Source: a virus. Taken from it: a stretch of DNA of 51,947 nt. Each line of letters opens with the position of its first letter. The stretch's first letter is position 1. The notes under the pieces are model-generated. The model saw nothing but the letters and a program-made list of their open reading frames with translations. It did not search any database and was not told where the DNA came from. Position numbers and translations under genes: made by a program. Shown piece after piece: positions 1 to 51,947 of the stretch. The stretch is from positions 1 to 51,947 of the IMG/VR virus record IMGVR_UViG_3300032241_001638. One strand, 5' to 3'.

Positions 1-109
1 CTTCGTAGCTAACTACTTCTCTTTCTTTTGGAAATAGATTTTCTATTTGCTCACTTTCATAACATCCTGTATTTTCTAACAGGAACTCTAAATTGTATTC
101 TGTTTGCAT
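1..109 (-). CDS. Partial small hypothetical protein (C-terminus outside window)
   Basis: An open frame of 36 codons starts at the ATG on 109-107 and runs off the left edge without a stop. The peptide begins MQTEYNLEFLLENTG and is acidic. The start is preceded by the A-rich leader ending in AAGTT that marks most starts in this region, and it lies 3 nt after the stop of the upstream gene (113-331). No family is recognised. Confidence 0.6.
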   Translation of the reverse strand, partial: MQTEYNLEFLLENTGCYESEQIENLFPKEREVVSYE

Positions 110-112
110 AAC

Positions 113-331
113 TTATTTGTTTTCTTCAATTAAAAATACTGCATCTTCTCCCTCTAGTAAATCTACTCCATAGATTACAGGCTTATCCAAAAGGTTATCT
201 TTATCGTCCCACTCCTGCCGGACCTCAAAGAATCTTGCCTCACCATTTATTATGTAGTCTAAGGCTTCCTTAGCTGCTTCTAAAGGATTATCTGCATCTA
301 ACTCTACCTCCCAGATTATTCTGTACGTCAT
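113..331 (-). CDS. Small acidic hypothetical protein
   Basis: 72 residues, starting MTYRIIWEVELDADNP, rich in Asp and Glu. The pattern of a short beta strand, then a D-x-D-x-P-x-E-A-A-x-x-A helix, is common in small conserved phage proteins of unknown function. It starts 2 nt before the stop of 334-543 and is followed after 3 nt by the next gene, so it belongs to a minus-strand operon. TAA stop. Confidence 0.7.
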   Translation of the reverse strand: MTYRIIWEVELDADNPLEAAKEALDYIINGEARFFEVRQEWDDKDNLLDKPVIYGVDLLEGEDAVFLIEENK

Positions 332-333
332 AA

Positions 334-543
334 TTACAATTTTTTAAATTCATTATCAGGAAAATGCTTTTGTAAATACTCTAATACATTGGTCTCTACA
401 GCTAACTCTGAACCACCTACATAGACTAAATCATTAACATTAGAATCCCAAACATACAATGTTACATCTTTAGTATCTGTGGCATAGTCAAACTCACCAT
501 CAGATTCTAATTGTTGTTCCACAACGTAATACATCTTTTTCAT
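334..543 (-). CDS. Small hypothetical protein
   Basis: 69 residues, acidic, with alternating hydrophobic and acidic segments (YYVVEQQLESDGEFDYATDT). It is preceded by a hairpin at 571-596 and an A-rich leader. It is probably co-transcribed with 113-331. No family recognised. Confidence 0.7.
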   Translation of the reverse strand: MKKMYYVVEQQLESDGEFDYATDTKDVTLYVWDSNVNDLVYVGGSELAVETNVLEYLQKHFPDNEFKKL

Positions 544-570
544 TACAAACTTTTTAAGTGATTAAATAAT

Positions 571-596
571 AAAGCCTGCTCAGTTGAACAGACTTT
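571..596 (-). terminator. Hairpin between 611-910 and 334-543
   Basis: The minus-strand RNA can form a 9-bp stem (AGUCUGUUC / GAGCAGGCU) with an AACU loop, followed by UUUAUUAUUU. Both non-Watson-Crick positions are G-U in the minus-strand RNA but A-C in the plus-strand RNA, which favours function on the minus strand. It is probably a weak terminator or an mRNA-processing hairpin. Confidence 0.5.
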
Positions 597-610
597 TTTT
601 TACACATAAA

Positions 611-910
611 CTAAACATTCTTCGAAACACAAGGGGGTAGTTCTTCTATCCTATCCAGAATCTCATTCACATCATCTTCTGTCAGATACCCTAACACATC
701 ATCTGTAATAGGTGTATCGTAGCAAAGGTCCTCCCTATCATCTAAGACAGCTAACTCCCATAATCCCTTCCTACCCCCATAAGATAATCCGTTCATGACT
801 ATTGAAGCTCCATACCCATTAGGAAATTTAGCTAAATACCGAATACCACCAAGTCTAACATTACTAGGTAGGTTCGTGAAGTCATTTGATGACTTTTTAA
901 TTTCGCTCAT
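611..910 (-). CDS. Hypothetical protein
   Basis: 99 residues. The central part ([24 protein letters not shown]) reads like a small alpha/beta fold and is followed by an acidic C-terminal helix ending in PPCVSKNV. The TAG stop lies just before the hairpin at 571-596. No family recognised. Confidence 0.7.
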
Positions 911-925
911 AAAATTTAATTTAGA

Positions 926-1069
926 TTAATTCATTGATATAAAAAATGTGGTACCCATCCAAGCCTCCTGATGTAGAGTTCTGATGTATACAAACAATCC
1001 TGTTCGTTCCACCATGCTGCCCGAGCAGGCTAGATAGTCTTGATTGAATTCAAATACGATAGGAAGCAT
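926..1069 (-). CDS. Small ORF, 47 residues, hypothetical
   Basis: The ATG at 1069-1067 opens 47 codons with no internal stop, ending in TAA at 926-928; it starts MLPIVFEFNQDYLACSG. The start directly follows the stop of 1072-1470 and carries the local A-rich leader (AAATAACT-ATG). It fills the gap between two genes exactly. No homologue recognised; support is by position, leader and openness of frame. Confidence 0.5.
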   Translation of the reverse strand: MLPIVFEFNQDYLACSGSMVERTGLFVYIRTLHQEAWMGTTFFISMN

Positions 1070-1071
1070 AG

Positions 1072-1470
1072 TTATTTATTTTTCAGTTTGTAAGTGAAAA
1101 CATCCACTATGTCACCCTTGATGAGGTCTAACATTTGTTCATTAGATGACACAGAAACCCAGCATCTTTTTCTACCTACGATTGAATCACATATCAGAGG
1201 AGATAAGTATTCTACCTTATGCTTTTCATTTTTGTTTGAGGCACTCTTGTAGAATACCCTTACGGTACCTGTGGTGTCTGCATCAATAGTGACATAGATG
1301 TCATAGACACAACCGCCAGCAACCAACTCTACTGACAAACCACTATCCTTCAGGAATCGATATAGTTCCCAGGCAATCTCATGCTGAATAAGATTACAAT
1401 CTTCCTGTTCAGATTTTTCGGATTGTAATTGTTTCTTAGCTAACTTGTGCATCTCTTCGTAGATAGTCAT
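1072..1470 (-). CDS. Hypothetical protein
   Basis: 132 residues. An N-terminal charged helix (MTIYEEMHKLAKKQLQSEKS) precedes a mixed alpha/beta region with several valine-rich strands. The start has the strong local leader (AAAACAAACAGTT-ATG). Function unknown. Confidence 0.7.
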   Translation of the reverse strand: MTIYEEMHKLAKKQLQSEKSEQEDCNLIQHEIAWELYRFLKDSGLSVELVAGGCVYDIYVTIDADTTGTVRVFYKSASNKNEKHKVEYLSPLICDSIVGRKRCWVSVSSNEQMLDLIKGDIVDVFTYKLKNK

Positions 1471-1503
1471 AACTGTTTGTTTTAATTGTTGAAAGGTGAA
1501 TAC

Positions 1504-1875
1504 CTAAACTACTTTAAGGTATATATTATCAGGATAATATCCACCAAACACATACTTAGTAACTGGGCATAACCATATTTGGAATCCGTCAGACTCTCTA
1601 TGATAGTACCCACCTATCTGTATTGGGTGTCCATACTCTTCAAGCACATCTTCATCCATACCCATATTATCCATTATCATATGGTGTTTAAAACCATCAA
1701 ACGGTTCATCATAGAACTGTAAGGTTACTTCGTTACTGTTACCTGACAGCTCGTCCAGTAGCTTATCAGCACCTGCAACCATTGCTAGGTTACCTTTAGT
1801 ACCTAAACCTAGTTCTAAGAACTCAGGCAAATCAATAAACCAACCTTCGTTGTCTTTGTAAAATCTATGTATCAT
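1504..1875 (-). CDS. Conserved phage/Bacteroidota protein, DUF6717-like
   Basis: 123 residues beginning MIHRFYKDNEGWFIDLPEFL, with a Lys-Asp-Leu-Leu-rich middle and a C-terminal GGYYP. The opening (short strand, W-[FY]-I-D-L-P) followed by MVAGAD is familiar from a family of unknown function seen in Bacteroidota and their phages; the DUF6717 name is from memory and should be checked. It lies directly downstream of the terminator at 1901-1922. Confidence 0.7.
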   Translation of the reverse strand: MIHRFYKDNEGWFIDLPEFLELGLGTKGNLAMVAGADKLLDELSGNSNEVTLQFYDEPFDGFKHHMIMDNMGMDEDVLEEYGHPIQIGGYYHRESDGFQIWLCPVTKYVFGGYYPDNIYLKVV

Positions 1876-1900
1876 AACTTATTTATTTAGATGAATATAA

Positions 1901-1922
1901 TAAAGGGGCTTTGCCCCTCTCT
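1901..1922 (-). terminator. Intrinsic terminator
   Basis: AGGGGC-TTT-GCCCCT forms a 6-bp GC-rich stem with a 3-nt loop (1904-1918). In the minus direction it is followed by TTTATTAT; the plus direction also has a short T-rich flank. It lies immediately after the TAA at 1923-1925, that is, after the end of the in-frame tail of the 2052-2825 gene rather than after that gene's own stop. Confidence 0.75.
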
Positions 1923-2051
1923 TTAAAATGATTCTATTGCTTCGATTGCTTTGTTAATATCTTCAAGCGTAACACCTGACCAACATCCTATGTCGAATGT
2001 AGCAGATACAAGCTCAACACTCCAATGCTTATCCCCTAAGTCAAGACCATA
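1923..2051 (-). pseudogene. In-frame coding-like tail after the stop of 2052-2825
   Basis: Directly after the TAA at 2054-2052 the same frame stays open for 42 codons (YGLDLGDKHWSVELV ... LEDINKAIEAIESF) and ends in TAA at 1925-1923, right at a terminator. The peptide looks like a genuine protein C-terminus and has no in-frame ATG, so it is best explained as the C-terminus of the upstream gene cut off by a nonsense codon. Occasional read-through is an alternative. Confidence 0.6.
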
Positions 2052-2825
2052 TTATCTCTCAGATACTGATTTCAAATCTGCTAAAGTTAGTTTACCATCA
2101 GCCACGTGTAACTCACGATTGATTATTTTAGCTTGTCTACCTTTGCTATCTGTTATAGTAGTACACTTTTCTTCATAGACAGGTTCAAACCATAGGTCTA
2201 ACAAACCTACATCCCTGAGTCGCTCTTCTGAACGAGAGCCAACATAGAAATCACAATTTTCACCAATAATAAAATTAGGAGTATCTCTCAAAGCAATCTT
2301 CTTAGCAGCCTCTCTGTACTTTTCTTTTATTAACTTGTAACCAATGATAGTATCTCTTTCAGATTCGGCAAGAGCTATCACATCACTTTCTTTGAACATG
2401 TAGTAATGATCACCTGTGTAGTCAGGTCTTTCTGCTATGATGTAAGTAACACCATTGAACTCTTTACTACCATAGCTAACTAATTCACCAACACCATAGC
2501 CAGATGCTAATCGACTATTTGGTTCTGGTGATAGCCAATGCACCGTTCTATACTCTGTATTGTCCGGTATTGCAGGTAGCCTTTTACCTTTTACTTTGTA
2601 ATCTGTCATAACATTTGTTTTATCTGCTGTTAATTCTAAGTCTTTTTCTGCATGCCAATTTCCGGAGGTACCTCTACCAGGTACATATACTCTGTAGGTT
2701 AAATCACCTGGATAGTCATCTGGTTCTACTTCGACAACTCTTCCTACATCACCTGTTCGATTACATGAATCACCCGTGTTTTCTACAATTACTACTTCAT
2801 CTCCTAATTTGAATTTTCTTGTCAT
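2052..2825 (-). CDS. SH3-like (KOW-type) domain protein, probable gene fusion
   Basis: 257 residues. Residues 1-70 form an SH3-like beta barrel (KLGDEVVIV ... GRVVEVEPDD ... YRVYVPG). From Met73 (ATG at 2609-2607) a second module begins, MTDYKVKGKRLPA. The bases before Met73 reproduce the local start leader (ATAAAACAAATGTT-ATG), nearly identical to the leader of the first ATG, so two genes seem to have fused in frame or an internal start remains in use. The reading frame continues past the TAA for 42 codons. Function unknown. Confidence 0.65.
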   Translation of the reverse strand: MTRKFKLGDEVVIVENTGDSCNRTGDVGRVVEVEPDDYPGDLTYRVYVPGRGTSGNWHAEKDLELTADKTNVMTDYKVKGKRLPAIPDNTEYRTVHWLSPEPNSRLASGYGVGELVSYGSKEFNGVTYIIAERPDYTGDHYYMFKESDVIALAESERDTIIGYKLIKEKYREAAKKIALRDTPNFIIGENCDFYVGSRSEERLRDVGLLDLWFEPVYEEKCTTITDSKGRQAKIINRELHVADGKLTLADLKSVSER

Positions 2826-2863
2826 AACGTTTGTTTTATTTGTTAAAAAATTCTTTTTAATTT

Positions 2864-3205
2864 TTATTTACGAGCTGAATAAAGACCATAACCATTAAGT
2901 AAATCCACTATCTGGTCAACCACTTCTCCATCTGCATAATCATCTCCATCCTGATTAATTATATCAGATATAAAATTACCTAGTTGGATAACTGTAGGTA
3001 GTGGAGGTAATCCATTTTTTACCCTATCCCTTAGGTTACACCAATACTCGTGTCCTTCTGGACTACGATCCCAAACAAATGCACCACTGATTGCATCTGC
3101 AAGTGATTCACATCCATCACCATTAGATACATTGGTATTATCCAATGCCTGACTACGATAAGGCTGAGGTAATTCCATCAACCAATCTTTAACTTTTTTA
3201 CGCAT
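2864..3205 (-). CDS. Conserved phage hypothetical protein
   Basis: 113 residues. The segment SLADAISGAFVWDRSPEGHE, with conserved W-D-x-S-P-E-G and Y-W, is a pattern I recognise from many small phage proteins of unknown role. The acidic C-terminus ends in YGLYSARK. Strong start leader (AAAAAAAACAGTT-ATG). Confidence 0.75.
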   Translation of the reverse strand: MRKKVKDWLMELPQPYRSQALDNTNVSNGDGCESLADAISGAFVWDRSPEGHEYWCNLRDRVKNGLPPLPTVIQLGNFISDIINQDGDDYADGEVVDQIVDLLNGYGLYSARK

Positions 3206-3238
3206 AACTGTTTTTTTTAATTGTTAATATGAAAATAT

Positions 3239-3514
3239 TTAATCCTGCCAAAGCATTATAGTACCGGCATCATACCACTCAGCATACCACCCTGCATCAT
3301 CTAGTATAGCCACCAGTTCTTTATGTACACCAAACTGATAACTACTACTGTCTGTATAGTAAGAGAACAAAGGCATACCACTTTTACTATCAGGACTACT
3401 CTCTCCTGTAGTCCATATACCTCTTTGTGTTCCGTCGAATTCTTCGGTGGTACGAAGAAACATTCCTTTGTATCTTTCTGAAAGATACTGCATTAAATTA
3501 TCTCTTGTCATCAT
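3239..3514 (-). CDS. Conserved hypothetical protein
   Basis: 91 residues with the characteristic segments GIWTTGE, LFSYYTD and a C-terminal WYAEWYDAGTIMLWQD. This combination recurs in short proteins of phages and Bacteroidota without known function. Spaced 3 nt from 3518-3700. Confidence 0.75.
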   Translation of the reverse strand: MMTRDNLMQYLSERYKGMFLRTTEEFDGTQRGIWTTGESSPDSKSGMPLFSYYTDSSSYQFGVHKELVAILDDAGWYAEWYDAGTIMLWQD

Positions 3515-3517
3515 AAT

Positions 3518-3700
3518 TTATAATTTACTTTTGTGAAGATTAACAATTTCTCTACGTCTCACTAGACTATCATATCTATTGGTGAGACTGATAACAATTC
3601 TGTTAGAGGATGTCTTACATAGCTTTCTGTTGATATTTAATATCTGTCTATCAAGTACATGAGACATCCTGAATAGCCTAATGAACTTGTCTGTTCTCAT
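3518..3700 (-). CDS. Small basic hypothetical protein
   Basis: 60 residues, strongly basic (many Arg and Lys), predicted helical. It starts inside the end of 3678-4064 (23-nt overlap), so translation is probably coupled. It could bind nucleic acid, but nothing specific is visible. Confidence 0.6.
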   Translation of the reverse strand: MRTDKFIRLFRMSHVLDRQILNINRKLCKTSSNRIVISLTNRYDSLVRRREIVNLHKSKL

Positions 3701-4064
3701 ATAGTAATTTGATTATCTTTTTATTATAGCGTTTCATAATAGGGGATTCTGTAAACAACCCTACATAATCAGAATGGTCATTTGTCCTTTCATTAAAGGT
3801 AACTTTTTCATGGTCAAGGTAAACCCAAATGGAACCATTTTTCAACTTATGTTCTTCAATATTGTATTGAGGTATCATTCTGGTAGAGACCACCTCATAG
3901 TAGCCATCCTTTAATCTCCTGTGAAGTAACCTTCTATTAAACCAATAGTACCTTTCGAAAAAGCACTCATAAAATAAGTAAAATACTAACCCCAACGAAA
4001 GACAAGAGAGGATAATCCCTAACACATACCAAAACCAAACATTAAATTCGCATCTTCTTTTCAT
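3678..4064 (-). CDS. Small membrane protein
   Basis: 128 residues. One clear transmembrane segment (about residues 9-32, FWYVLGIILSCLSLGLVFYL) sits after a short basic N-terminus. The remainder is soluble, basic, and would face the cytoplasm or periplasm. Leader of the local type. No family recognised. Confidence 0.7.
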   Translation of the reverse strand: MKRRCEFNVWFWYVLGIILSCLSLGLVFYLFYECFFERYYWFNRRLLHRRLKDGYYEVVSTRMIPQYNIEEHKLKNGSIWVYLDHEKVTFNERTNDHSDYVGLFTESPIMKRYNKKIIKLLYENRQVH

Positions 4065-4110
4065 AACTAACTTTTTTAAAATTTAAAATTTAATTGAATC
4101 TTTATCAAGT

Positions 4111-4464
4111 TCATAGGCTTTTCCTTTCTTTATAAAGATGTTTCACCATATCAAAAGGCATAGTCATAATTAGCTGTCTTAACATCTGGTCTTCCATTCC
4201 AAGTTCCTTTAATAAGGCTTGAGTCTGTTCACCATCAGTAGGTAATGCAATAGTTAATACATTAACAGGTTCTAAATAACCTTCCTGTACATTTAGGAAG
4301 TACTCACTACCTTCTTTAGCGCATCTGTAGAAAGAACCAAATTGGTTATACTTTATTACATCTCCAATCTCTACTATACTTACTACATCCCCTTGAGTAT
4401 AACCTGAAGAGTTAGGGTTCTCTACTAATACTTTTACTTTTTGACCTACTCGATACTTGTGCAT
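4111..4464 (-). CDS. SH3-like domain protein
   Basis: 117 residues. The N-terminus (YRVGQKVKVLVEN ... GDVVSIVEIGD) has the same SH3/KOW-like strand pattern as the start of 2052-2825. The C-terminal 40 residues look helical (LLKELGMEDQMLRQLIMTM). Probably distantly related to that gene's first module. Function unknown. Confidence 0.65.
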   Translation of the reverse strand: MHKYRVGQKVKVLVENPNSSGYTQGDVVSIVEIGDVIKYNQFGSFYRCAKEGSEYFLNVQEGYLEPVNVLTIALPTDGEQTQALLKELGMEDQMLRQLIMTMPFDMVKHLYKERKSL

Positions 4465-4496
4465 AGCTTGTTTTTTTTATTTAATTTAGTAAATTA

Positions 4497-4865
4497 TTAT
4501 TTTCTTAACTCGGTCATTCTATCGTACAATCCTTTGACTATGCCATAAGGTATTGTTTGACAACCAACCTCTACTTCGTCTTTGGTGAATGTGGCTTGGT
4601 AGTCACCTACTTGAAGTGTTTTGTTGTTAACAACAAACTTATAGAGGAAGTCTTCTAGACTCAGTACATTAGCACCAAGCTTCTCACGGGCTTGTGTTAG
4701 ATGCTGTCCATCCCATTGCAAAAATGGATAGTCATTATCAAACTCTGTTGTTTCTCTGTACACTTTCACACCACTATTGCGTAGTGTATCAATTACCATT
4801 TTCTGTATTGCTGGATTTTGACTATACAAAACAAATTTACTGCTACCTGCATTTTTAAAATTCAT
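4497..4865 (-). CDS. Hypothetical protein
   Basis: 122 residues, mixed alpha/beta. It carries the strongest local leader (AAATAAAAAAAAACAGTT-ATG). The N-terminus (SSKFVLYSQNPAIQKMVID) suggests a small alpha/beta domain with a repeated strand-helix unit. No family recognised. Confidence 0.7.
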   Translation of the reverse strand: MNFKNAGSSKFVLYSQNPAIQKMVIDTLRNSGVKVYRETTEFDNDYPFLQWDGQHLTQAREKLGANVLSLEDFLYKFVVNNKTLQVGDYQATFTKDEVEVGCQTIPYGIVKGLYDRMTELRK

Positions 4866-5090
4866 AACTGTTTTTTTTTATTTAATTAAAAGAATGAAAT
4901 ACTGCTAGGAGGAGGTTTTATAGAATATTATTCTACTGAATTGAATATCTGTAGGATAGATATATAAAAAGTTTTTGCATAGGTGGGAGAAAGTGGTAAA
5001 AAGTGGGAGGGGGAGGGAGGGTATCTGCTTTTTGAGAATATCTTACCAAAAATTAATAATATTTTACCATTTTATATAAAACCTCCCCCA
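4866..5090. other. Non-coding stretch with G-quadruplex motif
   Basis: No credible gene. The plus strand at 5005-5021 reads GGGAGGGGGAGGGAGGG: four G-tracts with single-A loops, the canonical form of a very stable G-quadruplex, in otherwise AT-rich sequence. An imperfect G-rich run precedes it at about 4984-4996. A perfect palindrome, TAGAATA-T-TATTCTA, lies at 4921-4935. Confidence 0.6.
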
Positions 5091-5240
5091 TTAAACCCCA
5101 TGTGGTAAACCTTCGTCATCATCCCCTTCCCTAGCAAGCAATACTCCCAGTAGAAAAGAAACAATTCCCCCCTCAACTCTATTATGGACACACATTATTA
5201 TCCCCAGTATCATTAGGGATACTCCAATAATCTTAATCAT
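5091..5240 (-). CDS. Small two-helix membrane protein
   Basis: 49 codons from ATG 5240 to TAA 5091. The peptide starts MIKIIGVSLMILGIIMCVHN, crosses the membrane a second time (GGIVSFLLGVLLA) and ends in an acidic EGDDDEG tail. Two hydrophobic segments with a clear charge bias argue for a real small membrane protein. It is preceded upstream by two terminators, so it probably has its own promoter. Confidence 0.6.
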   Translation of the reverse strand: MIKIIGVSLMILGIIMCVHNRVEGGIVSFLLGVLLAREGDDDEGLPHGV

Positions 5241-5273
5241 ATGGATTCATTTTAAGCCTTGTTAAGGGCTATT

Positions 5274-5303
5274 AAATAAAAGAGTAAGGTAATCACCCTA
5301 CTC
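5274..5303 (-). terminator. Intrinsic terminator
   Basis: Minus-strand RNA: 9-bp stem GAGUAGGGU / ACCUUACUC (one G-U) with a GAUU tetraloop at 5303-5282, followed by UUUUAUUU. It is the second of two terminators downstream of 5349-5522. Confidence 0.65.
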
Positions 5304-5340
5304 ACACACCTAAAGTCTAACCTTGAGGCTAGAATCAATC

Positions 5341-5368
5341 AAAAAAGGCTATCGTTTAAAGACAGCCT
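5341..5368 (-). terminator. Intrinsic terminator overlapping the stop codon
   Basis: Minus-strand stem AGGCUGUC / GAUAGCCU (8 bp, one G-U), loop UUUAAAC, followed by six U. The TAG stop of 5349-5522 lies inside the descending arm. Confidence 0.75.
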
Positions 5369-5522
5369 CACTCCATTTATTAAATTCTTCAGTGGAAAAA
5401 GACCTCTCTTCCACCCTTATTTTATTAAATTTCAGTCTATTTCTCCTAGGTTTTATACCAAAGAGTAGTAGTAAAGCATCATTTTTAAGCCTTACTACCT
5501 TACATTTTATTCTTCTTTTCAT
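5349..5522 (-). CDS. Small basic hypothetical protein
   Basis: 57 residues from ATG 5522 (MKRRIKCKVVRLKNDALLL). This start is chosen over the ATG 10 codons upstream because it has the A-rich leader AATAAATATAACAAAA-ATG. Strongly basic N-terminal half. The stop lies within the terminator. Function unknown. Confidence 0.6.
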   Translation of the reverse strand: MKRRIKCKVVRLKNDALLLLFGIKPRRNRLKFNKIRVEERSFSTEEFNKWSEAVFKR

Positions 5523-5842
5523 TTTTGTTATATTTATTAATGTAGGAATCACTTAAAAGTATCTTATAAGTTCTTAAAAAGTATCAGCTGGAGGTAGTAT
5601 AAACAGGTTAAAGCGAATGGTCCACAGTGTCCTGCGAAGTAGCAACAACAACCTAAGAGTCACAGCACGATATAATAACAAGAACCGTTTCACAAGTGTT
5701 TCATTGGTTTGTCATCGGAAGAAGGCGTTCAACTGGTAAGGCTCCAGAGTCAGTATGATGGATCAGACATAAACAATAGACCTCCTCCATTTACTTGGGT
5801 AAGGGTATCTATATCCCAGGAAAGCCTACCCTAATCAGTAGG
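5523..5842. other. Non-coding stretch, 320 bp, no gene seen
   Basis: No open frame of useful length on either strand. Its base composition is less AT-rich than the surrounding leaders. A plus-strand piece near 5730-5756 (GTTCAACTGGTAAGGC) resembles a tRNA D-arm, but no complete cloverleaf could be built. A hairpin AGCCTA/TAGGCT at 5823-5844 follows the stop of 5843-6163 and may end that transcript. Confidence 0.4.
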
Positions 5843-6163
5843 CTATAAGCGTTTATATACCCTATCAATTAATTCTATTCTCTTAGCTATCGCCTCCAGT
5901 ACTTTCTCCTTAGTATGCATATCACTTGCATATTCAAAGTAATACCTATTCCCTTTACTTACCTTTTTTATTATATCAAAGATGCCTCCCTCGTATTCGT
6001 CTCTATGGTAGCCGGCTCTCATGATTAAATACCAACACAGACCCATGCCTATGTCGTACTTATGAGCGTAGTCTATCATCTCTCCTACGTCACTCATACC
6101 TTCCATAAGGTCTAGGTGGAATGCATAATGCTTCCTGGCCTGTTCTAACATATCTTTATACAT
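5843..6163 (-). CDS. Hypothetical protein
   Basis: 106 residues, predicted all-helical (MYKDMLEQARKHYAFHLDL ...) with a C-terminal basic helix. It overlaps the end of 6156-6584 by 8 nt, so the two are translationally coupled. No family recognised. Confidence 0.7.
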   Translation of the reverse strand: MYKDMLEQARKHYAFHLDLMEGMSDVGEMIDYAHKYDIGMGLCWYLIMRAGYHRDEYEGGIFDIIKKVSKGNRYYFEYASDMHTKEKVLEAIAKRIELIDRVYKRL

Positions 6164-6584
6164 GTGCTAATGCTTTTGCTTGAAAATAAGGAATACATTT
6201 TCTCTCAGTAGAGGAGTAAGCTAGCCTAGCATTAGGGATGGTACTTATACAAGATGTATGTATAGACTGGATCCTTTTTCTTAGCTTCTTCTTAGGTTTA
6301 TCTAAATACCCCTTCAAGGCTCTATACTCAGTGAGTATCTTACCTTCTACTAACTGTATGTCCTTTACCTTCTCTAAGGGAATATACCTATTTCCTTCCT
6401 TAGGTGCAATACTACGACCATACACTCTCTCAGCGGTTTTCTTCCACCAAGATAATTCAAGGGTGTTAACCTTCTCTATTACTAGTTCTTTCTTAGTAGG
6501 TTCATATACAACCTCACTATTATTACTTCCCTTAGCAAGGGATTGTTTTTCGAGATTGAACTCGAACTTAGTCATCTTTTCCAT
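6156..6584 (-). CDS. Hypothetical basic protein
   Basis: 142 residues, Lys/Arg-rich in the centre (DKPKKKLRKRIQ). There are two possible starts three codons apart (MEKMTK). No signal peptide or membrane segment. No family recognised. Confidence 0.65.
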   Translation of the reverse strand: MEKMTKFEFNLEKQSLAKGSNNSEVVYEPTKKELVIEKVNTLELSWWKKTAERVYGRSIAPKEGNRYIPLEKVKDIQLVEGKILTEYRALKGYLDKPKKKLRKRIQSIHTSCISTIPNARLAYSSTERKCIPYFQAKALAHV

Positions 6585-6687
6585 ATACTAATTATTGTGG
6601 CTATTTAAGCCTGTTTAAAAATGATTTAATACATACATACTAGCCACCCCAGTAAAGGGCAGCCTTGAGCCTCCTAGGCTATAAATA

Positions 6688-6897
6688 CTACCAACCCTTA
6701 CCTGGCTCTTGTATATACCTCCTATGGCAGGTACCTGGCTCTTGTATATACCTCCTATGGCAGGTAGTACTTGAACCTATACAGCTTGTTAGTGTAAAGG
6801 CAATCATAACAATAACGATTACCACTAGGGCAGTCTTCTCCCTTGAGGATAATTTCTCAGGGTACTCATACCCCTTTAGATCTAAATTCTTTTTCAT
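6688..6897 (-). CDS. Small putative lipoprotein with internal repeat
   Basis: 69 residues. A hydrophobic segment (TALVVIVIVMIAFTLTSC, about residues 22-39) ends in a lipobox-like L-T-S-C, so Cys39 may be lipidated and the C-terminal 30 residues exposed to the periplasm. The N-terminal cytoplasmic part is unusually long for a lipoprotein, so a single-pass membrane protein is the alternative. The C-terminus contains two perfect copies of TCHRRYIQEPG, encoded by a 33-bp DNA duplication. Confidence 0.65.
   Translation of the reverse strand: MKKNLDLKGYEYPEKLSSREKTALVVIVIVMIAFTLTSCIGSSTTCHRRYIQEPGTCHRRYIQEPGKGW
6699..6764. repeat. 33-bp perfect tandem repeat, two copies
   Basis: Copies at 6699-6731 and 6732-6764 are identical and lie within the coding region of the putative lipoprotein. 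The unit is a multiple of three, so the frame is kept and the peptide TCHRRYIQEPG is doubled. Perfect identity suggests recent slippage. Confidence 0.95.
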
Positions 6898-6984
6898 ACA
6901 TAAATTTTTAAGAGGTAACCAATGTACCCCTGATTAAAAACACCCCTTGTAAATTGTATACAAGAGGACACATACCCGAAAGGC

Positions 6985-7475
6985 AAGACTGCTCAATCCA
7001 GGCGGTTTGTGGTAGCGAGGGACTCGAACCCTCTGCAAGCCCACTACACTATGTTTGCAGACATACAAGTCTATTGTACCTGTCTCCAGGTTTTACCCTT
7101 CTTGCGGGGATTAAACACGTTACTGCATACGTGTTATGTGGATCCATTTTTGTAGTTGCCTGACTACCTTACCATTGGTTATGGTTGTAAGGATAACTGT
7201 ATCTAGGTCGCTACTCTAGACACATAACTATATTACACACGACTGCTTACGGCTAGCCAGTGTGCAGAGATAACTCATAACCTATTAAACACTTCAGTAA
7301 AGTATAGACAAAACATAGTAAGGTATGGACATACTTTGCCCATATAGTTTTACACAAACCTCCATACTACTCTATGTGTCGAGGTTCTTACATATACCTT
7401 ACCTGAAGGTATTGCATAGCCCTGAGCATGACACACATAGTTTTTCCCTTACAACTTAATGTAAAGGTGTACAAA
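6985..7475 (-). ncRNA. Candidate large structured RNA with tRNA-like elements
   Basis: About 490 nt without a gene but with many perfect helices. (a) 7372-7379/7433-7440: 8 bp closing a 7-bp hairpin (ATACCTT/AAGGTAT). (b) 7323-7329/7361-7367: 7 bp. (c) 7238-7264: hairpin. (d) 7133-7140/7221-7228: 8 bp closing three arms (7202-7220, 7168-7191, 7152-7167), a cloverleaf-like shape. (e) 7033-7038/7055-7060: 6 bp. (f) 7017-7033: a canonical tRNA T-arm on the minus strand (GAGGG-TTCGAGT-CCCTC). A weak promoter (TTTG-N23-TATAGTTG, -7 at 7482-7489) would start the RNA near 7475. Family unknown; large phage RNAs such as GOLLD or ROOL are comparison candidates only. Confidence 0.4.
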
Positions 7476-7559
7476 CTGATGCAACTATATTTTGTTAGAT
7501 TAATATATAAGGCAAATTATTTTTAAAGTAATTATGTGGACACGCTTCGCCCTTTGCAA

Positions 7560-7586
7560 TTTTGCATAGTTCCTCCCTATGCAAAA
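7560..7586. repeat. Perfect 10-bp inverted repeat
   Basis: TTTTGCATAG - TTCCTCC - CTATGCAAAA, both arms perfect, 7-nt loop. It is not followed by a U-tract on the minus strand, so it is probably not a terminator. It may be an operator or part of the structured region that continues to 7475. The minus-strand loop reads GGAGGAA. Confidence 0.7.
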
Positions 7587-7774
7587 AATTTGCTTTATTT
7601 TACTTTTACCCTACTTTCAAAAAACTTCCGTTTATATACCCTACATAATAGGCGTATCTTAGAAACTTCGGTAAAAGGGAGTGAAAGGGAGTAAATTAAT
7701 ACTACAACCTAAAACTGCAACCTTATAACTTACCTATATATAAACGCTATAACTACACTTTTGCAGCTATATAG

Positions 7775-7829
7775 TACCCCTCTAAAATTACGATTTTAAC
7801 CACTTACTTTGCATAAGTGTAAAGGGGTA
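7775..7829 (-). other. Three-way-junction RNA element after 7838-8361
   Basis: TACCCCT/AGGGGTA (7775-7781/7823-7829) encloses two perfect 6-bp hairpins: TAAAAT-TACG-ATTTTA (7783-7798) and CACTTA-CTTTGCA-TAAGTG (7801-7819). It begins 9 nt downstream of the stop of the 7838-8361 gene, so it may be a 3'-UTR structure. The rest of 7587-7774 shows no gene. Confidence 0.5.
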
Positions 7830-7837
7830 AAAGTCTA

Positions 7838-8361
7838 CTAACCTAAATTATGATAGTACTTTTTTACCAATCCGACAAACATAGTAGGGGTAAAAATAAA
7901 CCCGTTTTTTTCTTTATACCTTATCATTTGCGAAGGGGTTAAAAAGGAATGTAACTTTTTAAAAGTTTCTGTTTTGTGTCTTGCGTCTGTAAAGTGCGTC
8001 AAACTAAACTTTTTGTAAAGTGTGCTTATCTCTTTGTGTTCTTTTTGGTCGGCAATAAATACCTTTAACACTTGACTGAAAGATTTTAAAACATTACGTT
8101 GCCTTGTCGCAACTGCTTTGCTTGTGTCCTTTACGTTTTCAGTTGTAATACCTTGCTTTAAAGTATCTACAAACTTTATCCCTTTTTGTACTTTAGTCTG
8201 TATAATGGTTTGACCTTCAAAAGTTATACTTTCGAGGGGTGCAATGTCTTTAATACTTTTACTTTGTACAAAAGTTACTTTTGGTTTTCTTACCCTTTTT
8301 GCTTTTGTAGTTACTTCTTTTGTAGCTACTTTCTTTACTGCTACTTCTTTTACGTTTGACA
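7838..8361 (-). CDS. Basic hypothetical protein
   Basis: 174 residues from ATG 8361 (MSNVKEVAVKKVATKEVTTK). The frame is open further upstream, but this start has the local leader (TTTAAAAGTT-ATG). The N-terminal 35 residues are a Lys/Val/Thr-rich low-complexity tail like those of histone-H1-like proteins. The C-terminal half is a predicted helical domain (LSLTHF-type, TPSQMIRYKEKNGFIFTP). Probably nucleic-acid binding, by composition only. A canonical promoter lies at 8482-8513. Confidence 0.6.
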
Positions 8362-8481
8362 TAACTTTTAAATTGTGGCTATTTAGCCTGTTTATAATAC
8401 CATACTTTAATTGTAAAAGTATGGGCAATACTTTACCCACCACCCCTTAGGGTGTTTTTATTGGGCAATGGTATGCCAGGG

Positions 8482-8513
8482 CAAAGATAAGGGGTACAAA
8501 GTTACTGTACAAA
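8482..8513 (-). promoter_or_regulatory. Bacteroidota-type promoter for 7838-8361
   Basis: Minus strand: TTTG (8513-8510), 20-nt spacer, TATCTTTG (8489-8482). This matches the Bacteroidota primary sigma consensus TTTG-N19-21-TAnnTTTG exactly. It lies 121 nt upstream of the ATG at 8361. Confidence 0.75.
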
Positions 8514-8776
8514 CTTTTTACTAGATGTTTCCCAATATCGTAAATTTCAATCGTTTTCGTTTTATTTTTTTCGTAAAAAACCTGGATTTTTCGTAGCTTA
8601 CGAAAAAATTTCGCTGGAGGGATCCAGCAGATTGCCTCTCTAACCCCACCCCAAATCCCCCAAATCTAAAAAAATATATAAATATATAAAATAACCCTAA
8701 GATCTGCTCCGGCTGCCCTTCCCCCTGGACCTAAGGTTAAACCCTCACTTCACTATACTAAACAACAAAGGGACAA
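8514..8776. other. Non-coding stretch with TTTTTCGTA inverted repeat
   Basis: No gene. TTTTTCGTA-GCT-TACGAAAAA (8587-8607) is a perfect 9-bp inverted repeat nested in an outer CTGGAT/ATCCAG pair (8582-8587/8622-8627). A further TTTTTTCGTA precedes it at 8567-8576. After that come a C-rich run (8645-8665) and an AT-rich run (8667-8694). The arrangement of repeats next to an AT-rich stretch is compatible with a replication origin or an operator region; neither is shown. Confidence 0.5.
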
Positions 8777-8920
8777 CTATGTCCCCCTGTTAAACTCCTT
8801 CAACCTCTCTGTAAATTCAAAGTGGTCCTGTCTTCTCTTTATAGCCCTCTGGTACATTTCTTCGTCTTCCTCATCAAACTCTATCTCTGTTATACTCCCA
8901 TCCGATATATCTCTTTCCAT
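8777..8920 (-). CDS. Small acidic/helical ORF, 47 residues
   Basis: ATG 8920 to TAG 8777: MERDISDGSITEIEFDEEDE followed by a basic, helical C-terminus. No internal stops, spaced like its neighbours, and with a charge pattern typical of a real small protein. Function unknown. Confidence 0.5.
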   Translation of the reverse strand: MERDISDGSITEIEFDEEDEEMYQRAIKRRQDHFEFTERLKEFNRGT

Positions 8921-8938
8921 GGCTATTCCATCCCATGG

Positions 8939-9091
8939 TTATCCTTCTGTGTGTATCCATATTTTAGCCCCATTAACTAACAGAGGAAAGTCATGCCCTA
9001 TCAGGTCTATTAGTTTTACCAAAGATCCTACCGGCACGTGTAAATCTTAGAATCCTTCCTGGGCTAGTTTTCTTATTTTGTCTGTTATCAT
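8939..9091 (-). pseudogene. Small gene interrupted by in-frame TAA
   Basis: ATG 9091 overlaps the TGA of the upstream gene (ATGA), then MITDKIRKLAQEGF, then TAA at 9049-9047. The same frame stays open for 35 more codons (DLHVPVGSLVKLIDLIGHDF ...) to TAA at 8941-8939. The start resembles the neighbouring MIKDKIKKLL, so the two may be paralogues. It is best read as a 50-codon gene broken by a nonsense codon after codon 14. Confidence 0.5.
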
Positions 9092-9261
9092 AGTTTAATT
9101 TTTACAGTTACGGATCTTCTGATACCGGGTAGATGTGTAGATGGGGTACTAATGTATATGTAACCGTCTTTACGTTCATATAATTCTTTATCTAGCATAC
9201 CTAACACTTCATATAGCAAAGGGTCTGAACCTAATAACTTCTTTATTTTGTCTTTTATCAT
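9088..9261 (-). CDS. Small hypothetical protein, 57 residues
   Basis: ATG 9261 overlaps the TGA of 9258-9473 and its own TGA (9090-9088) overlaps the ATG of the next gene, so the three are a translationally coupled chain. It starts MIKDKIKKLLGSDPLLYEVL and ends in a strand-rich basic segment (RRSVTVKIKL). No family recognised. Confidence 0.65.
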   Translation of the reverse strand: MIKDKIKKLLGSDPLLYEVLGMLDKELYERKDGYIYISTPSTHLPGIRRSVTVKIKL

Positions 9262-9473
9262 ATTACTTCTTTGTAAGTGTACTTTCTATTTTTTCTAGCT
9301 AGCTCTTTTGCTTCATCCTCCTTCCATCTCTGTATGTCAGCTAGAGTCTCCTCTTGTGTTTCGTAGTGATACATATGCTCTCTCCATAGACTCCACCAGT
9401 TAGGTTTATACTCTGCTACGTAGTAAGTGTTACCATAGTAACCTACATAGCTTTTTATTCTATATCTAGCCAT
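9258..9473 (-). CDS. Hypothetical protein
   Basis: 71 residues, rich in Tyr and Trp (GYYGNTYYVAEYKPNWWSLW), with a basic C-terminal helix. Overlaps 9466-9720 by 8 nt. Function unknown. Confidence 0.65.
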   Translation of the reverse strand: MARYRIKSYVGYYGNTYYVAEYKPNWWSLWREHMYHYETQEETLADIQRWKEDEAKELARKNRKYTYKEVI

Positions 9474-9720
9474 TGATTCTTTTTGATAGGTTAATAATAT
9501 ATTCTTCTTCCTCTGTTGTTAGAGAAGTACTATGACCTCTTAGTTTAAGTAGAGCCTCTTCGAACTTATTACTGGTATAGCTTCTAGGTGTGTCTATTTC
9601 ATCTAATAGATCTTCTTCGCCAAGGTGATCATTATCTCTTAACCACTCAATTACTTTTTCAATGTCTCTGTATCTAAGACTCTCTAGGAAGTCATCTACA
9701 TCAATATCTACGTAAGGCAT
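9466..9720 (-). CDS. Hypothetical acidic protein
   Basis: 84 residues, helical and acidic (MPYVDIDVDDFLESLRYRDI). Start leader AAAACAAACAATT-ATG. The N-terminal acidic motif DIDVDDFL recurs in small phage proteins, but no function is known. Confidence 0.65.
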   Translation of the reverse strand: MPYVDIDVDDFLESLRYRDIEKVIEWLRDNDHLGEEDLLDEIDTPRSYTSNKFEEALLKLRGHSTSLTTEEEEYIINLSKRING

Positions 9721-9736
9721 AATTGTTTGTTTTACT

Positions 9737-9922
9737 TTATATTCTGTTAATTAAATCTTCTTCATCGTAGTTAGGTCTAGAGCTTTCCTCTAGGGCCTTT
9801 AGTACATCAAGGACAGTTTCTGCCTCTATGGTTGCTTCAGACATAGGTCTGTCTTTGTTGTTGTTCAGTTTTACCAGAGCCTGGGCTCTTATGCTATTGA
9901 ATACATTTTTGTCTATGTACAT
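9737..9922 (-). CDS. Small hypothetical protein
   Basis: 61 residues, helical (NSIRAQALVKLNNNKDRPMS), acidic C-terminus. Flanked upstream by the hairpin at 9952-9992. No family recognised. Confidence 0.6.
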   Translation of the reverse strand: MYIDKNVFNSIRAQALVKLNNNKDRPMSEATIEAETVLDVLKALEESSRPNYDEEDLINRI

Positions 9923-9951
9923 ACCCTACCCCCTTTTTTATTGTTAAAATA

Positions 9952-9992
9952 TCAAAGGGGATTTTACCTTTTAACAGGCTATCCCCCTTTGA
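9952..9992. terminator. Bidirectional intrinsic terminator
   Basis: TCAAAGGGG-AT / AT-CCCCCTTTGA inverted repeat (one bulged base) with an 18-nt loop, between the stop of 10002-10478 and the next gene. The minus direction is followed by TATTTTAAC. It probably ends the 10002-10478 transcript. Confidence 0.65.
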
Positions 9993-10001
9993 AAAAATTT
10001 T

Positions 10002-10478
10002 CTATAATTTTACCCATTTTTCAGTTTCTATCATCTCATCTATGTAGTCTTGGGTATAGTGTACATTCTCTACTTTTTTCACTTCGGCCATTCCACTATA
10101 TGTGGATGAACCTATGTTTGTACCTATGATAATTTTTCTATTCTTACTTGGATGTGTTTTATCCATGAAGTTACAGAAGGAGTGGTCAACTTCAGCTTTT
10201 TTAGCTGGTTCTGGTTCTACATCTTTGTGAGATGCCTCTAGGTTTTTAAGCCTGTTTTCTAGCTCTGTTACCTTTTGTTTCAGGGCTGTTACTTCTGATT
10301 CTAACTCGTCTTCTTCTTCGCCCTGCAGGTCGAATAAGTCTAGGTAGTCAGCTAGATAGTCTATCATGTCTGCTTCTTTTTCTGTCATTGGTTTCGTAGA
10401 GTTGATAGCTTCATTTAATGCTTCTTCGAACTCTTTGTAAGAGCTGAAGGTGGTCGTGTAGTTGTTGTTTGTATACAT
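10002..10478 (-). CDS. Coiled-coil hypothetical protein
   Basis: 158 residues. About residues 55-90 form a coiled coil with heptad hydrophobics (ESEVTALKQKVTELENRLKN). An acidic N-terminal helical part precedes it. The C-terminal 65 residues are more globular (RKIIIGTNIG). It probably oligomerises. It has its own -7 element 17 nt upstream of the ATG. Confidence 0.7.
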   Translation of the reverse strand: MYTNNNYTTTFSSYKEFEEALNEAINSTKPMTEKEADMIDYLADYLDLFDLQGEEEDELESEVTALKQKVTELENRLKNLEASHKDVEPEPAKKAEVDHSFCNFMDKTHPSKNRKIIIGTNIGSSTYSGMAEVKKVENVHYTQDYIDEMIETEKWVKL

Positions 10479-10485
10479 GTTTTTT

Positions 10486-10731
10486 TTATTTATGCAAAGG
10501 TAGGTATTTTCTGATTACCAAAAATATTTCTTTTAGGTCTGTGAACCTAAACTCATTTTCATTTCTTACACTCATAAACCCAATAGTGAAGTAATGATCA
10601 CTTTGGTATATTTCAGTTACTCTGTTACCATTTACAGTATCTAAATAAACCCATGGGTAATTGGATGACATGGTTATTTCTATACCTGTCTTACTTAGTC
10701 GTTCTTTCAAAGCTATTAATGGGTGTCTCAT
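10486..10731 (-). CDS. Hypothetical protein
   Basis: 81 residues with a compact alpha/beta pattern (ITMSSNYPWVYLDTVNGNRV, then FTIGF). It overlaps 10728-10946 by 4 nt (ATGA type). Function unknown. Confidence 0.65.
   Translation of the reverse strand: MRHPLIALKERLSKTGIEITMSSNYPWVYLDTVNGNRVTEIYQSDHYFTIGFMSVRNENEFRFTDLKEIFLVIRKYLPLHK
10495..10522 (-). promoter_or_regulatory. Possible internal promoter for 10002-10478
   Basis: TACCTTTG (10502-10495) is a perfect TAnnTTTG -7 element. A TTTG lies 16 nt further upstream, shorter than the usual spacing. It sits inside the end of 10486-10731. Confidence 0.4.
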
Positions 10732-10946
10732 ACACTAAAGAATGTTATTTTAGGGATTTCAGGGCCGGTTTGTTCATTTATTAACTTTATTTCAGATACT
10801 TCCAGGACTGGGTATGGTTCATCCCCTAGTGATAGGTTTATGGGATTAAGGAAATCATAGTATAACCAGTCCAGTTCTGCCTGGGTTGGAGGGGTACTTA
10901 TGAAGTTTTCTCCTACATCTACCTTTAGTTTTAACTCTAGAAGCAT
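10728..10946 (-). CDS. Hypothetical acidic protein
   Basis: 72 residues, acidic, proline-rich in the middle (STPPTQAELDWLYYDFLNP). It starts within the end of the methyltransferase-like gene 10937-11569, so the two are coupled. No family recognised. Confidence 0.65.
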   Translation of the reverse strand: MLLELKLKVDVGENFISTPPTQAELDWLYYDFLNPINLSLGDEPYPVLEVSEIKLINEQTGPEIPKITFFSV

Positions 10947-11569
10947 CTTTTATATTTTATTACGTAGTCTGAATACTGCTTTGCGATTGCTTTCGCAATA
11001 CCTGGGTAGGTCCTAGACCGTATTTTAGATCTTTCTGGGCTAGGTGGGACGTTATGGGACCTAGCTACCCTACCTGATACTACATCCGTAGGGCTTAATA
11101 TAGGTAGGTTTCTGGTCCATAGGCAGGTAGCCTTAACTTCCCCATGGCCAAATTGCCATGGTTGTAGTATCTGATTAGGCTTACGGAAGGCACTACTCAT
11201 CACTCCTATGGGGTTTTCTATTGCAATATGGGTAGTATCGCAGTTATATAGCTTCATAAAGAACTCTATAGCCTCTTTTTGGGCTATTCTGCGAGGTTCT
11301 CCTACTAATACACCAGATTTACGCTCAGGCTGGTCTTTCAGCCATTTATTGGCTGTACAGGTCAAATAAGTGCAATCTGGGTGGAATATAGCTAAATCCC
11401 AGCAGTTTATCTTGATAACTTCGAGTACATCACCCTTAATATGCCATTCTGGGTGTCCACCTGAGCAATCTTGTAGGTCATTACTGTATGCTTCGTGGCC
11501 TAGTTCTCTGAATGCCTTTGCTATCTCTTGTGATTCTTCACAACCAATAAGTACTCTTAGTCTGTTCAT
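10937..11569 (-). CDS. DNA (cytosine-5) methyltransferase-like protein
   Basis: 210 residues. Residues 5-27 look like an SAM-binding motif I (VLIGCEESQEIAKAFRELG). HPDC at 63-66 corresponds to the catalytic Pro-Cys motif IV and ENP at 118-120 to the Glu of motif VI. C5 methyltransferases that act on DNA are usually longer, with a target-recognition domain; this compact form is frequent in phages and annotated as cytosine methyltransferase. A role in DNA modification against host restriction is inferred. It overlaps the downstream gene by 10 nt. Confidence 0.7.
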   Translation of the reverse strand: MNRLRVLIGCEESQEIAKAFRELGHEAYSNDLQDCSGGHPEWHIKGDVLEVIKINCWDLAIFHPDCTYLTCTANKWLKDQPERKSGVLVGEPRRIAQKEAIEFFMKLYNCDTTHIAIENPIGVMSSAFRKPNQILQPWQFGHGEVKATCLWTRNLPILSPTDVVSGRVARSHNVPPSPERSKIRSRTYPGIAKAIAKQYSDYVIKYKRCF

Positions 11570-11572
11570 TTA

Positions 11573-12235
11573 TTAAAAAGGTATATTTAACTTAGGGTAA
11601 TATTTTAAAATCAAATCTCGGATAAACACAATGTCTTTTTTGTATCTTGTATAGTCTGAGTTATTAGTAAACTCATTTGGACACACCCACCCTTCTATTT
11701 TTCCGTTGTATTTTATTACCTTCCAGTAATAATCTGGTACAGGTACATCCTTCATCTTTTCATTACCATATAAACATCCTGTATAGACATATATTGAGTC
11801 AAAATCAGGGGCAAGTTCTTTAAGTATATGCTGCTCTAAACGCTCATAAGGGTGCTCATTAAAGAAGGAATACTGCGGAGCTGTGTTTGTATACAACATA
11901 GATTCCTTTGCAGCTGTTAAGTCAAAATAGAATGCACTGTATGGAGCCAGGTGCCCTTTATCATATTTACCATTGTTCAGGTACTCCTTGTCAGTGGCTA
12001 CCTGATACTTAGGGTTAATTAAAGGGTCTTGATGGAAAGACGCAACTGTCTTACGGTCTATCTTATTTGTACTAGTTGCGTGTGCGGTAGTTTGGATATA
12101 CCAACTAATCAAAGGCGATTTCAAAACAGTATCATACTCTAAAGTATAATAAGTGTGCTTTACAGTTATGGTGTGTTGTGCAAAAAGTATTGTGCAAAAA
12201 ATGCACATTGCAAATGTTAATAGTATCTTTTTCAT
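11573..12235 (-). CDS. Secreted DNA/RNA non-specific endonuclease (NUC1 family)
   Basis: 220 residues. A signal peptide (KKILLTFAMCIFCTILFAQ, 1-20) precedes a beta-beta-alpha-Me nuclease domain. DKGH at 92-95 matches the family motif DRGH with Lys for Arg; Asn117 and Asn126 fit the metal-binding positions. The mature enzyme would act in the periplasm or outside the cell. A secreted nuclease is unusual for a phage gene; it could degrade competing or host DNA, or was acquired from a Bacteroidota host (the Sec signal and length fit host homologues). It sits in the same operon as the methyltransferase-like gene. Confidence 0.75.
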   Translation of the reverse strand: MKKILLTFAMCIFCTILFAQHTITVKHTYYTLEYDTVLKSPLISWYIQTTAHATSTNKIDRKTVASFHQDPLINPKYQVATDKEYLNNGKYDKGHLAPYSAFYFDLTAAKESMLYTNTAPQYSFFNEHPYERLEQHILKELAPDFDSIYVYTGCLYGNEKMKDVPVPDYYWKVIKYNGKIEGWVCPNEFTNNSDYTRYKKDIVFIRDLILKYYPKLNIPF

Positions 12236-12249
12236 TGTTTTCTTTTTTA

Positions 12250-12597
12250 CTAATATTCAATTACTTGACAATCTGTTATGTCAAAATATTTTTCTTCGTC
12301 TAATCCGGATATCTTCAACTCTAGTTGGTCTGAGTAATACCCATTATTAGAGCCATATCCTGGAACTTTTACTGAGTATCCCATTACCGGTACCAATTCA
12401 ATACCGTACCCTTCGATTCTATTGAAGAATTTATCACTGCTTAAGTCGAACTCAAGACCTTCAAAATCCTCTAATGTCAAGTCGTTGAATGATAACCAAT
12501 GCTCTTCAGCACAATCCCTATCGTGGTGAGAAGATAATGTTACTCCACCATTGAACTCCAAGCTTTCTTGATTTACTTTTATTACTTTATAATTCAT
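12250..12597 (-). CDS. Hypothetical protein
   Basis: 115 residues from ATG 12597 (MNYKVIKVNQESLEFNGG). An in-frame ATG ten codons upstream is rejected because this one has the A-rich leader AAAATTAAAACT-ATG. Rich in beta strands, acidic. Function unknown. Confidence 0.65.
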   Translation of the reverse strand: MNYKVIKVNQESLEFNGGVTLSSHHDRDCAEEHWLSFNDLTLEDFEGLEFDLSSDKFFNRIEGYGIELVPVMGYSVKVPGYGSNNGYYSDQLELKISGLDEEKYFDITDCQVIEY

Positions 12598-12607
12598 AGT
12601 TTTAATT

Positions 12608-12877
12608 TTATTGTGCGTGTTTTTCAATAGCAGCTCTCCACTTCTCGTAGAGTGCTCCGGCTATAAATGAATTAATTACTGTCTGCTGGTCTTCGCCGAC
12701 ATCTAGTTCAAGGTAGTATTCTACGGCTACTTTGTTTAACACTTCATCCCTTAGCTTTTCATCGAGGTACTTGTACCTTTCTCTGATGAGCTCTATCTGC
12801 TCTTTTGTTTGCCCGCCTAGTTCTTTTTCCAGGATGGGCTTTATTCTACCTTGTAGTTTTTCTTTTACTAATGACAT
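12608..12877 (-). CDS. Helical hypothetical protein
   Basis: 89 residues, all-helical and highly charged (LQGRIKPILEKELGGQTKEQ). No membrane segment. Function unknown. Confidence 0.65.
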   Translation of the reverse strand: MSLVKEKLQGRIKPILEKELGGQTKEQIELIRERYKYLDEKLRDEVLNKVAVEYYLELDVGEDQQTVINSFIAGALYEKWRAAIEKHAQ

Positions 12878-12891
12878 TCTTATACTACATT

Positions 12892-13584
12892 CTAATTATT
12901 AGATAATTCTTCTCTTGCTTTTTGATACTCAATATCTAAATCAACTGAGTAATTCATTCCTATGAATGAACTGTAATCAGCACCTCTAGTCTTAGACAAA
13001 GTCTTACTAAATGCTGTGTACATAGCGTAACTGCCTGTTACATTACCTTCCCAATTCATTGTCCCGCTAAATCCTCTTGAACCACCTTCTTGAAATGAAT
13101 CTTGATTAGCACCCAAGTAAATAAACTTCCAATTATAAGTTGTTTCCTGATGTTGAATCATTTCCTTGATTAACGATGTTGTATACTGTCTAGATGAATT
13201 TTCTTCTCCATCTGTAATCACTACAACTATTACCTTTTCCGGTCTATCTTCTTCGTTCAAGGATGCTAATTTATCACCTAATTCCTTGATGGTAATTCCT
13301 AGAGCATCATTTAACGGTGTTCCTCCTCTTGGAATATAATTAGATTCGTTTAATAAAACGACACTATCTACAGGTGAGAAATCGTTTGTTCTCTCTAACG
13401 ACAAAGTTGAATCTCCTGACCAACCTGCACTATCGAACTGTGTTAATGATACGGTTAATTCACCGTCTTCTTTCTTTTGATCTTCTATTAATTGATTGAA
13501 TCCACCGATTACATCTAGTTTCATAGATGACATCGATCCTGATCTATCAATTAAAATAGATACGTGTGTGTAATTAGACTTCAT
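12892..13584 (-). CDS. VWA-domain protein
   Basis: 230 residues forming essentially one von Willebrand A domain. The MIDAS motif DRSGS (13-17) follows the first strand, a threonine in GGTPLND provides the second MIDAS loop, and VVITDGEENS supplies the third. No signal peptide, so it acts in the cytoplasm. VWA proteins usually work with an AAA+ ATPase or as adhesion modules, but no partner is visible nearby. It has its own promoter at 13619-13650. Confidence 0.85.
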   Translation of the reverse strand: MKSNYTHVSILIDRSGSMSSMKLDVIGGFNQLIEDQKKEDGELTVSLTQFDSAGWSGDSTLSLERTNDFSPVDSVVLLNESNYIPRGGTPLNDALGITIKELGDKLASLNEEDRPEKVIVVVITDGEENSSRQYTTSLIKEMIQHQETTYNWKFIYLGANQDSFQEGGSRGFSGTMNWEGNVTGSYAMYTAFSKTLSKTRGADYSSFIGMNYSVDLDIEYQKAREELSNN

Positions 13585-13618
13585 TCTTATTTATTTTTAA
13601 ATTAATGCTTTTATTTTG

Positions 13619-13650
13619 CAAATATAACCTAAAACCTTAACCCATAGAAA
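13619..13650 (-). promoter_or_regulatory. Promoter for the VWA gene
   Basis: TATATTTG (13626-13619) matches TAnnTTTG. TTTC, one mismatch from TTTG, lies 20 nt upstream (13650-13647). The ATG is at 13584, 35 nt downstream. Confidence 0.6.
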
Positions 13651-13951
13651 TATATTTTTCCTTAACCATAAAATCATACAGGGAATCCAAATCCCAATAG
13701 AAAGGTTCTTCAGTCTCTGAATCCCAGCACATAGGCTTCTCACGAGAGTAATTACTCTTATTACTCATTTCGAAGTTAGATACATGGTCCCATCCGTATT
13801 TTCCGAATAACTCTTCACCTAATAATTCTATTATAAGGTAGAATTCATTGTCGTAGTCTATCAAGTCTACACCGTTATTGTAAAGGTTACGGTATCTTTC
13901 TGATATACCCTGTTGTAACTTAAAATACTCTTTAAATTTCTCTTTTGTCAT
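13637..13951 (-). CDS. Hypothetical protein
   Basis: 104 residues, helical N-terminus (KFKEYFKLQQGISERYRNLY), aromatic-rich C-terminus with several Trp. Its start overlaps the stop of 13948-14382 by 4 nt (ATGA). Function unknown. Confidence 0.65.
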   Translation of the reverse strand: MTKEKFKEYFKLQQGISERYRNLYNNGVDLIDYDNEFYLIIELLGEELFGKYGWDHVSNFEMSNKSNYSREKPMCWDSETEEPFYWDLDSLYDFMVKEKYISMG

Positions 13952-14382
13952 AATTCATCTATTGTTTGTAAATAATCTTCTACGGCTTGTTCGAAATCTT
14001 TTATCAACTCCTCGAAGGATTCTCCTTCTGCTCTGATGTATGTCACACTATCTATACCTACTGCCTTAGCATGCCACAACTCCTCTGATTCGCCATACTC
14101 AGCAATACCTTTAAACCCTTTGTGCTCTAATTCACCAAAGCCTCCACGATTGGAATTGTAGTACTCGTCTACGGAATCATAAAAAGGCTTATTCAACTCT
14201 TTCAGGAGAGTACCTAACTCAAGCAGTACATAATCACTATAACAACCTTCACCCGGCTCAGGCCAGAAGTAATAGCAGCCATCTACATCCATTATAAACT
14301 GACCCATACTACCTATCCCTGCTTTTACTTTTACATTGTATGCGTTTCCGTACCCAAATCTCTCTAATTCAAATAGTGCCAT
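13948..14382 (-). CDS. HicB-like fold protein (orphan)
   Basis: 144 residues. The C-terminal segment (SVTYIRAEGESFEELIKDFE, then AVEDYL) matches the end of HicB-type partial RNase-H-fold proteins, where an E-G-x-S-x-E-E-L turn leads into the last helix. HicB normally neutralises an adjacent HicA toxin, but no short HicA-like gene is present next to it, so an orphan regulator or unrelated use of the fold is more likely. The N-terminal 60 residues are not recognised. Confidence 0.5.
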   Translation of the reverse strand: MALFELERFGYGNAYNVKVKAGIGSMGQFIMDVDGCYYFWPEPGEGCYSDYVLLELGTLLKELNKPFYDSVDEYYNSNRGGFGELEHKGFKGIAEYGESEELWHAKAVGIDSVTYIRAEGESFEELIKDFEQAVEDYLQTIDEL

Positions 14383-14388
14383 GTTATC

Positions 14389-14877
14389 TTATTTTTCTAT
14401 TGTTAAATATTTATGACCTAATTCTTTTATTACTTCAATAGCTCTTTCAGAGCTTATCTCAAACCCTTCTCTACGGTTATTTACTCTGACACCTTTATCT
14501 TCCAAGTACTGGTGTACCTCCTTTTCTAACATGTAAGCATTACCTACTTTAAAACTGAATACAGGATACCAAGGTGTGATACTACTAGTCTGTGATGATA
14601 ATTCTTTAGCTCTTTGTGTTACACTAGTTGTGGTCATTCCCACTTTGGATATGCCAAGTATAGATTGGTTCACCATTACATAAACCCATTGTGGCTTTAG
14701 TGCTGATGTTGTTGGATCTATAAAACTTTCTCCGAAATATGTGACATTCTCCCAAGGATGAGGTTCTGTCTCTGTTAGAGTGAAGGCTACTGCACAATCC
14801 ATACTATATCTGAAATCCTTCTCTGGATTCAGCAGCCGGTAATTCTTTGACTCTTCTTGGGTGACTCTTTTTATCAT
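14389..14877 (-). CDS. T5orf172 / Mug113-type GIY-YIG domain protein
   Basis: 162 residues. From about residue 63 the sequence WVYVMVNQSILGISKVGMT is the GIY-YIG-like start of the T5orf172 domain, followed by QRAKELSSQT, a WYPVFSFKV strand, a LEKEVHQYL helix, and REGFEIS. The family is common in phages and bacteria and is thought to bind or cut DNA. The N-terminal 60 residues are unassigned. It overlaps 14874-15449 by 4 nt. Confidence 0.7.
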   Translation of the reverse strand: MIKRVTQEESKNYRLLNPEKDFRYSMDCAVAFTLTETEPHPWENVTYFGESFIDPTTSALKPQWVYVMVNQSILGISKVGMTTTSVTQRAKELSSQTSSITPWYPVFSFKVGNAYMLEKEVHQYLEDKGVRVNNRREGFEISSERAIEVIKELGHKYLTIEK

Positions 14878-15449
14878 GGTATAAAGCAGATTGTAGGGTT
14901 ATCTTTATGGATATCTATGTTTTTGTAGATAGATTTAAATACCTCCACATTAAATGGTCTAGTGATTAAATGAACACCGTTCTTTGTTGGTATCTTGGCT
15001 ATTACCTTTGGTCCAAAAGGTTGTATGCCCTCTAAAGAATCTTCTATTTCTGATGTTGAGTCAAAATTATCAATATCTAGTATCCATTTCTTTTCAGTCT
15101 CACATGTGTGTAATCCACAAACAGAGTTGTAAGAAGCTCTTGCTGATTTATAGTCCTTGTTCATTATGACATCAGTTATCTTCCTTAAAGTCTGAAAAGC
15201 TATAGTCTCAAAAGACCTTCTGTTTAAATTAACACAAACCCTAGCATTGTGGAAATTAGCTAGACAAATCATTTCATCCTTGTAAAATTCAAGGTCATCG
15301 ACGGACTTCGCATAATACGTTTTAACCACATAACTGTTAGAACCTAATTCAGGGTGTTCTTTCTTCCTTTTCAAAACGAAAAAGAAATAAAACGTATCTT
15401 CACTGTCGAAGATTAAATGCTTTTTAATTAATTAAAAATTGTCTATCAT
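14874..15449 (-). CDS. Primase-like/phage conserved protein with in-frame stop at codon 6
   Basis: From ATG 15449, which has the strong leader AACAGTT-ATG, the frame reads MIDNF, TAA (15434-15432), then LIKKHLIFDSEDTFYF and on without a stop for 185 codons. The uninterrupted part from TTG 15374 is 166 residues and contains RRSFETIAFQ, a WILDIDN strand and IPTKNGVHLITRPF. The family is familiar from Bacteroidota phages and the acidic D-x-D strand recalls primase/polymerase palm folds, but that is a guess. Either the gene is inactivated, or translation restarts at the TTG. Confidence 0.55.
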
Positions 15450-15454
15450 AACTG

Positions 15455-15715
15455 TTATTTTATTTTCAATACTAATTGATTTTTTTCAAAGAAATCAAAC
15501 TCTAGTTTAGGCACTTCACTTGTAAATACTATATCTATAACGTAAGGGATTCCTTCTTGTAAACTTATTAATAAATGATTCTTAACTTGTCTAAATGATC
15601 TATAGGTATATTTATCAGCAAAATTTATAATCATTTCATTTGTTAAATTGATCCATCTATTAGAACAACCTTCGGAGAATAAGTATTTGTGTCCTGATTT
15701 AATTTTTGCATTCAT
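15455..15715 (-). CDS. Hypothetical protein
   Basis: 86 residues, mixed alpha/beta, ending in a strand (FFEKNQLVLKIK). The promoter at 15732-15763 drives it and probably the genes downstream. No family recognised. Confidence 0.65.
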   Translation of the reverse strand: MNAKIKSGHKYLFSEGCSNRWINLTNEMIINFADKYTYRSFRQVKNHLLISLQEGIPYVIDIVFTSEVPKLEFDFFEKNQLVLKIK

Positions 15716-15731
15716 AATTCATTATTTTCAG

Positions 15732-15763
15732 CAAAGATAATGTGATTACTCGACTTCCTCAAA
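15732..15763 (-). promoter_or_regulatory. Bacteroidota-type promoter
   Basis: TTTG (15763-15760), 20-nt spacer, TATCTTTG (15739-15732): an exact consensus match, 17 nt upstream of the ATG at 15715, so the leader is very short. The -33 element lies inside the end of 15746-16390. Confidence 0.8.
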
Positions 15764-16390
15764 ATTTATTTTTTCATCCGAGTCTGTATCTTCAAATAAC
15801 AGCTCAAAGTTACCTAGTAACATCTGCCTATACCTCCAGGCTAACTTCCTGAATATCCTATCCTTCACCTTACTATATACATCATTCTTATGTATGAATG
15901 GTGCCTCTTTAGTTATGGTACAGGTAAGATTACCTTCTTCATCTCTTATAGCTTCTATGAGACCCGCGTATTTTGGTACCTCAGAGCTTAATAGCAGCCC
16001 TCTGGGCGCACAATAATAGAATTTGTTAGGGATTATCTCCCAGGAGGTTCCTTCGAGCAATAACTTATGTTTACCTGGCTTCCCGGTAATATCCTCTTGG
16101 AAGTCAGACCGGCTCACCTTCACCTCAATTTCTCCCAGATAACCACTATCGAATAGGGTTACGAAGTCGTTTTCAAAGTTATCGTTAAAACAATAACAAT
16201 TATTTATTTGAACACGATGTGATTTAAAATAATTAGCTAATGCAAGAACAACCTCTTTAGTGCCTATATCCCCTTTCTTACCGCTTTTTATCCTCTGTTG
16301 GATAGATTGCTTCACTCTAGGCCTATACTGGCTAGAATCGTCCGGTTTCGGCTCTTTTACTAATTTACTGAAATCTATTAGTGAATTCAT
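15746..16390 (-). CDS. MmcB-like PD-(D/E)XK nuclease-fold protein
   Basis: 214 residues. The core GYLGEIEVKVSRSDFQED contains the E-x-K signature of the restriction-endonuclease fold; KHKLLLEG, NKFYYCAPRGLL and the PKYAGLIEA motif follow in the order seen in MmcB-type proteins linked to DNA repair. Catalytic activity looks possible (Asp/Glu-x-Lys present). A highly charged C-terminal tail follows (DTDSDEK). Role in phage DNA processing inferred. Confidence 0.65.
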   Translation of the reverse strand: MNSLIDFSKLVKEPKPDDSSQYRPRVKQSIQQRIKSGKKGDIGTKEVVLALANYFKSHRVQINNCYCFNDNFENDFVTLFDSGYLGEIEVKVSRSDFQEDITGKPGKHKLLLEGTSWEIIPNKFYYCAPRGLLLSSEVPKYAGLIEAIRDEEGNLTCTITKEAPFIHKNDVYSKVKDRIFRKLAWRYRQMLLGNFELLFEDTDSDEKINFEEVE

Positions 16391-16457
16391 TGTTTATTTA
16401 TTTACTGTCAATTTATACACCTTCTAATAGCATCCTTAGCCCCACCTTAGTTTCCTG

Positions 16458-17261
16458 CTACTCTGATATTAATTCAATCCTACTTCCCTTATACACATTA
16501 AAGGACTTATTCCCAGAGTAAGGTAGTACTGTAAACTTAGGATACTTAGCCCTAAGTAAGTCAAAAGAGTCATTACTATATCCTAACTTAGATACATTAA
16601 ACTTAATGACTGTCCTTTTGACAGTATTATCCTTTATCATATCCTTCAAGAGATTGATCCCTGTAGAAGGAGAAAGCCCTAGTAGCTTAGATAGATGATA
16701 CTTACCTGTCTTAATGGAATCCTCGGTAGGTTGTAATTCTTTTAGTAAGATACTATCACAGTATTCTAAAGTAGAGAGGTTATGGTACCTTGCATTCTTA
16801 GTGATATGCTTGACCATAGCTCTATCCTTAGCGGATGCTATATTTCTGTTCTTACGAATCAATTTAGTAACTCTCTTGAGATCCTTGTTCTTATTTGTGT
16901 TATGCTGTTGTTGCTTGAAGTTGTTTAGGGTGATACCCTTTATTATAGTATTGTATACACCGATGAGTGTCCTGTCGGTATACTTACATTTATTGAAGAA
17001 ATGGACATGTTTATTTATCTTGGTGAGACCCAGTACCTGGATACACTGTTGGATATCTATGTATCTGTCGTGCCCGTTTTCTATTTTGCACAATCCTAGT
17101 TCTAGGCAGATTTTCCGGTACTTCTTGTATGAGTTGTATGAAATACCAATCTTAGCTGCGAAGTCTCCTAGATGAGCCTCCATATCCACAACGGAGTTCT
17201 TCCTCTCAAGTTTGATGAGAGTGATGAAAGCCAGAGTGCGGTATTTTGCTAATTGCGTCAT
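16458..17261 (-). CDS. Winged-helix DNA-binding protein (regulator or replication-initiator-like)
   Basis: 267 residues. The first 75 residues form a helix-turn-helix (GDFAAKIGISYNSYKKYRKI, recognition helix followed by a wing ending in DRYIDI). A basic middle (KDLKRVTKLIRKNRN) and a second possible HTH (LSKLLGLSPSTGINLLKDMI) follow. The family is seen in Bacteroidota phages and plasmids, but I cannot say whether it is a regulator or an initiator. It is preceded by a 140-nt structured leader with a terminator (17265-17406), so its expression is probably attenuated at the RNA level. Confidence 0.65.
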   Translation of the reverse strand: MTQLAKYRTLAFITLIKLERKNSVVDMEAHLGDFAAKIGISYNSYKKYRKICLELGLCKIENGHDRYIDIQQCIQVLGLTKINKHVHFFNKCKYTDRTLIGVYNTIIKGITLNNFKQQQHNTNKNKDLKRVTKLIRKNRNIASAKDRAMVKHITKNARYHNLSTLEYCDSILLKELQPTEDSIKTGKYHLSKLLGLSPSTGINLLKDMIKDNTVKRTVIKFNVSKLGYSNDSFDLLRAKYPKFTVLPYSGNKSFNVYKGSRIELISE

Positions 17262-17264
17262 AGT

Positions 17265-17406
17265 AGAAAAAGAAAAAGCCCCGAATTCTAGGGAACAGCT
17301 AGAGTCAGGGCTTCGGAGTAGTTTGTATCTTTCTCCTACTATGTTAAAAGTATGTTACGCTCTTAATTTTACCTTGACCGTCTGTTCCACGGTACTAATA
17401 ATAAAT
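17265..17406 (-). ncRNA. Structured leader RNA with kissing loops and terminator
   Basis: Transcribed from the promoter at 17413-17444. Minus-strand hairpin A (17393-17377): ACCGT-GGAACAG-ACGGT. Middle hairpin (17340-17317): AGTAG/CTACT. Hairpin B (17313-17276): AAGCCC/GGGCTT closing TCTAG-CTGTTCC-CTAGA, followed by TTTTTCTTTTTC, a typical terminator. The 7-nt loops GGAACAG and CTGTTCC are exact reverse complements, so they can form a 7-bp kissing helix. The ATG of the winged-helix gene follows 14 nt after h airpin B. Premature termination with regulated read-through is inferred. Confidence 0.6.
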
Positions 17407-17412
17407 ATAAGG

Positions 17413-17444
17413 CAAAAGTAATACTAATTATTTACACTACCAAA
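17413..17444 (-). promoter_or_regulatory. Bacteroidota-type promoter of the leader RNA
   Basis: TTTG (17444-17441), 20-nt spacer, TACTTTTG (17420-17413), an exact consensus match. It overlaps the end of 17424-17660, so the leader starts right after that gene. Confidence 0.8.
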
Positions 17445-17660
17445 TTTATTTTCGTAAATTGCATTTAAGCAGGCAATCTCTGCTTCTTCGTATGTTCTAT
17501 ACAGGTCTGATGAAGATACTATATCTACCCATTCAAACCCATCCTCATCTGAAATATACTGGGAGATTGAGTAACAGAACTTGGGTTCCATAGTCTGATC
17601 AATCAATATGGAGTGGTAGATATTTTGATTGTCCCGGAACCATTTGAAATCTATACTCAT
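17424..17660 (-). CDS. Hypothetical protein
   Basis: 78 residues, acidic C-terminal helix (YEEAEIACLNAIYENKFG). It abuts 17660-17845 with a 1-nt overlap (TAATG). Function unknown. Confidence 0.65.
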   Translation of the reverse strand: MSIDFKWFRDNQNIYHSILIDQTMEPKFCYSISQYISDEDGFEWVDIVSSSDLYRTYEEAEIACLNAIYENKFGSVNN

Positions 17661-17845
17661 TATTTTTGAATTATTTCATGAGGCCATCTCTGGATAATCC
17701 CATCTTGTTTTATATTGTCCTTGAAGAACTTGTCTATTAAACCCTTCTTCTGAAGCTCTGTGGCACCATTAGGTATCTTTACCTCAAATATGGACACTAC
17801 TGGCTGTCTGTACCCGTTATATCTCACTTGGAACTTTACTTTCAC
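17660..17845 (-). CDS. Small hypothetical protein
   Basis: 61 residues. An N-terminal strand pair (KVKFQVRYNGYRQPVVSIF) is followed by a helix. It overlaps the end of 17817-18062 by 29 nt. No family recognised. Confidence 0.6.
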   Translation of the reverse strand: MKVKFQVRYNGYRQPVVSIFEVKIPNGATELQKKGLIDKFFKDNIKQDGIIQRWPHEIIQK

Positions 17846-18062
17846 TTTTTAGGATTATTTTGCCTGTGTACTTTAATTTCTCTCCTGGGAACATAAGGCT
17901 TTGCTTCTTATCACTCCATACTACGTAGCCTTCCTTACCTTCCAGGAATTCTTTGAAGTTCAATAATGGTGGAACTGTAATCCTACCTTCTGATGGCATT
18001 ATCGAGAATGATATACCGTTTGTCTTTAAAATTTTATATCCTGGTTTAAGTGTGCCGTTCAT
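17817..18062 (-). CDS. Hypothetical protein, first gene of the minus block
   Basis: 81 residues, strand-rich and basic (MNGTLKPGYKILKTNG). It is the first minus-strand gene after the divergent promoter region. Function unknown. Confidence 0.65.
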   Translation of the reverse strand: MNGTLKPGYKILKTNGISFSIMPSEGRITVPPLLNFKEFLEGKEGYVVWSDKKQSLMFPGEKLKYTGKIILKSESKVPSEI

Positions 18063-18087
18063 GTTATATTCTATATTATATATGATG

Positions 18088-18095
18088 CAAATATA
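18088..18095 (-). promoter_or_regulatory. Minus-strand -7 promoter element
   Basis: TATATTTG matches TAnnTTTG, 25 nt upstream of the ATG at 18062. No clear TTTG at -33; a T-run occupies that position. It probably drives the leftward block. Confidence 0.55.
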
Positions 18096-18122
18096 GCACG
18101 AATAATTAACCTAAAAAAATTA

Positions 18123-18156
18123 TTTGTAAAATATTCAATTATTTGACATACCTTTG
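18123..18156 (+). promoter_or_regulatory. Plus-strand promoter for the rightward block
   Basis: TTTG (18123-18126), 22-nt spacer, TACCTTTG (18149-18156). It would start transcription near 18163, giving a 110-nt A/T-rich leader before the HD gene at 18273. Together with 18088-18095 it forms a divergent promoter pair. Confidence 0.65.
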
Positions 18157-18272
18157 CATTACATAAGTACATTTAGCTTATGTTTCATTTTTTTATTACA
18201 TACGACCTTGTGTGTCTACTCTGAGGTCTTTTATTTAAAAATTAATTTAAAAACAACTTAAAATTTACATTT

Positions 18273-18935
18273 ATGATTGACGAAAAGAAAATTGAACAGA
18301 ACTGGGAAAGATTCACAGATTTAGCTAAACAATTCTGGCCAGAGGATCCAGAGCAACAAAACAGATGGAATAAGCTTTCAGACTTATTAGAGACATATGC
18401 TAACAGACTGGCAATGATGCCTGCCTCATCTAAGGTTAGCTACCATAGTGCTTATGTAGGAGGGTTTGTACAACACACTCTTAATGTATATGATGCAGCT
18501 ATGCTACTTACTAAAGTATGGAGTAAGCAAGGGGCTAAGATAGACTTCAGTATAGAAGAATTGACTTTTGTATGCTTAACTCACGACCTAGGTAAGATGG
18601 GTGATGATCAGCATGAGTTCTATATAGAGCAGACAGATAAGTGGAGACAAGAGAAGTTAGGTGAAGTTTATGGTTTCAACCCTAAGCTATCTTTTATGAA
18701 GGATCATGACAGGACTATATTCCTGCTTATGCAGCATGGAATAGAGGTATCTGAAACTGAGTATCTTTCTATTAAGCTTCAGGCCGGTCTGTATGATGAA
18801 GGTAACAAATCTTATTTGATTTCATGTTCACCCGAATACAAATTACACAGTAACCTACCTTATATTATTCATCAGGCTGATGCTATGTCAGCTAGGGTAG
18901 AATCTATGGGCGATTTAAGATTAACTAAAAAATAA
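18273..18935 (+). CDS. HD-domain phosphohydrolase
   Basis: 220 residues. The HD-superfamily metal ligands are visible: His68 (GGFVQHT), His104-Asp105 (THDLGK), His155 (MQHGI) and Asp203 (HQAD). The enzyme probably hydrolyses a nucleotide or nucleotide second messenger in the cytoplasm; the substrate cannot be read from sequence. First gene of the plus-strand operon, followed after 8 nt by 18944-19390. It could remodel the nucleotide pool or counter host signalling; both are speculation. Confidence 0.8.
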   Translation: MIDEKKIEQNWERFTDLAKQFWPEDPEQQNRWNKLSDLLETYANRLAMMPASSKVSYHSAYVGGFVQHTLNVYDAAMLLTKVWSKQGAKIDFSIEELTFVCLTHDLGKMGDDQHEFYIEQTDKWRQEKLGEVYGFNPKLSFMKDHDRTIFLLMQHGIEVSETEYLSIKLQAGLYDEGNKSYLISCSPEYKLHSNLPYIIHQADAMSARVESMGDLRLTKK

Positions 18936-18943
18936 ACTATATA

Positions 18944-19390
18944 ATGATTACAATCAATCTTGCTCAAATCGGAGTTGCACTATTAACCCTTCTAGCTATG
19001 GCTGGATGGACAGTTGCTTATCGGCAGTATAAAACCATTTCAGATAAATTCAACCTAGATCTATCTAAGGTTAAATCTGATAACCTAGCTGATTTAGCTA
19101 GAATTGAATCCGAGAATGAGTCAGAACTAAAAGAGCTTTCAGACCTAGCAGATTCAAGAATAAAGCAATTAGAGCAGGAGTATATACCTGCTATAGATTT
19201 GTATGAAAAGTATATAACTAATATTGATATGCTTATTCAGGTATCATCCCAAAAAATAAAAGAAGTGGATGCTAGAGGTTCCTATAAGACAGATGACGAA
19301 GTTGAATTCTTCTTCGATGCCTTGAAAGACATACAAGCAAACCTTGATAAATTTCAGATTGAAAAACAAGAATTAGACAACAACCAGTAA
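18944..19390 (+). CDS. Membrane-anchored coiled-coil protein
   Basis: 148 residues. One N-terminal transmembrane helix (about 5-24, AQIGVALLTLLAMAGWTVAY) precedes a long charged coiled coil (about 35-145). Such proteins occur near tail or sigma genes in T4-like phages without known role. Located between the HD gene and the late sigma factor. Confidence 0.65.
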   Translation: MITINLAQIGVALLTLLAMAGWTVAYRQYKTISDKFNLDLSKVKSDNLADLARIESENESELKELSDLADSRIKQLEQEYIPAIDLYEKYITNIDMLIQVSSQKIKEVDARGSYKTDDEVEFFFDALKDIQANLDKFQIEKQELDNNQ

Positions 19391-19424
19391 AGAAAATCCT
19401 AAAAAACCAAAATCCTAATGAAGA

Positions 19425-20348
19425 TTGCAAACAGAAAAGAAACAGCTCGACTTGGAGTTATACACCAAGGAGGGTAAACCACGTAAAAGAAAACGTAAGA
19501 AACCTAACCAGGAATACTTCACTAAAGAAACAGATGAGGCCATCGTACTATACAATGTATCCGATGACCCCATTCTGCGTAATAAACTATTCTCAGAAAA
19601 GATATTTCCTGCTTTCTCAAAGTTAGCGGAGAATAACATAAATGGGAATGGTTTTGAATATGCACAGGAGCATGCCGGAGGCTATGAGGACTTAAAGCAT
19701 GAAGTTATCTGCAAGTTGATGCAGGAGATGCCTAAGTTTGACAGAGAAAAAGGTATGAAAATCAGTGAAGACAGATCTGAAGTTAAGTATACTAAAGGAA
19801 CCTTAGGGTTCGGATACTTCAACATTATCACTAAAAGATTCCTGATTCAATACAACGATAAGCAGTACAAGCTTCATAAGAATCGTCAAGACTTAGAATC
19901 ACAAGAAGACGAAGAGAAGGTAGATAAGATAAGGCACGAAGGTGAAACCGATGATAATCTACAGGAGTTTACACAGGAGTTTGCCGATTGGGTAGAAGAA
20001 GGTATAGATAATTGGTTCTACATAATAAGAGATGAAAAAGAAGAAGCTATAAAGTTTTCGGATTCCGAAAAAATAATAGTACGATGCATCATCAAGTTTT
20101 TCAGAGCTGTAGAAGACCTGGAGATATTCTGGAAGCCGGCATTCTATTTACAAATACGTGAGGAGACTCTGCAGAAAACCCAAGATATAACCAAAGTGGT
20201 AAATATACTCAAGGAAGCTTTTCAGGAACAACTATATGAATTTCATCACAGAGGTGAACTAAATGTAATAAAAGGGGGTATTTTTCCTAACAGATACAAG
20301 GATCCTACAAAAGTAAATCAACCTGATTTTGAGGAGTACTTCACCTAA
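19425..20348 (+). CDS. gp55-like late transcription sigma factor
   Basis: 307 residues from a TTG start (19425; a TGA closes the frame just upstream). The N-terminal 28 residues are very basic (PRKRKRKKPNQEYF). Residues about 40-150 resemble sigma region 2: EDLKHEVICKLMQEMPKFDR, then FGYFNIITKRFLIQYND, as in T4 gp55. It would direct host RNA polymerase to late promoters; the GATATTTATA motif upstream of virion genes is the candidate target. The acidic insertion (about 155-200) and long C-terminal part are unassigned. Confidence 0.7.
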   Translation: MQTEKKQLDLELYTKEGKPRKRKRKKPNQEYFTKETDEAIVLYNVSDDPILRNKLFSEKIFPAFSKLAENNINGNGFEYAQEHAGGYEDLKHEVICKLMQEMPKFDREKGMKISEDRSEVKYTKGTLGFGYFNIITKRFLIQYNDKQYKLHKNRQDLESQEDEEKVDKIRHEGETDDNLQEFTQEFADWVEEGIDNWFYIIRDEKEEAIKFSDSEKIIVRCIIKFFRAVEDLEIFWKPAFYLQIREETLQKTQDITKVVNILKEAFQEQLYEFHHRGELNVIKGGIFPNRYKDPTKVNQPDFEEYFT

Positions 20349-20360
20349 TGATATTTATAG
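20349..20360 (+). promoter_or_regulatory. Candidate late-promoter motif
   Basis: TGATATTTATAG, 6 nt before the ATG at 20367. One of at least seven copies of the motif placed before plus-strand genes. Confidence 0.45.
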
Positions 20361-20366
20361 GCAAAT

Positions 20367-20747
20367 ATGAGTAACGAATCTTTAGAGACTGTAATATTTA
20401 AAAAGAAGACCTTAAGTGACATCTTCGAAGAGATACATAGTAACTCTAGGAAGAATGATGAGAGAATTGTAGGGTTGATTGAGCAATTGAAAGATTTAAT
20501 AAGTACTATTGGTGATGCACAGCAAATAGCACCTATTATAGCCAGCTATATGAAGCTTATCCTTGATAACAATGAACATTTAATCAAGATGGCTCAAATT
20601 GCTCAAAAGTGTATGGATAAAGGAAAGGAAACAGGTAACTTCTTATTCTCAGAAGAAGATAAGCAACAGCTATTGTTATTATCAGAAAAAGCTGAAGAAG
20701 ATTTAAGGTTACCGACAACACAGAAACAACTAGATAAAATAAGATAG
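20367..20747 (+). CDS. Helical hypothetical virion-region protein
   Basis: 126 residues, all-helical, with a long amphipathic stretch (IVGLIEQLKDLISTIGDAQQ). It lies directly before the tail hub gene with 1 nt between TAG and ATG. It may be a tail-assembly chaperone or hub component, by position only. Confidence 0.6.
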   Translation: MSNESLETVIFKKKTLSDIFEEIHSNSRKNDERIVGLIEQLKDLISTIGDAQQIAPIIASYMKLILDNNEHLIKMAQIAQKCMDKGKETGNFLFSEEDKQQLLLLSEKAEEDLRLPTTQKQLDKIR

Positions 20748-20748
20748 A

Positions 20749-22347
20749 ATGGCAGTAGAAGGTGTAAATTCTATGTTTATAGGACAACATAAAGGTAATG
20801 GGGTCGATTCTGGCAACACCCAGATGGTTGGTCGTGTAATATACACATTACTTACTGATGACCCCGAACAGCTTACAAAGATGCAGGTTCCTTCCGGATC
20901 TATAGGGGCCATTCAATTCAGGATGATCTATAATGGTGTTGAATACGGGGGTAGTAACTTCTTGGTTGCGTACCCTTTGGGGCATATAAAGAAGTTCCCT
21001 GTACAGAATGAGCTTGTTAACATAATATCAAGAGCATCTAATCAAGCCTCAAACCCTGCTGGAAATACAATACCTTCTTATTATTACGATGACATAATTC
21101 CTTTATTTGATTCACCTGAGCATAATGCACTCCCAAGCGATAAATCTTTTAGTGCTAATAATGGAGCATCTATCACAGGTCCATTTATTGAAAAGGGTAA
21201 CATTTACAAGCTTCAACATCTTCCTGGAGATAGTATAATAGATGCTAGGTTCGGACAATCAATCCGGTTCGGTAATTCTCATCCAGATTTTTCTAGTGCA
21301 CCTTGGGAAGGTCCTCAGGGAAATCCTGTGCTGACTATAACAAATGGTCAGAAAAAACAGATAGCTTCTAACATATCCGCGGTATACGAAGACATAAATG
21401 GAGATGGTTCTTCTATTTGGGCATTGAATAACCATAAGATTCAATTTGCACCGGCTAGTACCAACTTCCAGTCTTATGGACCAGGTACCACATCTACCGC
21501 ATCTAAGAACAATATCATTGTAGCTAATAACCAGGTGGTTTCAGCTGCTACTTCATCTTTAGATAATACTGACAATGTACCTGTGAAAGATACAGCACCT
21601 GTTGTATACCCTACACAAACTAAAACAGTAGATTCACCAACCCCACAAGATGAGGTAGTCTTTTTACCAGATAAAGAGGAACCGGAGTATACGCAGGAGA
21701 TTGGAGACTTAGTCGTAGAAGTAAGGCAGAACTTTGTACAATTCCCTACTGCATATACTTTGAAAGGTAATCCAACTAATAAGGGAGGTAAGTTGTACTT
21801 CAATAAGGCTGATGCAGAAGCTGCTATAAAAAAGGGAGCTTACCCAGATTTACCAGTTTTAAATTTTGAGTATACCTCTTACGGTTACAAAGCTTTTGCT
21901 GATGCTCTGAAAAAGTATGTGGATTCAGGAGCTATTTCAAAAAACATTGCTAGAAGTATACTAGCTACAGGTATAAATGAACAAACTTATGGTCACAATA
22001 TAATCAGAGGATTTAATAATGATTTCTTCGGAATACAATCTGATTTAAAAACAAGATGGAGTTTGGGACCTAAATATCCTAATGTAAAACTTTCAGGACA
22101 AGTATTTGCATTAGAAGGTGAAACTAAATCGTTCAGGGGGTATCTTGCATTTACTACTCTAGATGATGCAATACAATTTGCAATAGATAAATTTTACAAA
22201 AAAGGATTTGATACTATACCTTATGATAGTTCAGACTCTGTTAAATATGCCGAGAAATATGTATCGACTTGGTATGGAGCCCCTATGACGCCTAAATTAC
22301 AAGCCGAAAAATCAGCTGGATATGAAAAGGCAAAAATATACATATAA
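20749..22347 (+). CDS. Baseplate hub protein with C-terminal hydrolase-like domain
   Basis: 532 residues. The N-terminal 200 residues (GNGVDSGNTQMVGRVIY ...) fit an OB-fold hub domain like T4 gp5 N-terminus. A Thr/Ser/Pro-rich linker spans about 245-320. The C-terminal domain (about 350-532) contains ATGINEQTYG with a candidate catalytic Glu, and FNNDFFGIQSD, the pattern of glucosaminidase/lysozyme-like peptidoglycan hydrolases (N-N-x-F-G-I). It would perforate the cell wall during injection. The following gene supplies a spike-like beta helix, so a split gp5 arrangement is likely. Confidence 0.65.
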   Translation: MAVEGVNSMFIGQHKGNGVDSGNTQMVGRVIYTLLTDDPEQLTKMQVPSGSIGAIQFRMIYNGVEYGGSNFLVAYPLGHIKKFPVQNELVNIISRASNQASNPAGNTIPSYYYDDIIPLFDSPEHNALPSDKSFSANNGASITGPFIEKGNIYKLQHLPGDSIIDARFGQSIRFGNSHPDFSSAPWEGPQGNPVLTITNGQKKQIASNISAVYEDINGDGSSIWALNNHKIQFAPASTNFQSYGPGTTSTASKNNIIVANNQVVSAATSSLDNTDNVPVKDTAPVVYPTQTKTVDSPTPQDEVVFLPDKEEPEYTQEIGDLVVEVRQNFVQFPTAYTLKGNPTNKGGKLYFNKADAEAAIKKGAYPDLPVLNFEYTSYGYKAFADALKKYVDSGAISKNIARSILATGINEQTYGHNIIRGFNNDFFGIQSDLKTRWSLGPKYPNVKLSGQVFALEGETKSFRGYLAFTTLDDAIQFAIDKFYKKGFDTIPYDSSDSVKYAEKYVSTWYGAPMTPKLQAEKSAGYEKAKIYI

Positions 22348-22353
22348 AATAAC

Positions 22354-22770
22354 ATGGACTTTAACAACTATACAGGGCATCAATGGATTATAAATTCAGA
22401 CAGGTTGGTATTAAACTCCAAGTCTGACAATATATTCATATTAGCTGCAAAAGACTTTGCAGTGTCTACTCAAGGTGATGTACATATAAACACAAACAAT
22501 GTTATTGTTAATGCAAAAGCAGTTCAAATAGGATTAGACAATACAAATCTAGAACCAGCAGCAAAGGCTACCTCAACTGTTAATACATTGAATGCAATAC
22601 TTAATTCATTGTTAGAATTGGCAACATCACTTTCGTCTGCAACAGGCCAGGGTATAGGTGTTATAAATTTGTTACAAGTTAATACAGCAGCGAGTAAGTT
22701 GTCATCTCAGATACAACAAATACAAAAAGATGTAGATAAGATTAAGTCAAAAATAGTATCAATAAATTAA
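22354..22770 (+). CDS. Tail spike tip-like beta-helix protein
   Basis: 138 residues. Residues 8-60 consist of short repeated strands (RLVLNSKSDNIFILAAKDFA, then GDVHINTNNVIVNAKAV) typical of the triple-stranded beta-helix of T4 gp5 C-terminus or P2 gpV. The C-terminal half is helical. It lies 6 nt after the hub gene. Confidence 0.6.
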   Translation: MDFNNYTGHQWIINSDRLVLNSKSDNIFILAAKDFAVSTQGDVHINTNNVIVNAKAVQIGLDNTNLEPAAKATSTVNTLNAILNSLLELATSLSSATGQGIGVINLLQVNTAASKLSSQIQQIQKDVDKIKSKIVSIN

Positions 22771-23688
22771 ATGAACCAATTAACAGACTCCGCTGTAAGC
22801 GGTATATCAAGCACCATTTCATCTGTATCTACAAATGCAACCTCTGCTGCACTACTCAATAATGCAAAGAAAGGTGTAGGTGTTTCTATGCCAGATCCGA
22901 TAGGAGCTTTAGTTAAAAAATCCCTTACTTCTATCAATAGCATTTCAAGCATAGCTACTGATCGTATTAAAAAATTAGAAGAAGATATAGTAAAGTCTGT
23001 AGACAATACTGGCAAAGTACAACTATCAGGAAATACAATAACTATAACACTTCAACCAAAAGATGCTGCCTTGGTTCCAGTATATCAGGCAAAGATACAA
23101 AAAGACCTAACTAGCATACAGTCTACATTAACTAAAATGCAGACACTCATAGCAACTTTATCTGTAATAGCCAATACTGCTAATACACTAAAGGCTGTAC
23201 TGGATGTTCAAGAAGCTCTATTAACTATAAATCCTGTATCAAAAGCTACTCTATCTGTAATGAAGATAGGTATAAAGATACTGACATACAAGGATATATT
23301 AAGTGACTATATCAGAATACTACAAGGAGAGGTGACACAGAATGCACAGGTATTACAAGAATTAGTAGAAGCAGTTACTAGCCTTAATGTTAAATTTACA
23401 GTAGACAATGCAGCTAACCAAGGTGATGTCATAAGTCAACAACAAGCCCTTAATTCCATAGCAAGTTCAAGTCTGGCTACATCACCGTCTAGCAAATCAA
23501 ACACAGAAACATACACTAACCAAGCAGGAAATACCTACTTTTTGAAAGTAGAACCTTACGGCGCAGGAGAGTTAATAGCTAAGGCAATAGACCAATTCTC
23601 AGGATTAACAAAGGTAGAGACTGCCCCGAGCTATATAGCAACACCAGACCAACTTATTTCAGAACTAAAAGCCATTATTGGAGCATAA
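22771..23688 (+). CDS. Tail/baseplate structural protein, unknown
   Basis: 305 residues, Ser/Thr/Ala/Ile-rich and mostly helical with a long heptad-like middle (about 90-200). It starts directly after the previous stop codon. Composition and context indicate a structural protein of the hub region, possibly a tape-measure-like or hub-plug component. Confidence 0.6.
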   Translation: MNQLTDSAVSGISSTISSVSTNATSAALLNNAKKGVGVSMPDPIGALVKKSLTSINSISSIATDRIKKLEEDIVKSVDNTGKVQLSGNTITITLQPKDAALVPVYQAKIQKDLTSIQSTLTKMQTLIATLSVIANTANTLKAVLDVQEALLTINPVSKATLSVMKIGIKILTYKDILSDYIRILQGEVTQNAQVLQELVEAVTSLNVKFTVDNAANQGDVISQQQALNSIASSSLATSPSSKSNTETYTNQAGNTYFLKVEPYGAGELIAKAIDQFSGLTKVETAPSYIATPDQLISELKAIIGA

Positions 23689-23706
23689 TCTAATTTTCAT
23701 AACCAC

Positions 23707-23717
23707 TTATATTTATA
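23707..23717 (+). promoter_or_regulatory. Candidate late-promoter motif
   Basis: TTATATTTATA, 4 nt before the ATG at 23722. Confidence 0.4.
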
Positions 23718-23721
23718 CACA

Positions 23722-24084
23722 ATGACATCAACAGAAATCAATTTATTAGCAGAAGTACTGAAAATCCATACTGAAATGGCAGTAACAAAAGCTATAGAGC
23801 CCTTAAAAGAGGAGCTGAAGAAAATCAAGGCACTTAATGCCCAGATATTAAAAGAGGGTAGGCAAGCTCCTCAACAAGAGTATTCACAAACTGCACCTAG
23901 ACTAACATTACTAGGTAAGCCACAAAACTATGGTGAAGATATCATAACAGAAGGTAGAAGACCAGCAGCTGACGCTCCTAGTATATATGATGATCCATCA
24001 TTAAAGATGGCGTCTATGCACGCAAAAGCAAGTGAAGGTCTGCCAGATGTGGATTTACCAATTCCAAATATATTCAAAAGATAA
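23722..24084 (+). CDS. Small virion-region protein
   Basis: 120 residues. An N-terminal helix (INLLAEVLKIHTEMAVTKAI) precedes a flexible region with an EGRR/PAA-rich linker and a C-terminal PNIFKR. Function unknown; located between hub and wedge genes. Confidence 0.6.
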   Translation: MTSTEINLLAEVLKIHTEMAVTKAIEPLKEELKKIKALNAQILKEGRQAPQQEYSQTAPRLTLLGKPQNYGEDIITEGRRPAADAPSIYDDPSLKMASMHAKASEGLPDVDLPIPNIFKR

Positions 24085-24087
24085 TAA

Positions 24088-24486
24088 ATGAGACGTCAAA
24101 GGATTCAAACCAAAGTATACCCTATAGATACCGAAAAGGCAGTTGCTGTAGGTTTGAGGCTTCCTTTTGATGCTCCGGCAATCTTTGGTCAAAACTACAC
24201 TACCCAAGACCAATTAAAAACCAATCTCATTAACTTTATGCTAACTAATCCAGGTGAGAGGTTATTCAACCTTTCATTTGGAGCCGGGATTAGAGATTTA
24301 CTTTTTAGCCCAGATGATGACCTTCAAGCTATAGATAATGCTATAAGGACAGCTGTATCCAATCAGTTCCCTCAAATCGACATACAGAGTCTGACTGTGA
24401 CTTCACCCGATAACACCCATACACTGTATATAACTCTAAAGTACAGCTTTAACAATACTGACAACCAAATAACTATAAGTGTATAG
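24088..24486 (+). CDS. gp25-like baseplate wedge protein
   Basis: 132 residues, the normal length for the gp25/GPW family. The signature NPGERLFNLSFGAGI (about 55-69) is the family's conserved N-P-G-E-R-x-x-x-P/S-x-F-G motif. It anchors sheath and wedge in the baseplate of contractile tails. Followed after 2 nt by the gp6-like gene, the usual neighbour. Confidence 0.9.
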   Translation: MRRQRIQTKVYPIDTEKAVAVGLRLPFDAPAIFGQNYTTQDQLKTNLINFMLTNPGERLFNLSFGAGIRDLLFSPDDDLQAIDNAIRTAVSNQFPQIDIQSLTVTSPDNTHTLYITLKYSFNNTDNQITISV

Positions 24487-24488
24487 AC

Positions 24489-26381
24489 ATGGCCACAACC
24501 TCACCTAATATCGACATAAAGTACCTTAACAGAGACTTCAACAGCTTCAAACAAGCATTGATTAACTTTGCACAGGCTTATTTTCCTAATACTAACAACG
24601 ACTTCTCGGACGCTTCTCCTGCCACTATGCTTATAGAGCAAGCGTCTGTTATTGGAGATATATTGTCTTTATATACTGATAGGTCTGTACAAGAAAACTT
24701 TTTAGAGTTCGCGGTGCAAGAAGACAATATAATGTCACTTGCATACACCCAAGGTTATAGACCAAGGGTTACTAGTACTGCTGTAGTTACATTAGATGTA
24801 TACCAACAGATACCGGCATTAGTTAGTGGAGGTACAACCTCCCCAGACTATAGCTATGCAATAAACATAGCAACTAACGCAAAGATAAATTCAAAATCAA
24901 ACAGTAATGTTACATTCATTACTCAGGCACCTGTAAACTTCGCTTATTCGTCTTCTTCAGACCCTACAACGGTATCTGTATACTCAGTTAACTCTAATAC
25001 AAACAAACCTGAGTACTACTTATTGAAGAAACAAGTACAAGCTATTGCAGGAACTATAAACACACAGACTTATTCTTTTGGAAGCCCAGTTAAATTTGAT
25101 AGTGTAACATTACCTGATACAGATATAATAGAGATATTATCTGTGGTGGATAGTGATGGGAATACCTGGTATGAAGTACCTTACTTAGCTCAATCAACCG
25201 TATATGACACTGTACCTAACACCCCATTAAATGACCCAACCATGGCTCAGTATAATGGAACAGTACCATATATACTAAAGTTAAGAACAGTACAAAGAAG
25301 GTTCGCAACAAGATATAATGGAGACTCGACTCTTACAATGTATTTTGGAGCAGGTGTTGTAAGTCAACCAGATGAGACAATTATTCCTAATACAGAGAAT
25401 GTAGGAATGGGCTTAATTGATAGTATCTCTATGTTGAATACAGCATTTGACCCTGCGAATCCTTTGTACACAAAGCAATACGGGCTCGCACCTGGAAATA
25501 CCTCATTAAACATAACTTACATAAATGGAGGAGGGGTTACAACAAACGTTCCTGCAAACGATATCACTACCATATACTCAATAACTAAGACTGCTGCAAA
25601 CAGTAACCCTAATTCTATAAATCAACCCTTGTTTCAACAGATAAGTAACACTGTTACTTTTACTAATGAAAATGCAGCTTCCGGTGGAGGTGCCGGTGAT
25701 AGTGTAGATGACATACGTCTCCATGCTATGGCAGCTTACCCTACTCAATTAAGATGTGTGACGAATGATGACATAGTAACCAGAGCTGTGTCACTTCCAG
25801 CCCAATACGGAGCTGTTGCTAAGGCTTATGCGACTAGTGATTATGCGCTTGCTACCAATAACACATTTGTAAACAGTAACCCTTTAGGTATTTCATTATA
25901 CATTCTTAGCTATGATGCAAACAAGAATTTAACCACAGCTAGTGATGCTCTTAAAGAAAACTTGAAAAACTATCTTAGCCAATACGCCATGCTAGGAGAT
26001 GGGATGTCTATTAAGGATGCGTTTGTGATAAACATACAAATAAGCTTCAGCATATCAATCCTTCCTTCATACAATTCACAGCAGATATTAAGTCAATGTT
26101 TAAACAACATTGCTGATTACTATGGGGATTACAATACAGCTATAAATCAACCAATAATACTTGCGGATATTTATACTCTAATATTGAAAGTAAAGGGTGT
26201 TCAAAGTGTACTAGATGTAAATGTAAACAATATATCTGGTGTTAGTGATGGATATTCCCAGTATGGTTACGATATTGTAGGGGCCACCAAAAACGGAATT
26301 ATCTATCCATCTAGGGATCCTAGCATCTTCGAGATAAAATATCCTCAAAATGACATAAAAGGTAGAGTTGTCACAAATTAA
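24489..26381 (+). CDS. gp6-like baseplate wedge protein
   Basis: 630 residues. The start (YLNRDFNSFKQALINFAQAY) and the segment ASPATMLIEQASVIGDILSL are typical of T4 gp6/baseplate J-like wedge proteins. The middle is beta-rich, the region RLHAMAAYPTQLRCVTNDDI is the conserved core, and a C-terminal alpha/beta domain follows (LADIYTLILKVKGVQSVLDV). With gp25 it forms the wedge core of the contractile tail baseplate. Confidence 0.85.
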   Translation: MATTSPNIDIKYLNRDFNSFKQALINFAQAYFPNTNNDFSDASPATMLIEQASVIGDILSLYTDRSVQENFLEFAVQEDNIMSLAYTQGYRPRVTSTAVVTLDVYQQIPALVSGGTTSPDYSYAINIATNAKINSKSNSNVTFITQAPVNFAYSSSSDPTTVSVYSVNSNTNKPEYYLLKKQVQAIAGTINTQTYSFGSPVKFDSVTLPDTDIIEILSVVDSDGNTWYEVPYLAQSTVYDTVPNTPLNDPTMAQYNGTVPYILKLRTVQRRFATRYNGDSTLTMYFGAGVVSQPDETIIPNTENVGMGLIDSISMLNTAFDPANPLYTKQYGLAPGNTSLNITYINGGGVTTNVPANDITTIYSITKTAANSNPNSINQPLFQQISNTVTFTNENAASGGGAGDSVDDIRLHAMAAYPTQLRCVTNDDIVTRAVSLPAQYGAVAKAYATSDYALATNNTFVNSNPLGISLYILSYDANKNLTTASDALKENLKNYLSQYAMLGDGMSIKDAFVINIQISFSISILPSYNSQQILSQCLNNIADYYGDYNTAINQPIILADIYTLILKVKGVQSVLDVNVNNISGVSDGYSQYGYDIVGATKNGIIYPSRDPSIFEIKYPQNDIKGRVVTN

Positions 26382-26397
26382 TTTAAAACAAAACAAT

Positions 26398-26691
26398 ATG
26401 ATTAAATCTCCAGACATTAGTCAATTTTCTTTTAAAGAGATGTTTAATGACAGCTCAGGTAAATCTGATATACATTTATTCTGCGGATTCCTTATAGTAT
26501 TCGTAAGCTGCATCTGCTTCCCGTATACAATATTTGCACATTTGGAATTGTACTCAAATTTAACTTTAGCATTTCTTACAATTGGAGGTGCATTACTGGG
26601 AATTTCTCGTTTGTCAAAAGATAAGCCACTCAATCTCTTAGATACACCTAATACAGAAACACCACAACCTACTGAAAATGCAACTAACTAA
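26398..26691 (+). CDS. Putative holin
   Basis: 97 residues from ATG 26398, chosen for its A-rich leader (TTAAAACAAAACAAT-ATG). Two transmembrane helices (about 25-45 and 54-70) with a short loop, and a hydrophilic Pro/Thr/Asn-rich tail. It overlaps the endolysin gene by 14 nt. Size, topology and position fit a class II-like holin; the identification is by context. Confidence 0.6.
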   Translation: MIKSPDISQFSFKEMFNDSSGKSDIHLFCGFLIVFVSCICFPYTIFAHLELYSNLTLAFLTIGGALLGISRLSKDKPLNLLDTPNTETPQPTENATN

Positions 26692-27319
26692 ACAACAATT
26701 AAAGTCTATTTGTCCCAACATTAAAGATGATAGGGCACAGGTAATGGTGGATTTAATCAACAAAATCTGCCCTAAATATAACATAGATACAGCACCTAGA
26801 TTGCAAGCTTTTTTAGCTGAGGTACTTCATGAGAGTGGAGAATTCACGATAAAAACTGAAAGTTTATTCTACACTCATGCTGAACGTATAGTCGAAATAT
26901 GGCCTAGCAGGTTTAACCTAACAGGTATTAATGGTAAACTAAATGCAAATGAATATGTAAAGAATGCCCAAAAATTAGCTAATACTGTCTATGCTAACAG
27001 GATGGGTAATGGTGACTTTGCAAGTGGTGATGGATTTAGGTATAGAGGAGGCGGTTATTTACAAATTACAGGCTTTGAAAGTTATAAAGCCTACGCAGAC
27101 TACCTTAAAAAACCTGTAAGCGATACATCTGACTTGGTACATTCTTCAGATGAATATGCTTTAGATGCAGCTTGTTGGGAATATGCAGTAAATAAGAAAT
27201 TACTTGATGAGTCAGATAGTGGTGACTTAGTAACAATTACAAAGAGAATAAACGGAGGATTAATAGGGCAAGCTGAAAGGAAACGCTATTATGACTTATG
27301 CAAAAAATATATAGTATAA
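26678..27319 (+). CDS. Endolysin, GH19 chitinase/lysozyme-like
   Basis: 213 residues. FLAEVLHESGEF (about 45-56) contains two glutamates, including the proposed catalytic Glu of GH19; TESLFYTHAERIVEIWPSRF and GDGFRYRGGGYLQITGF follow in the conserved order. It cleaves the glycan strands of peptidoglycan. No signal peptide, so it needs the upstream holin. Confidence 0.85.
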   Translation: MQLTKQQLKSICPNIKDDRAQVMVDLINKICPKYNIDTAPRLQAFLAEVLHESGEFTIKTESLFYTHAERIVEIWPSRFNLTGINGKLNANEYVKNAQKLANTVYANRMGNGDFASGDGFRYRGGGYLQITGFESYKAYADYLKKPVSDTSDLVHSSDEYALDAACWEYAVNKKLLDESDSGDLVTITKRINGGLIGQAERKRYYDLCKKYIV

Positions 27320-28408
27320 ATGGCAGTATATAAAATATTCCCGACTCAAGATACGACTCTGTACAGCGAAGTAAATAACGCCAATACAGGATTAGATGCA
27401 TTATTGTACCTATCTAAGAATGCATCTTTACTGTATCCATCACAATCTACCTATGCACGTCCATTAGTTCAGTTTTCTAAAGACGACATGAGTGATGTGT
27501 TAACAAATTATATAAGGACAGCGTCATACCAGTCATACTTTAAAATGTACCTATGTGAGGCTTATGGCATTCCTACAAATTATACCATAGAGTTACACCC
27601 TACATATCAGAAATGGAATATGGGCACGGGTAAATTAAATGATAATCCCATAAATCAATCCGGAGCAACATGGAATTTCCCTACTGCTTATAGCTCAAGT
27701 GCTTGGATTACTTCTGGATTTCCATCTGGGGTAACAGGGTCATTTATAAGTACTAATCCTGGAGGTGGAACTTGGTATACATCATCATACACACAATCAT
27801 TTACACCGTATACCGAAAAGGATATACAAATAGAAACCACAAACTTTACTAATTTATACCTATCTGGTTCCATACCTAATTACGGATTTATTCTGAAGAC
27901 ATCAGGAAGTCTAGAGTTTGACTCTAACTACAACTACACCTTAAATTTCTTTTCTAGGGACAGTAATACTATATATCCACCATGTCTTGAATTCAGGTGG
28001 GACGACTCTTCCTTTAACCCTTCAGGAAATATTTGTTCTAATTCGCAAATTAACGTATCTTTGCAGAACAATATAGGAACCTTCAGGCCAGACTCAATAA
28101 AAGAATTCAGAGTAAGTGTTCGTGATCAGTACCCGACTAGACAGTTTATGACTACTAGTATGTTTACTCAGAACAAGTTCTTACCTAGCAGCTCTTACTG
28201 GTCTTTAGTAGATTACAAGACAAAAGATGTGGTAATTGATTACGACACAAACTACACTAAAGTGTCGGCAGATAGTAAAAGTAATTACTTCACTATTTAT
28301 ATGAACGGTCTAGAACCTTCAAGATATTATAAGATACTTATAAGATCCATTATAAACGGTGAAGAAGTAGTATTTGATAATGACTACACATTTAAAGTAG
28401 AGAAATAA
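27320..28408 (+). CDS. Tail/baseplate structural protein (DNRLRE/Fn3-like)
   Basis: 362 residues, beta-rich, aromatic and Ser/Thr-rich. The N-terminus (FPTQDTTLYSEVNNANTGLD) resembles DNRLRE-type beta-sandwich domains, and the last 60 residues (YMNGLEPSRYYKILIRSI) resemble a fibronectin type III edge. It starts directly after the endolysin stop. Probably an exposed tail component. Confidence 0.55.
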   Translation: MAVYKIFPTQDTTLYSEVNNANTGLDALLYLSKNASLLYPSQSTYARPLVQFSKDDMSDVLTNYIRTASYQSYFKMYLCEAYGIPTNYTIELHPTYQKWNMGTGKLNDNPINQSGATWNFPTAYSSSAWITSGFPSGVTGSFISTNPGGGTWYTSSYTQSFTPYTEKDIQIETTNFTNLYLSGSIPNYGFILKTSGSLEFDSNYNYTLNFFSRDSNTIYPPCLEFRWDDSSFNPSGNICSNSQINVSLQNNIGTFRPDSIKEFRVSVRDQYPTRQFMTTSMFTQNKFLPSSSYWSLVDYKTKDVVIDYDTNYTKVSADSKSNYFTIYMNGLEPSRYYKILIRSIINGEEVVFDNDYTFKVEK

Positions 28409-28428
28409 CCATTAAACCCTAAATACAA

Positions 28429-28755
28429 TTGACAGAACAGGTTCCTATATCGAGAATAATCTATGGAAAGAACAGCTTCCAGAATGTGGTTAAAACCAAC
28501 TTCACACAGCTAATACCACCAGATAACTCTACACCTCCAAATACAATAACGGAGGTAAAGGACTTCTTTATATCTTATAATACCATATTCTACGACATAC
28601 CGGCCACAGGGTCTATTAACTCTCATCTTGAACTGGTGAATAGAAGTAGCGACTATCTAGGTATATCTTATGCAGATTTAACTAAAGAAGTGGAAAATCT
28701 CCGTAATGAAAATGTATCCCTGAAACAACAATTATACACCATAACTAATTCATAG
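28429..28755 (+). CDS. Small structural-region protein
   Basis: 108 residues from TTG 28429 (context TACAA-TTG). The last 30 residues form a coiled coil (EVENLRNENVSLKQQLYTI). It may trimerise or attach the following giant protein. Function unknown. Confidence 0.6.
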   Translation: MTEQVPISRIIYGKNSFQNVVKTNFTQLIPPDNSTPPNTITEVKDFFISYNTIFYDIPATGSINSHLELVNRSSDYLGISYADLTKEVENLRNENVSLKQQLYTITNS

Positions 28756-28761
28756 AATCAA

Positions 28762-31700
28762 TTGTCAGTCGTATCCATAAACCAAATAAAAGACCCAGCT
28801 TTAGATAAGTATGATACTATTGATCAAGTACTCATACCTTCACAAAGTTTCTTACGTAATTTTAATCCTACTACGGATTATGTGGAATGCCATATCTATA
28901 CGCAAGACGACATCCTTTTGGATTCTAACTACAATGTTACAGAGTATACCTTACCAGATACAGGGTATAATACTAGTAACCAAATATCATTTGACCCTGG
29001 AGCCTATTTAACCAAAAGAAACTATAATGTAGGGGATTTTAAGCTTGATTACAGGATATACAGGCATCAGATATATAATCTAGCTTCAGAGACATTTTTC
29101 ATAACAGAAATAAGCACTGACCGAACAGAGATACGTTTATCATCCAACATTGTATCTAATCTAACTTTAGAGACCAATACCCTTAACTTTATTAATCAAG
29201 TACAATCTTCTCCTTATTTCAAGGATTTCTTATTGAACTTTGGTAGTAATAATGCGGTTAGTGCTGTCAATATTGCTATAGATGAGAGTACTAATCCTTA
29301 CTCACTTTTAATAAAGCTTTACCAACCCTTACCTCCTGTATTTACTTTAAAATCTTCTTTATGGATAGTAGAGGAGCTCGCTTCTCCTATCATATTTGAA
29401 GTGGTACTTACGCCTGATTTTACTCCGGCACCGATACCTATGATAGCTTCGGCTAATTTTGATATAGATGTGCATACTCAATCAGGTTTAGCATCGGCGT
29501 ATGTTAACCAATCAACTATATACAATACACCCACACTACAGGATTATCAAGCAATAATTAATCAACTTAACGATAATTCTATAGGGATTAATGTTGATTA
29601 CACTAATTATAAAAACTTCGTACATTTCTCATCTGCAGCTCAAAGACTTGTTAACTTTGTTTACAAATTAACTGAGATACAACAGAATGAATCTACAGTA
29701 TCTAGGTTATTATCATTACCTGGAATGGATGTATCTGTTAGTGGGAGTGCACAGTCAATACAAGTATCTACAAATAACATAATAAAGAACTTTGATCCGT
29801 ATGAGACTTTCTTGTACAGTTCCCCATCTACATATGCATGGCCAAAAAGTGGTAGTGTTTTATACAGTGTTACATCTTCACAAGCACAAGCCTTTTTAGG
29901 AGATAACCAGACCTACGGACAGTTATATAGTGCATCTCTGTATGACTTAGAAAACCAAGATAATTTAGTATTCAGTACTCCTGGTTTCATAGTAGACGAC
30001 CCAAAAAATGCTCAATTCTTATTATTTACAAATATGCTTGGGCAGCATTATGATAGTATATGGATATACATCAAAGCTATAAATGATATCCATAAAGCAG
30101 ATAATAATCTGAATACCGGCATCTCAAAAGATATGGTTTATGATGTATTGAGGTCATATGGTATAAAACTATATAATAACAACTCAGACCTAAACTTATC
30201 TGAATACCTACTAGGGGCACCAACAGGGAGCTATACAGTTACGGGCTCAGGAATACTAACTAGTGGGCAAGATCAGTCTAAAGAACTTTACAAAAGACTT
30301 TATCATAATTTACCCTACTTACTTAAATCCAAAGGTACTACAAGAGGTATCCAGAATTTAATAACAGTATATGGCATTCCTGACACTATATTAACCCCTA
30401 TACAATACGGAGGAGATGATAGTACATCTACCAAACCTGACTATGTATATGACAGATTTTCCTATTCTTTGACAAATAGTACAGGAAGTTATGTACAAGC
30501 TTATTGGGCACCACTTACCCAAAACTATTTAAAGTACGGTTCGAGTGACCTTGTTCCAAGTTCAATTGAGTTTAGGGTAAAACCAGATAAACATACACAA
30601 CCATCCAACGTATCGTTGATACAAGTGTACCAAAGCGGAAGTTCAAAAGCAAACTTCGGAGTTACATTAAATTATATAGTATCTCAAAGCATACCGTCTG
30701 CCAACTTTACTTTGATTATGTCAGGGTCAAGTGGATACGTATCGTCTTCTCTTTCTGTACCCATGTATGCAACAGGTAGTGATGGAGAAACTGGATTCTG
30801 GAATGTGTTGTTGACAACAAGTAAAAAGTATAAAGATTACATATCATCAATATCAGGTAGTCAAAAATACATACTAACTGTTCAAAATTGTATATCAGGA
30901 AGAGTAGGTCATACAGCTAAAACTTCAATAGATAACTACAATAATATCAACTATGACCTTGCTTCTGACCTCGCATTAAATAGAGCATGGAGCTATTACG
31001 GTAATACATCATCATTAGTATATTTGTCAGTTGGAGGCCCAGGTGTAGTAACACCTTTATTCAGTTCATCATTTATAGGAGGAATACAAGAGCTTAGATA
31101 TTGGTCTGAACCTTTATCATCAACAGCATTTGATGCACATACGTTAAGTAATGAATCTTTTCAAGGAAATAATATAAATGGTGCCTATAACGATTTAGCA
31201 GCAAGATTCCCTTTAGGCAACAACTTGTTGACCTATAATCACTATCAAACTGCATCTGTAGGCTCAGTACATCCACAGTTCAAATTATACTACACATCAG
31301 GAAGTATATATTCAGCATCAGGAGGATCCTTATACGGCACTTATGCTCATTACAGTACCAGTAGTTATGGAGGATTACCAACACAATCCTTACAATACAG
31401 CTCATCATACAATAGCCTTTTATTTATAGGATTTCCCAATCAGAATAACTACCAATCAGAGTATGAGTTGTCCTACACAAATACTCCTCAAGCTGGCTAT
31501 TACAGCCCTGTTACAGAGAAAGTTCGTATAGTCAATAACACCCCTAATAGTAATGTATTAAGTCCTATTTTAAGGATAGAAGCACCTGATACAAATAGGT
31601 CAAGAGATACCCACTTTGCTGAAGTAAGTTTCTCCCCTCAGAATGAAATAAACAAAGATATCATATCTCAATATGGCAGCTTACTTGATTTAGACCAATA

Positions 31701-34149
31701 TATAGGAGACCCAACTTATCAAGGTTTAAATGTATATCCAGATATTGTCACAATAAATGCTCAATATTACCAGAAGTTTATATCTAAATATGATTACAAA
31801 GACTTTATAAATTTAGTAGGGCAAATAGATAATACACTATTCAAAATGATAGGTGATTTTACCCCTGCTAGAACAAACCTTAGCACAGGTGTAACAATTA
31901 AGTCACCAATCCTTGAACGTAACAAAATATCTAGGCACCAGCCTAGCATGTCCTTGGTCCAGTATACCGCATCTGTAGGACATAATACTATAAAAGCAGG
32001 TACATCATACCCTCAATTCAATGAGGAGATGACTTTTATGACAGGGGATATTTCAGGATCTTATGTAGATATACATGATAACTATGAGATTCGTAATTAC
32101 AATCCCTACCTATCTTATACACAAAGCTTTAGTACTGCTATTTTCAAAAATAGCGATTTTAACGTAACTAATAATGATGTGTATACCAACCGTTTATCAA
32201 CTGTATCTAAGAAGCAGGATATAAATAATCCAAATATACTACAACCTGTTGCCTTACAGGATAGCGAGTATAATCATAAAAGGTGGAGTATTCCTAGATA
32301 TATAGGTAGTAAGGTTAGCGTACAAAAGCTTAATGAGTATACACAAGGAGACACAGGATTGGGTACGTTTCCTAATATAAACACCTATTCGGGTAAGTTT
32401 GGGTATTCTTTACAAGGTAGTGTAAACAATTATAATTTTTTAGATAAAACAACCTTTAGTATAAAATATCTTTTGGACGCATCTGGTTCAACTACAACAT
32501 TGACTCGGGCAAATAAAAATTTATTTGAGGTCCAAAACACATTTAAGTCAGGGGATAGTATAACTATTTCACTCACAAACCCATTGAGCCCTTCTAATCA
32601 ATTTTCTATAGACGGAACCTCTACTATATATCTAGGAGGATATTCTTTTAAACCTATAGTGTACAGGGATAGCAATGAATCTCTTTCATTTACATTCACT
32701 AAACCAGTACAGACTTATACACAATCTGTTGGATTTAAAGCAGTAATGGATTATTCAGTTAATTGGTATACAATTAATGGAGCTGACACTAATCTATCTT
32801 TTGCCTTACAGTCCGTACCATTAAGACAGCCACAACCCCCAAGCAATGCTGTTCAACTTACAGTTAATGGTCAACAAGTAACAGATGGTATATTATCTAA
32901 AGTACATGGATCATTATCCGATTTTAATTCTATGTACCCTACGATAAACACTTCTTATGGTACACCACAAACATGGTTATACAAAGGTTCTGATGGGTCT
33001 TACTATCAACAAACTTACTATCAACCAATAGGTACAGATTATCTAAATGGTTACTATGAACTAAGCTACTTTCATTTACCAAACACTAGCTCTGCAGGAG
33101 GATTTATATCTAGTGGACTAAATAGTTACGTGACATACGATACAAATGACCAAACAGGCAGATTAGTATTTACTGCTCCAGAAACATCAGATTATTATGT
33201 ATCTGCATATATCCCTATACAATATACAGGTAATCATCCTGAGACAGGTAATGGTACATTTAATGTAATAGGGGTAGTGGAAAAGTATGCTGGGGGTAGC
33301 TGGGGATATGCAGCTAGTACGAGTCTAGGAGACTGGGATATACCTTCAGGTTCAGGGGACTACTCTGGACTAGATAATGGAGCTTATGGATATCCAGGTA
33401 ACATATATATTTGGGATCATCTTGCTGGCAATTATATAACTTTTAATCAAAAATTAGACCAGACAATACACCTTCAGCAAGGTGAAGAATTAAGACTCAG
33501 GGTATTTTTCTTAGATTTATCACTTTTCTTTCAAGGAAGTCATCAAATAAATTTCACCATACCACAAGGTGGTTATTTCCAAGTAATAGATTCAAGAGAT
33601 CAAACTAAACAAGTTGTAACACAAAGCATTGCATCAGGGGTACCGATGTTTTATATATCAAGTAGCTATAATACAGGTTATAACGACACATTGATATTTG
33701 ATGTTACATCATCTCTTTTATACAATAACAGTATATTTAGTCCACAATATAATACAGGAGCACTCACATCGTATATAACAGCAAGCTACTCAACAGTAGA
33801 AGATATATTTACAATACAACAAGGGGATTTAGTTAGAATATCTCCCATAGAAAATGTATTGGACACAGTATATAGAGTAAAGAGCGTTCTTGCCCCAATT
33901 ACAGTAGGCGGTACCGTAACTAGAAAATTACAAGCCACATTAGATAGAGCACCAGTAGTATCCGACACTAGTTCTGCATTTGCAATAATAAGACTAATGC
34001 CAGATGAAACATCTGTAATAATTGAATCACAAAAGCAACTTGGTGTAGTATCATCAGCAGTTTTAATACCTGAATATCTAGACCCTGCAATAGAAAATAA
34101 TGTCTCAAATATTATTCAACCCTTAACCAATAACCTATTACCACAATAA
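28762..34149 (+). CDS. Giant tail/baseplate structural protein, 1795 residues
   Basis: Begins with TTG (context ATCAA-TTG). No transmembrane segment, very rich in Ser, Tyr, Asn and Thr. Around residues 560-720 a LamG/concanavalin-like beta-sandwich is suggested (SSIEFRVKPDKHTQPSNVSL ... GFWNVLLTTSKK ... ELRYWSEPLS). Proteins of this type occur in T4-like phages of Bacteroidota and cyanobacteria as large virion components. A role in host-surface binding is likely but not shown. Confidence 0.65.
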   Translation: MSVVSINQIKDPALDKYDTIDQVLIPSQSFLRNFNPTTDYVECHIYTQDDILLDSNYNVTEYTLPDTGYNTSNQISFDPGAYLTKRNYNVGDFKLDYRIYRHQIYNLASETFFITEISTDRTEIRLSSNIVSNLTLETNTLNFINQVQSSPYFKDFLLNFGSNNAVSAVNIAIDESTNPYSLLIKLYQPLPPVFTLKSSLWIVEELASPIIFEVVLTPDFTPAPIPMIASANFDIDVHTQSGLASAYVNQSTIYNTPTLQDYQAIINQLNDNSIGINVDYTNYKNFVHFSSAAQRLVNFVYKLTEIQQNESTVSRLLSLPGMDVSVSGSAQSIQVSTNNIIKNFDPYETFLYSSPSTYAWPKSGSVLYSVTSSQAQAFLGDNQTYGQLYSASLYDLENQDNLVFSTPGFIVDDPKNAQFLLFTNMLGQHYDSIWIYIKAINDIHKADNNLNTGISKDMVYDVLRSYGIKLYNNNSDLNLSEYLLGAPTGSYTVTGSGILTSGQDQSKELYKRLYHNLPYLLKSKGTTRGIQNLITVYGIPDTILTPIQYGGDDSTSTKPDYVYDRFSYSLTNSTGSYVQAYWAPLTQNYLKYGSSDLVPSSIEFRVKPDKHTQPSNVSLIQVYQSGSSKANFGVTLNYIVSQSIPSANFTLIMSGSSGYVSSSLSVPMYATGSDGETGFWNVLLTTSKKYKDYISSISGSQKYILTVQNCISGRVGHTAKTSIDNYNNINYDLASDLALNRAWSYYGNTSSLVYLSVGGPGVVTPLFSSSFIGGIQELRYWSEPLSSTAFDAHTLSNESFQGNNINGAYNDLAARFPLGNNLLTYNHYQTASVGSVHPQFKLYYTSGSIYSASGGSLYGTYAHYSTSSYGGLPTQSLQYSSSYNSLLFIGFPNQNNYQSEYELSYTNTPQAGYYSPVTEKVRIVNNTPNSNVLSPILRIEAPDTNRSRDTHFAEVSFSPQNEINKDIISQYGSLLDLDQYIGDPTYQGLNVYPDIVTINAQYYQKFISKYDYKDFINLVGQIDNTLFKMIGDFTPARTNLSTGVTIKSPILERNKISRHQPSMSLVQYTASVGHNTIKAGTSYPQFNEEMTFMTGDISGSYVDIHDNYEIRNYNPYLSYTQSFSTAIFKNSDFNVTNNDVYTNRLSTVSKKQDINNPNILQPVALQDSEYNHKRWSIPRYIGSKVSVQKLNEYTQGDTGLGTFPNINTYSGKFGYSLQGSVNNYNFLDKTTFSIKYLLDASGSTTTLTRANKNLFEVQNTFKSGDSITISLTNPLSPSNQFSIDGTSTIYLGGYSFKPIVYRDSNESLSFTFTKPVQTYTQSVGFKAVMDYSVNWYTINGADTNLSFALQSVPLRQPQPPSNAVQLTVNGQQVTDGILSKVHGSLSDFNSMYPTINTSYGTPQTWLYKGSDGSYYQQTYYQPIGTDYLNGYYELSYFHLPNTSSAGGFISSGLNSYVTYDTNDQTGRLVFTAPETSDYYVSAYIPIQYTGNHPETGNGTFNVIGVVEKYAGGSWGYAASTSLGDWDIPSGSGDYSGLDNGAYGYPGNIYIWDHLAGNYITFNQKLDQTIHLQQGEELRLRVFFLDLSLFFQGSHQINFTIPQGGYFQVIDSRDQTKQVVTQSIASGVPMFYISSSYNTGYNDTLIFDVTSSLLYNNSIFSPQYNTGALTSYITASYSTVEDIFTIQQGDLVRISPIENVLDTVYRVKSVLAPITVGGTVTRKLQATLDRAPVVSDTSSAFAIIRLMPDETSVIIESQKQLGVVSSAVLIPEYLDPAIENNVSNIIQPLTNNLLPQ

Positions 34150-34151
34150 CA

Positions 34152-34162
34152 CGATATTTATA
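34152..34162 (+). promoter_or_regulatory. Candidate late-promoter motif
   Basis: CGATATTTATA, 16 nt before the ATG at 34179. Confidence 0.45.
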
Positions 34163-34178
34163 ACTACAAAACTACAAC

Positions 34179-34832
34179 ATGGCTTATTTAAGTAATCAAA
34201 CAGTAACCATTGATGCAATCCTAACTAAAAAAGGGCGTCAATACTTATCCCAAGGGACTTTCGACATAACATCATTTGCTTGTGCTGATGATGAAGTCGA
34301 CTACACACTCTACAACGTAAATCACCCTTCTGGGTCAGCTTTCTATGGAGAGGCAATTCAAAACCTACCTATATTAGAGGCATTCCCAGATGATACGCAG
34401 TGTATGAAGTACAAGTTGGTAACCCTACCACAAGGTACGGCCACTCTTCCTGTGATATCTATTGGGTCAGTAACTGTAACCTTGAAACAAGGTGCATCCA
34501 TAGCTATTATACCTCAAACATTGAATTACCTAGGTTCAAATACTACTATAGAGCCAGATGGATATTTGGTTACAATAGGTGATGGTAGATTGTTATCAAC
34601 TTTTACCGGAACAGGTATTGACACTTCAGGAATGAGCACATCAACCATTACCACTATCCAAACCACTAATATTAGTACAAGTCAAATAGGTACAACATTT
34701 AACCTTACTGGTACTACTATCAATACACTATTTGGTACATCAGGCACTTCTCTGTACACTCAAATATATATAGTAGGAAGAAACAGTGGAGCATCAATTA
34801 GAGTACCTTTAACAATCACTAAAACAACTTAA
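34179..34832 (+). CDS. Tail structural protein
   Basis: 217 residues. The start (SNQTVTIDAILTKKGRQYLS ... ITSFACADDEVDYTLY) is a pattern I recognise from a conserved structural protein of T4-like phages of marine and Bacteroidota hosts (V-D-A-x-L-T-x-K-G-R-x-x-L, then D-D-E-[VI]-D-Y). The C-terminal third is Thr/Ser-rich and fibre-like. Confidence 0.6.
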   Translation: MAYLSNQTVTIDAILTKKGRQYLSQGTFDITSFACADDEVDYTLYNVNHPSGSAFYGEAIQNLPILEAFPDDTQCMKYKLVTLPQGTATLPVISIGSVTVTLKQGASIAIIPQTLNYLGSNTTIEPDGYLVTIGDGRLLSTFTGTGIDTSGMSTSTITTIQTTNISTSQIGTTFNLTGTTINTLFGTSGTSLYTQIYIVGRNSGASIRVPLTITKTT

Positions 34833-34838
34833 TAAAAT

Positions 34839-35882
34839 ATGTCTTACATATCCTTTGGCACAAATGATTCTGTTATAGTCCAAGAATCAATAGTATCCCC
34901 ATTATGGTCAAATAATACCAATACATTGACTCAGGCAGCAATGTACACATCATCTGTTCAAGCAAATTCACCTCAAGGGCTTTCATACTTAAATGTATAT
35001 AATTTACCTATATCAGCAGTAGGGTCATCTCTACAATTTGCAATAGCCTATGGTAATTTAAACGGATACGGGTCTCCTGCATATAATACGAATGTACCTG
35101 GTAAATCACCTACATCCGATATATATGGTCAGTATTCAAGTTTGGTATATGGACAAGCAAGTAGTCAGGAGCCATTTACTTTTGGGACAAGTAATGCATC
35201 TTCTACAGATATATTTGTGCTAACAGTTTCTCGTGCTCAATATAAAGAAGCATTACAACCTGGGTCTTTGAATCTGACACTGACAGGACCCTCAGGTACT
35301 ATTCAACTAACCGATAATAGTAATGATGTTACTGTTGAATCTTTTGTAGGAAGTAACGAAGTATTCTTGATTGTAAGTGGATCAAATGGTGCATCTTACA
35401 ACGGTAATGATGTACAAACAGTAAGTGGTTCGTATGGTATATTCTTACCAAATATCAGTACTATTATCCTGAATCCGTCTGCGCTTGCAGCAGCCCCAGG
35501 AGTTGGTGGAGGTATTGGTTTGGTTATTGACAGTACTAATAGTACATCTTATAATGCCACATACAATATAAATACATCAAGGTTGTACTCTGCTATTTAC
35601 TCAGGTAATTCATTCTCTTTAAACAGTCTAGAAACAATCACTTCTAGGTATTTTAATGTGAAGGTAAATTTCACAGACTTAAATTATACAACCAACCCAT
35701 CAGTAATTGATATAAATGGCAATATCATATATACCACACTTGTTAATAATCCTGAGACATTCATCACATCAATTGGGTTGTATAGTATGCAAAACGAATT
35801 AATGGCTGTAGCAAAGTTGAGCACACCTTTAAAAAAGAACTTTACTCAGACTCTAAATCTTAGAGTAAAAATACAATCATAG
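34839..35882 (+). CDS. Tail structural protein, paralogue A
   Basis: 347 residues, beta-rich. Its last 50 residues (FITSIGLYSMQNELMAVAKL, then a closing strand) correspond to the end of the next gene (YITAVGLYSSDNQLMAIAKF). It also shares the N-x-N-P/S-x-x-x-x-x-x-G block upstream of that motif. Probably a fibre or tail-tip protein. Confidence 0.6.
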   Translation: MSYISFGTNDSVIVQESIVSPLWSNNTNTLTQAAMYTSSVQANSPQGLSYLNVYNLPISAVGSSLQFAIAYGNLNGYGSPAYNTNVPGKSPTSDIYGQYSSLVYGQASSQEPFTFGTSNASSTDIFVLTVSRAQYKEALQPGSLNLTLTGPSGTIQLTDNSNDVTVESFVGSNEVFLIVSGSNGASYNGNDVQTVSGSYGIFLPNISTIILNPSALAAAPGVGGGIGLVIDSTNSTSYNATYNINTSRLYSAIYSGNSFSLNSLETITSRYFNVKVNFTDLNYTTNPSVIDINGNIIYTTLVNNPETFITSIGLYSMQNELMAVAKLSTPLKKNFTQTLNLRVKIQS

Positions 35883-35883
35883 C

Positions 35884-36711
35884 TTGAGCGCATTTAAGAA
35901 TATATCAGATTCAGACGTAGCTCTTGTGCCTTACGTTGCAAATAAAACATACTATGGGAATTTAGAAACTCCCGGAGTACAGTTTTATGATGTATCAGTA
36001 GGAGACCCTTTCTACAACATAATTGTAAAACAATACTATCCAAACTACATATCCGGTAGTTTAACAGGTGTTCAGCAAAGATTACAGTCTAATAACTATA
36101 TATCAGCCTCATATCAACAACCTTCTAGTTCTTATGTGGATTACAGAAACATAAGTTATGATGTTTCATCCATAGGTTATGAAGTTCAAATTTTGTCATT
36201 CCCTAGATCTTACTACGGAGAAGGTATAAAACCAAGTAATTTTGGTATTACACTTTATATTGGTGATACTACCTACCTAGGTTCAGATGACGGATATGGT
36301 AATATTACAATATTTGATCCTATATTAAATGATGTAGGAGCTTATGTTCATCTAGGAAATATATTTTATAGTCAAGGGTTGGTTGTTATTACAAATGGAA
36401 GTTATTTTATAGACCCAGAAGTAGATGATATATTTTTTTCATTTAACAATACCTTAACTGTATATGAACAGACTTACAGGCTTAAAATAAAACAACATGA
36501 TTTTAACTATTCATACAATCCGACTTTACTTGTCTCAGGTAGTGACGGCACTTTACAGTCTTTTGCTACAAGTAGCAGCTTTCAGCCGTACATTACCGCT
36601 GTAGGTCTCTATAGCTCAGACAATCAACTGATGGCCATAGCAAAGTTTGGACAACCCCTACCTATGTCAGCAAACACAGATTTCAACATTAACTTAAAAC
36701 TAGACTGGTAG
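35884..36711 (+). CDS. Tail structural protein, paralogue B
   Basis: 275 residues from TTG 35884, one nucleotide after the previous stop. The C-terminal domain is homologous to that of 34839-35882. N-terminal part rich in Tyr and Ser. Followed without a gap by 36712 (TAG-ATG). Confidence 0.6.
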   Translation: MSAFKNISDSDVALVPYVANKTYYGNLETPGVQFYDVSVGDPFYNIIVKQYYPNYISGSLTGVQQRLQSNNYISASYQQPSSSYVDYRNISYDVSSIGYEVQILSFPRSYYGEGIKPSNFGITLYIGDTTYLGSDDGYGNITIFDPILNDVGAYVHLGNIFYSQGLVVITNGSYFIDPEVDDIFFSFNNTLTVYEQTYRLKIKQHDFNYSYNPTLLVSGSDGTLQSFATSSSFQPYITAVGLYSSDNQLMAIAKFGQPLPMSANTDFNINLKLDW

Positions 36712-37161
36712 ATGTGGAAGTATAAAGAATCAACCATACAATCAATATCAGATGCACCAGAGGGTGCATTTGGTTTTATATACAAGATAACTCGTATCTC
36801 TACAGGAAAGTTCTATATAGGAAAGAAACAACTATTCAGCGAGCGAAATGTAAAGCTAGGTAAGAAAGAACTTCAAGAACAATCTTTACTAAAGAAGCCT
36901 GGCCGGAAGCCAACTAAGAAGTTAGTAAAGAAAGAATCAGATTGGCATAAGTACTGGGGAAGTAGCGAAGAGTTACTGCTAGACCTTAAAACTTATGGTG
37001 AAAATCAATTCATTCGAGAAATTCTGATATTTACATATGGGAAGAAACAAAATACTTACTATGAAATAAAGTATCAATTCATGGAGGGTGTTTTAGAATC
37101 AGACAATTCTTATAACTCAAACATAAATTCCACCTTCTTCAGGAAGGACTTAATTCAGTAA
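36712..37161 (+). CDS. GIY-YIG-type endonuclease
   Basis: 149 residues. GFIYKITRISTGKFYIGKKQ (about 20-39) is a GIY-x10-YIG motif with Phe for Ile in the first triplet. A basic insertion (KKPGRKPTKKLVKK) and W-x-x-Y-W-G-S-S follow, then a Glu in the YYEIKYQF helix that could be the catalytic metal ligand. Probably a DNA endonuclease, either free-standing homing type or for host-DNA degradation. It directly precedes the IS-disrupted gene. Confidence 0.65.
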   Translation: MWKYKESTIQSISDAPEGAFGFIYKITRISTGKFYIGKKQLFSERNVKLGKKELQEQSLLKKPGRKPTKKLVKKESDWHKYWGSSEELLLDLKTYGENQFIREILIFTYGKKQNTYYEIKYQFMEGVLESDNSYNSNINSTFFRKDLIQ

Positions 37162-37194
37162 AAGCATGCAAGACTTACATAGCAACCTAGTGAA

Positions 37195-38397
37195 CTACCC
37201 ACCCACAGCAAAGCTGATGGGATGGGCTTCGGGTTTCACAGCTTTATGCTTCTTTGCAGAAGTCTTATTTATAGCTCCACCCGTGTTTTCGACAGTTCCT
37301 GCCGAGTTTAATATTTTTAATCCTTCTTTGAGAATATTTTTTGCAGCATTAAGGTCACGGTCTAATACGTGTCCATTCTTACAAGTCCATTCTCTTATTG
37401 AAAGGTTTAAGTCTTGATTTATCCAACCACATTCACAACAGGTTTTTGAACTTGGATACCAACGATTGATTTTGATAATTTGTTTGTCATTCCAATTCGA
37501 TTTGTATTCCAACAACCTTACAAAAGTTCCCCAACTGGCATCTGATATGTGTTTTGCAAGTTTGTGGTTTTTAACCATTCCTTTCACGTTTAAGTCTTCA
37601 AGACATATTACATCGTAATTAGATACAATATCATTACTTACTTTATGCAAGTTATCCATTCGTGAGTTAGTTATCTTCTCGTGAATTAAGGCTATTTTTC
37701 GTCTTTGTTTTTCAAACGAATTACTACCTTTTGTTTTGCGAGAAAGATGTTTTTGTGCTTTCGCTAACTTTCTTTCATATTGCTTTGTGTATTTGTTGTT
37801 TTTGAATTTAATTCCATCAGATGTAATAGCAAAATCCTTCAGTCCTAAATCAATTCCGCATACAGCACCAGTTTTTTCTTTTGGTTCATACTGTTCTTCG
37901 GAAAGAATTGATACAAAGTATTTACCTGTTGGCGTTTTGCTCAAAGTACATTTACCAATTTGACCTTTTACTTCACGGTGAACATTAACCTTTATTCCTT
38001 CTTTGAACTTTGGTGCGTAAAATCTATCTGCTTCCAGTTTTGCAAATTGTGGAACTGTAAATGTATTTTTATTTTTTCTTGACTTAAATCTTGGAAACTT
38101 AGCATTACCACGAAAGAAGTTTACATAGGCAGTATCTAAACACCTTAAAGCAAATTGTAAGGATTGGCTATTCACTTCTTTAAGCCAAATAGTTTCCTCT
38201 TTTTTCTTTAATTCGGTGAGAGTTGCTGCTTGTGCGTAGTAGTTATTAGACTTCTTGTCTGCCTGATATTGTTCTTTTCTCTCATTCAGAAAATGATTAT
38301 ATACAAATCGGATGCAACCGAAATGCTTATCCAACAAGATTTTTTGCTCTTGTGTTGGTTGCAATTCAAATTGATATGTTCGAAATATTGTCTTCAT
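37195..38397 (-). CDS. tnpB: TnpB, RNA-guided endonuclease of IS200/IS605
   Basis: 400 residues, full length. RuvC motifs: Asp183 (GIDLGLKDF), Glu267 (ICLEDLN) and Asp346/348 (LDRDLNAAKN). The zinc ribbon is formed by C320/C323 and C339 with H343. The N-terminal HTH-like part (YQFELQPTQEQKILLDKHFG) is typical. TnpB cuts DNA guided by an omega-RNA that overlaps the 3' end of its gene and the element's end, and helps keep the element at its site. It diverges from tnpA. Active-site residues intact. Confidence 0.93.
   Translation of the reverse strand: MKTIFRTYQFELQPTQEQKILLDKHFGCIRFVYNHFLNERKEQYQADKKSNNYYAQAATLTELKKKEETIWLKEVNSQSLQFALRCLDTAYVNFFRGNAKFPRFKSRKNKNTFTVPQFAKLEADRFYAPKFKEGIKVNVHREVKGQIGKCTLSKTPTGKYFVSILSEEQYEPKEKTGAVCGIDLGLKDFAITSDGIKFKNNKYTKQYERKLAKAQKHLSRKTKGSNSFEKQRRKIALIHEKITNSRMDNLHKVSNDIVSNYDVICLEDLNVKGMVKNHKLAKHISDASWGTFVRLLEYKSNWNDKQIIKINRWYPSSKTCCECGWINQDLNLSIREWTCKNGHVLDRDLNAAKNILKEGLKILNSAGTVENTGGAINKTSAKKHKAVKPEAHPISFAVGG
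37198..37226. repeat. IS end palindrome (tnpB side)
   Basis: CCCACCCACAGC-AAA-GCTGATGGGATGGG folds into an imperfect hairpin with bulged T residues, the form recognised by Y1 transposases. It overlaps the 3' end of tnpB, where the omega-RNA would end; the guide would be read from the flank beyond 37196. Confidence 0.7.
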
Positions 38398-38514
38398 TCT
38401 ACTATTAAATAGTTTTATTTTATGTAAAGATAATACTTTTTTGTAAATCTGCTACATTTTTTTGTAAATATTTCCATTCATTTTGAGAAACATTCACAAA
38501 AAAATTCCGCTACT

Positions 38515-38925
38515 ATGTCTAAAAAAAGTAATTACATCAGCACAAATCGTTCAAAACATTACTTAAAGTGTCATTTAATCTTTGTTTGTAAATATCGTAA
38601 ACCAATGTTAGTTGGTCAGTTAAATGGTGATATTAAGCAAATATTTCAATCTATTGCCGATGGTTCTGATTTTGAAATTGAGGTAATGGAAACCGACAAA
38701 GACCACGTTCACTTCTTAATTCGTTACATTCCTCGTTTATCCATTTCTCAAATTGTCCGTAGGTTAAAACAAGAATCTACTCGTCAAATTTGGTTATTGC
38801 ATCCAACTATACTTCGTAAGCAATATTGGTATCAGTCAATTCTCTGGTCAGATGGATATTTCGTTTGCTCAATAGGTGAAGCATCGCCTGATACTATTCG
38901 TGAGTATATTCTCAATCAGGGTTAG
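38515..38925 (+). CDS. tnpA: TnpA, Y1 HUH transposase
   Basis: 136 residues, full length for IS200-type TnpA. HVH at 64-66 is the HUH metal site; Tyr131 in REYIL is the nucleophile. It cuts and joins single-stranded DNA at the element ends, acting as a dimer. The gene begins 118 nt from the tnpB start on the other strand. Confidence 0.93.
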   Translation: MSKKSNYISTNRSKHYLKCHLIFVCKYRKPMLVGQLNGDIKQIFQSIADGSDFEIEVMETDKDHVHFLIRYIPRLSISQIVRRLKQESTRQIWLLHPTILRKQYWYQSILWSDGYFVCSIGEASPDTIREYILNQG

Positions 38926-38935
38926 TCGCTTACAT

Positions 38936-38964
38936 CCCATCCACGCTAAAAAGCGATGAATGGG
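38936..38964. repeat. IS end palindrome (tnpA side)
   Basis: CCCATCCACGCT-AAAA-GCGATGAATGGG forms an imperfect hairpin similar in sequence to the other end (shared CATCCCATC). Confidence 0.65.
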
Positions 38965-39122
38965 TTTTACGCTCCGTTTATAAAGAAATGTATGATATTT
39001 GGAAGAAGTTATTTGATGAAGAAATTAAAGACTCAGTTAAAGATTTGAATGCATTTCACATAATTAGTTTAAAAGATTTGAAAGATATTTACAAGATATT
39101 AAAAACCTTCAAAAAATAATTT

Positions 39123-39150
39123 TTTGACAAATTAAATTTACTTACCTTCG
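39123..39150 (+). promoter_or_regulatory. Possible promoter of the primase gene
   Basis: TTTG (39123-39126), 16-nt spacer, TACCTTCG (39143-39150), one mismatch to TAnnTTTG. The ATG follows 18 nt downstream. Spacing is short, so confidence is moderate. Confidence 0.45.
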
Positions 39151-39168
39151 CAGGGTAAATAAAAGTTA

Positions 39169-40143
39169 ATGAGTAGTCTAATTCCCTTTCTTGATTCAGT
39201 ATTAGGCACAGGTACCGGTTCTTCTTCATCAAACAGAAAATACCTATGTCCATTTGTAGGCTGTGCAAACAGGCCTTCTAGAATTGCCGGTCAGAAGAAA
39301 CTAGAGGTTGATATGGAAACCATAATAGAAGATGGAAAACCTGTCAACATCTACCACTGCTGGTCTTGTGGTGAGAAAGGTAAGTCTATTTACAACCTAC
39401 TTAAAAAGATAGGGGCTACAGAACAACGGTTCAATGAACTCAAAGAAATACTAAAATACACAGATACCTCTATACATAAACCCAAAGAGGTAAAAGGTGT
39501 ATTTTCAGGCCAGCTCCCAGCCGAATTCAAATCTGTACAAGGCAAACTACCTAAACATGATCTTAAGCTTCGTCATGCTAAAGCTTATGTTAAGAAGCGT
39601 AATGTACGTGAAGATGACATCATTAAATGGAACATAGGATATTGTGAAGAAGGCCGGTACCGTAACCGTATTGTCATTCCATCTTACGATAAATCTATGA
39701 AGGTTAATTACCTGATAGGTAGAGCACTATCTGACGAGACCTTCGTCAAGTATGAATTTCCAGAATGCTCTAGGGATATCATACCTTTTGAGTCAATGAT
39801 TAACTGGTCTAAGCCTATCATACTTTGTGAAGGTGTATTTGATATGTTTACTATTAAGCGTAACTGTATACCGCTATTGGGTAAAGTCATACAACCCGAG
39901 TTAATGAAAAAATTATTGACCTGCAAATCAAAAAAGGTGTATCTTTGCCTAGATTCAGATGCATTGAAGGAATCATTAGCTAATTGTCAGCTATTGATGG
40001 AAATGGGTAAGACAGTGTATCTAGTTGAATTAGATGAGAAAGACCCAGGGTCTATGACATTTGAGGACTTTACTAAGCTGATACAACAGGTAAGTCCACT
40101 GACAACGAGTAAGTTGATGAAGATTAAAATAAACAAGATATGA
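39169..40143 (+). CDS. DnaG-type primase (T4 gp61-like)
   Basis: 324 residues. An N-terminal zinc site is formed by C27, C32, C64 and C67 (LCPFVGC ... YHCWSCGEKG). The TOPRIM domain has ILCEGVFDMFT with Glu221 and Asp225, and the D-x-D LDSD at 262-264. It lays down RNA primers for lagging-strand synthesis. No helicase domain is attached. It overlaps the next gene by 4 nt. It is the first intact gene after the IS. Confidence 0.85.
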   Translation: MSSLIPFLDSVLGTGTGSSSSNRKYLCPFVGCANRPSRIAGQKKLEVDMETIIEDGKPVNIYHCWSCGEKGKSIYNLLKKIGATEQRFNELKEILKYTDTSIHKPKEVKGVFSGQLPAEFKSVQGKLPKHDLKLRHAKAYVKKRNVREDDIIKWNIGYCEEGRYRNRIVIPSYDKSMKVNYLIGRALSDETFVKYEFPECSRDIIPFESMINWSKPIILCEGVFDMFTIKRNCIPLLGKVIQPELMKKLLTCKSKKVYLCLDSDALKESLANCQLLMEMGKTVYLVELDEKDPGSMTFEDFTKLIQQVSPLTTSKLMKIKINKI

Positions 40144-40460
40144 ACGTCATTATAAACGAAAGATTTAAAGACCCAAACGGTAAATACCGTATGAGGTACT
40201 ACAATCTAGAAAGAAAAAAGGCTTACACACTTAAGTTCGGTAAATGGACCAAGGTAATACCTATGCATTGTGTTGAGGTTAAACAGCGTTTTGACCCTAT
40301 ACATGTAGCAGCTTTAATATTAGCAGAGGTAGATTACTATAACTCACAGATGAAAAAGTACGTTGGTATAATCAATAATCCTGACTGCACCTCTGAGGAT
40401 AAGAATGAGTACATTCGTATCATGAAAACACTGCATTATCTTAACAATTATAAATTTTAA
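40140..40460 (+). CDS. Hypothetical protein, coupled to primase
   Basis: 106 residues, basic N-terminus with a strand pair (YRMRYYNLERKKAYTLKFGK) and a helical C-terminus. ATGA overlap with the primase suggests coupled translation. Function unknown. Confidence 0.65.
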   Translation: MNVIINERFKDPNGKYRMRYYNLERKKAYTLKFGKWTKVIPMHCVEVKQRFDPIHVAALILAEVDYYNSQMKKYVGIINNPDCTSEDKNEYIRIMKTLHYLNNYKF

Positions 40461-40471
40461 AAAGAACAATT

Positions 40472-41020
40472 ATGAGTACAAAGTTGAAATTCGAGTTAGA
40501 CAAGGTTAAGGTTAACTCAAACGCATTAGTAGTATCAGACAGCTCCGCTAAAGCGATAGCACACAAAGTGTTTGAAGATGTAACAGAAGGTAGGATATCA
40601 GCAGTAACAGCTATAGAGGCTTTTGCTCTAATGAGCAAAGTTCACGCAGAGCTTAAAGATATGGTAGATGAATCTGGAAAGATATCTATGACAGGATTAA
40701 TCTGTGAAGAAATATCAATAAATGCAGAAGGAAAGAAAGAGTTCATTACCCCAAAAGGCACTAAGTTCAAGTTAGCTGAAACAGGAACTAAATATGACTA
40801 TGCTTCTTCCGGTGATCCACTTTACAACAATCTATCAGCTAAGAAAAAAGAACTAGATAAGGAAATCAAAAAGAGAGAGGAGTTCTTGAAGTCAATTAGT
40901 GACTTTATTATTATGAGTATTCCAGACCCTGCTACAGGTGAGCTATTGGAAAACATCACAATTACAGCCCCTACTAAAACAAGTAATTCTTCTTATACAG
41001 TAACCTTACTAAAGGATTAA
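40472..41020 (+). CDS. Conserved phage protein with coiled coil
   Basis: 182 residues. A Lys/Glu-rich helical segment (LSAKKKELDKEIKKREEFLK) is followed by a C-terminal TKTSNSSYTVTL block familiar from other phages. Leader AAAAAGAACAATT-ATG. Role unknown. Confidence 0.65.
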   Translation: MSTKLKFELDKVKVNSNALVVSDSSAKAIAHKVFEDVTEGRISAVTAIEAFALMSKVHAELKDMVDESGKISMTGLICEEISINAEGKKEFITPKGTKFKLAETGTKYDYASSGDPLYNNLSAKKKELDKEIKKREEFLKSISDFIIMSIPDPATGELLENITITAPTKTSNSSYTVTLLKD

Positions 41021-41033
41021 TTGATATTTATAG
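41021..41033 (+). promoter_or_regulatory. Candidate late-promoter motif
   Basis: TTGATATTTATAG, 3 nt before the ATG at 41037. Confidence 0.45.
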
Positions 41034-41036
41034 TAT

Positions 41037-41627
41037 ATGCCTTCATTATTAAAAAGATGCTACCTACCTGGATACTTTTGTCCACCAACTGAAAAGGATT
41101 TGCAAATTGCCTACTGGTTAGGTAGAAAGCAATCTGAGATAAGTGAAGTGGTCATTGTTATAGGTGAAGAGAAGAATGCTTTAGTACCTGCAAAGGTCAA
41201 TCAGCAAATCTTTGATTTATATATCCACGAAACTAACGGGGATATAGTCAAGACTCAATTATCCGGAGAGGATTCCCCTAGACACTACATATATAAAATT
41301 CTTGAGAGTAATGTTGAAGAACCATTTATTATAGCTATACCAGAAAAGGTAGCTAAGAGTCATGAGTTCCAAAACAAATTCAGGAAGTTTCATAATTACG
41401 AGATAATACTTATCCCTGAGTACAACTACGGTATCAGGGGTGAAATGATGCAGTCCGTGATAGATGAAAACATGAAGGAATTCATGAAGTATATCCCACC
41501 TGAATTATCTAAATTATCTGTTCAAAAGGTATTTGATATGTTAAGGGAACAAGTTGATGAGAACAATGGAAATGTGATTAATGTAGGATACCTACAAGGA
41601 TTATACGAAAAATTCGGAGTAAAATAA
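41037..41627 (+). CDS. Degenerate nucleotidyltransferase-fold protein (tentative)
   Basis: 196 residues. The start (LPGYFCPPTEKDLQIAYW), the strand VVIVIGEEKN and a following helix match the order of the HxGH nucleotidyltransferase fold, but the H-x-G-H motif itself is missing, so catalysis is unlikely. The C-terminal half contains LSKLSVQKVFDML. Other interpretations are open. Confidence 0.45.
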   Translation: MPSLLKRCYLPGYFCPPTEKDLQIAYWLGRKQSEISEVVIVIGEEKNALVPAKVNQQIFDLYIHETNGDIVKTQLSGEDSPRHYIYKILESNVEEPFIIAIPEKVAKSHEFQNKFRKFHNYEIILIPEYNYGIRGEMMQSVIDENMKEFMKYIPPELSKLSVQKVFDMLREQVDENNGNVINVGYLQGLYEKFGVK

Positions 41628-41629
41628 TT

Positions 41630-42208
41630 ATGGCAGATAATGCGTTATTAAAAGAGTTTAGGAGCAAAGACGTAAAACGTCTTCGTAACCTGTTTTCAGG
41701 AAATGCAACCCAATCAACAGGTACCCAAGTAGGGTACGAGAAAGGTTTTACCGAATACAAAGAAGGCGACACCTGGGTAGAAGATGGTAAAGAATGGACC
41801 ATAAAAGATGGTATCAGGCAGACCAATACGAAATACAGCTCAGTTAAAAAATTATTATTTGCACCATTAGTGTGCCCTTCATGCAAGAACAGTATGAAGC
41901 ACAGGCTCGACTCTAAATTTTACAGTTTATTTGAGCACTGCTTCTCCTGCCAGTTATCCTTAGAAACCAAACTAAGAGTAGAAGGTAAGTATGAAGAGTA
42001 CGCCCAAAGGATAATGACCGAAAACGCAATTACATTTACAAAAGATGCAAGGGCGTTTATGAAGGAACTAAATGGAATGGACAGAGGTATTTACACAGAA
42101 ACAGGTGAAAAACAAAACTGGACTGGTAACAATAGTAATGACCATATAATCCAACAAATGGACAAAGAGCTTACCGAACTTGAAAATAGAATCAATGAAA
42201 CTAATTAA
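41630..42208 (+). CDS. Zinc-ribbon phage protein
   Basis: 192 residues. The segment EWTIKDGIRQTNTK is familiar from a conserved T4-like structural-region protein. A zinc ribbon follows: CPSC, then FEHCFSC. The C-terminus is a coiled coil that overlaps the next gene. Function unknown. Confidence 0.65.
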   Translation: MADNALLKEFRSKDVKRLRNLFSGNATQSTGTQVGYEKGFTEYKEGDTWVEDGKEWTIKDGIRQTNTKYSSVKKLLFAPLVCPSCKNSMKHRLDSKFYSLFEHCFSCQLSLETKLRVEGKYEEYAQRIMTENAITFTKDARAFMKELNGMDRGIYTETGEKQNWTGNNSNDHIIQQMDKELTELENRINETN

Positions 42209-42422
42209 CTTAATCCTAGAAGGAAATGCAGTTTATCCTCCTGGATACAAAGCTGCAAGAGAAGTACCTTACGGAGGTGCCAATTGTGCTAACTGCATAA
42301 AATGGAATGCCGATAAGGGAGAGTGTGAAGGTAAATACTTCATAGAGTATAATGGTTCAGGAGTTATACCTACTGAGCCTGAAAAGTATTTATGTAACTG
42401 GTGGACTCAAACTAAATCCTAA
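42195..42422 (+). CDS. Small Cys-rich protein with capsid-targeting-like start
   Basis: 75 residues from ATG 42195, which overlaps the end of the previous gene. The start MKLINLILE-G has the [IL]-x-E site of T4-type prohead cleavage. Four cysteines (CANC, EC, LCNWW) in a pattern suggesting a metal or iron-sulphur site. Probably packaged in the head if the targeting reading is right. Confidence 0.6.
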   Translation: MKLINLILEGNAVYPPGYKAAREVPYGGANCANCIKWNADKGECEGKYFIEYNGSGVIPTEPEKYLCNWWTQTKS

Positions 42423-42442
42423 CAAATAAAAAACAAAAAACA

Positions 42443-43165
42443 ATGATTAAAGAAGCGGATCAAATCGCAAACAAATTTAGAAAAAGCTTTCTTAATGAAG
42501 GCGCGGTTGTTAACGTGAAATCACTTAACCAACAATCATCAGACTCTTTCTTTACTTTGAATAGTGAAGGTCAAATCTCTAATGTATCCCAGACCTCATT
42601 AGACGAGGCTCTAGACACTTTAAATAGTAAGTCAGTACTTATCACTATCAAAGACCTAAAAGCCCTGTATGAGTCTAAAATGATGGCTACTGTAGGAGAG
42701 TACGAAGAAGAACAAGATCCTCAAGAGTTACACATGGTTGCAGGTGAACTTGATTCTATCTGTGAAAATGTAGAATTCTTAAAGATGCAAGTAATGGAAG
42801 GTCACGATTGGCCAGCTTGGGCATTCCAACATTTAAACGTTGCATGTGATAATATTGAAGAAGTCACTACATACTTCAAAGCAGAGAAAGACCCATACAT
42901 GGATCAATATGAAGACGAAGGAATGTACACCGAAGAACCCAATTCTTACGATAATATCGGAGTGGTAGGAGAAGTAAAGAAAAAGAAACCTTCTGCCGGT
43001 CTTACCAAGAAACAAAAATCAGCTGTTGTAAAGAAAGCTGAGAAAGGTGAAGATATAGGCAAGCCAGGGAAGACGTTTGAGAAAATTGCTAAAAAAGCAG
43101 GAGGTGGTGAAAAGGGTGAAAAAATTGCGGCGAGTGTCATGTGGAAGAATATTAAAAGGAAATAG
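42443..43165 (+). CDS. Head-associated protein with capsid-targeting-like start
   Basis: 240 residues. The start ends in KSFLNE-G (L-N-E at 22-24). Residues about 70-170 are acidic and helical. The C-terminal 65 residues are extremely basic (KKKKPSAGLTKKQKSAVV ... KAGGGEKGEKIAASVMWK), a tail often seen in T4-like phage proteins and suited to DNA binding in the head. Confidence 0.6.
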   Translation: MIKEADQIANKFRKSFLNEGAVVNVKSLNQQSSDSFFTLNSEGQISNVSQTSLDEALDTLNSKSVLITIKDLKALYESKMMATVGEYEEEQDPQELHMVAGELDSICENVEFLKMQVMEGHDWPAWAFQHLNVACDNIEEVTTYFKAEKDPYMDQYEDEGMYTEEPNSYDNIGVVGEVKKKKPSAGLTKKQKSAVVKKAEKGEDIGKPGKTFEKIAKKAGGGEKGEKIAASVMWKNIKRK

Positions 43166-43169
43166 TAAG

Positions 43170-43763
43170 ATGACTAAGCAATACCTAATGGAGGCCTCCG
43201 ATATATCAACCTTATCCGAAGGTCTCCAATACCATATAAAAACACAAACACCATTAAATGAATCGATTTATCGCCCAGGCTCTAATAGCTTTTATCATTT
43301 GTTCCGTGAGGCTAGAGAACTTCTTCAAGAAGGTAACATTATCCTTGACACGATTGACACAGAGATTTTAACAGAAACAGACTTAGGTGAGTTTGGTGAA
43401 TACAATGGTATAAGAGTTCCTTTAGATTATCCCCTTACTGAGGATTACCTATTGATGGAAGCCGAGTTCCATGGAAAGAGTGTCCAGTTGAATCACCCTA
43501 GGCGTAATTCAGGTTCAGGTAAAAAGTATGTAGTCTTTACACACAACCCTAAAACCGGTAAGGTAATTAAGGTTACATTTGGAGACAAGCATGGAGGTCT
43601 AAGTGCTAAAATTAGTGATCCAAAGGCTCGAAAAGCTTTTTCAGACAGAATGAACTGCCCAGCTAAAAAAGATAAAACGAAAGCAGGGTACTGGAGTTGT
43701 AATCTCCCAAGATATTTTTCATTGATTTCTCCAGGCTCTAAGAATATAAATTCGTACTGGTAG
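43170..43763 (+). CDS. Head protein with multiple prohead-protease-like sites
   Basis: 197 residues from ATG 43170; the upstream open frame overlaps the previous gene and is not used. The first 110 residues contain LME-A, LSE-G, LNE-S, LQE-G, LTE-T, LGE-F, LTE-D and LME-A, eight [IL]-x-E sites. The C-terminal domain (FGDKHGGLSAKISDPKAR, then NCPAKKDKTKAGYWSCNLPR) is a compact, basic module also found in other phages. The N-terminal half could be cut up during maturation and release the C-terminal domain. Confidence 0.6.
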   Translation: MTKQYLMEASDISTLSEGLQYHIKTQTPLNESIYRPGSNSFYHLFREARELLQEGNIILDTIDTEILTETDLGEFGEYNGIRVPLDYPLTEDYLLMEAEFHGKSVQLNHPRRNSGSGKKYVVFTHNPKTGKVIKVTFGDKHGGLSAKISDPKARKAFSDRMNCPAKKDKTKAGYWSCNLPRYFSLISPGSKNINSYW

Positions 43764-43820
43764 GGCAGTCGCAATATAGTATAAGTAATTATAATTAATA
43801 GTAAACTACTTAAAACAATA

Positions 43821-43830
43821 GATATTTATA
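43821..43830 (+). promoter_or_regulatory. Candidate late-promoter motif
   Basis: GATATTTATA with no credible gene directly downstream; it precedes the structured RNA at 43839-43985. Confidence 0.45.
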
Positions 43831-43838
43831 TACATTAA

Positions 43839-43985
43839 ATGCTTAAAGCCTCGTTAACAGACCATTTGGTAGCTCTGTTATTGTGGTAACTAAAAAGTAG
43901 ACTTAGTAGACGTACTGAGCCTCAAAAATCCTGTGGTTTGATTCCCTAGGTAAACCATCTACTCACAATAGGGGGTTTCTTTTTT
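43839..43985 (+). ncRNA. Candidate structured late RNA / attenuator
   Basis: Follows a GATATTTATA motif. Helices: TAACAGA/TCTGTTA (43855-43861/43874-43880), AGTAGA/TCTACT (43905-43910/43958-43963), and TGGTTT/AAACCA (43934-43939/43952-43957), the last two stacking end to end as in a tRNA acceptor and T-arm. AAACC at 43952-43956 can instead pair with GGTTT at 43974-43978 in a terminator hairpin, so the two folds exclude each other. A 16-codon ORF (MLKASLTDHLVALLLW) begins at 43839 and could be a leader peptide. The rest of 43764-44184 contains no gene. Confidence 0.4.
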
Positions 43986-43986
43986 T
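43952..43986 (+). terminator. Intrinsic terminator
   Basis: AAACC pairs with GGTTT across a 17-nt loop, followed by CTTTTTTT. It ends the upstream late transcript unless the alternative pairing of AAACC wins. Confidence 0.6.
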
Positions 43987-44144
43987 GTCTCAATTATAGT
44001 ATAATTTTGCGACAAAATATTATTTAAAAACCTTAATCACATTGAATTACAGGTACTTTTAATAACTAAGGGGTCCTCGCTAAAAAAGGTGGTGTAATTT
44101 GCTCATTATCAAATTCACTAGAAAAAATGACAATTAACTATCAA

Positions 44145-44180
44145 TAATTCGGGTATTTTCCGAATTAATCCTTATTTTTG
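44145..44180 (+). promoter_or_regulatory. Promoter with overlapping inverted repeat
   Basis: TATTTTTG (44173-44180) matches TAnnTTTG and lies 4 nt before the ATG at 44185; the -33 region reads TTCG. A perfect inverted repeat TAATTCGG-GTATTTT-CCGAATTA (44145-44167) covers the -33 region and spacer, where an operator would be. Confidence 0.6.
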
Positions 44181-44184
44181 CACA

Positions 44185-44451
44185 ATGCAATATCCATTTA
44201 CCGAACTAAAAGAACAAGGCTATTATATTAGAGAATTTTCCCAAGAAGTACCTGAAGAAGAGCTAGTCTGGCACAGAGACAGAGAAGACCGAATAGTAGA
44301 ACCACTACACAATACAGACTGGAAACTGCAGTTAGATGACGAACTACCTGTCATTATAGACAAACCTATATTTATTAAGAGAGATATTTTCCATAGATTA
44401 ATAAAAGGAACCGATAGCCTTAAGATAAAAGTAACTAAACTGCACATATAA
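44185..44451 (+). CDS. Conserved phage protein
   Basis: 88 residues. The segments WHRDREDRIVEP, NTDWKLQLDDELP and HRLIKGTDSLKIKV form a pattern seen in short proteins of many T4-like phages and in Bacteroidota; function unknown. First gene after the terminator, with its own promoter. Confidence 0.65.
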   Translation: MQYPFTELKEQGYYIREFSQEVPEEELVWHRDREDRIVEPLHNTDWKLQLDDELPVIIDKPIFIKRDIFHRLIKGTDSLKIKVTKLHI

Positions 44452-44454
44452 CTC

Positions 44455-45129
44455 ATGATGATTAACGAAATAATCCTCCAAGTCCAATACAGTCAAACTA
44501 ATTTAGTAATAGCAGCTTTTACAAGTGTAATTACAGTTTTAGGAGTATATATTAAAGATGCAGTGGAAAAATCAGTAGCTCTCGGAAGAGCACGAAAAGA
44601 AGAAGAAAAGAAGAATGCCCAGATAGATAAGTCGTTGCAACACAATAATAGTATACAAAAGAAAATCAAAGAAATCCTAATACAATTACAAGGTTACACA
44701 GAATGTTCCAGAGCTTGCTTATATGCATATCATAACGGAACCAAAACACATTTCGGGTTTTCAATGAATTTTGTTTCAATGATTGAAGAGAAGACAGATG
44801 GAATTGTAGCACCACTTATAGATACATTCCAAAACATACCAGCAGGTTATTTCAGAACTATCTTAGATAAAGTAGACAAATCACAAGAAGGTTACGCAGT
44901 TATAGAAACAGACGAACTAGATGGAGATGACAAAAGGATGATGGAGAGATACCAGATTGCAATGTCATATGACTTTAAGATAGGAGCTACTGTTTATGAA
45001 GGTATGGTAAGTCTTGTATGGGTAAATAAAAAACATATACTATCTGAAGAGCAAATAGACCATATTCAACAGCTTGTGGACTTAATATATTACCTCCAGA
45101 AGGATATCCAAAAACTACCAAAATTTTAA
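44455..45129 (+). CDS. Membrane protein with GAF-like domain
   Basis: 224 residues. One transmembrane helix (about 18-36, LVIAAFTSVITVLGVYIKD), a charged coiled linker (about 45-80), then a GAF-like domain (CSRACLYAYHNGTKTHFGFS ... MVSLVWVNKKHILSEEQIDH). GAF domains bind small ligands; no output domain is present. It may sense a signal at the membrane during infection. Not a typical T4 component. Confidence 0.55.
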   Translation: MMINEIILQVQYSQTNLVIAAFTSVITVLGVYIKDAVEKSVALGRARKEEEKKNAQIDKSLQHNNSIQKKIKEILIQLQGYTECSRACLYAYHNGTKTHFGFSMNFVSMIEEKTDGIVAPLIDTFQNIPAGYFRTILDKVDKSQEGYAVIETDELDGDDKRMMERYQIAMSYDFKIGATVYEGMVSLVWVNKKHILSEEQIDHIQQLVDLIYYLQKDIQKLPKF

Positions 45130-45133
45130 TATA

Positions 45134-45670
45134 GTGCCAGACTTTACTTTTCAAAATTTCCGTAAATACATAGCGGAGGCAGACATACAATCACAAGAGG
45201 CAGAAGAATCCGATATGGACAAGGTTTTGTCTAAATCACCTAAGTTGAGGTATACTCTAATGCGTACTCTTACATCTCAAAAAGAACCTGGTCCAATTAC
45301 CGACAAAGAAATAAAAGATATCGTTACTGATATCAAAGTCATACAAAAAAGACCTACCACCTTCCGTATCATATTCAAGAATTCCAATTATATGGATTTG
45401 AAGTATGATCCCACACCAGGTATGGTAAGCAATCCTAAGAACTACACTCCATCAGATTACTTCAGAGCTAGAGTTCTAGGTAAAATATATGATTTAGGAG
45501 TAGGTTCCCAATATGAGCAATGCCTAGACCAAATAGGTATAGCCTTAAGACAAAACCCAATAGACACCAAGAATCCAGACTTAGAAACACAAGCAATAGA
45601 AAAGGGAGAAACTCCTACTGAAGAAGTACCAGCCGGCCCTAATCCAAAAGAACCAGAAACAGAAAGCTAA
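45134..45670 (+). CDS. Head-associated protein with capsid-targeting-like start
   Basis: 178 residues from GTG 45134. The start MPDFTFQNFRKYIAE-AD closely resembles T4 internal-protein targeting peptides (Y-x-E-F-I-A-E-A). A globular middle (RIIFKNSNYMDLKYDPTPGM) and an acidic Pro-rich tail (PTEEVPAGPNPKEPETES) follow. The end of the gene is duplicated before 46415 (repeat at 45655-45677). Confidence 0.6.
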   Translation: MPDFTFQNFRKYIAEADIQSQEAEESDMDKVLSKSPKLRYTLMRTLTSQKEPGPITDKEIKDIVTDIKVIQKRPTTFRIIFKNSNYMDLKYDPTPGMVSNPKNYTPSDYFRARVLGKIYDLGVGSQYEQCLDQIGIALRQNPIDTKNPDLETQAIEKGETPTEEVPAGPNPKEPETES

Positions 45671-45677
45671 TGAAAGA
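45655..45677 (+). repeat. 23-bp direct repeat, copy 1
   Basis: Identical to 46400-46422. This copy is functional: it encodes the ETES end of 45134-45670, the TAATG overlap and the start of 45670-46401. Confidence 0.95.
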
Positions 45678-46401
45678 CCTATACGGACAAGTATTAAGAA
45701 GTTTGCTAGAAGCAACAGAGTATAAGATAGAAATGAAGAATGGTAAAACTATAACTAAAGAACTTAGCGTTGATAATTATAAGAATATAATGTCAAAGAT
45801 AGGTACTTCTGATAGTATTATTAAATCTATAACTCCTATAGAAAGGAAAGAATTTAAAGATTTAAACGGAAAAGATTTCTATAAAAATAGTAATCAGAGT
45901 TCAGAAGAAGAAATATTAAAAAAGCTATACCCAAAACCTGGTCAAATTGAGTATAGAAATTTAGGTGAGGGTCTTCCTTTATTAGGAGGCCCTGCTTTTT
46001 CAGATTGTATACGTAAAGAGTTAAAACCCCTGTTAAAACAAAAGCAAGGGCTTCACATAAACCAAAAAGTAACCTGCCTTACCAATACAGCAGATTACCC
46101 CACACCAGAAGACGCAGTTAAAGAGTTAGGTGAAAGAATTTCTATTTTTCCTTCTGAATTTAGTAAGCTAGTAGAATTTACTAAAAATATAAGAAGAGAT
46201 TATGAAGTAATACAAAAATGTGACAGAGCTATACAAGATTCTTTTGATGAAGGTAAATTTAAACAATACCCAGCACCATTAAAATTACCAAAAAGTGATA
46301 TAAAAACTTATTTAAAATATTATGAGCAAGGAGGTCCTCATTTAGACCCATACTCTACTTACAATTTTATGATTAATTACCTAAAATCAAACCTAAAGTA
46401 G
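45670..46401 (+). CDS. Cargo-type protein with capsid-targeting-like start (cassette)
   Basis: 243 residues. The start MKDLYGQVLRSLLE-A ends in L-L-E. The rest is lysine-rich, with a C-terminal segment YYEQGGPHLDPYSTYNF. No family recognised. Flanked exactly by a 23-bp direct repeat, which suggests insertion as a cassette. It looks more AT-rich than its neighbours by eye. Confidence 0.6.
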   Translation: MKDLYGQVLRSLLEATEYKIEMKNGKTITKELSVDNYKNIMSKIGTSDSIIKSITPIERKEFKDLNGKDFYKNSNQSSEEEILKKLYPKPGQIEYRNLGEGLPLLGGPAFSDCIRKELKPLLKQKQGLHINQKVTCLTNTADYPTPEDAVKELGERISIFPSEFSKLVEFTKNIRRDYEVIQKCDRAIQDSFDEGKFKQYPAPLKLPKSDIKTYLKYYEQGGPHLDPYSTYNFMINYLKSNLK

Positions 46402-46422
46402 AAACAGAAAGCTAATGAAAGA
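46400..46422 (+). repeat. 23-bp direct repeat, copy 2
   Basis: Second copy, 745 bp downstream. Here it lies in the gap after TAG (46399-46401) and still contains a TAATG, although no gene uses this TAA; a relic of the end of the 45134-45670 gene. Confidence 0.95.
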
Positions 46423-46837
46423 TTTATTTTCTATATTACTTAGAGAAGAGTTTGATTATAGAGGTCAACATAGAGCACCTGGACCAAAAGAAGGCTCACC
46501 TTTATATGATGTAACATTGAATGGAATATACCCTGACGATGTTTATTCTAGGCAAGGAAAGTCATACTATGGGGATGGTGAGTCTTATGATTCTATTAAT
46601 TTTATGATTTTGAATAAGTACCGTAATAAACCTGATGCAACCTTAACTATTTTCAGGGGTGTACCTAAAAATATAAATGACATAAACACCGGTGATTGGG
46701 TTACAATAAACAGGCAGTACGCACAAACTCATGTAAGTGGTGAAAAAGGTTACAAGGTGATTTCTAAAACAGTTAAAGCTAGAGATATTTATACAGAAGG
46801 TAATTCCTTATCAGAATGGGGTTACTATCCAACTTAA
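46415..46837 (+). CDS. Small ADP-ribosyltransferase-like protein with capsid-targeting-like start
   Basis: 140 residues. The start MKDLFSILLRE-E carries an L-R-E site. The core has LTIFRGVP (candidate Arg of the R-S-E class), GDWVTINRQYAQTH (in the place of the S-T-S strand) and a C-terminal NSLSEWGYYPT (candidate Glu). This order is typical of a family of short phage and bacterial proteins with ADP-ribosyltransferase-like folds. T4 packages and injects the ADP-ribosyltransferase Alt, so this may be a minimal functional counterpart. Activity is inferred. Confidence 0.5.
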   Translation: MKDLFSILLREEFDYRGQHRAPGPKEGSPLYDVTLNGIYPDDVYSRQGKSYYGDGESYDSINFMILNKYRNKPDATLTIFRGVPKNINDINTGDWVTINRQYAQTHVSGEKGYKVISKTVKARDIYTEGNSLSEWGYYPT

Positions 46838-46842
46838 TACAT

Positions 46843-47250
46843 ATGATGACACCATCCCAACTCCAATCACTTAAGCAACATATAGCAGGACTTGTTCTTT
46901 ATTTCAGACAACAAGGATTTAATCTTAAACCTTATCCTCAAATCATATTCTCAAATGAGAATAACCCAGATGATATCCTGGATAAAACAGGATATTACAA
47001 TCCTGAACAAAACGTTGTAGTTATATTCACAAATGGCCGTTCTCCTAAAGACTGTCTAAGAACTTGTTCGCATGAGTTTATTCATGTATTGCAAGGTCAC
47101 AGAGGAGACTTAGCTGAGGATAAGATAGGTGGTGTATCAGATGATTACACAAAAGGTTCCGAACACCTAAAAGAAATGGAAGATGAAGCTTATCTAATGG
47201 GAAATACTCTTATGAGAGGCTATACTGAGAAGCTAAAAAGTAAAATTTAA
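46843..47250 (+). CDS. Zinc metallopeptidase-like protein (HExxH)
   Basis: 135 residues from ATG 46843, 5 nt after the previous stop; the upstream in-frame ATG at 46816 overlaps the previous gene. HEFIH at 77-81 with the following GHRGD and a third ligand Glu in EMEDEAYLMGN is a small HExxH peptidase pattern that I recognise from T4-like marine phages. It lacks a targeting-like start. It could process virion or host proteins. Confidence 0.65.
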   Translation: MMTPSQLQSLKQHIAGLVLYFRQQGFNLKPYPQIIFSNENNPDDILDKTGYYNPEQNVVVIFTNGRSPKDCLRTCSHEFIHVLQGHRGDLAEDKIGGVSDDYTKGSEHLKEMEDEAYLMGNTLMRGYTEKLKSKI

Positions 47251-48402
47251 ATGAGAGATTTACATTCACAGATTCTAAGGTAGGTTCTATTAGAAATATC
47301 AGACGCTGCTAAAAAGAAAGTAAAAGATAAGTTTAAGAAGGAGAACCCTGCTTTGACCGATGCTCAAATGGACTATTATATCCGTGTGTTTGAAAAGAGA
47401 GTTGCAAACTCTGTATTCAAGAAAAAAGACTTGTTCCAATATACCTTCTCAGAATTAGAACAAATAATAGACAAAAACTTCCCTGAAGAAACCAAACCTT
47501 CCAATAACGATACCGAAGAAGTTGACTTCAAAGGGTCTGAGGATGTTGTATATAATGATAATGGACTATTAATCCTCCTAGGAGATATAAAGGAGAAATG
47601 TGTCCGATATGGTAAAGGGTATTCATGGTGTATAAGCAGAACAGATGCTCGAAATATGTTTTTCAGCTACAGAATGAGACTTGATGAACCTGTATTCTAC
47701 TTCGTGTTAGATGAAGATAAGCCTAAAACAGATGTATGGCATGCAATAGTCATATACATAGACGCAGATGGAACTTACCATGTAGCTACGTCAGATAATC
47801 CAGGAGATAAAGAAATGTCATGGAATGAAATAGAACAGCATCAACCTAAGCTAAAAGGCCTAAAGGGTCTATTTAAACATATTCCATTAACAGCAGAAGA
47901 GAAAGCTGACTACGAAAAATTAGGTGAACCTGTCGAAGACAATGTCTACGACAATTTCAGTTATACCGAAAAGGAAAAGTACATAGGATTTGGACATGAT
48001 TTAACTGAAAAACAGTTGGAGAATACCCCTAAACAACTGTTAGGTAAGTACGCTGCTACAACTACAGGGGAGAATATGACAAAAGAGATGGTTAAATCCT
48101 TACCTCCCTCTGATCAAAAAGTACTTAAAGATAATAGGATTAAACGATATGGAAACGTAGCATTGTTCAAGTACTATCCAGAAGACCTTAAAGATGGTAT
48201 GACGATAGATGATTACCTTGATTTAAGGGGCACTAATATAAAGTCTCTTCCAAATGATTTAAAAGTAGGTGGTAACCTTGATTTAACTGACACTAAAATC
48301 ACTTCTCTTCCAAATGGTTTACAAGTAGGTCGTTTGATTTATTTAAATTCTATACTAATAAAAAAATATGGTGAAAAACGTATAGAACAAAAAGATATAT
48401 AG
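47251..48402 (+). CDS. LRR-containing cargo-type protein with in-frame TAG
   Basis: From ATG 47251, directly after the previous TAA, the frame reads MRDLHSQILR, TAG (47281-47283), then VLLE-ISDAAKKKVKDK and on for 372 codons. A TTG at 47353 gives an uninterrupted 349-residue version. The start matches the other targeting-like starts (MKDLYGQVLRSLLEA) across the stop codon. The middle has RYGKGYSWCISRTDARNMFF, a block known from large phage proteins, and the end has leucine-rich-repeat units (LDLRGTNIKSLPNDLKVGGN and a second copy). A nonsense mutation or read-through is possible. Confidence 0.6.
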
Positions 48403-48416
48403 AAAAAATAGTCTAA

Positions 48417-48440
48417 TGATATTTATCTTGATATTTATTA
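48417..48440 (+). promoter_or_regulatory. Two candidate late-promoter motifs
   Basis: TGATATTTAT (48417-48426) and TTGATATTTATTA (48428-48440) in tandem, 31 nt before the ATG at 48472. A small hairpin ATAGGG/CCCTAT follows at 48443-48461. Confidence 0.45.
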
Positions 48441-48471
48441 GTATAGGGTAATTCCCCCTATCTCTAACATT

Positions 48472-49089
48472 ATGAATTACATAAAACAAAACCTATTAAG
48501 CATCATATGCTTAGTTTTACTATTTGTTATACTTCTACAACGTTGTGGAAGTACCACAATACCAGGACCAACCGTAACAATAGCACGAGACACCCAATGG
48601 TTGGCTCATAGAGACACCATAAAAGGCTCAAGTCCAACTATTACAAAGACAATTCCTTATGTGGTTAAATCAAAGGATACTCTGTTCATACCAGATACAA
48701 ACTACAGTAAACTAAGAACTCAATTTGAATCACTAAGAGATATGTTCCTAGCAGAGAACATATACAAAGACTCTATCAAATTTGATAGCTCCAATGTGTA
48801 CATCACAGATACCATATTCAAGAATAAAATAAAAGGAGCAGGATATATACTGAATTTTAAATACCCAACAATCACCAACACCATAACCATAAAAGAACCA
48901 TACGTACCTAAGAATCAACTGTATGTAGGAGGAGCCATTAATGGTAACCTTCCTTCATTAGTAAATTCAGCAGAGGCCGGACTTATCTACAAGACCAAAT
49001 CTGATAGATTATTCCAGGTAAAAGCAGGGGTAGACATAACAGGTAAGATTGTGTACGGTGTAGGAACCTACTGGAAAATAAAGTTATGA
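48472..49089 (+). CDS. Membrane-anchored envelope protein
   Basis: 205 residues. One N-terminal transmembrane helix (about 8-24) ending at Cys25 (LLQRC, not a good lipobox). A charged stalk follows. The last 60 residues (LYVGGAINGNLPSLV ... VGTYWKIKL) consist of amphipathic strands like those of outer-membrane-associated proteins. Similar anchored proteins occur in Bacteroidota phages; a spanin-like function is possible but not supported by a motif. Confidence 0.55.
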   Translation: MNYIKQNLLSIICLVLLFVILLQRCGSTTIPGPTVTIARDTQWLAHRDTIKGSSPTITKTIPYVVKSKDTLFIPDTNYSKLRTQFESLRDMFLAENIYKDSIKFDSSNVYITDTIFKNKIKGAGYILNFKYPTITNTITIKEPYVPKNQLYVGGAINGNLPSLVNSAEAGLIYKTKSDRLFQVKAGVDITGKIVYGVGTYWKIKL

Positions 49090-49844
49090 GTCAAAGCCTT
49101 TATGAAAAACGTTCATCATCATTTGAAGACTTCTTTTTAAATGAATGGAAAGTGATGAGTTATGGCCACAGGATTGAATTGATAATTCCTAAAAAATACC
49201 AATGGCAAATCACTAGATTAATCCCAAAGACGAAGGAAATACTCATCAACTCTGCCCGGAAGGTAGGTGTGACTACCATGCTTACAGCATACTCTGCCTG
49301 GATGATGCTATTCAGACCTAACACAAAAGTAGTAGTAACAAGTGTCAGTAAGATAATCGGAAAAGAATTTATTGACCTACTAATGTATTCTTTCAATAAA
49401 TTACCTATCTTTGCAATTGTTGAATCACAAACCCCATTCTGTATTGAGCTAAAAAACGGTTCTAAGTTGTACATAATAGACCCATCTGAAGAAATACCAG
49501 AAGATGAAATAGATCTAGCTATAATAGAGAATGCAGACTTTGTAACAACCTTAAAAGAAACACAACAAAGATTAAAAGACAAGTTGAAACCAAAAGGGTG
49601 TTTAGTAACAGCCTCAACTTTATACCATAAATCTGAATTTCTTGAACAGTGTGTAGCAGCTCGTGAAGGAGAATTTGGAGGGCAGTACATAGAGATACCA
49701 AGTAACATAAGTAAGCAAAGAACTGAAAAGTGGTTTAACAAAAAAGTAGCTAAGAAAGGTAAAGAAAAAGCAAAAGTAGAAGCCCATTCTTGCTATTACA
49801 TAGAGGACGGAACCCTTCAACATATAAACAATTTTGAATTGTAG
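49086..49844 (+). CDS. Terminase-ATPase-like paralogue without nuclease domain
   Basis: 252 residues. INSARKVGVTTMLTAYSAWM (54-73) aligns with the TerL Walker A region LKSRQLGVTTLASAYALWLF, DLAIIENADFV (143-153) with the TerL Walker B region FLIYDEFAFV, and LVTASTLYHKSEF (173-185) with TerL motif III. The catalytic Glu is kept (IIEN) but the sequence stops before any nuclease domain. It overlaps the previous gene by 4 nt and lies 142 nt upstream of terL. It could be a packaging regulator in the place of a small terminase, or an old duplicate. Confidence 0.65.
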   Translation: MSQSLYEKRSSSFEDFFLNEWKVMSYGHRIELIIPKKYQWQITRLIPKTKEILINSARKVGVTTMLTAYSAWMMLFRPNTKVVVTSVSKIIGKEFIDLLMYSFNKLPIFAIVESQTPFCIELKNGSKLYIIDPSEEIPEDEIDLAIIENADFVTTLKETQQRLKDKLKPKGCLVTASTLYHKSEFLEQCVAAREGEFGGQYIEIPSNISKQRTEKWFNKKVAKKGKEKAKVEAHSCYYIEDGTLQHINNFEL

Positions 49845-49847
49845 ACA

Positions 49848-50003
49848 ATGGGAAGGACTAAAAAATATACAACCGAAGAGCAGGTAAAAGAAGCTAAAAA
49901 CGAAGCTACCAAGCGTTATTATACACGGAACAAAGCCGTAATAGATGCTAAGGCTAGAGAAAAATACCAAAAGAAAAAAGAACCAATTGGCAAAAGCAGC
50001 TAA
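49848..50003 (+). CDS. Small basic protein upstream of terL
   Basis: 51 residues, ATG 49848 to TAA 50001: MGRTKKYTTEEQVKEAKNEA followed by RYYTRNKAV and a lysine-rich end. This K-K-Y-x-T-x-E-E ... Y-Y-x-R-N-K pattern recurs in very small phage proteins, often next to HNH or terminase genes. Probably DNA-binding. Its end overlaps the start of terL by 17 nt. Confidence 0.6.
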   Translation: MGRTKKYTTEEQVKEAKNEATKRYYTRNKAVIDAKAREKYQKKKEPIGKSS

Positions 50004-51947
50004 CAAAAAATCAGAAACACCTAATACACCGGCAGTAAGACCTGTAAACCTGAAAGAATTAGCTTTATCAGAGTTTAAGAAGTGTATGGAATCCCCTGAA
50101 TACTTCATATTAACCTATGTGTGGATTCAGACCACGTCCGGAGGTAGAAGTAAATTCCAATTATACCCTTTCCAAAGGAAGCTTTTACATCTGATGCACA
50201 CCAGAGACCGCATCATTATCCTTAAAAGCCGTCAGCTAGGTGTAACCACACTAGCCTCAGCATATGCATTGTGGTTATTCTTATTCAAGAATGACTCTTC
50301 GATACTCTGTATGGCTCCAACTACCAATATGGCTAAAGCCGTAATGGATAAATTTAAGTTTGCTTTTGAGGAGTTACCTAAATGGATGATTGAATTGTCC
50401 AATTCAACTACCAAAGAAGAAAACCAAAAGAAAGTTGTATCATCTAACGGATCAAAGATTGAGGTAATATCCGGAGCTAAGAACTCTGCCAGAGGTAAGA
50501 CAGCCTCTTTCCTTATTTATGATGAGTTTGCATTCGTAGAAGATGCAGAAGAGACTTATGCAGCAGCTCAACAAACACTAGCGACAGGAGGTAAATGTAT
50601 AGTATTATCAACTCCAGAAGGCACAGAGAATAAATTCGCAGATTTATACTCAGAAGCAGAATTAGGTAATAATGAATACCTGCCCATAAAGCTAGACTGG
50701 AGAGTTCACCCAGAGCATACACAAGATTGGAGAGACAGGCAAGACCAAGAGCTTGGTAAACGTCTTGCAAAACAAGAGTGTTTTGAAGGGGATACTAGAG
50801 TGTACACCAAAAGAGGTTTGAAGAAGATTTCCGATATAAAAACTGGGGATTATGTAATGACCCACACAGGTGAATTCAAAAAAGTAATCACCACTATGTC
50901 TCATGTATCTGATAATTTATGTACTATATATTCCTCAGTAAACAAAAGAAAGAGAATTGTTACTAATAATCATCCTTTTTGGGAAAATAATGAATGGGTA
51001 CCTTTATCGAATATCAATAACAAATCCTTGTTACCATCTTTTATAAAAAAAGAACATTTAATTAATCAGGTACTAACAGTAGAAACTGAAAGTATAATCA
51101 AGCCTCAATTTTTTAAAGTAAAGTACGATGGGGATTTTATTTATGTAAATGATAGGAGGCATAAAAAAAGATTTCCTAAAAAAATAGATATAGACTACGA
51201 TTTTGGTATAATAATAGGACTGTACTTGGCTGAAGGGTCTCAACAAAAAAATAGAATTACTTACAGTTTTAACTATGCTACAGAATTAAATACTTGGGTA
51301 CAACAAATAACAGGCATATTTTTAAAAAAATACAATATAGAAGGTAAACCTGCACAAAAAGCAGAAAAATCAGGGAATATAGATTTTAATTCTGGTATTT
51401 TTAAAGATGTATTAAATTCTTTTGTCACAGGACCTCACTGTTATCATAAAAAACTTACAGATTTTGCGTATGATTGCATGAGTCTAGATTTTGCAAAAGG
51501 TATATTAAATGGGTATTTTAAAGGAGACGGATGTCTAAAGCATATCTCTGAAAAATCATCTATCACAGCATCAGAGGATTTATCATACGATATATTTTAT
51601 TTATTTAAAATAATAGGGGCTTCTGGTATTAGATTGAAGACGTATCAAAAGAAAGGTTTAGCTGTTATGTCACATAGACCTGGATCAAAACCATATTACC
51701 CAGCTAGAACTTATACAGTTAGTGTGTCTAATGGTAGAAATTACACCTGTAAAGATAATGACATAACAGATATATTAGATAATAGAAAAAATTGTATACC
51801 TAGCATTGAAAAAGATATAGATGGTATAACGCATAATATAATTTTTAAGGAGGGATATAAAGAACCTTGCACTGTATATAACTTAGAGGTCGAGGATAAC
51901 CATACCTATATTACAGAACATTTTATAGTTCACAATTGTGACGCCGA
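49987..51947 (+). CDS. terL: Large terminase subunit, split by an intein, C-terminus outside window
   Basis: Start taken at TTG 49987 (context CCAA-TTG, as for other late genes); an in-frame ATG at 49945 is possible. N-extein of 264 residues: Walker A-like SRQLGVTT (81-88), Walker B FLIYDE (175-180, catalytic Glu180), motif III STPEG (208-212). This is the packaging motor ATPase. The intein at 50779-51936 follows GKRLAKQE, after which the extein resumes with CDA at the window end; the nuclease domain lies beyond. Overlaps 49848-50003. Confidence 0.85.
   Translation, partial: MAKAANKKSETPNTPAVRPVNLKELALSEFKKCMESPEYFILTYVWIQTTSGGRSKFQLYPFQRKLLHLMHTRDRIIILKSRQLGVTTLASAYALWLFLFKNDSSILCMAPTTNMAKAVMDKFKFAFEELPKWMIELSNSTTKEENQKKVVSSNGSKIEVISGAKNSARGKTASFLIYDEFAFVEDAEETYAAAQQTLATGGKCIVLSTPEGTENKFADLYSEAELGNNEYLPIKLDWRVHPEHTQDWRDRQDQELGKRLAKQECFEGDTRVYTKRGLKKISDIKTGDYVMTHTGEFKKVITTMSHVSDNLCTIYSSVNKRKRIVTNNHPFWENNEWVPLSNINNKSLLPSFIKKEHLINQVLTVETESIIKPQFFKVKYDGDFIYVNDRRHKKRFPKKIDIDYDFGIIIGLYLAEGSQQKNRITYSFNYATELNTWVQQITGIFLKKYNIEGKPAQKAEKSGNIDFNSGIFKDVLNSFVTGPHCYHKKLTDFAYDCMSLDFAKGILNGYFKGDGCLKHISEKSSITASEDLSYDIFYLFKIIGASGIRLKTYQKKGLAVMSHRPGSKPYYPARTYTVSVSNGRNYTCKDNDITDILDNRKNCIPSIEKDIDGITHNIIFKEGYKEPCTVYNLEVEDNHTYITEHFIVHNCDA
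50779..51936 (+). other. Intein with LAGLIDADG endonuclease in TerL
   Basis: 386 residues, complete. Splicing block A starts with Cys1 (CFEGDTRVYTKRG), block B has TNNH (62-65), block F is CTVYNLEVEDNHTY (364-377), block G ends FIVHN (382-386), followed by Cys +1 of the extein. The two LAGLIDADG helices are GIIIGLYLAEGS (143-154) and GILNGYFKGDG (241-251), with acidic residues intact. It should excise itself from TerL and the endonuclease could spread the gene to intein-free terL alleles. The insertion lies between the ATPase and nuclease domains. Confidence 0.92.

Follow-up and report, generated by a model that had tools for sequence, protein, structure and literature searches.

A putative island of capsid-targeted cargo genes in a genome fragment of a T4-like phage

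Introduction

The closest described counterparts of the proteins considered here are the internal proteins IPI, IPII and IPIII of bacteriophage T4, whose unrelated bodies follow a short propeptide that ends in [IL]xE and is cut by the gp21-family protease. The first ten residues of IPIII are enough for its packaging (PMC9026906). It was also shown that the internal proteins vary among related T-even phages and are recognised via their common signal (PMC3012670, PMC12373910), and that the three found in T4 block type IV restriction enzymes (PMC12373910). Several other systems bear comparison with this one. T4 Alt is a packaged ADP-ribosyltransferase. In SPN3US and other phages of the phiKZ type, propeptides of ejection proteins are removed by a prohead protease, which cuts after AxE (PMC10052503) and not after [IL]xE. 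The polyvalent proteins, finally, join several disparate domains (Iyer et al. 2017, PMC5512222).

Here we describe a locus at which a comparable set of proteins may be encoded; the phage is a distant relative of T4 and is known from environmental DNA only. The window, i.e. the whole stretch of DNA that was analysed, is an IMG/VR record of 51,947 bases. Its candidate cargo genes share with the T4 internal proteins the short propeptide ending in [IL]xE, the unrelated bodies and the variability between strains, and a gp21-family protease is found in relatives of the window. The differences are equally clear. The window leaders are lineage-specific and not homologous to MKTYQEFIAE of T4, a tag that is carried by the homolog of only one of the bodies. 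Unlike the basic internal proteins of T4, the window bodies are not all basic (pI 4.9-8.9, with several acidic ones at 4.9-5.0), and their genes directly precede the terminase gene. The window leaders, as we read them, work like the T4 tag but are not the same tag. The principle of cargo combined with a shared tag is already known from the T-even internal proteins; what is new here is the lineage, along with its cargo and its leaders.

Results

Judging by its sequence, the window derives from a T4-like myovirus. It encodes a gp6-like baseplate protein that shares 44% identity with its counterpart in Microcystis phage Mel-JY01 and 42% with the one in Flavobacterium phage immuto, and no near relative at the DNA level was found in the phage collection searched. 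The record is a fragment, ending inside the gene for the terminase large subunit (49987-51947, plus strand), which is open at the contig end and bears an intein-like insert at about 50779-51936. A close relative, G001 (IMGVR_UViG_3300021139_000006; 70,645 bases), is 94-98% identical to the window over the main shared blocks, some blocks of the early region being less similar, and lacks the insert in its terminase. Past the point where the window stops, its sequence goes on with the genes for the terminase, the portal protein, a PF03420 protease, the scaffold protein and the capsid protein. The portal gene of G001 (about 1083 aa) apparently has an intein-like stretch of its own.

It had been proposed in the first-pass annotation that seven proteins between 42195 and 48402 begin with short N-termini ending in [IL]xE and have otherwise unrelated bodies. 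All seven N-termini are indeed present and six of them open intact genes, while the seventh is interrupted by an in-frame TAG codon; family searches turned up no similarity among the bodies, as the annotation had claimed. The intact genes, all on the plus strand, are 42195-42422 (75 aa, a small protein of the CxxC type; its leader MKLINLILE, encoded by 42195-42221, is predicted to be cut off ahead of G), 42443-43165 (240 aa; leader MIKEADQIANKFRKSFLNE at 42443-42499, then G), 43170-43763 (197 aa, a member of the phrog_7595 family; its leader is MTKQYLME, 43170-43193, then A), 45134-45670 (178 aa, starting with GTG; its leader is MPDFTFQNFRKYIAE, 45134-45178, then A), 45670-46401 (243 aa, not assigned to any known family; its leader is MKDLYGQVLRSLLE, 45670-45711, then A) and 46415-46837 (140 aa; leader MKDLFSILLRE at 46415-46447, then E). 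The predicted propeptide is thus 8-19 residues long in at least six window genes. The interrupted gene (47251-48402, plus strand) reads MRDLHSQILR (47251-47280), TAG (47281-47283) and VLLE (47284-47295), then I, and its body past VLLE has an LRR-like C-terminus. Recoding of this TAG was considered and ruled out, since TAG terminates 9 of the 29 genes checked in the window phage; it is an ordinary stop here, so that the assembly shows a broken gene, unless a single base was misread.

The leader is absent from three neighbours, namely 44455-45129 (224 aa, plus strand), which has a hydrophobic N-terminus, 46843-47250 (plus strand), a gene for an HExxH metallopeptidase-like protein lying inside the putative cargo island, and 48472. 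By ortholog comparison the 46843 gene starts at 46843 or 46846, not at 46816. A further neighbour, 44185-44451 (88 aa, plus strand), has TELKE near its start, a motif that is not conserved in orthologs ([IL]xE in 23/46), and this gene is probably not cargo. Short and N-terminal as they are, the leaders might be taken for export or membrane signals; however, they have no hydrophobic core. Over 10 residues their hydropathy peaks at no more than 1.2, while the neighbours 44455 and 48472, which are membrane-like, reach 2.6 and 3.9, and such a function is therefore hardly credible.

Statistics confined to the window are suggestive, and it is the comparison with relatives that carries the weight. 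The bare [IL]xE motif occurs within the first 22 residues of 7 of the 10 cluster genes (44185 being counted and 47251 not), against 1.9 expected from shuffled sequences (P about 0.0002). Other ORFs of the window also exceed their shuffles, though weakly (18 versus 10), and the bare motif was dropped as proof of tagging because it is too common. Its frequency fits an alternative in which these N-termini are products of chance or composition, i.e. Leu/Ile/Glu-rich amphipathic starts with no common function. A stricter motif, defined by a post hoc rule applied to ATG starts only (the cut followed by A, G, S or E, with the E of the motif at residue 8-20), was found in 5 of 10 ORFs inside the cluster and in 0 of 69 outside it (Fisher P 1.1e-5).

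Conservation in orthologs argues against the chance explanation, as [IL]xE is kept in the cargo families and not in their neighbours. It was found in all six distinct N-termini of the 42195 orthologs, in which other leader residues vary, in 35 of 38 for 43170 and in 7 of 9 for 45134, compared with 0/5 and 0/6 for the non-cargo genes 44455 and 48472. Leaders change in other respects, FLNE giving way to FINE, YLME to ILME, and PDFTFQNFRKYIAE before A to TPFHPYEAFKRKLYE before A. The leaders of 45134 orthologs include LPDFVFENFRKYIAE, MTPFHPYEAFKRKLYE and MKDNIFEHFKRTIYE, each followed by A.

The reuse of leaders on unrelated bodies is also difficult to reconcile with chance. Among 5330 within-locus pairs of different body families, drawn from 80 related loci, 58 have at least five of the first ten post-Met residues in common, versus 0-4 pairs at six internal offsets taken as a control; related loci are not independent samples, several of these being near-duplicates, and paralogy may have escaped detection in some of the pairs. 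MIKLIDILNE heads three different bodies in G006, two adjacent genes of L123 begin with MK[QK]LLTEWRKFLKE, and further lineage-specific leaders are MKYLKxFE, MDNFDLKKYLAEG and MIKLKEIL. In the isolated phage immuto (NC_055915), a long leader, M-NFDLKKFLVENKLTxNSxxLxE, is common to three proteins (1803, 117631 and 118632).

A bridge to T4 is provided by the body of 46415, which follows four dissimilar leaders; every one of these has [IL]xE, with its final E, at the junction with the body. These are MKDLFSILLRE/E in the window, MKKLLTEWRKFLKE/E in L123, MNFKHFLE/N in L131 and MKTYTEFLSE/Y in gp301 of the Vibrio phage VH7D (Straboviridae), where the body is 39% identical to that of 46415. We read MKTYTEFLSE as essentially the tag MKTYQEFIAE of T4 IPII and IPIII, that is, a T4-type capsid-targeting sequence, and gp301 is therefore probably a packaged protein. 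Such a tag on a homologous body, added to the conserved motif and the reused leaders, leaves the chance explanation very improbable. T4 ipII and ipIII match a degenerate capsid-targeting pattern exactly, and another VH7D gene (MKKFGEFLTE) fits it when two mismatches are allowed; the reversed-pattern control gave no match. VH7D gp301 (L222:3974-4408) is annotated as 'ParB C-terminal domain'. In T4 itself, gp61.1 (NC_000866.4:18966-19130) starts with MKTFKEFIKE, which departs from the T4 capsid-targeting pattern at a single residue.

The 46415 body is also a domain of phage polyvalent proteins (C-terminal part of phrog_2579; BFVD matches). In L124 a domain of this type adjoins ART-PolyVal and GP88 within a multi-domain protein, whereas 46415 of the window is a single domain behind its leader. 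The order R...GDWVT...E in this body is reminiscent of ADP-ribosyltransferases, and its structure model is good (pLDDT 83). However, no Pfam, PDB-sequence or PDB-fold match was obtained, and the assignment suggested by motif order could not be confirmed; the likeness to T4 Alt extends to the idea of a packaged enzyme.

No gp21-family protease is encoded in the 52 kb window, a fragment that ends in the terminase gene, which accounts for this absence. The first-pass annotation had named such a protease as a check on its proposal, and PF03420 proteases were found in G001 and in four other relatives. The G001 protein (E 5.5e-27) matches the structure of T4 gp21 (5JBL, 1.4e-15), and its GELDH and GISSR fall where wild-type gp21 has GELNH and GVSSR, His and Ser being conserved; the 5JBL chain reads GELNA and GVASR, the His and Ser being substituted there. 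We take the aligned His and Ser of gp21 to be the catalytic H85 and S140. In six relatives, sites of the [IL]xE type are found also in the protease, in the scaffold protein and in the capsid protein. The protease site is YQLNE followed by A, and capsid sites such as KQILVE/E, KQLITE/S and KQLVNE/S correspond in position to GSFLTE/A, where T4 gp23 is cut. The N-terminus of T4 gp24 is MAKINELLRE, then S. S77 proteases are present in T4, in VH7D and in the L123 contig.

The cargo differs between close strains in the same pattern as that of T-even internal proteins. Genes 45670, 46415 and 47251 are missing from G001, where the flanking genes are cleanly joined, and the stretch after the 42443 leader is replaced there by a different one. 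In G002 the 45670 gene is present and is followed by another tagged gene (MDLFKKVLRSVILKE before D). The dispensability of three tagged genes bears on the possibility that packaging and cleavage do take place but the proteins serve head assembly alone, for instance as minor core or scaffold components, and are not injected effectors. That role would suit the 42443, 43170 and 45134 families, which are widely retained beside head genes, and the likeness of the 42443 leader to a scaffold tail, discussed below, also counts for it. It agrees poorly with the loss of three genes from so close a relative, with the occurrence of the 46415 body as a domain in polyvalent proteins, for which injection is predicted (PMC5512222), and with a tag on a P-loop kinase-like body in G006. 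We regard a role limited to head assembly as unlikely.

Relatives of 45670 were found in G002 and nowhere else. The 47251 body gave no relatives in a single-sequence search, whereas an alignment-based search retrieved seven loci, among them relatives with the leader MVKFHSLLKEFILSE. In L133 and L135 a body of this type is joined to a metallopeptidase-like domain with HELVH; the window has a domain of similar type in a gene of its own, 46843. C116, H153 and N172 are invariant in six sequences, a cysteine-protease-like C-H-N arrangement, and the model of the body is poor (pTM 0.41). Our literature search found no papers on virion proteomics of immuto phages.

Discussion

The protease and [IL]xE-bearing structural proteins of the relatives, together with the T4-type tag on the VH7D homolog of 46415, support the reading of the leaders as T4-type capsid-targeting sequences. 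Packaging and cleavage are likely because of that protease, the kept [IL]xE, the reuse of leaders, the VH7D tag and the variability of the cargo, and we hold it highly probable that the proteins encoded at 42195-48402 are packaged, protease-trimmed cargo. According to the mechanism that we propose, at least six genes of the cargo island would be translated into proteins with an N-terminal capsid-targeting propeptide. The propeptide would bind the inner core during prohead assembly and thereby recruit otherwise unrelated proteins, and a gp21-family protease would cut after [IL]xE, leaving the mature proteins free inside the head. The cargo would then exit together with the DNA and become active immediately in the host, where host defence or host machinery would be its most likely targets. 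By analogy with T4, injection and a counter-defence role of the tagged proteins seem fairly likely to us.

To our knowledge, the binding partner of capsid-targeting sequences is an open question. The scaffold proteins of the relatives end in F/W-[KRQ]-[KR]-[LR]-AG-[IL], and one class of leaders (MAKQILSEQFRRMQKLAGIITE) has this scaffold-tail element just ahead of the cut. EADQIANKFR of the 42443 leader matches the G003 scaffold tail EGEQIANRFK, the best match among all N-termini. Scaffold-tail scores of at least 28 were obtained for 12 of 416 leader N-termini versus 1 of 724 other N-termini, and for 0/416 and 1/724 internal stretches, in a comparison to which few families contribute and in which the likeness had been noticed before counting. 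It is conceivable, if doubtful, that some leaders mimic the scaffold C-terminal tail, so that cargo docks at the scaffold-tail site; the resemblance makes it testable what a capsid-targeting sequence binds.

If the proposed packaging is true, leader reuse, [IL]xE and an S77 protease would form a short rule predicting injected cargo among 'hypothetical' proteins of uncultured T4-like phages, and dozens of phage proteins of unknown function would become testable as injected cargo. As T4 internal proteins block type IV restriction, islands of this kind would then be candidate sources of counter-defence against unculturable hosts.

Two further observations concern other parts of these genomes. A TnpB-like gene of the window (37195-38925, minus strand) adjoins an IS200 TnpA-like gene, and in G002 a TnpB-like gene lies immediately ahead of the cargo island. 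In the early region of the window, on the minus strand, 12892-13584 encodes a von Willebrand factor A-like protein that starts with MKSNYTHVSILIDRSGSMSS.
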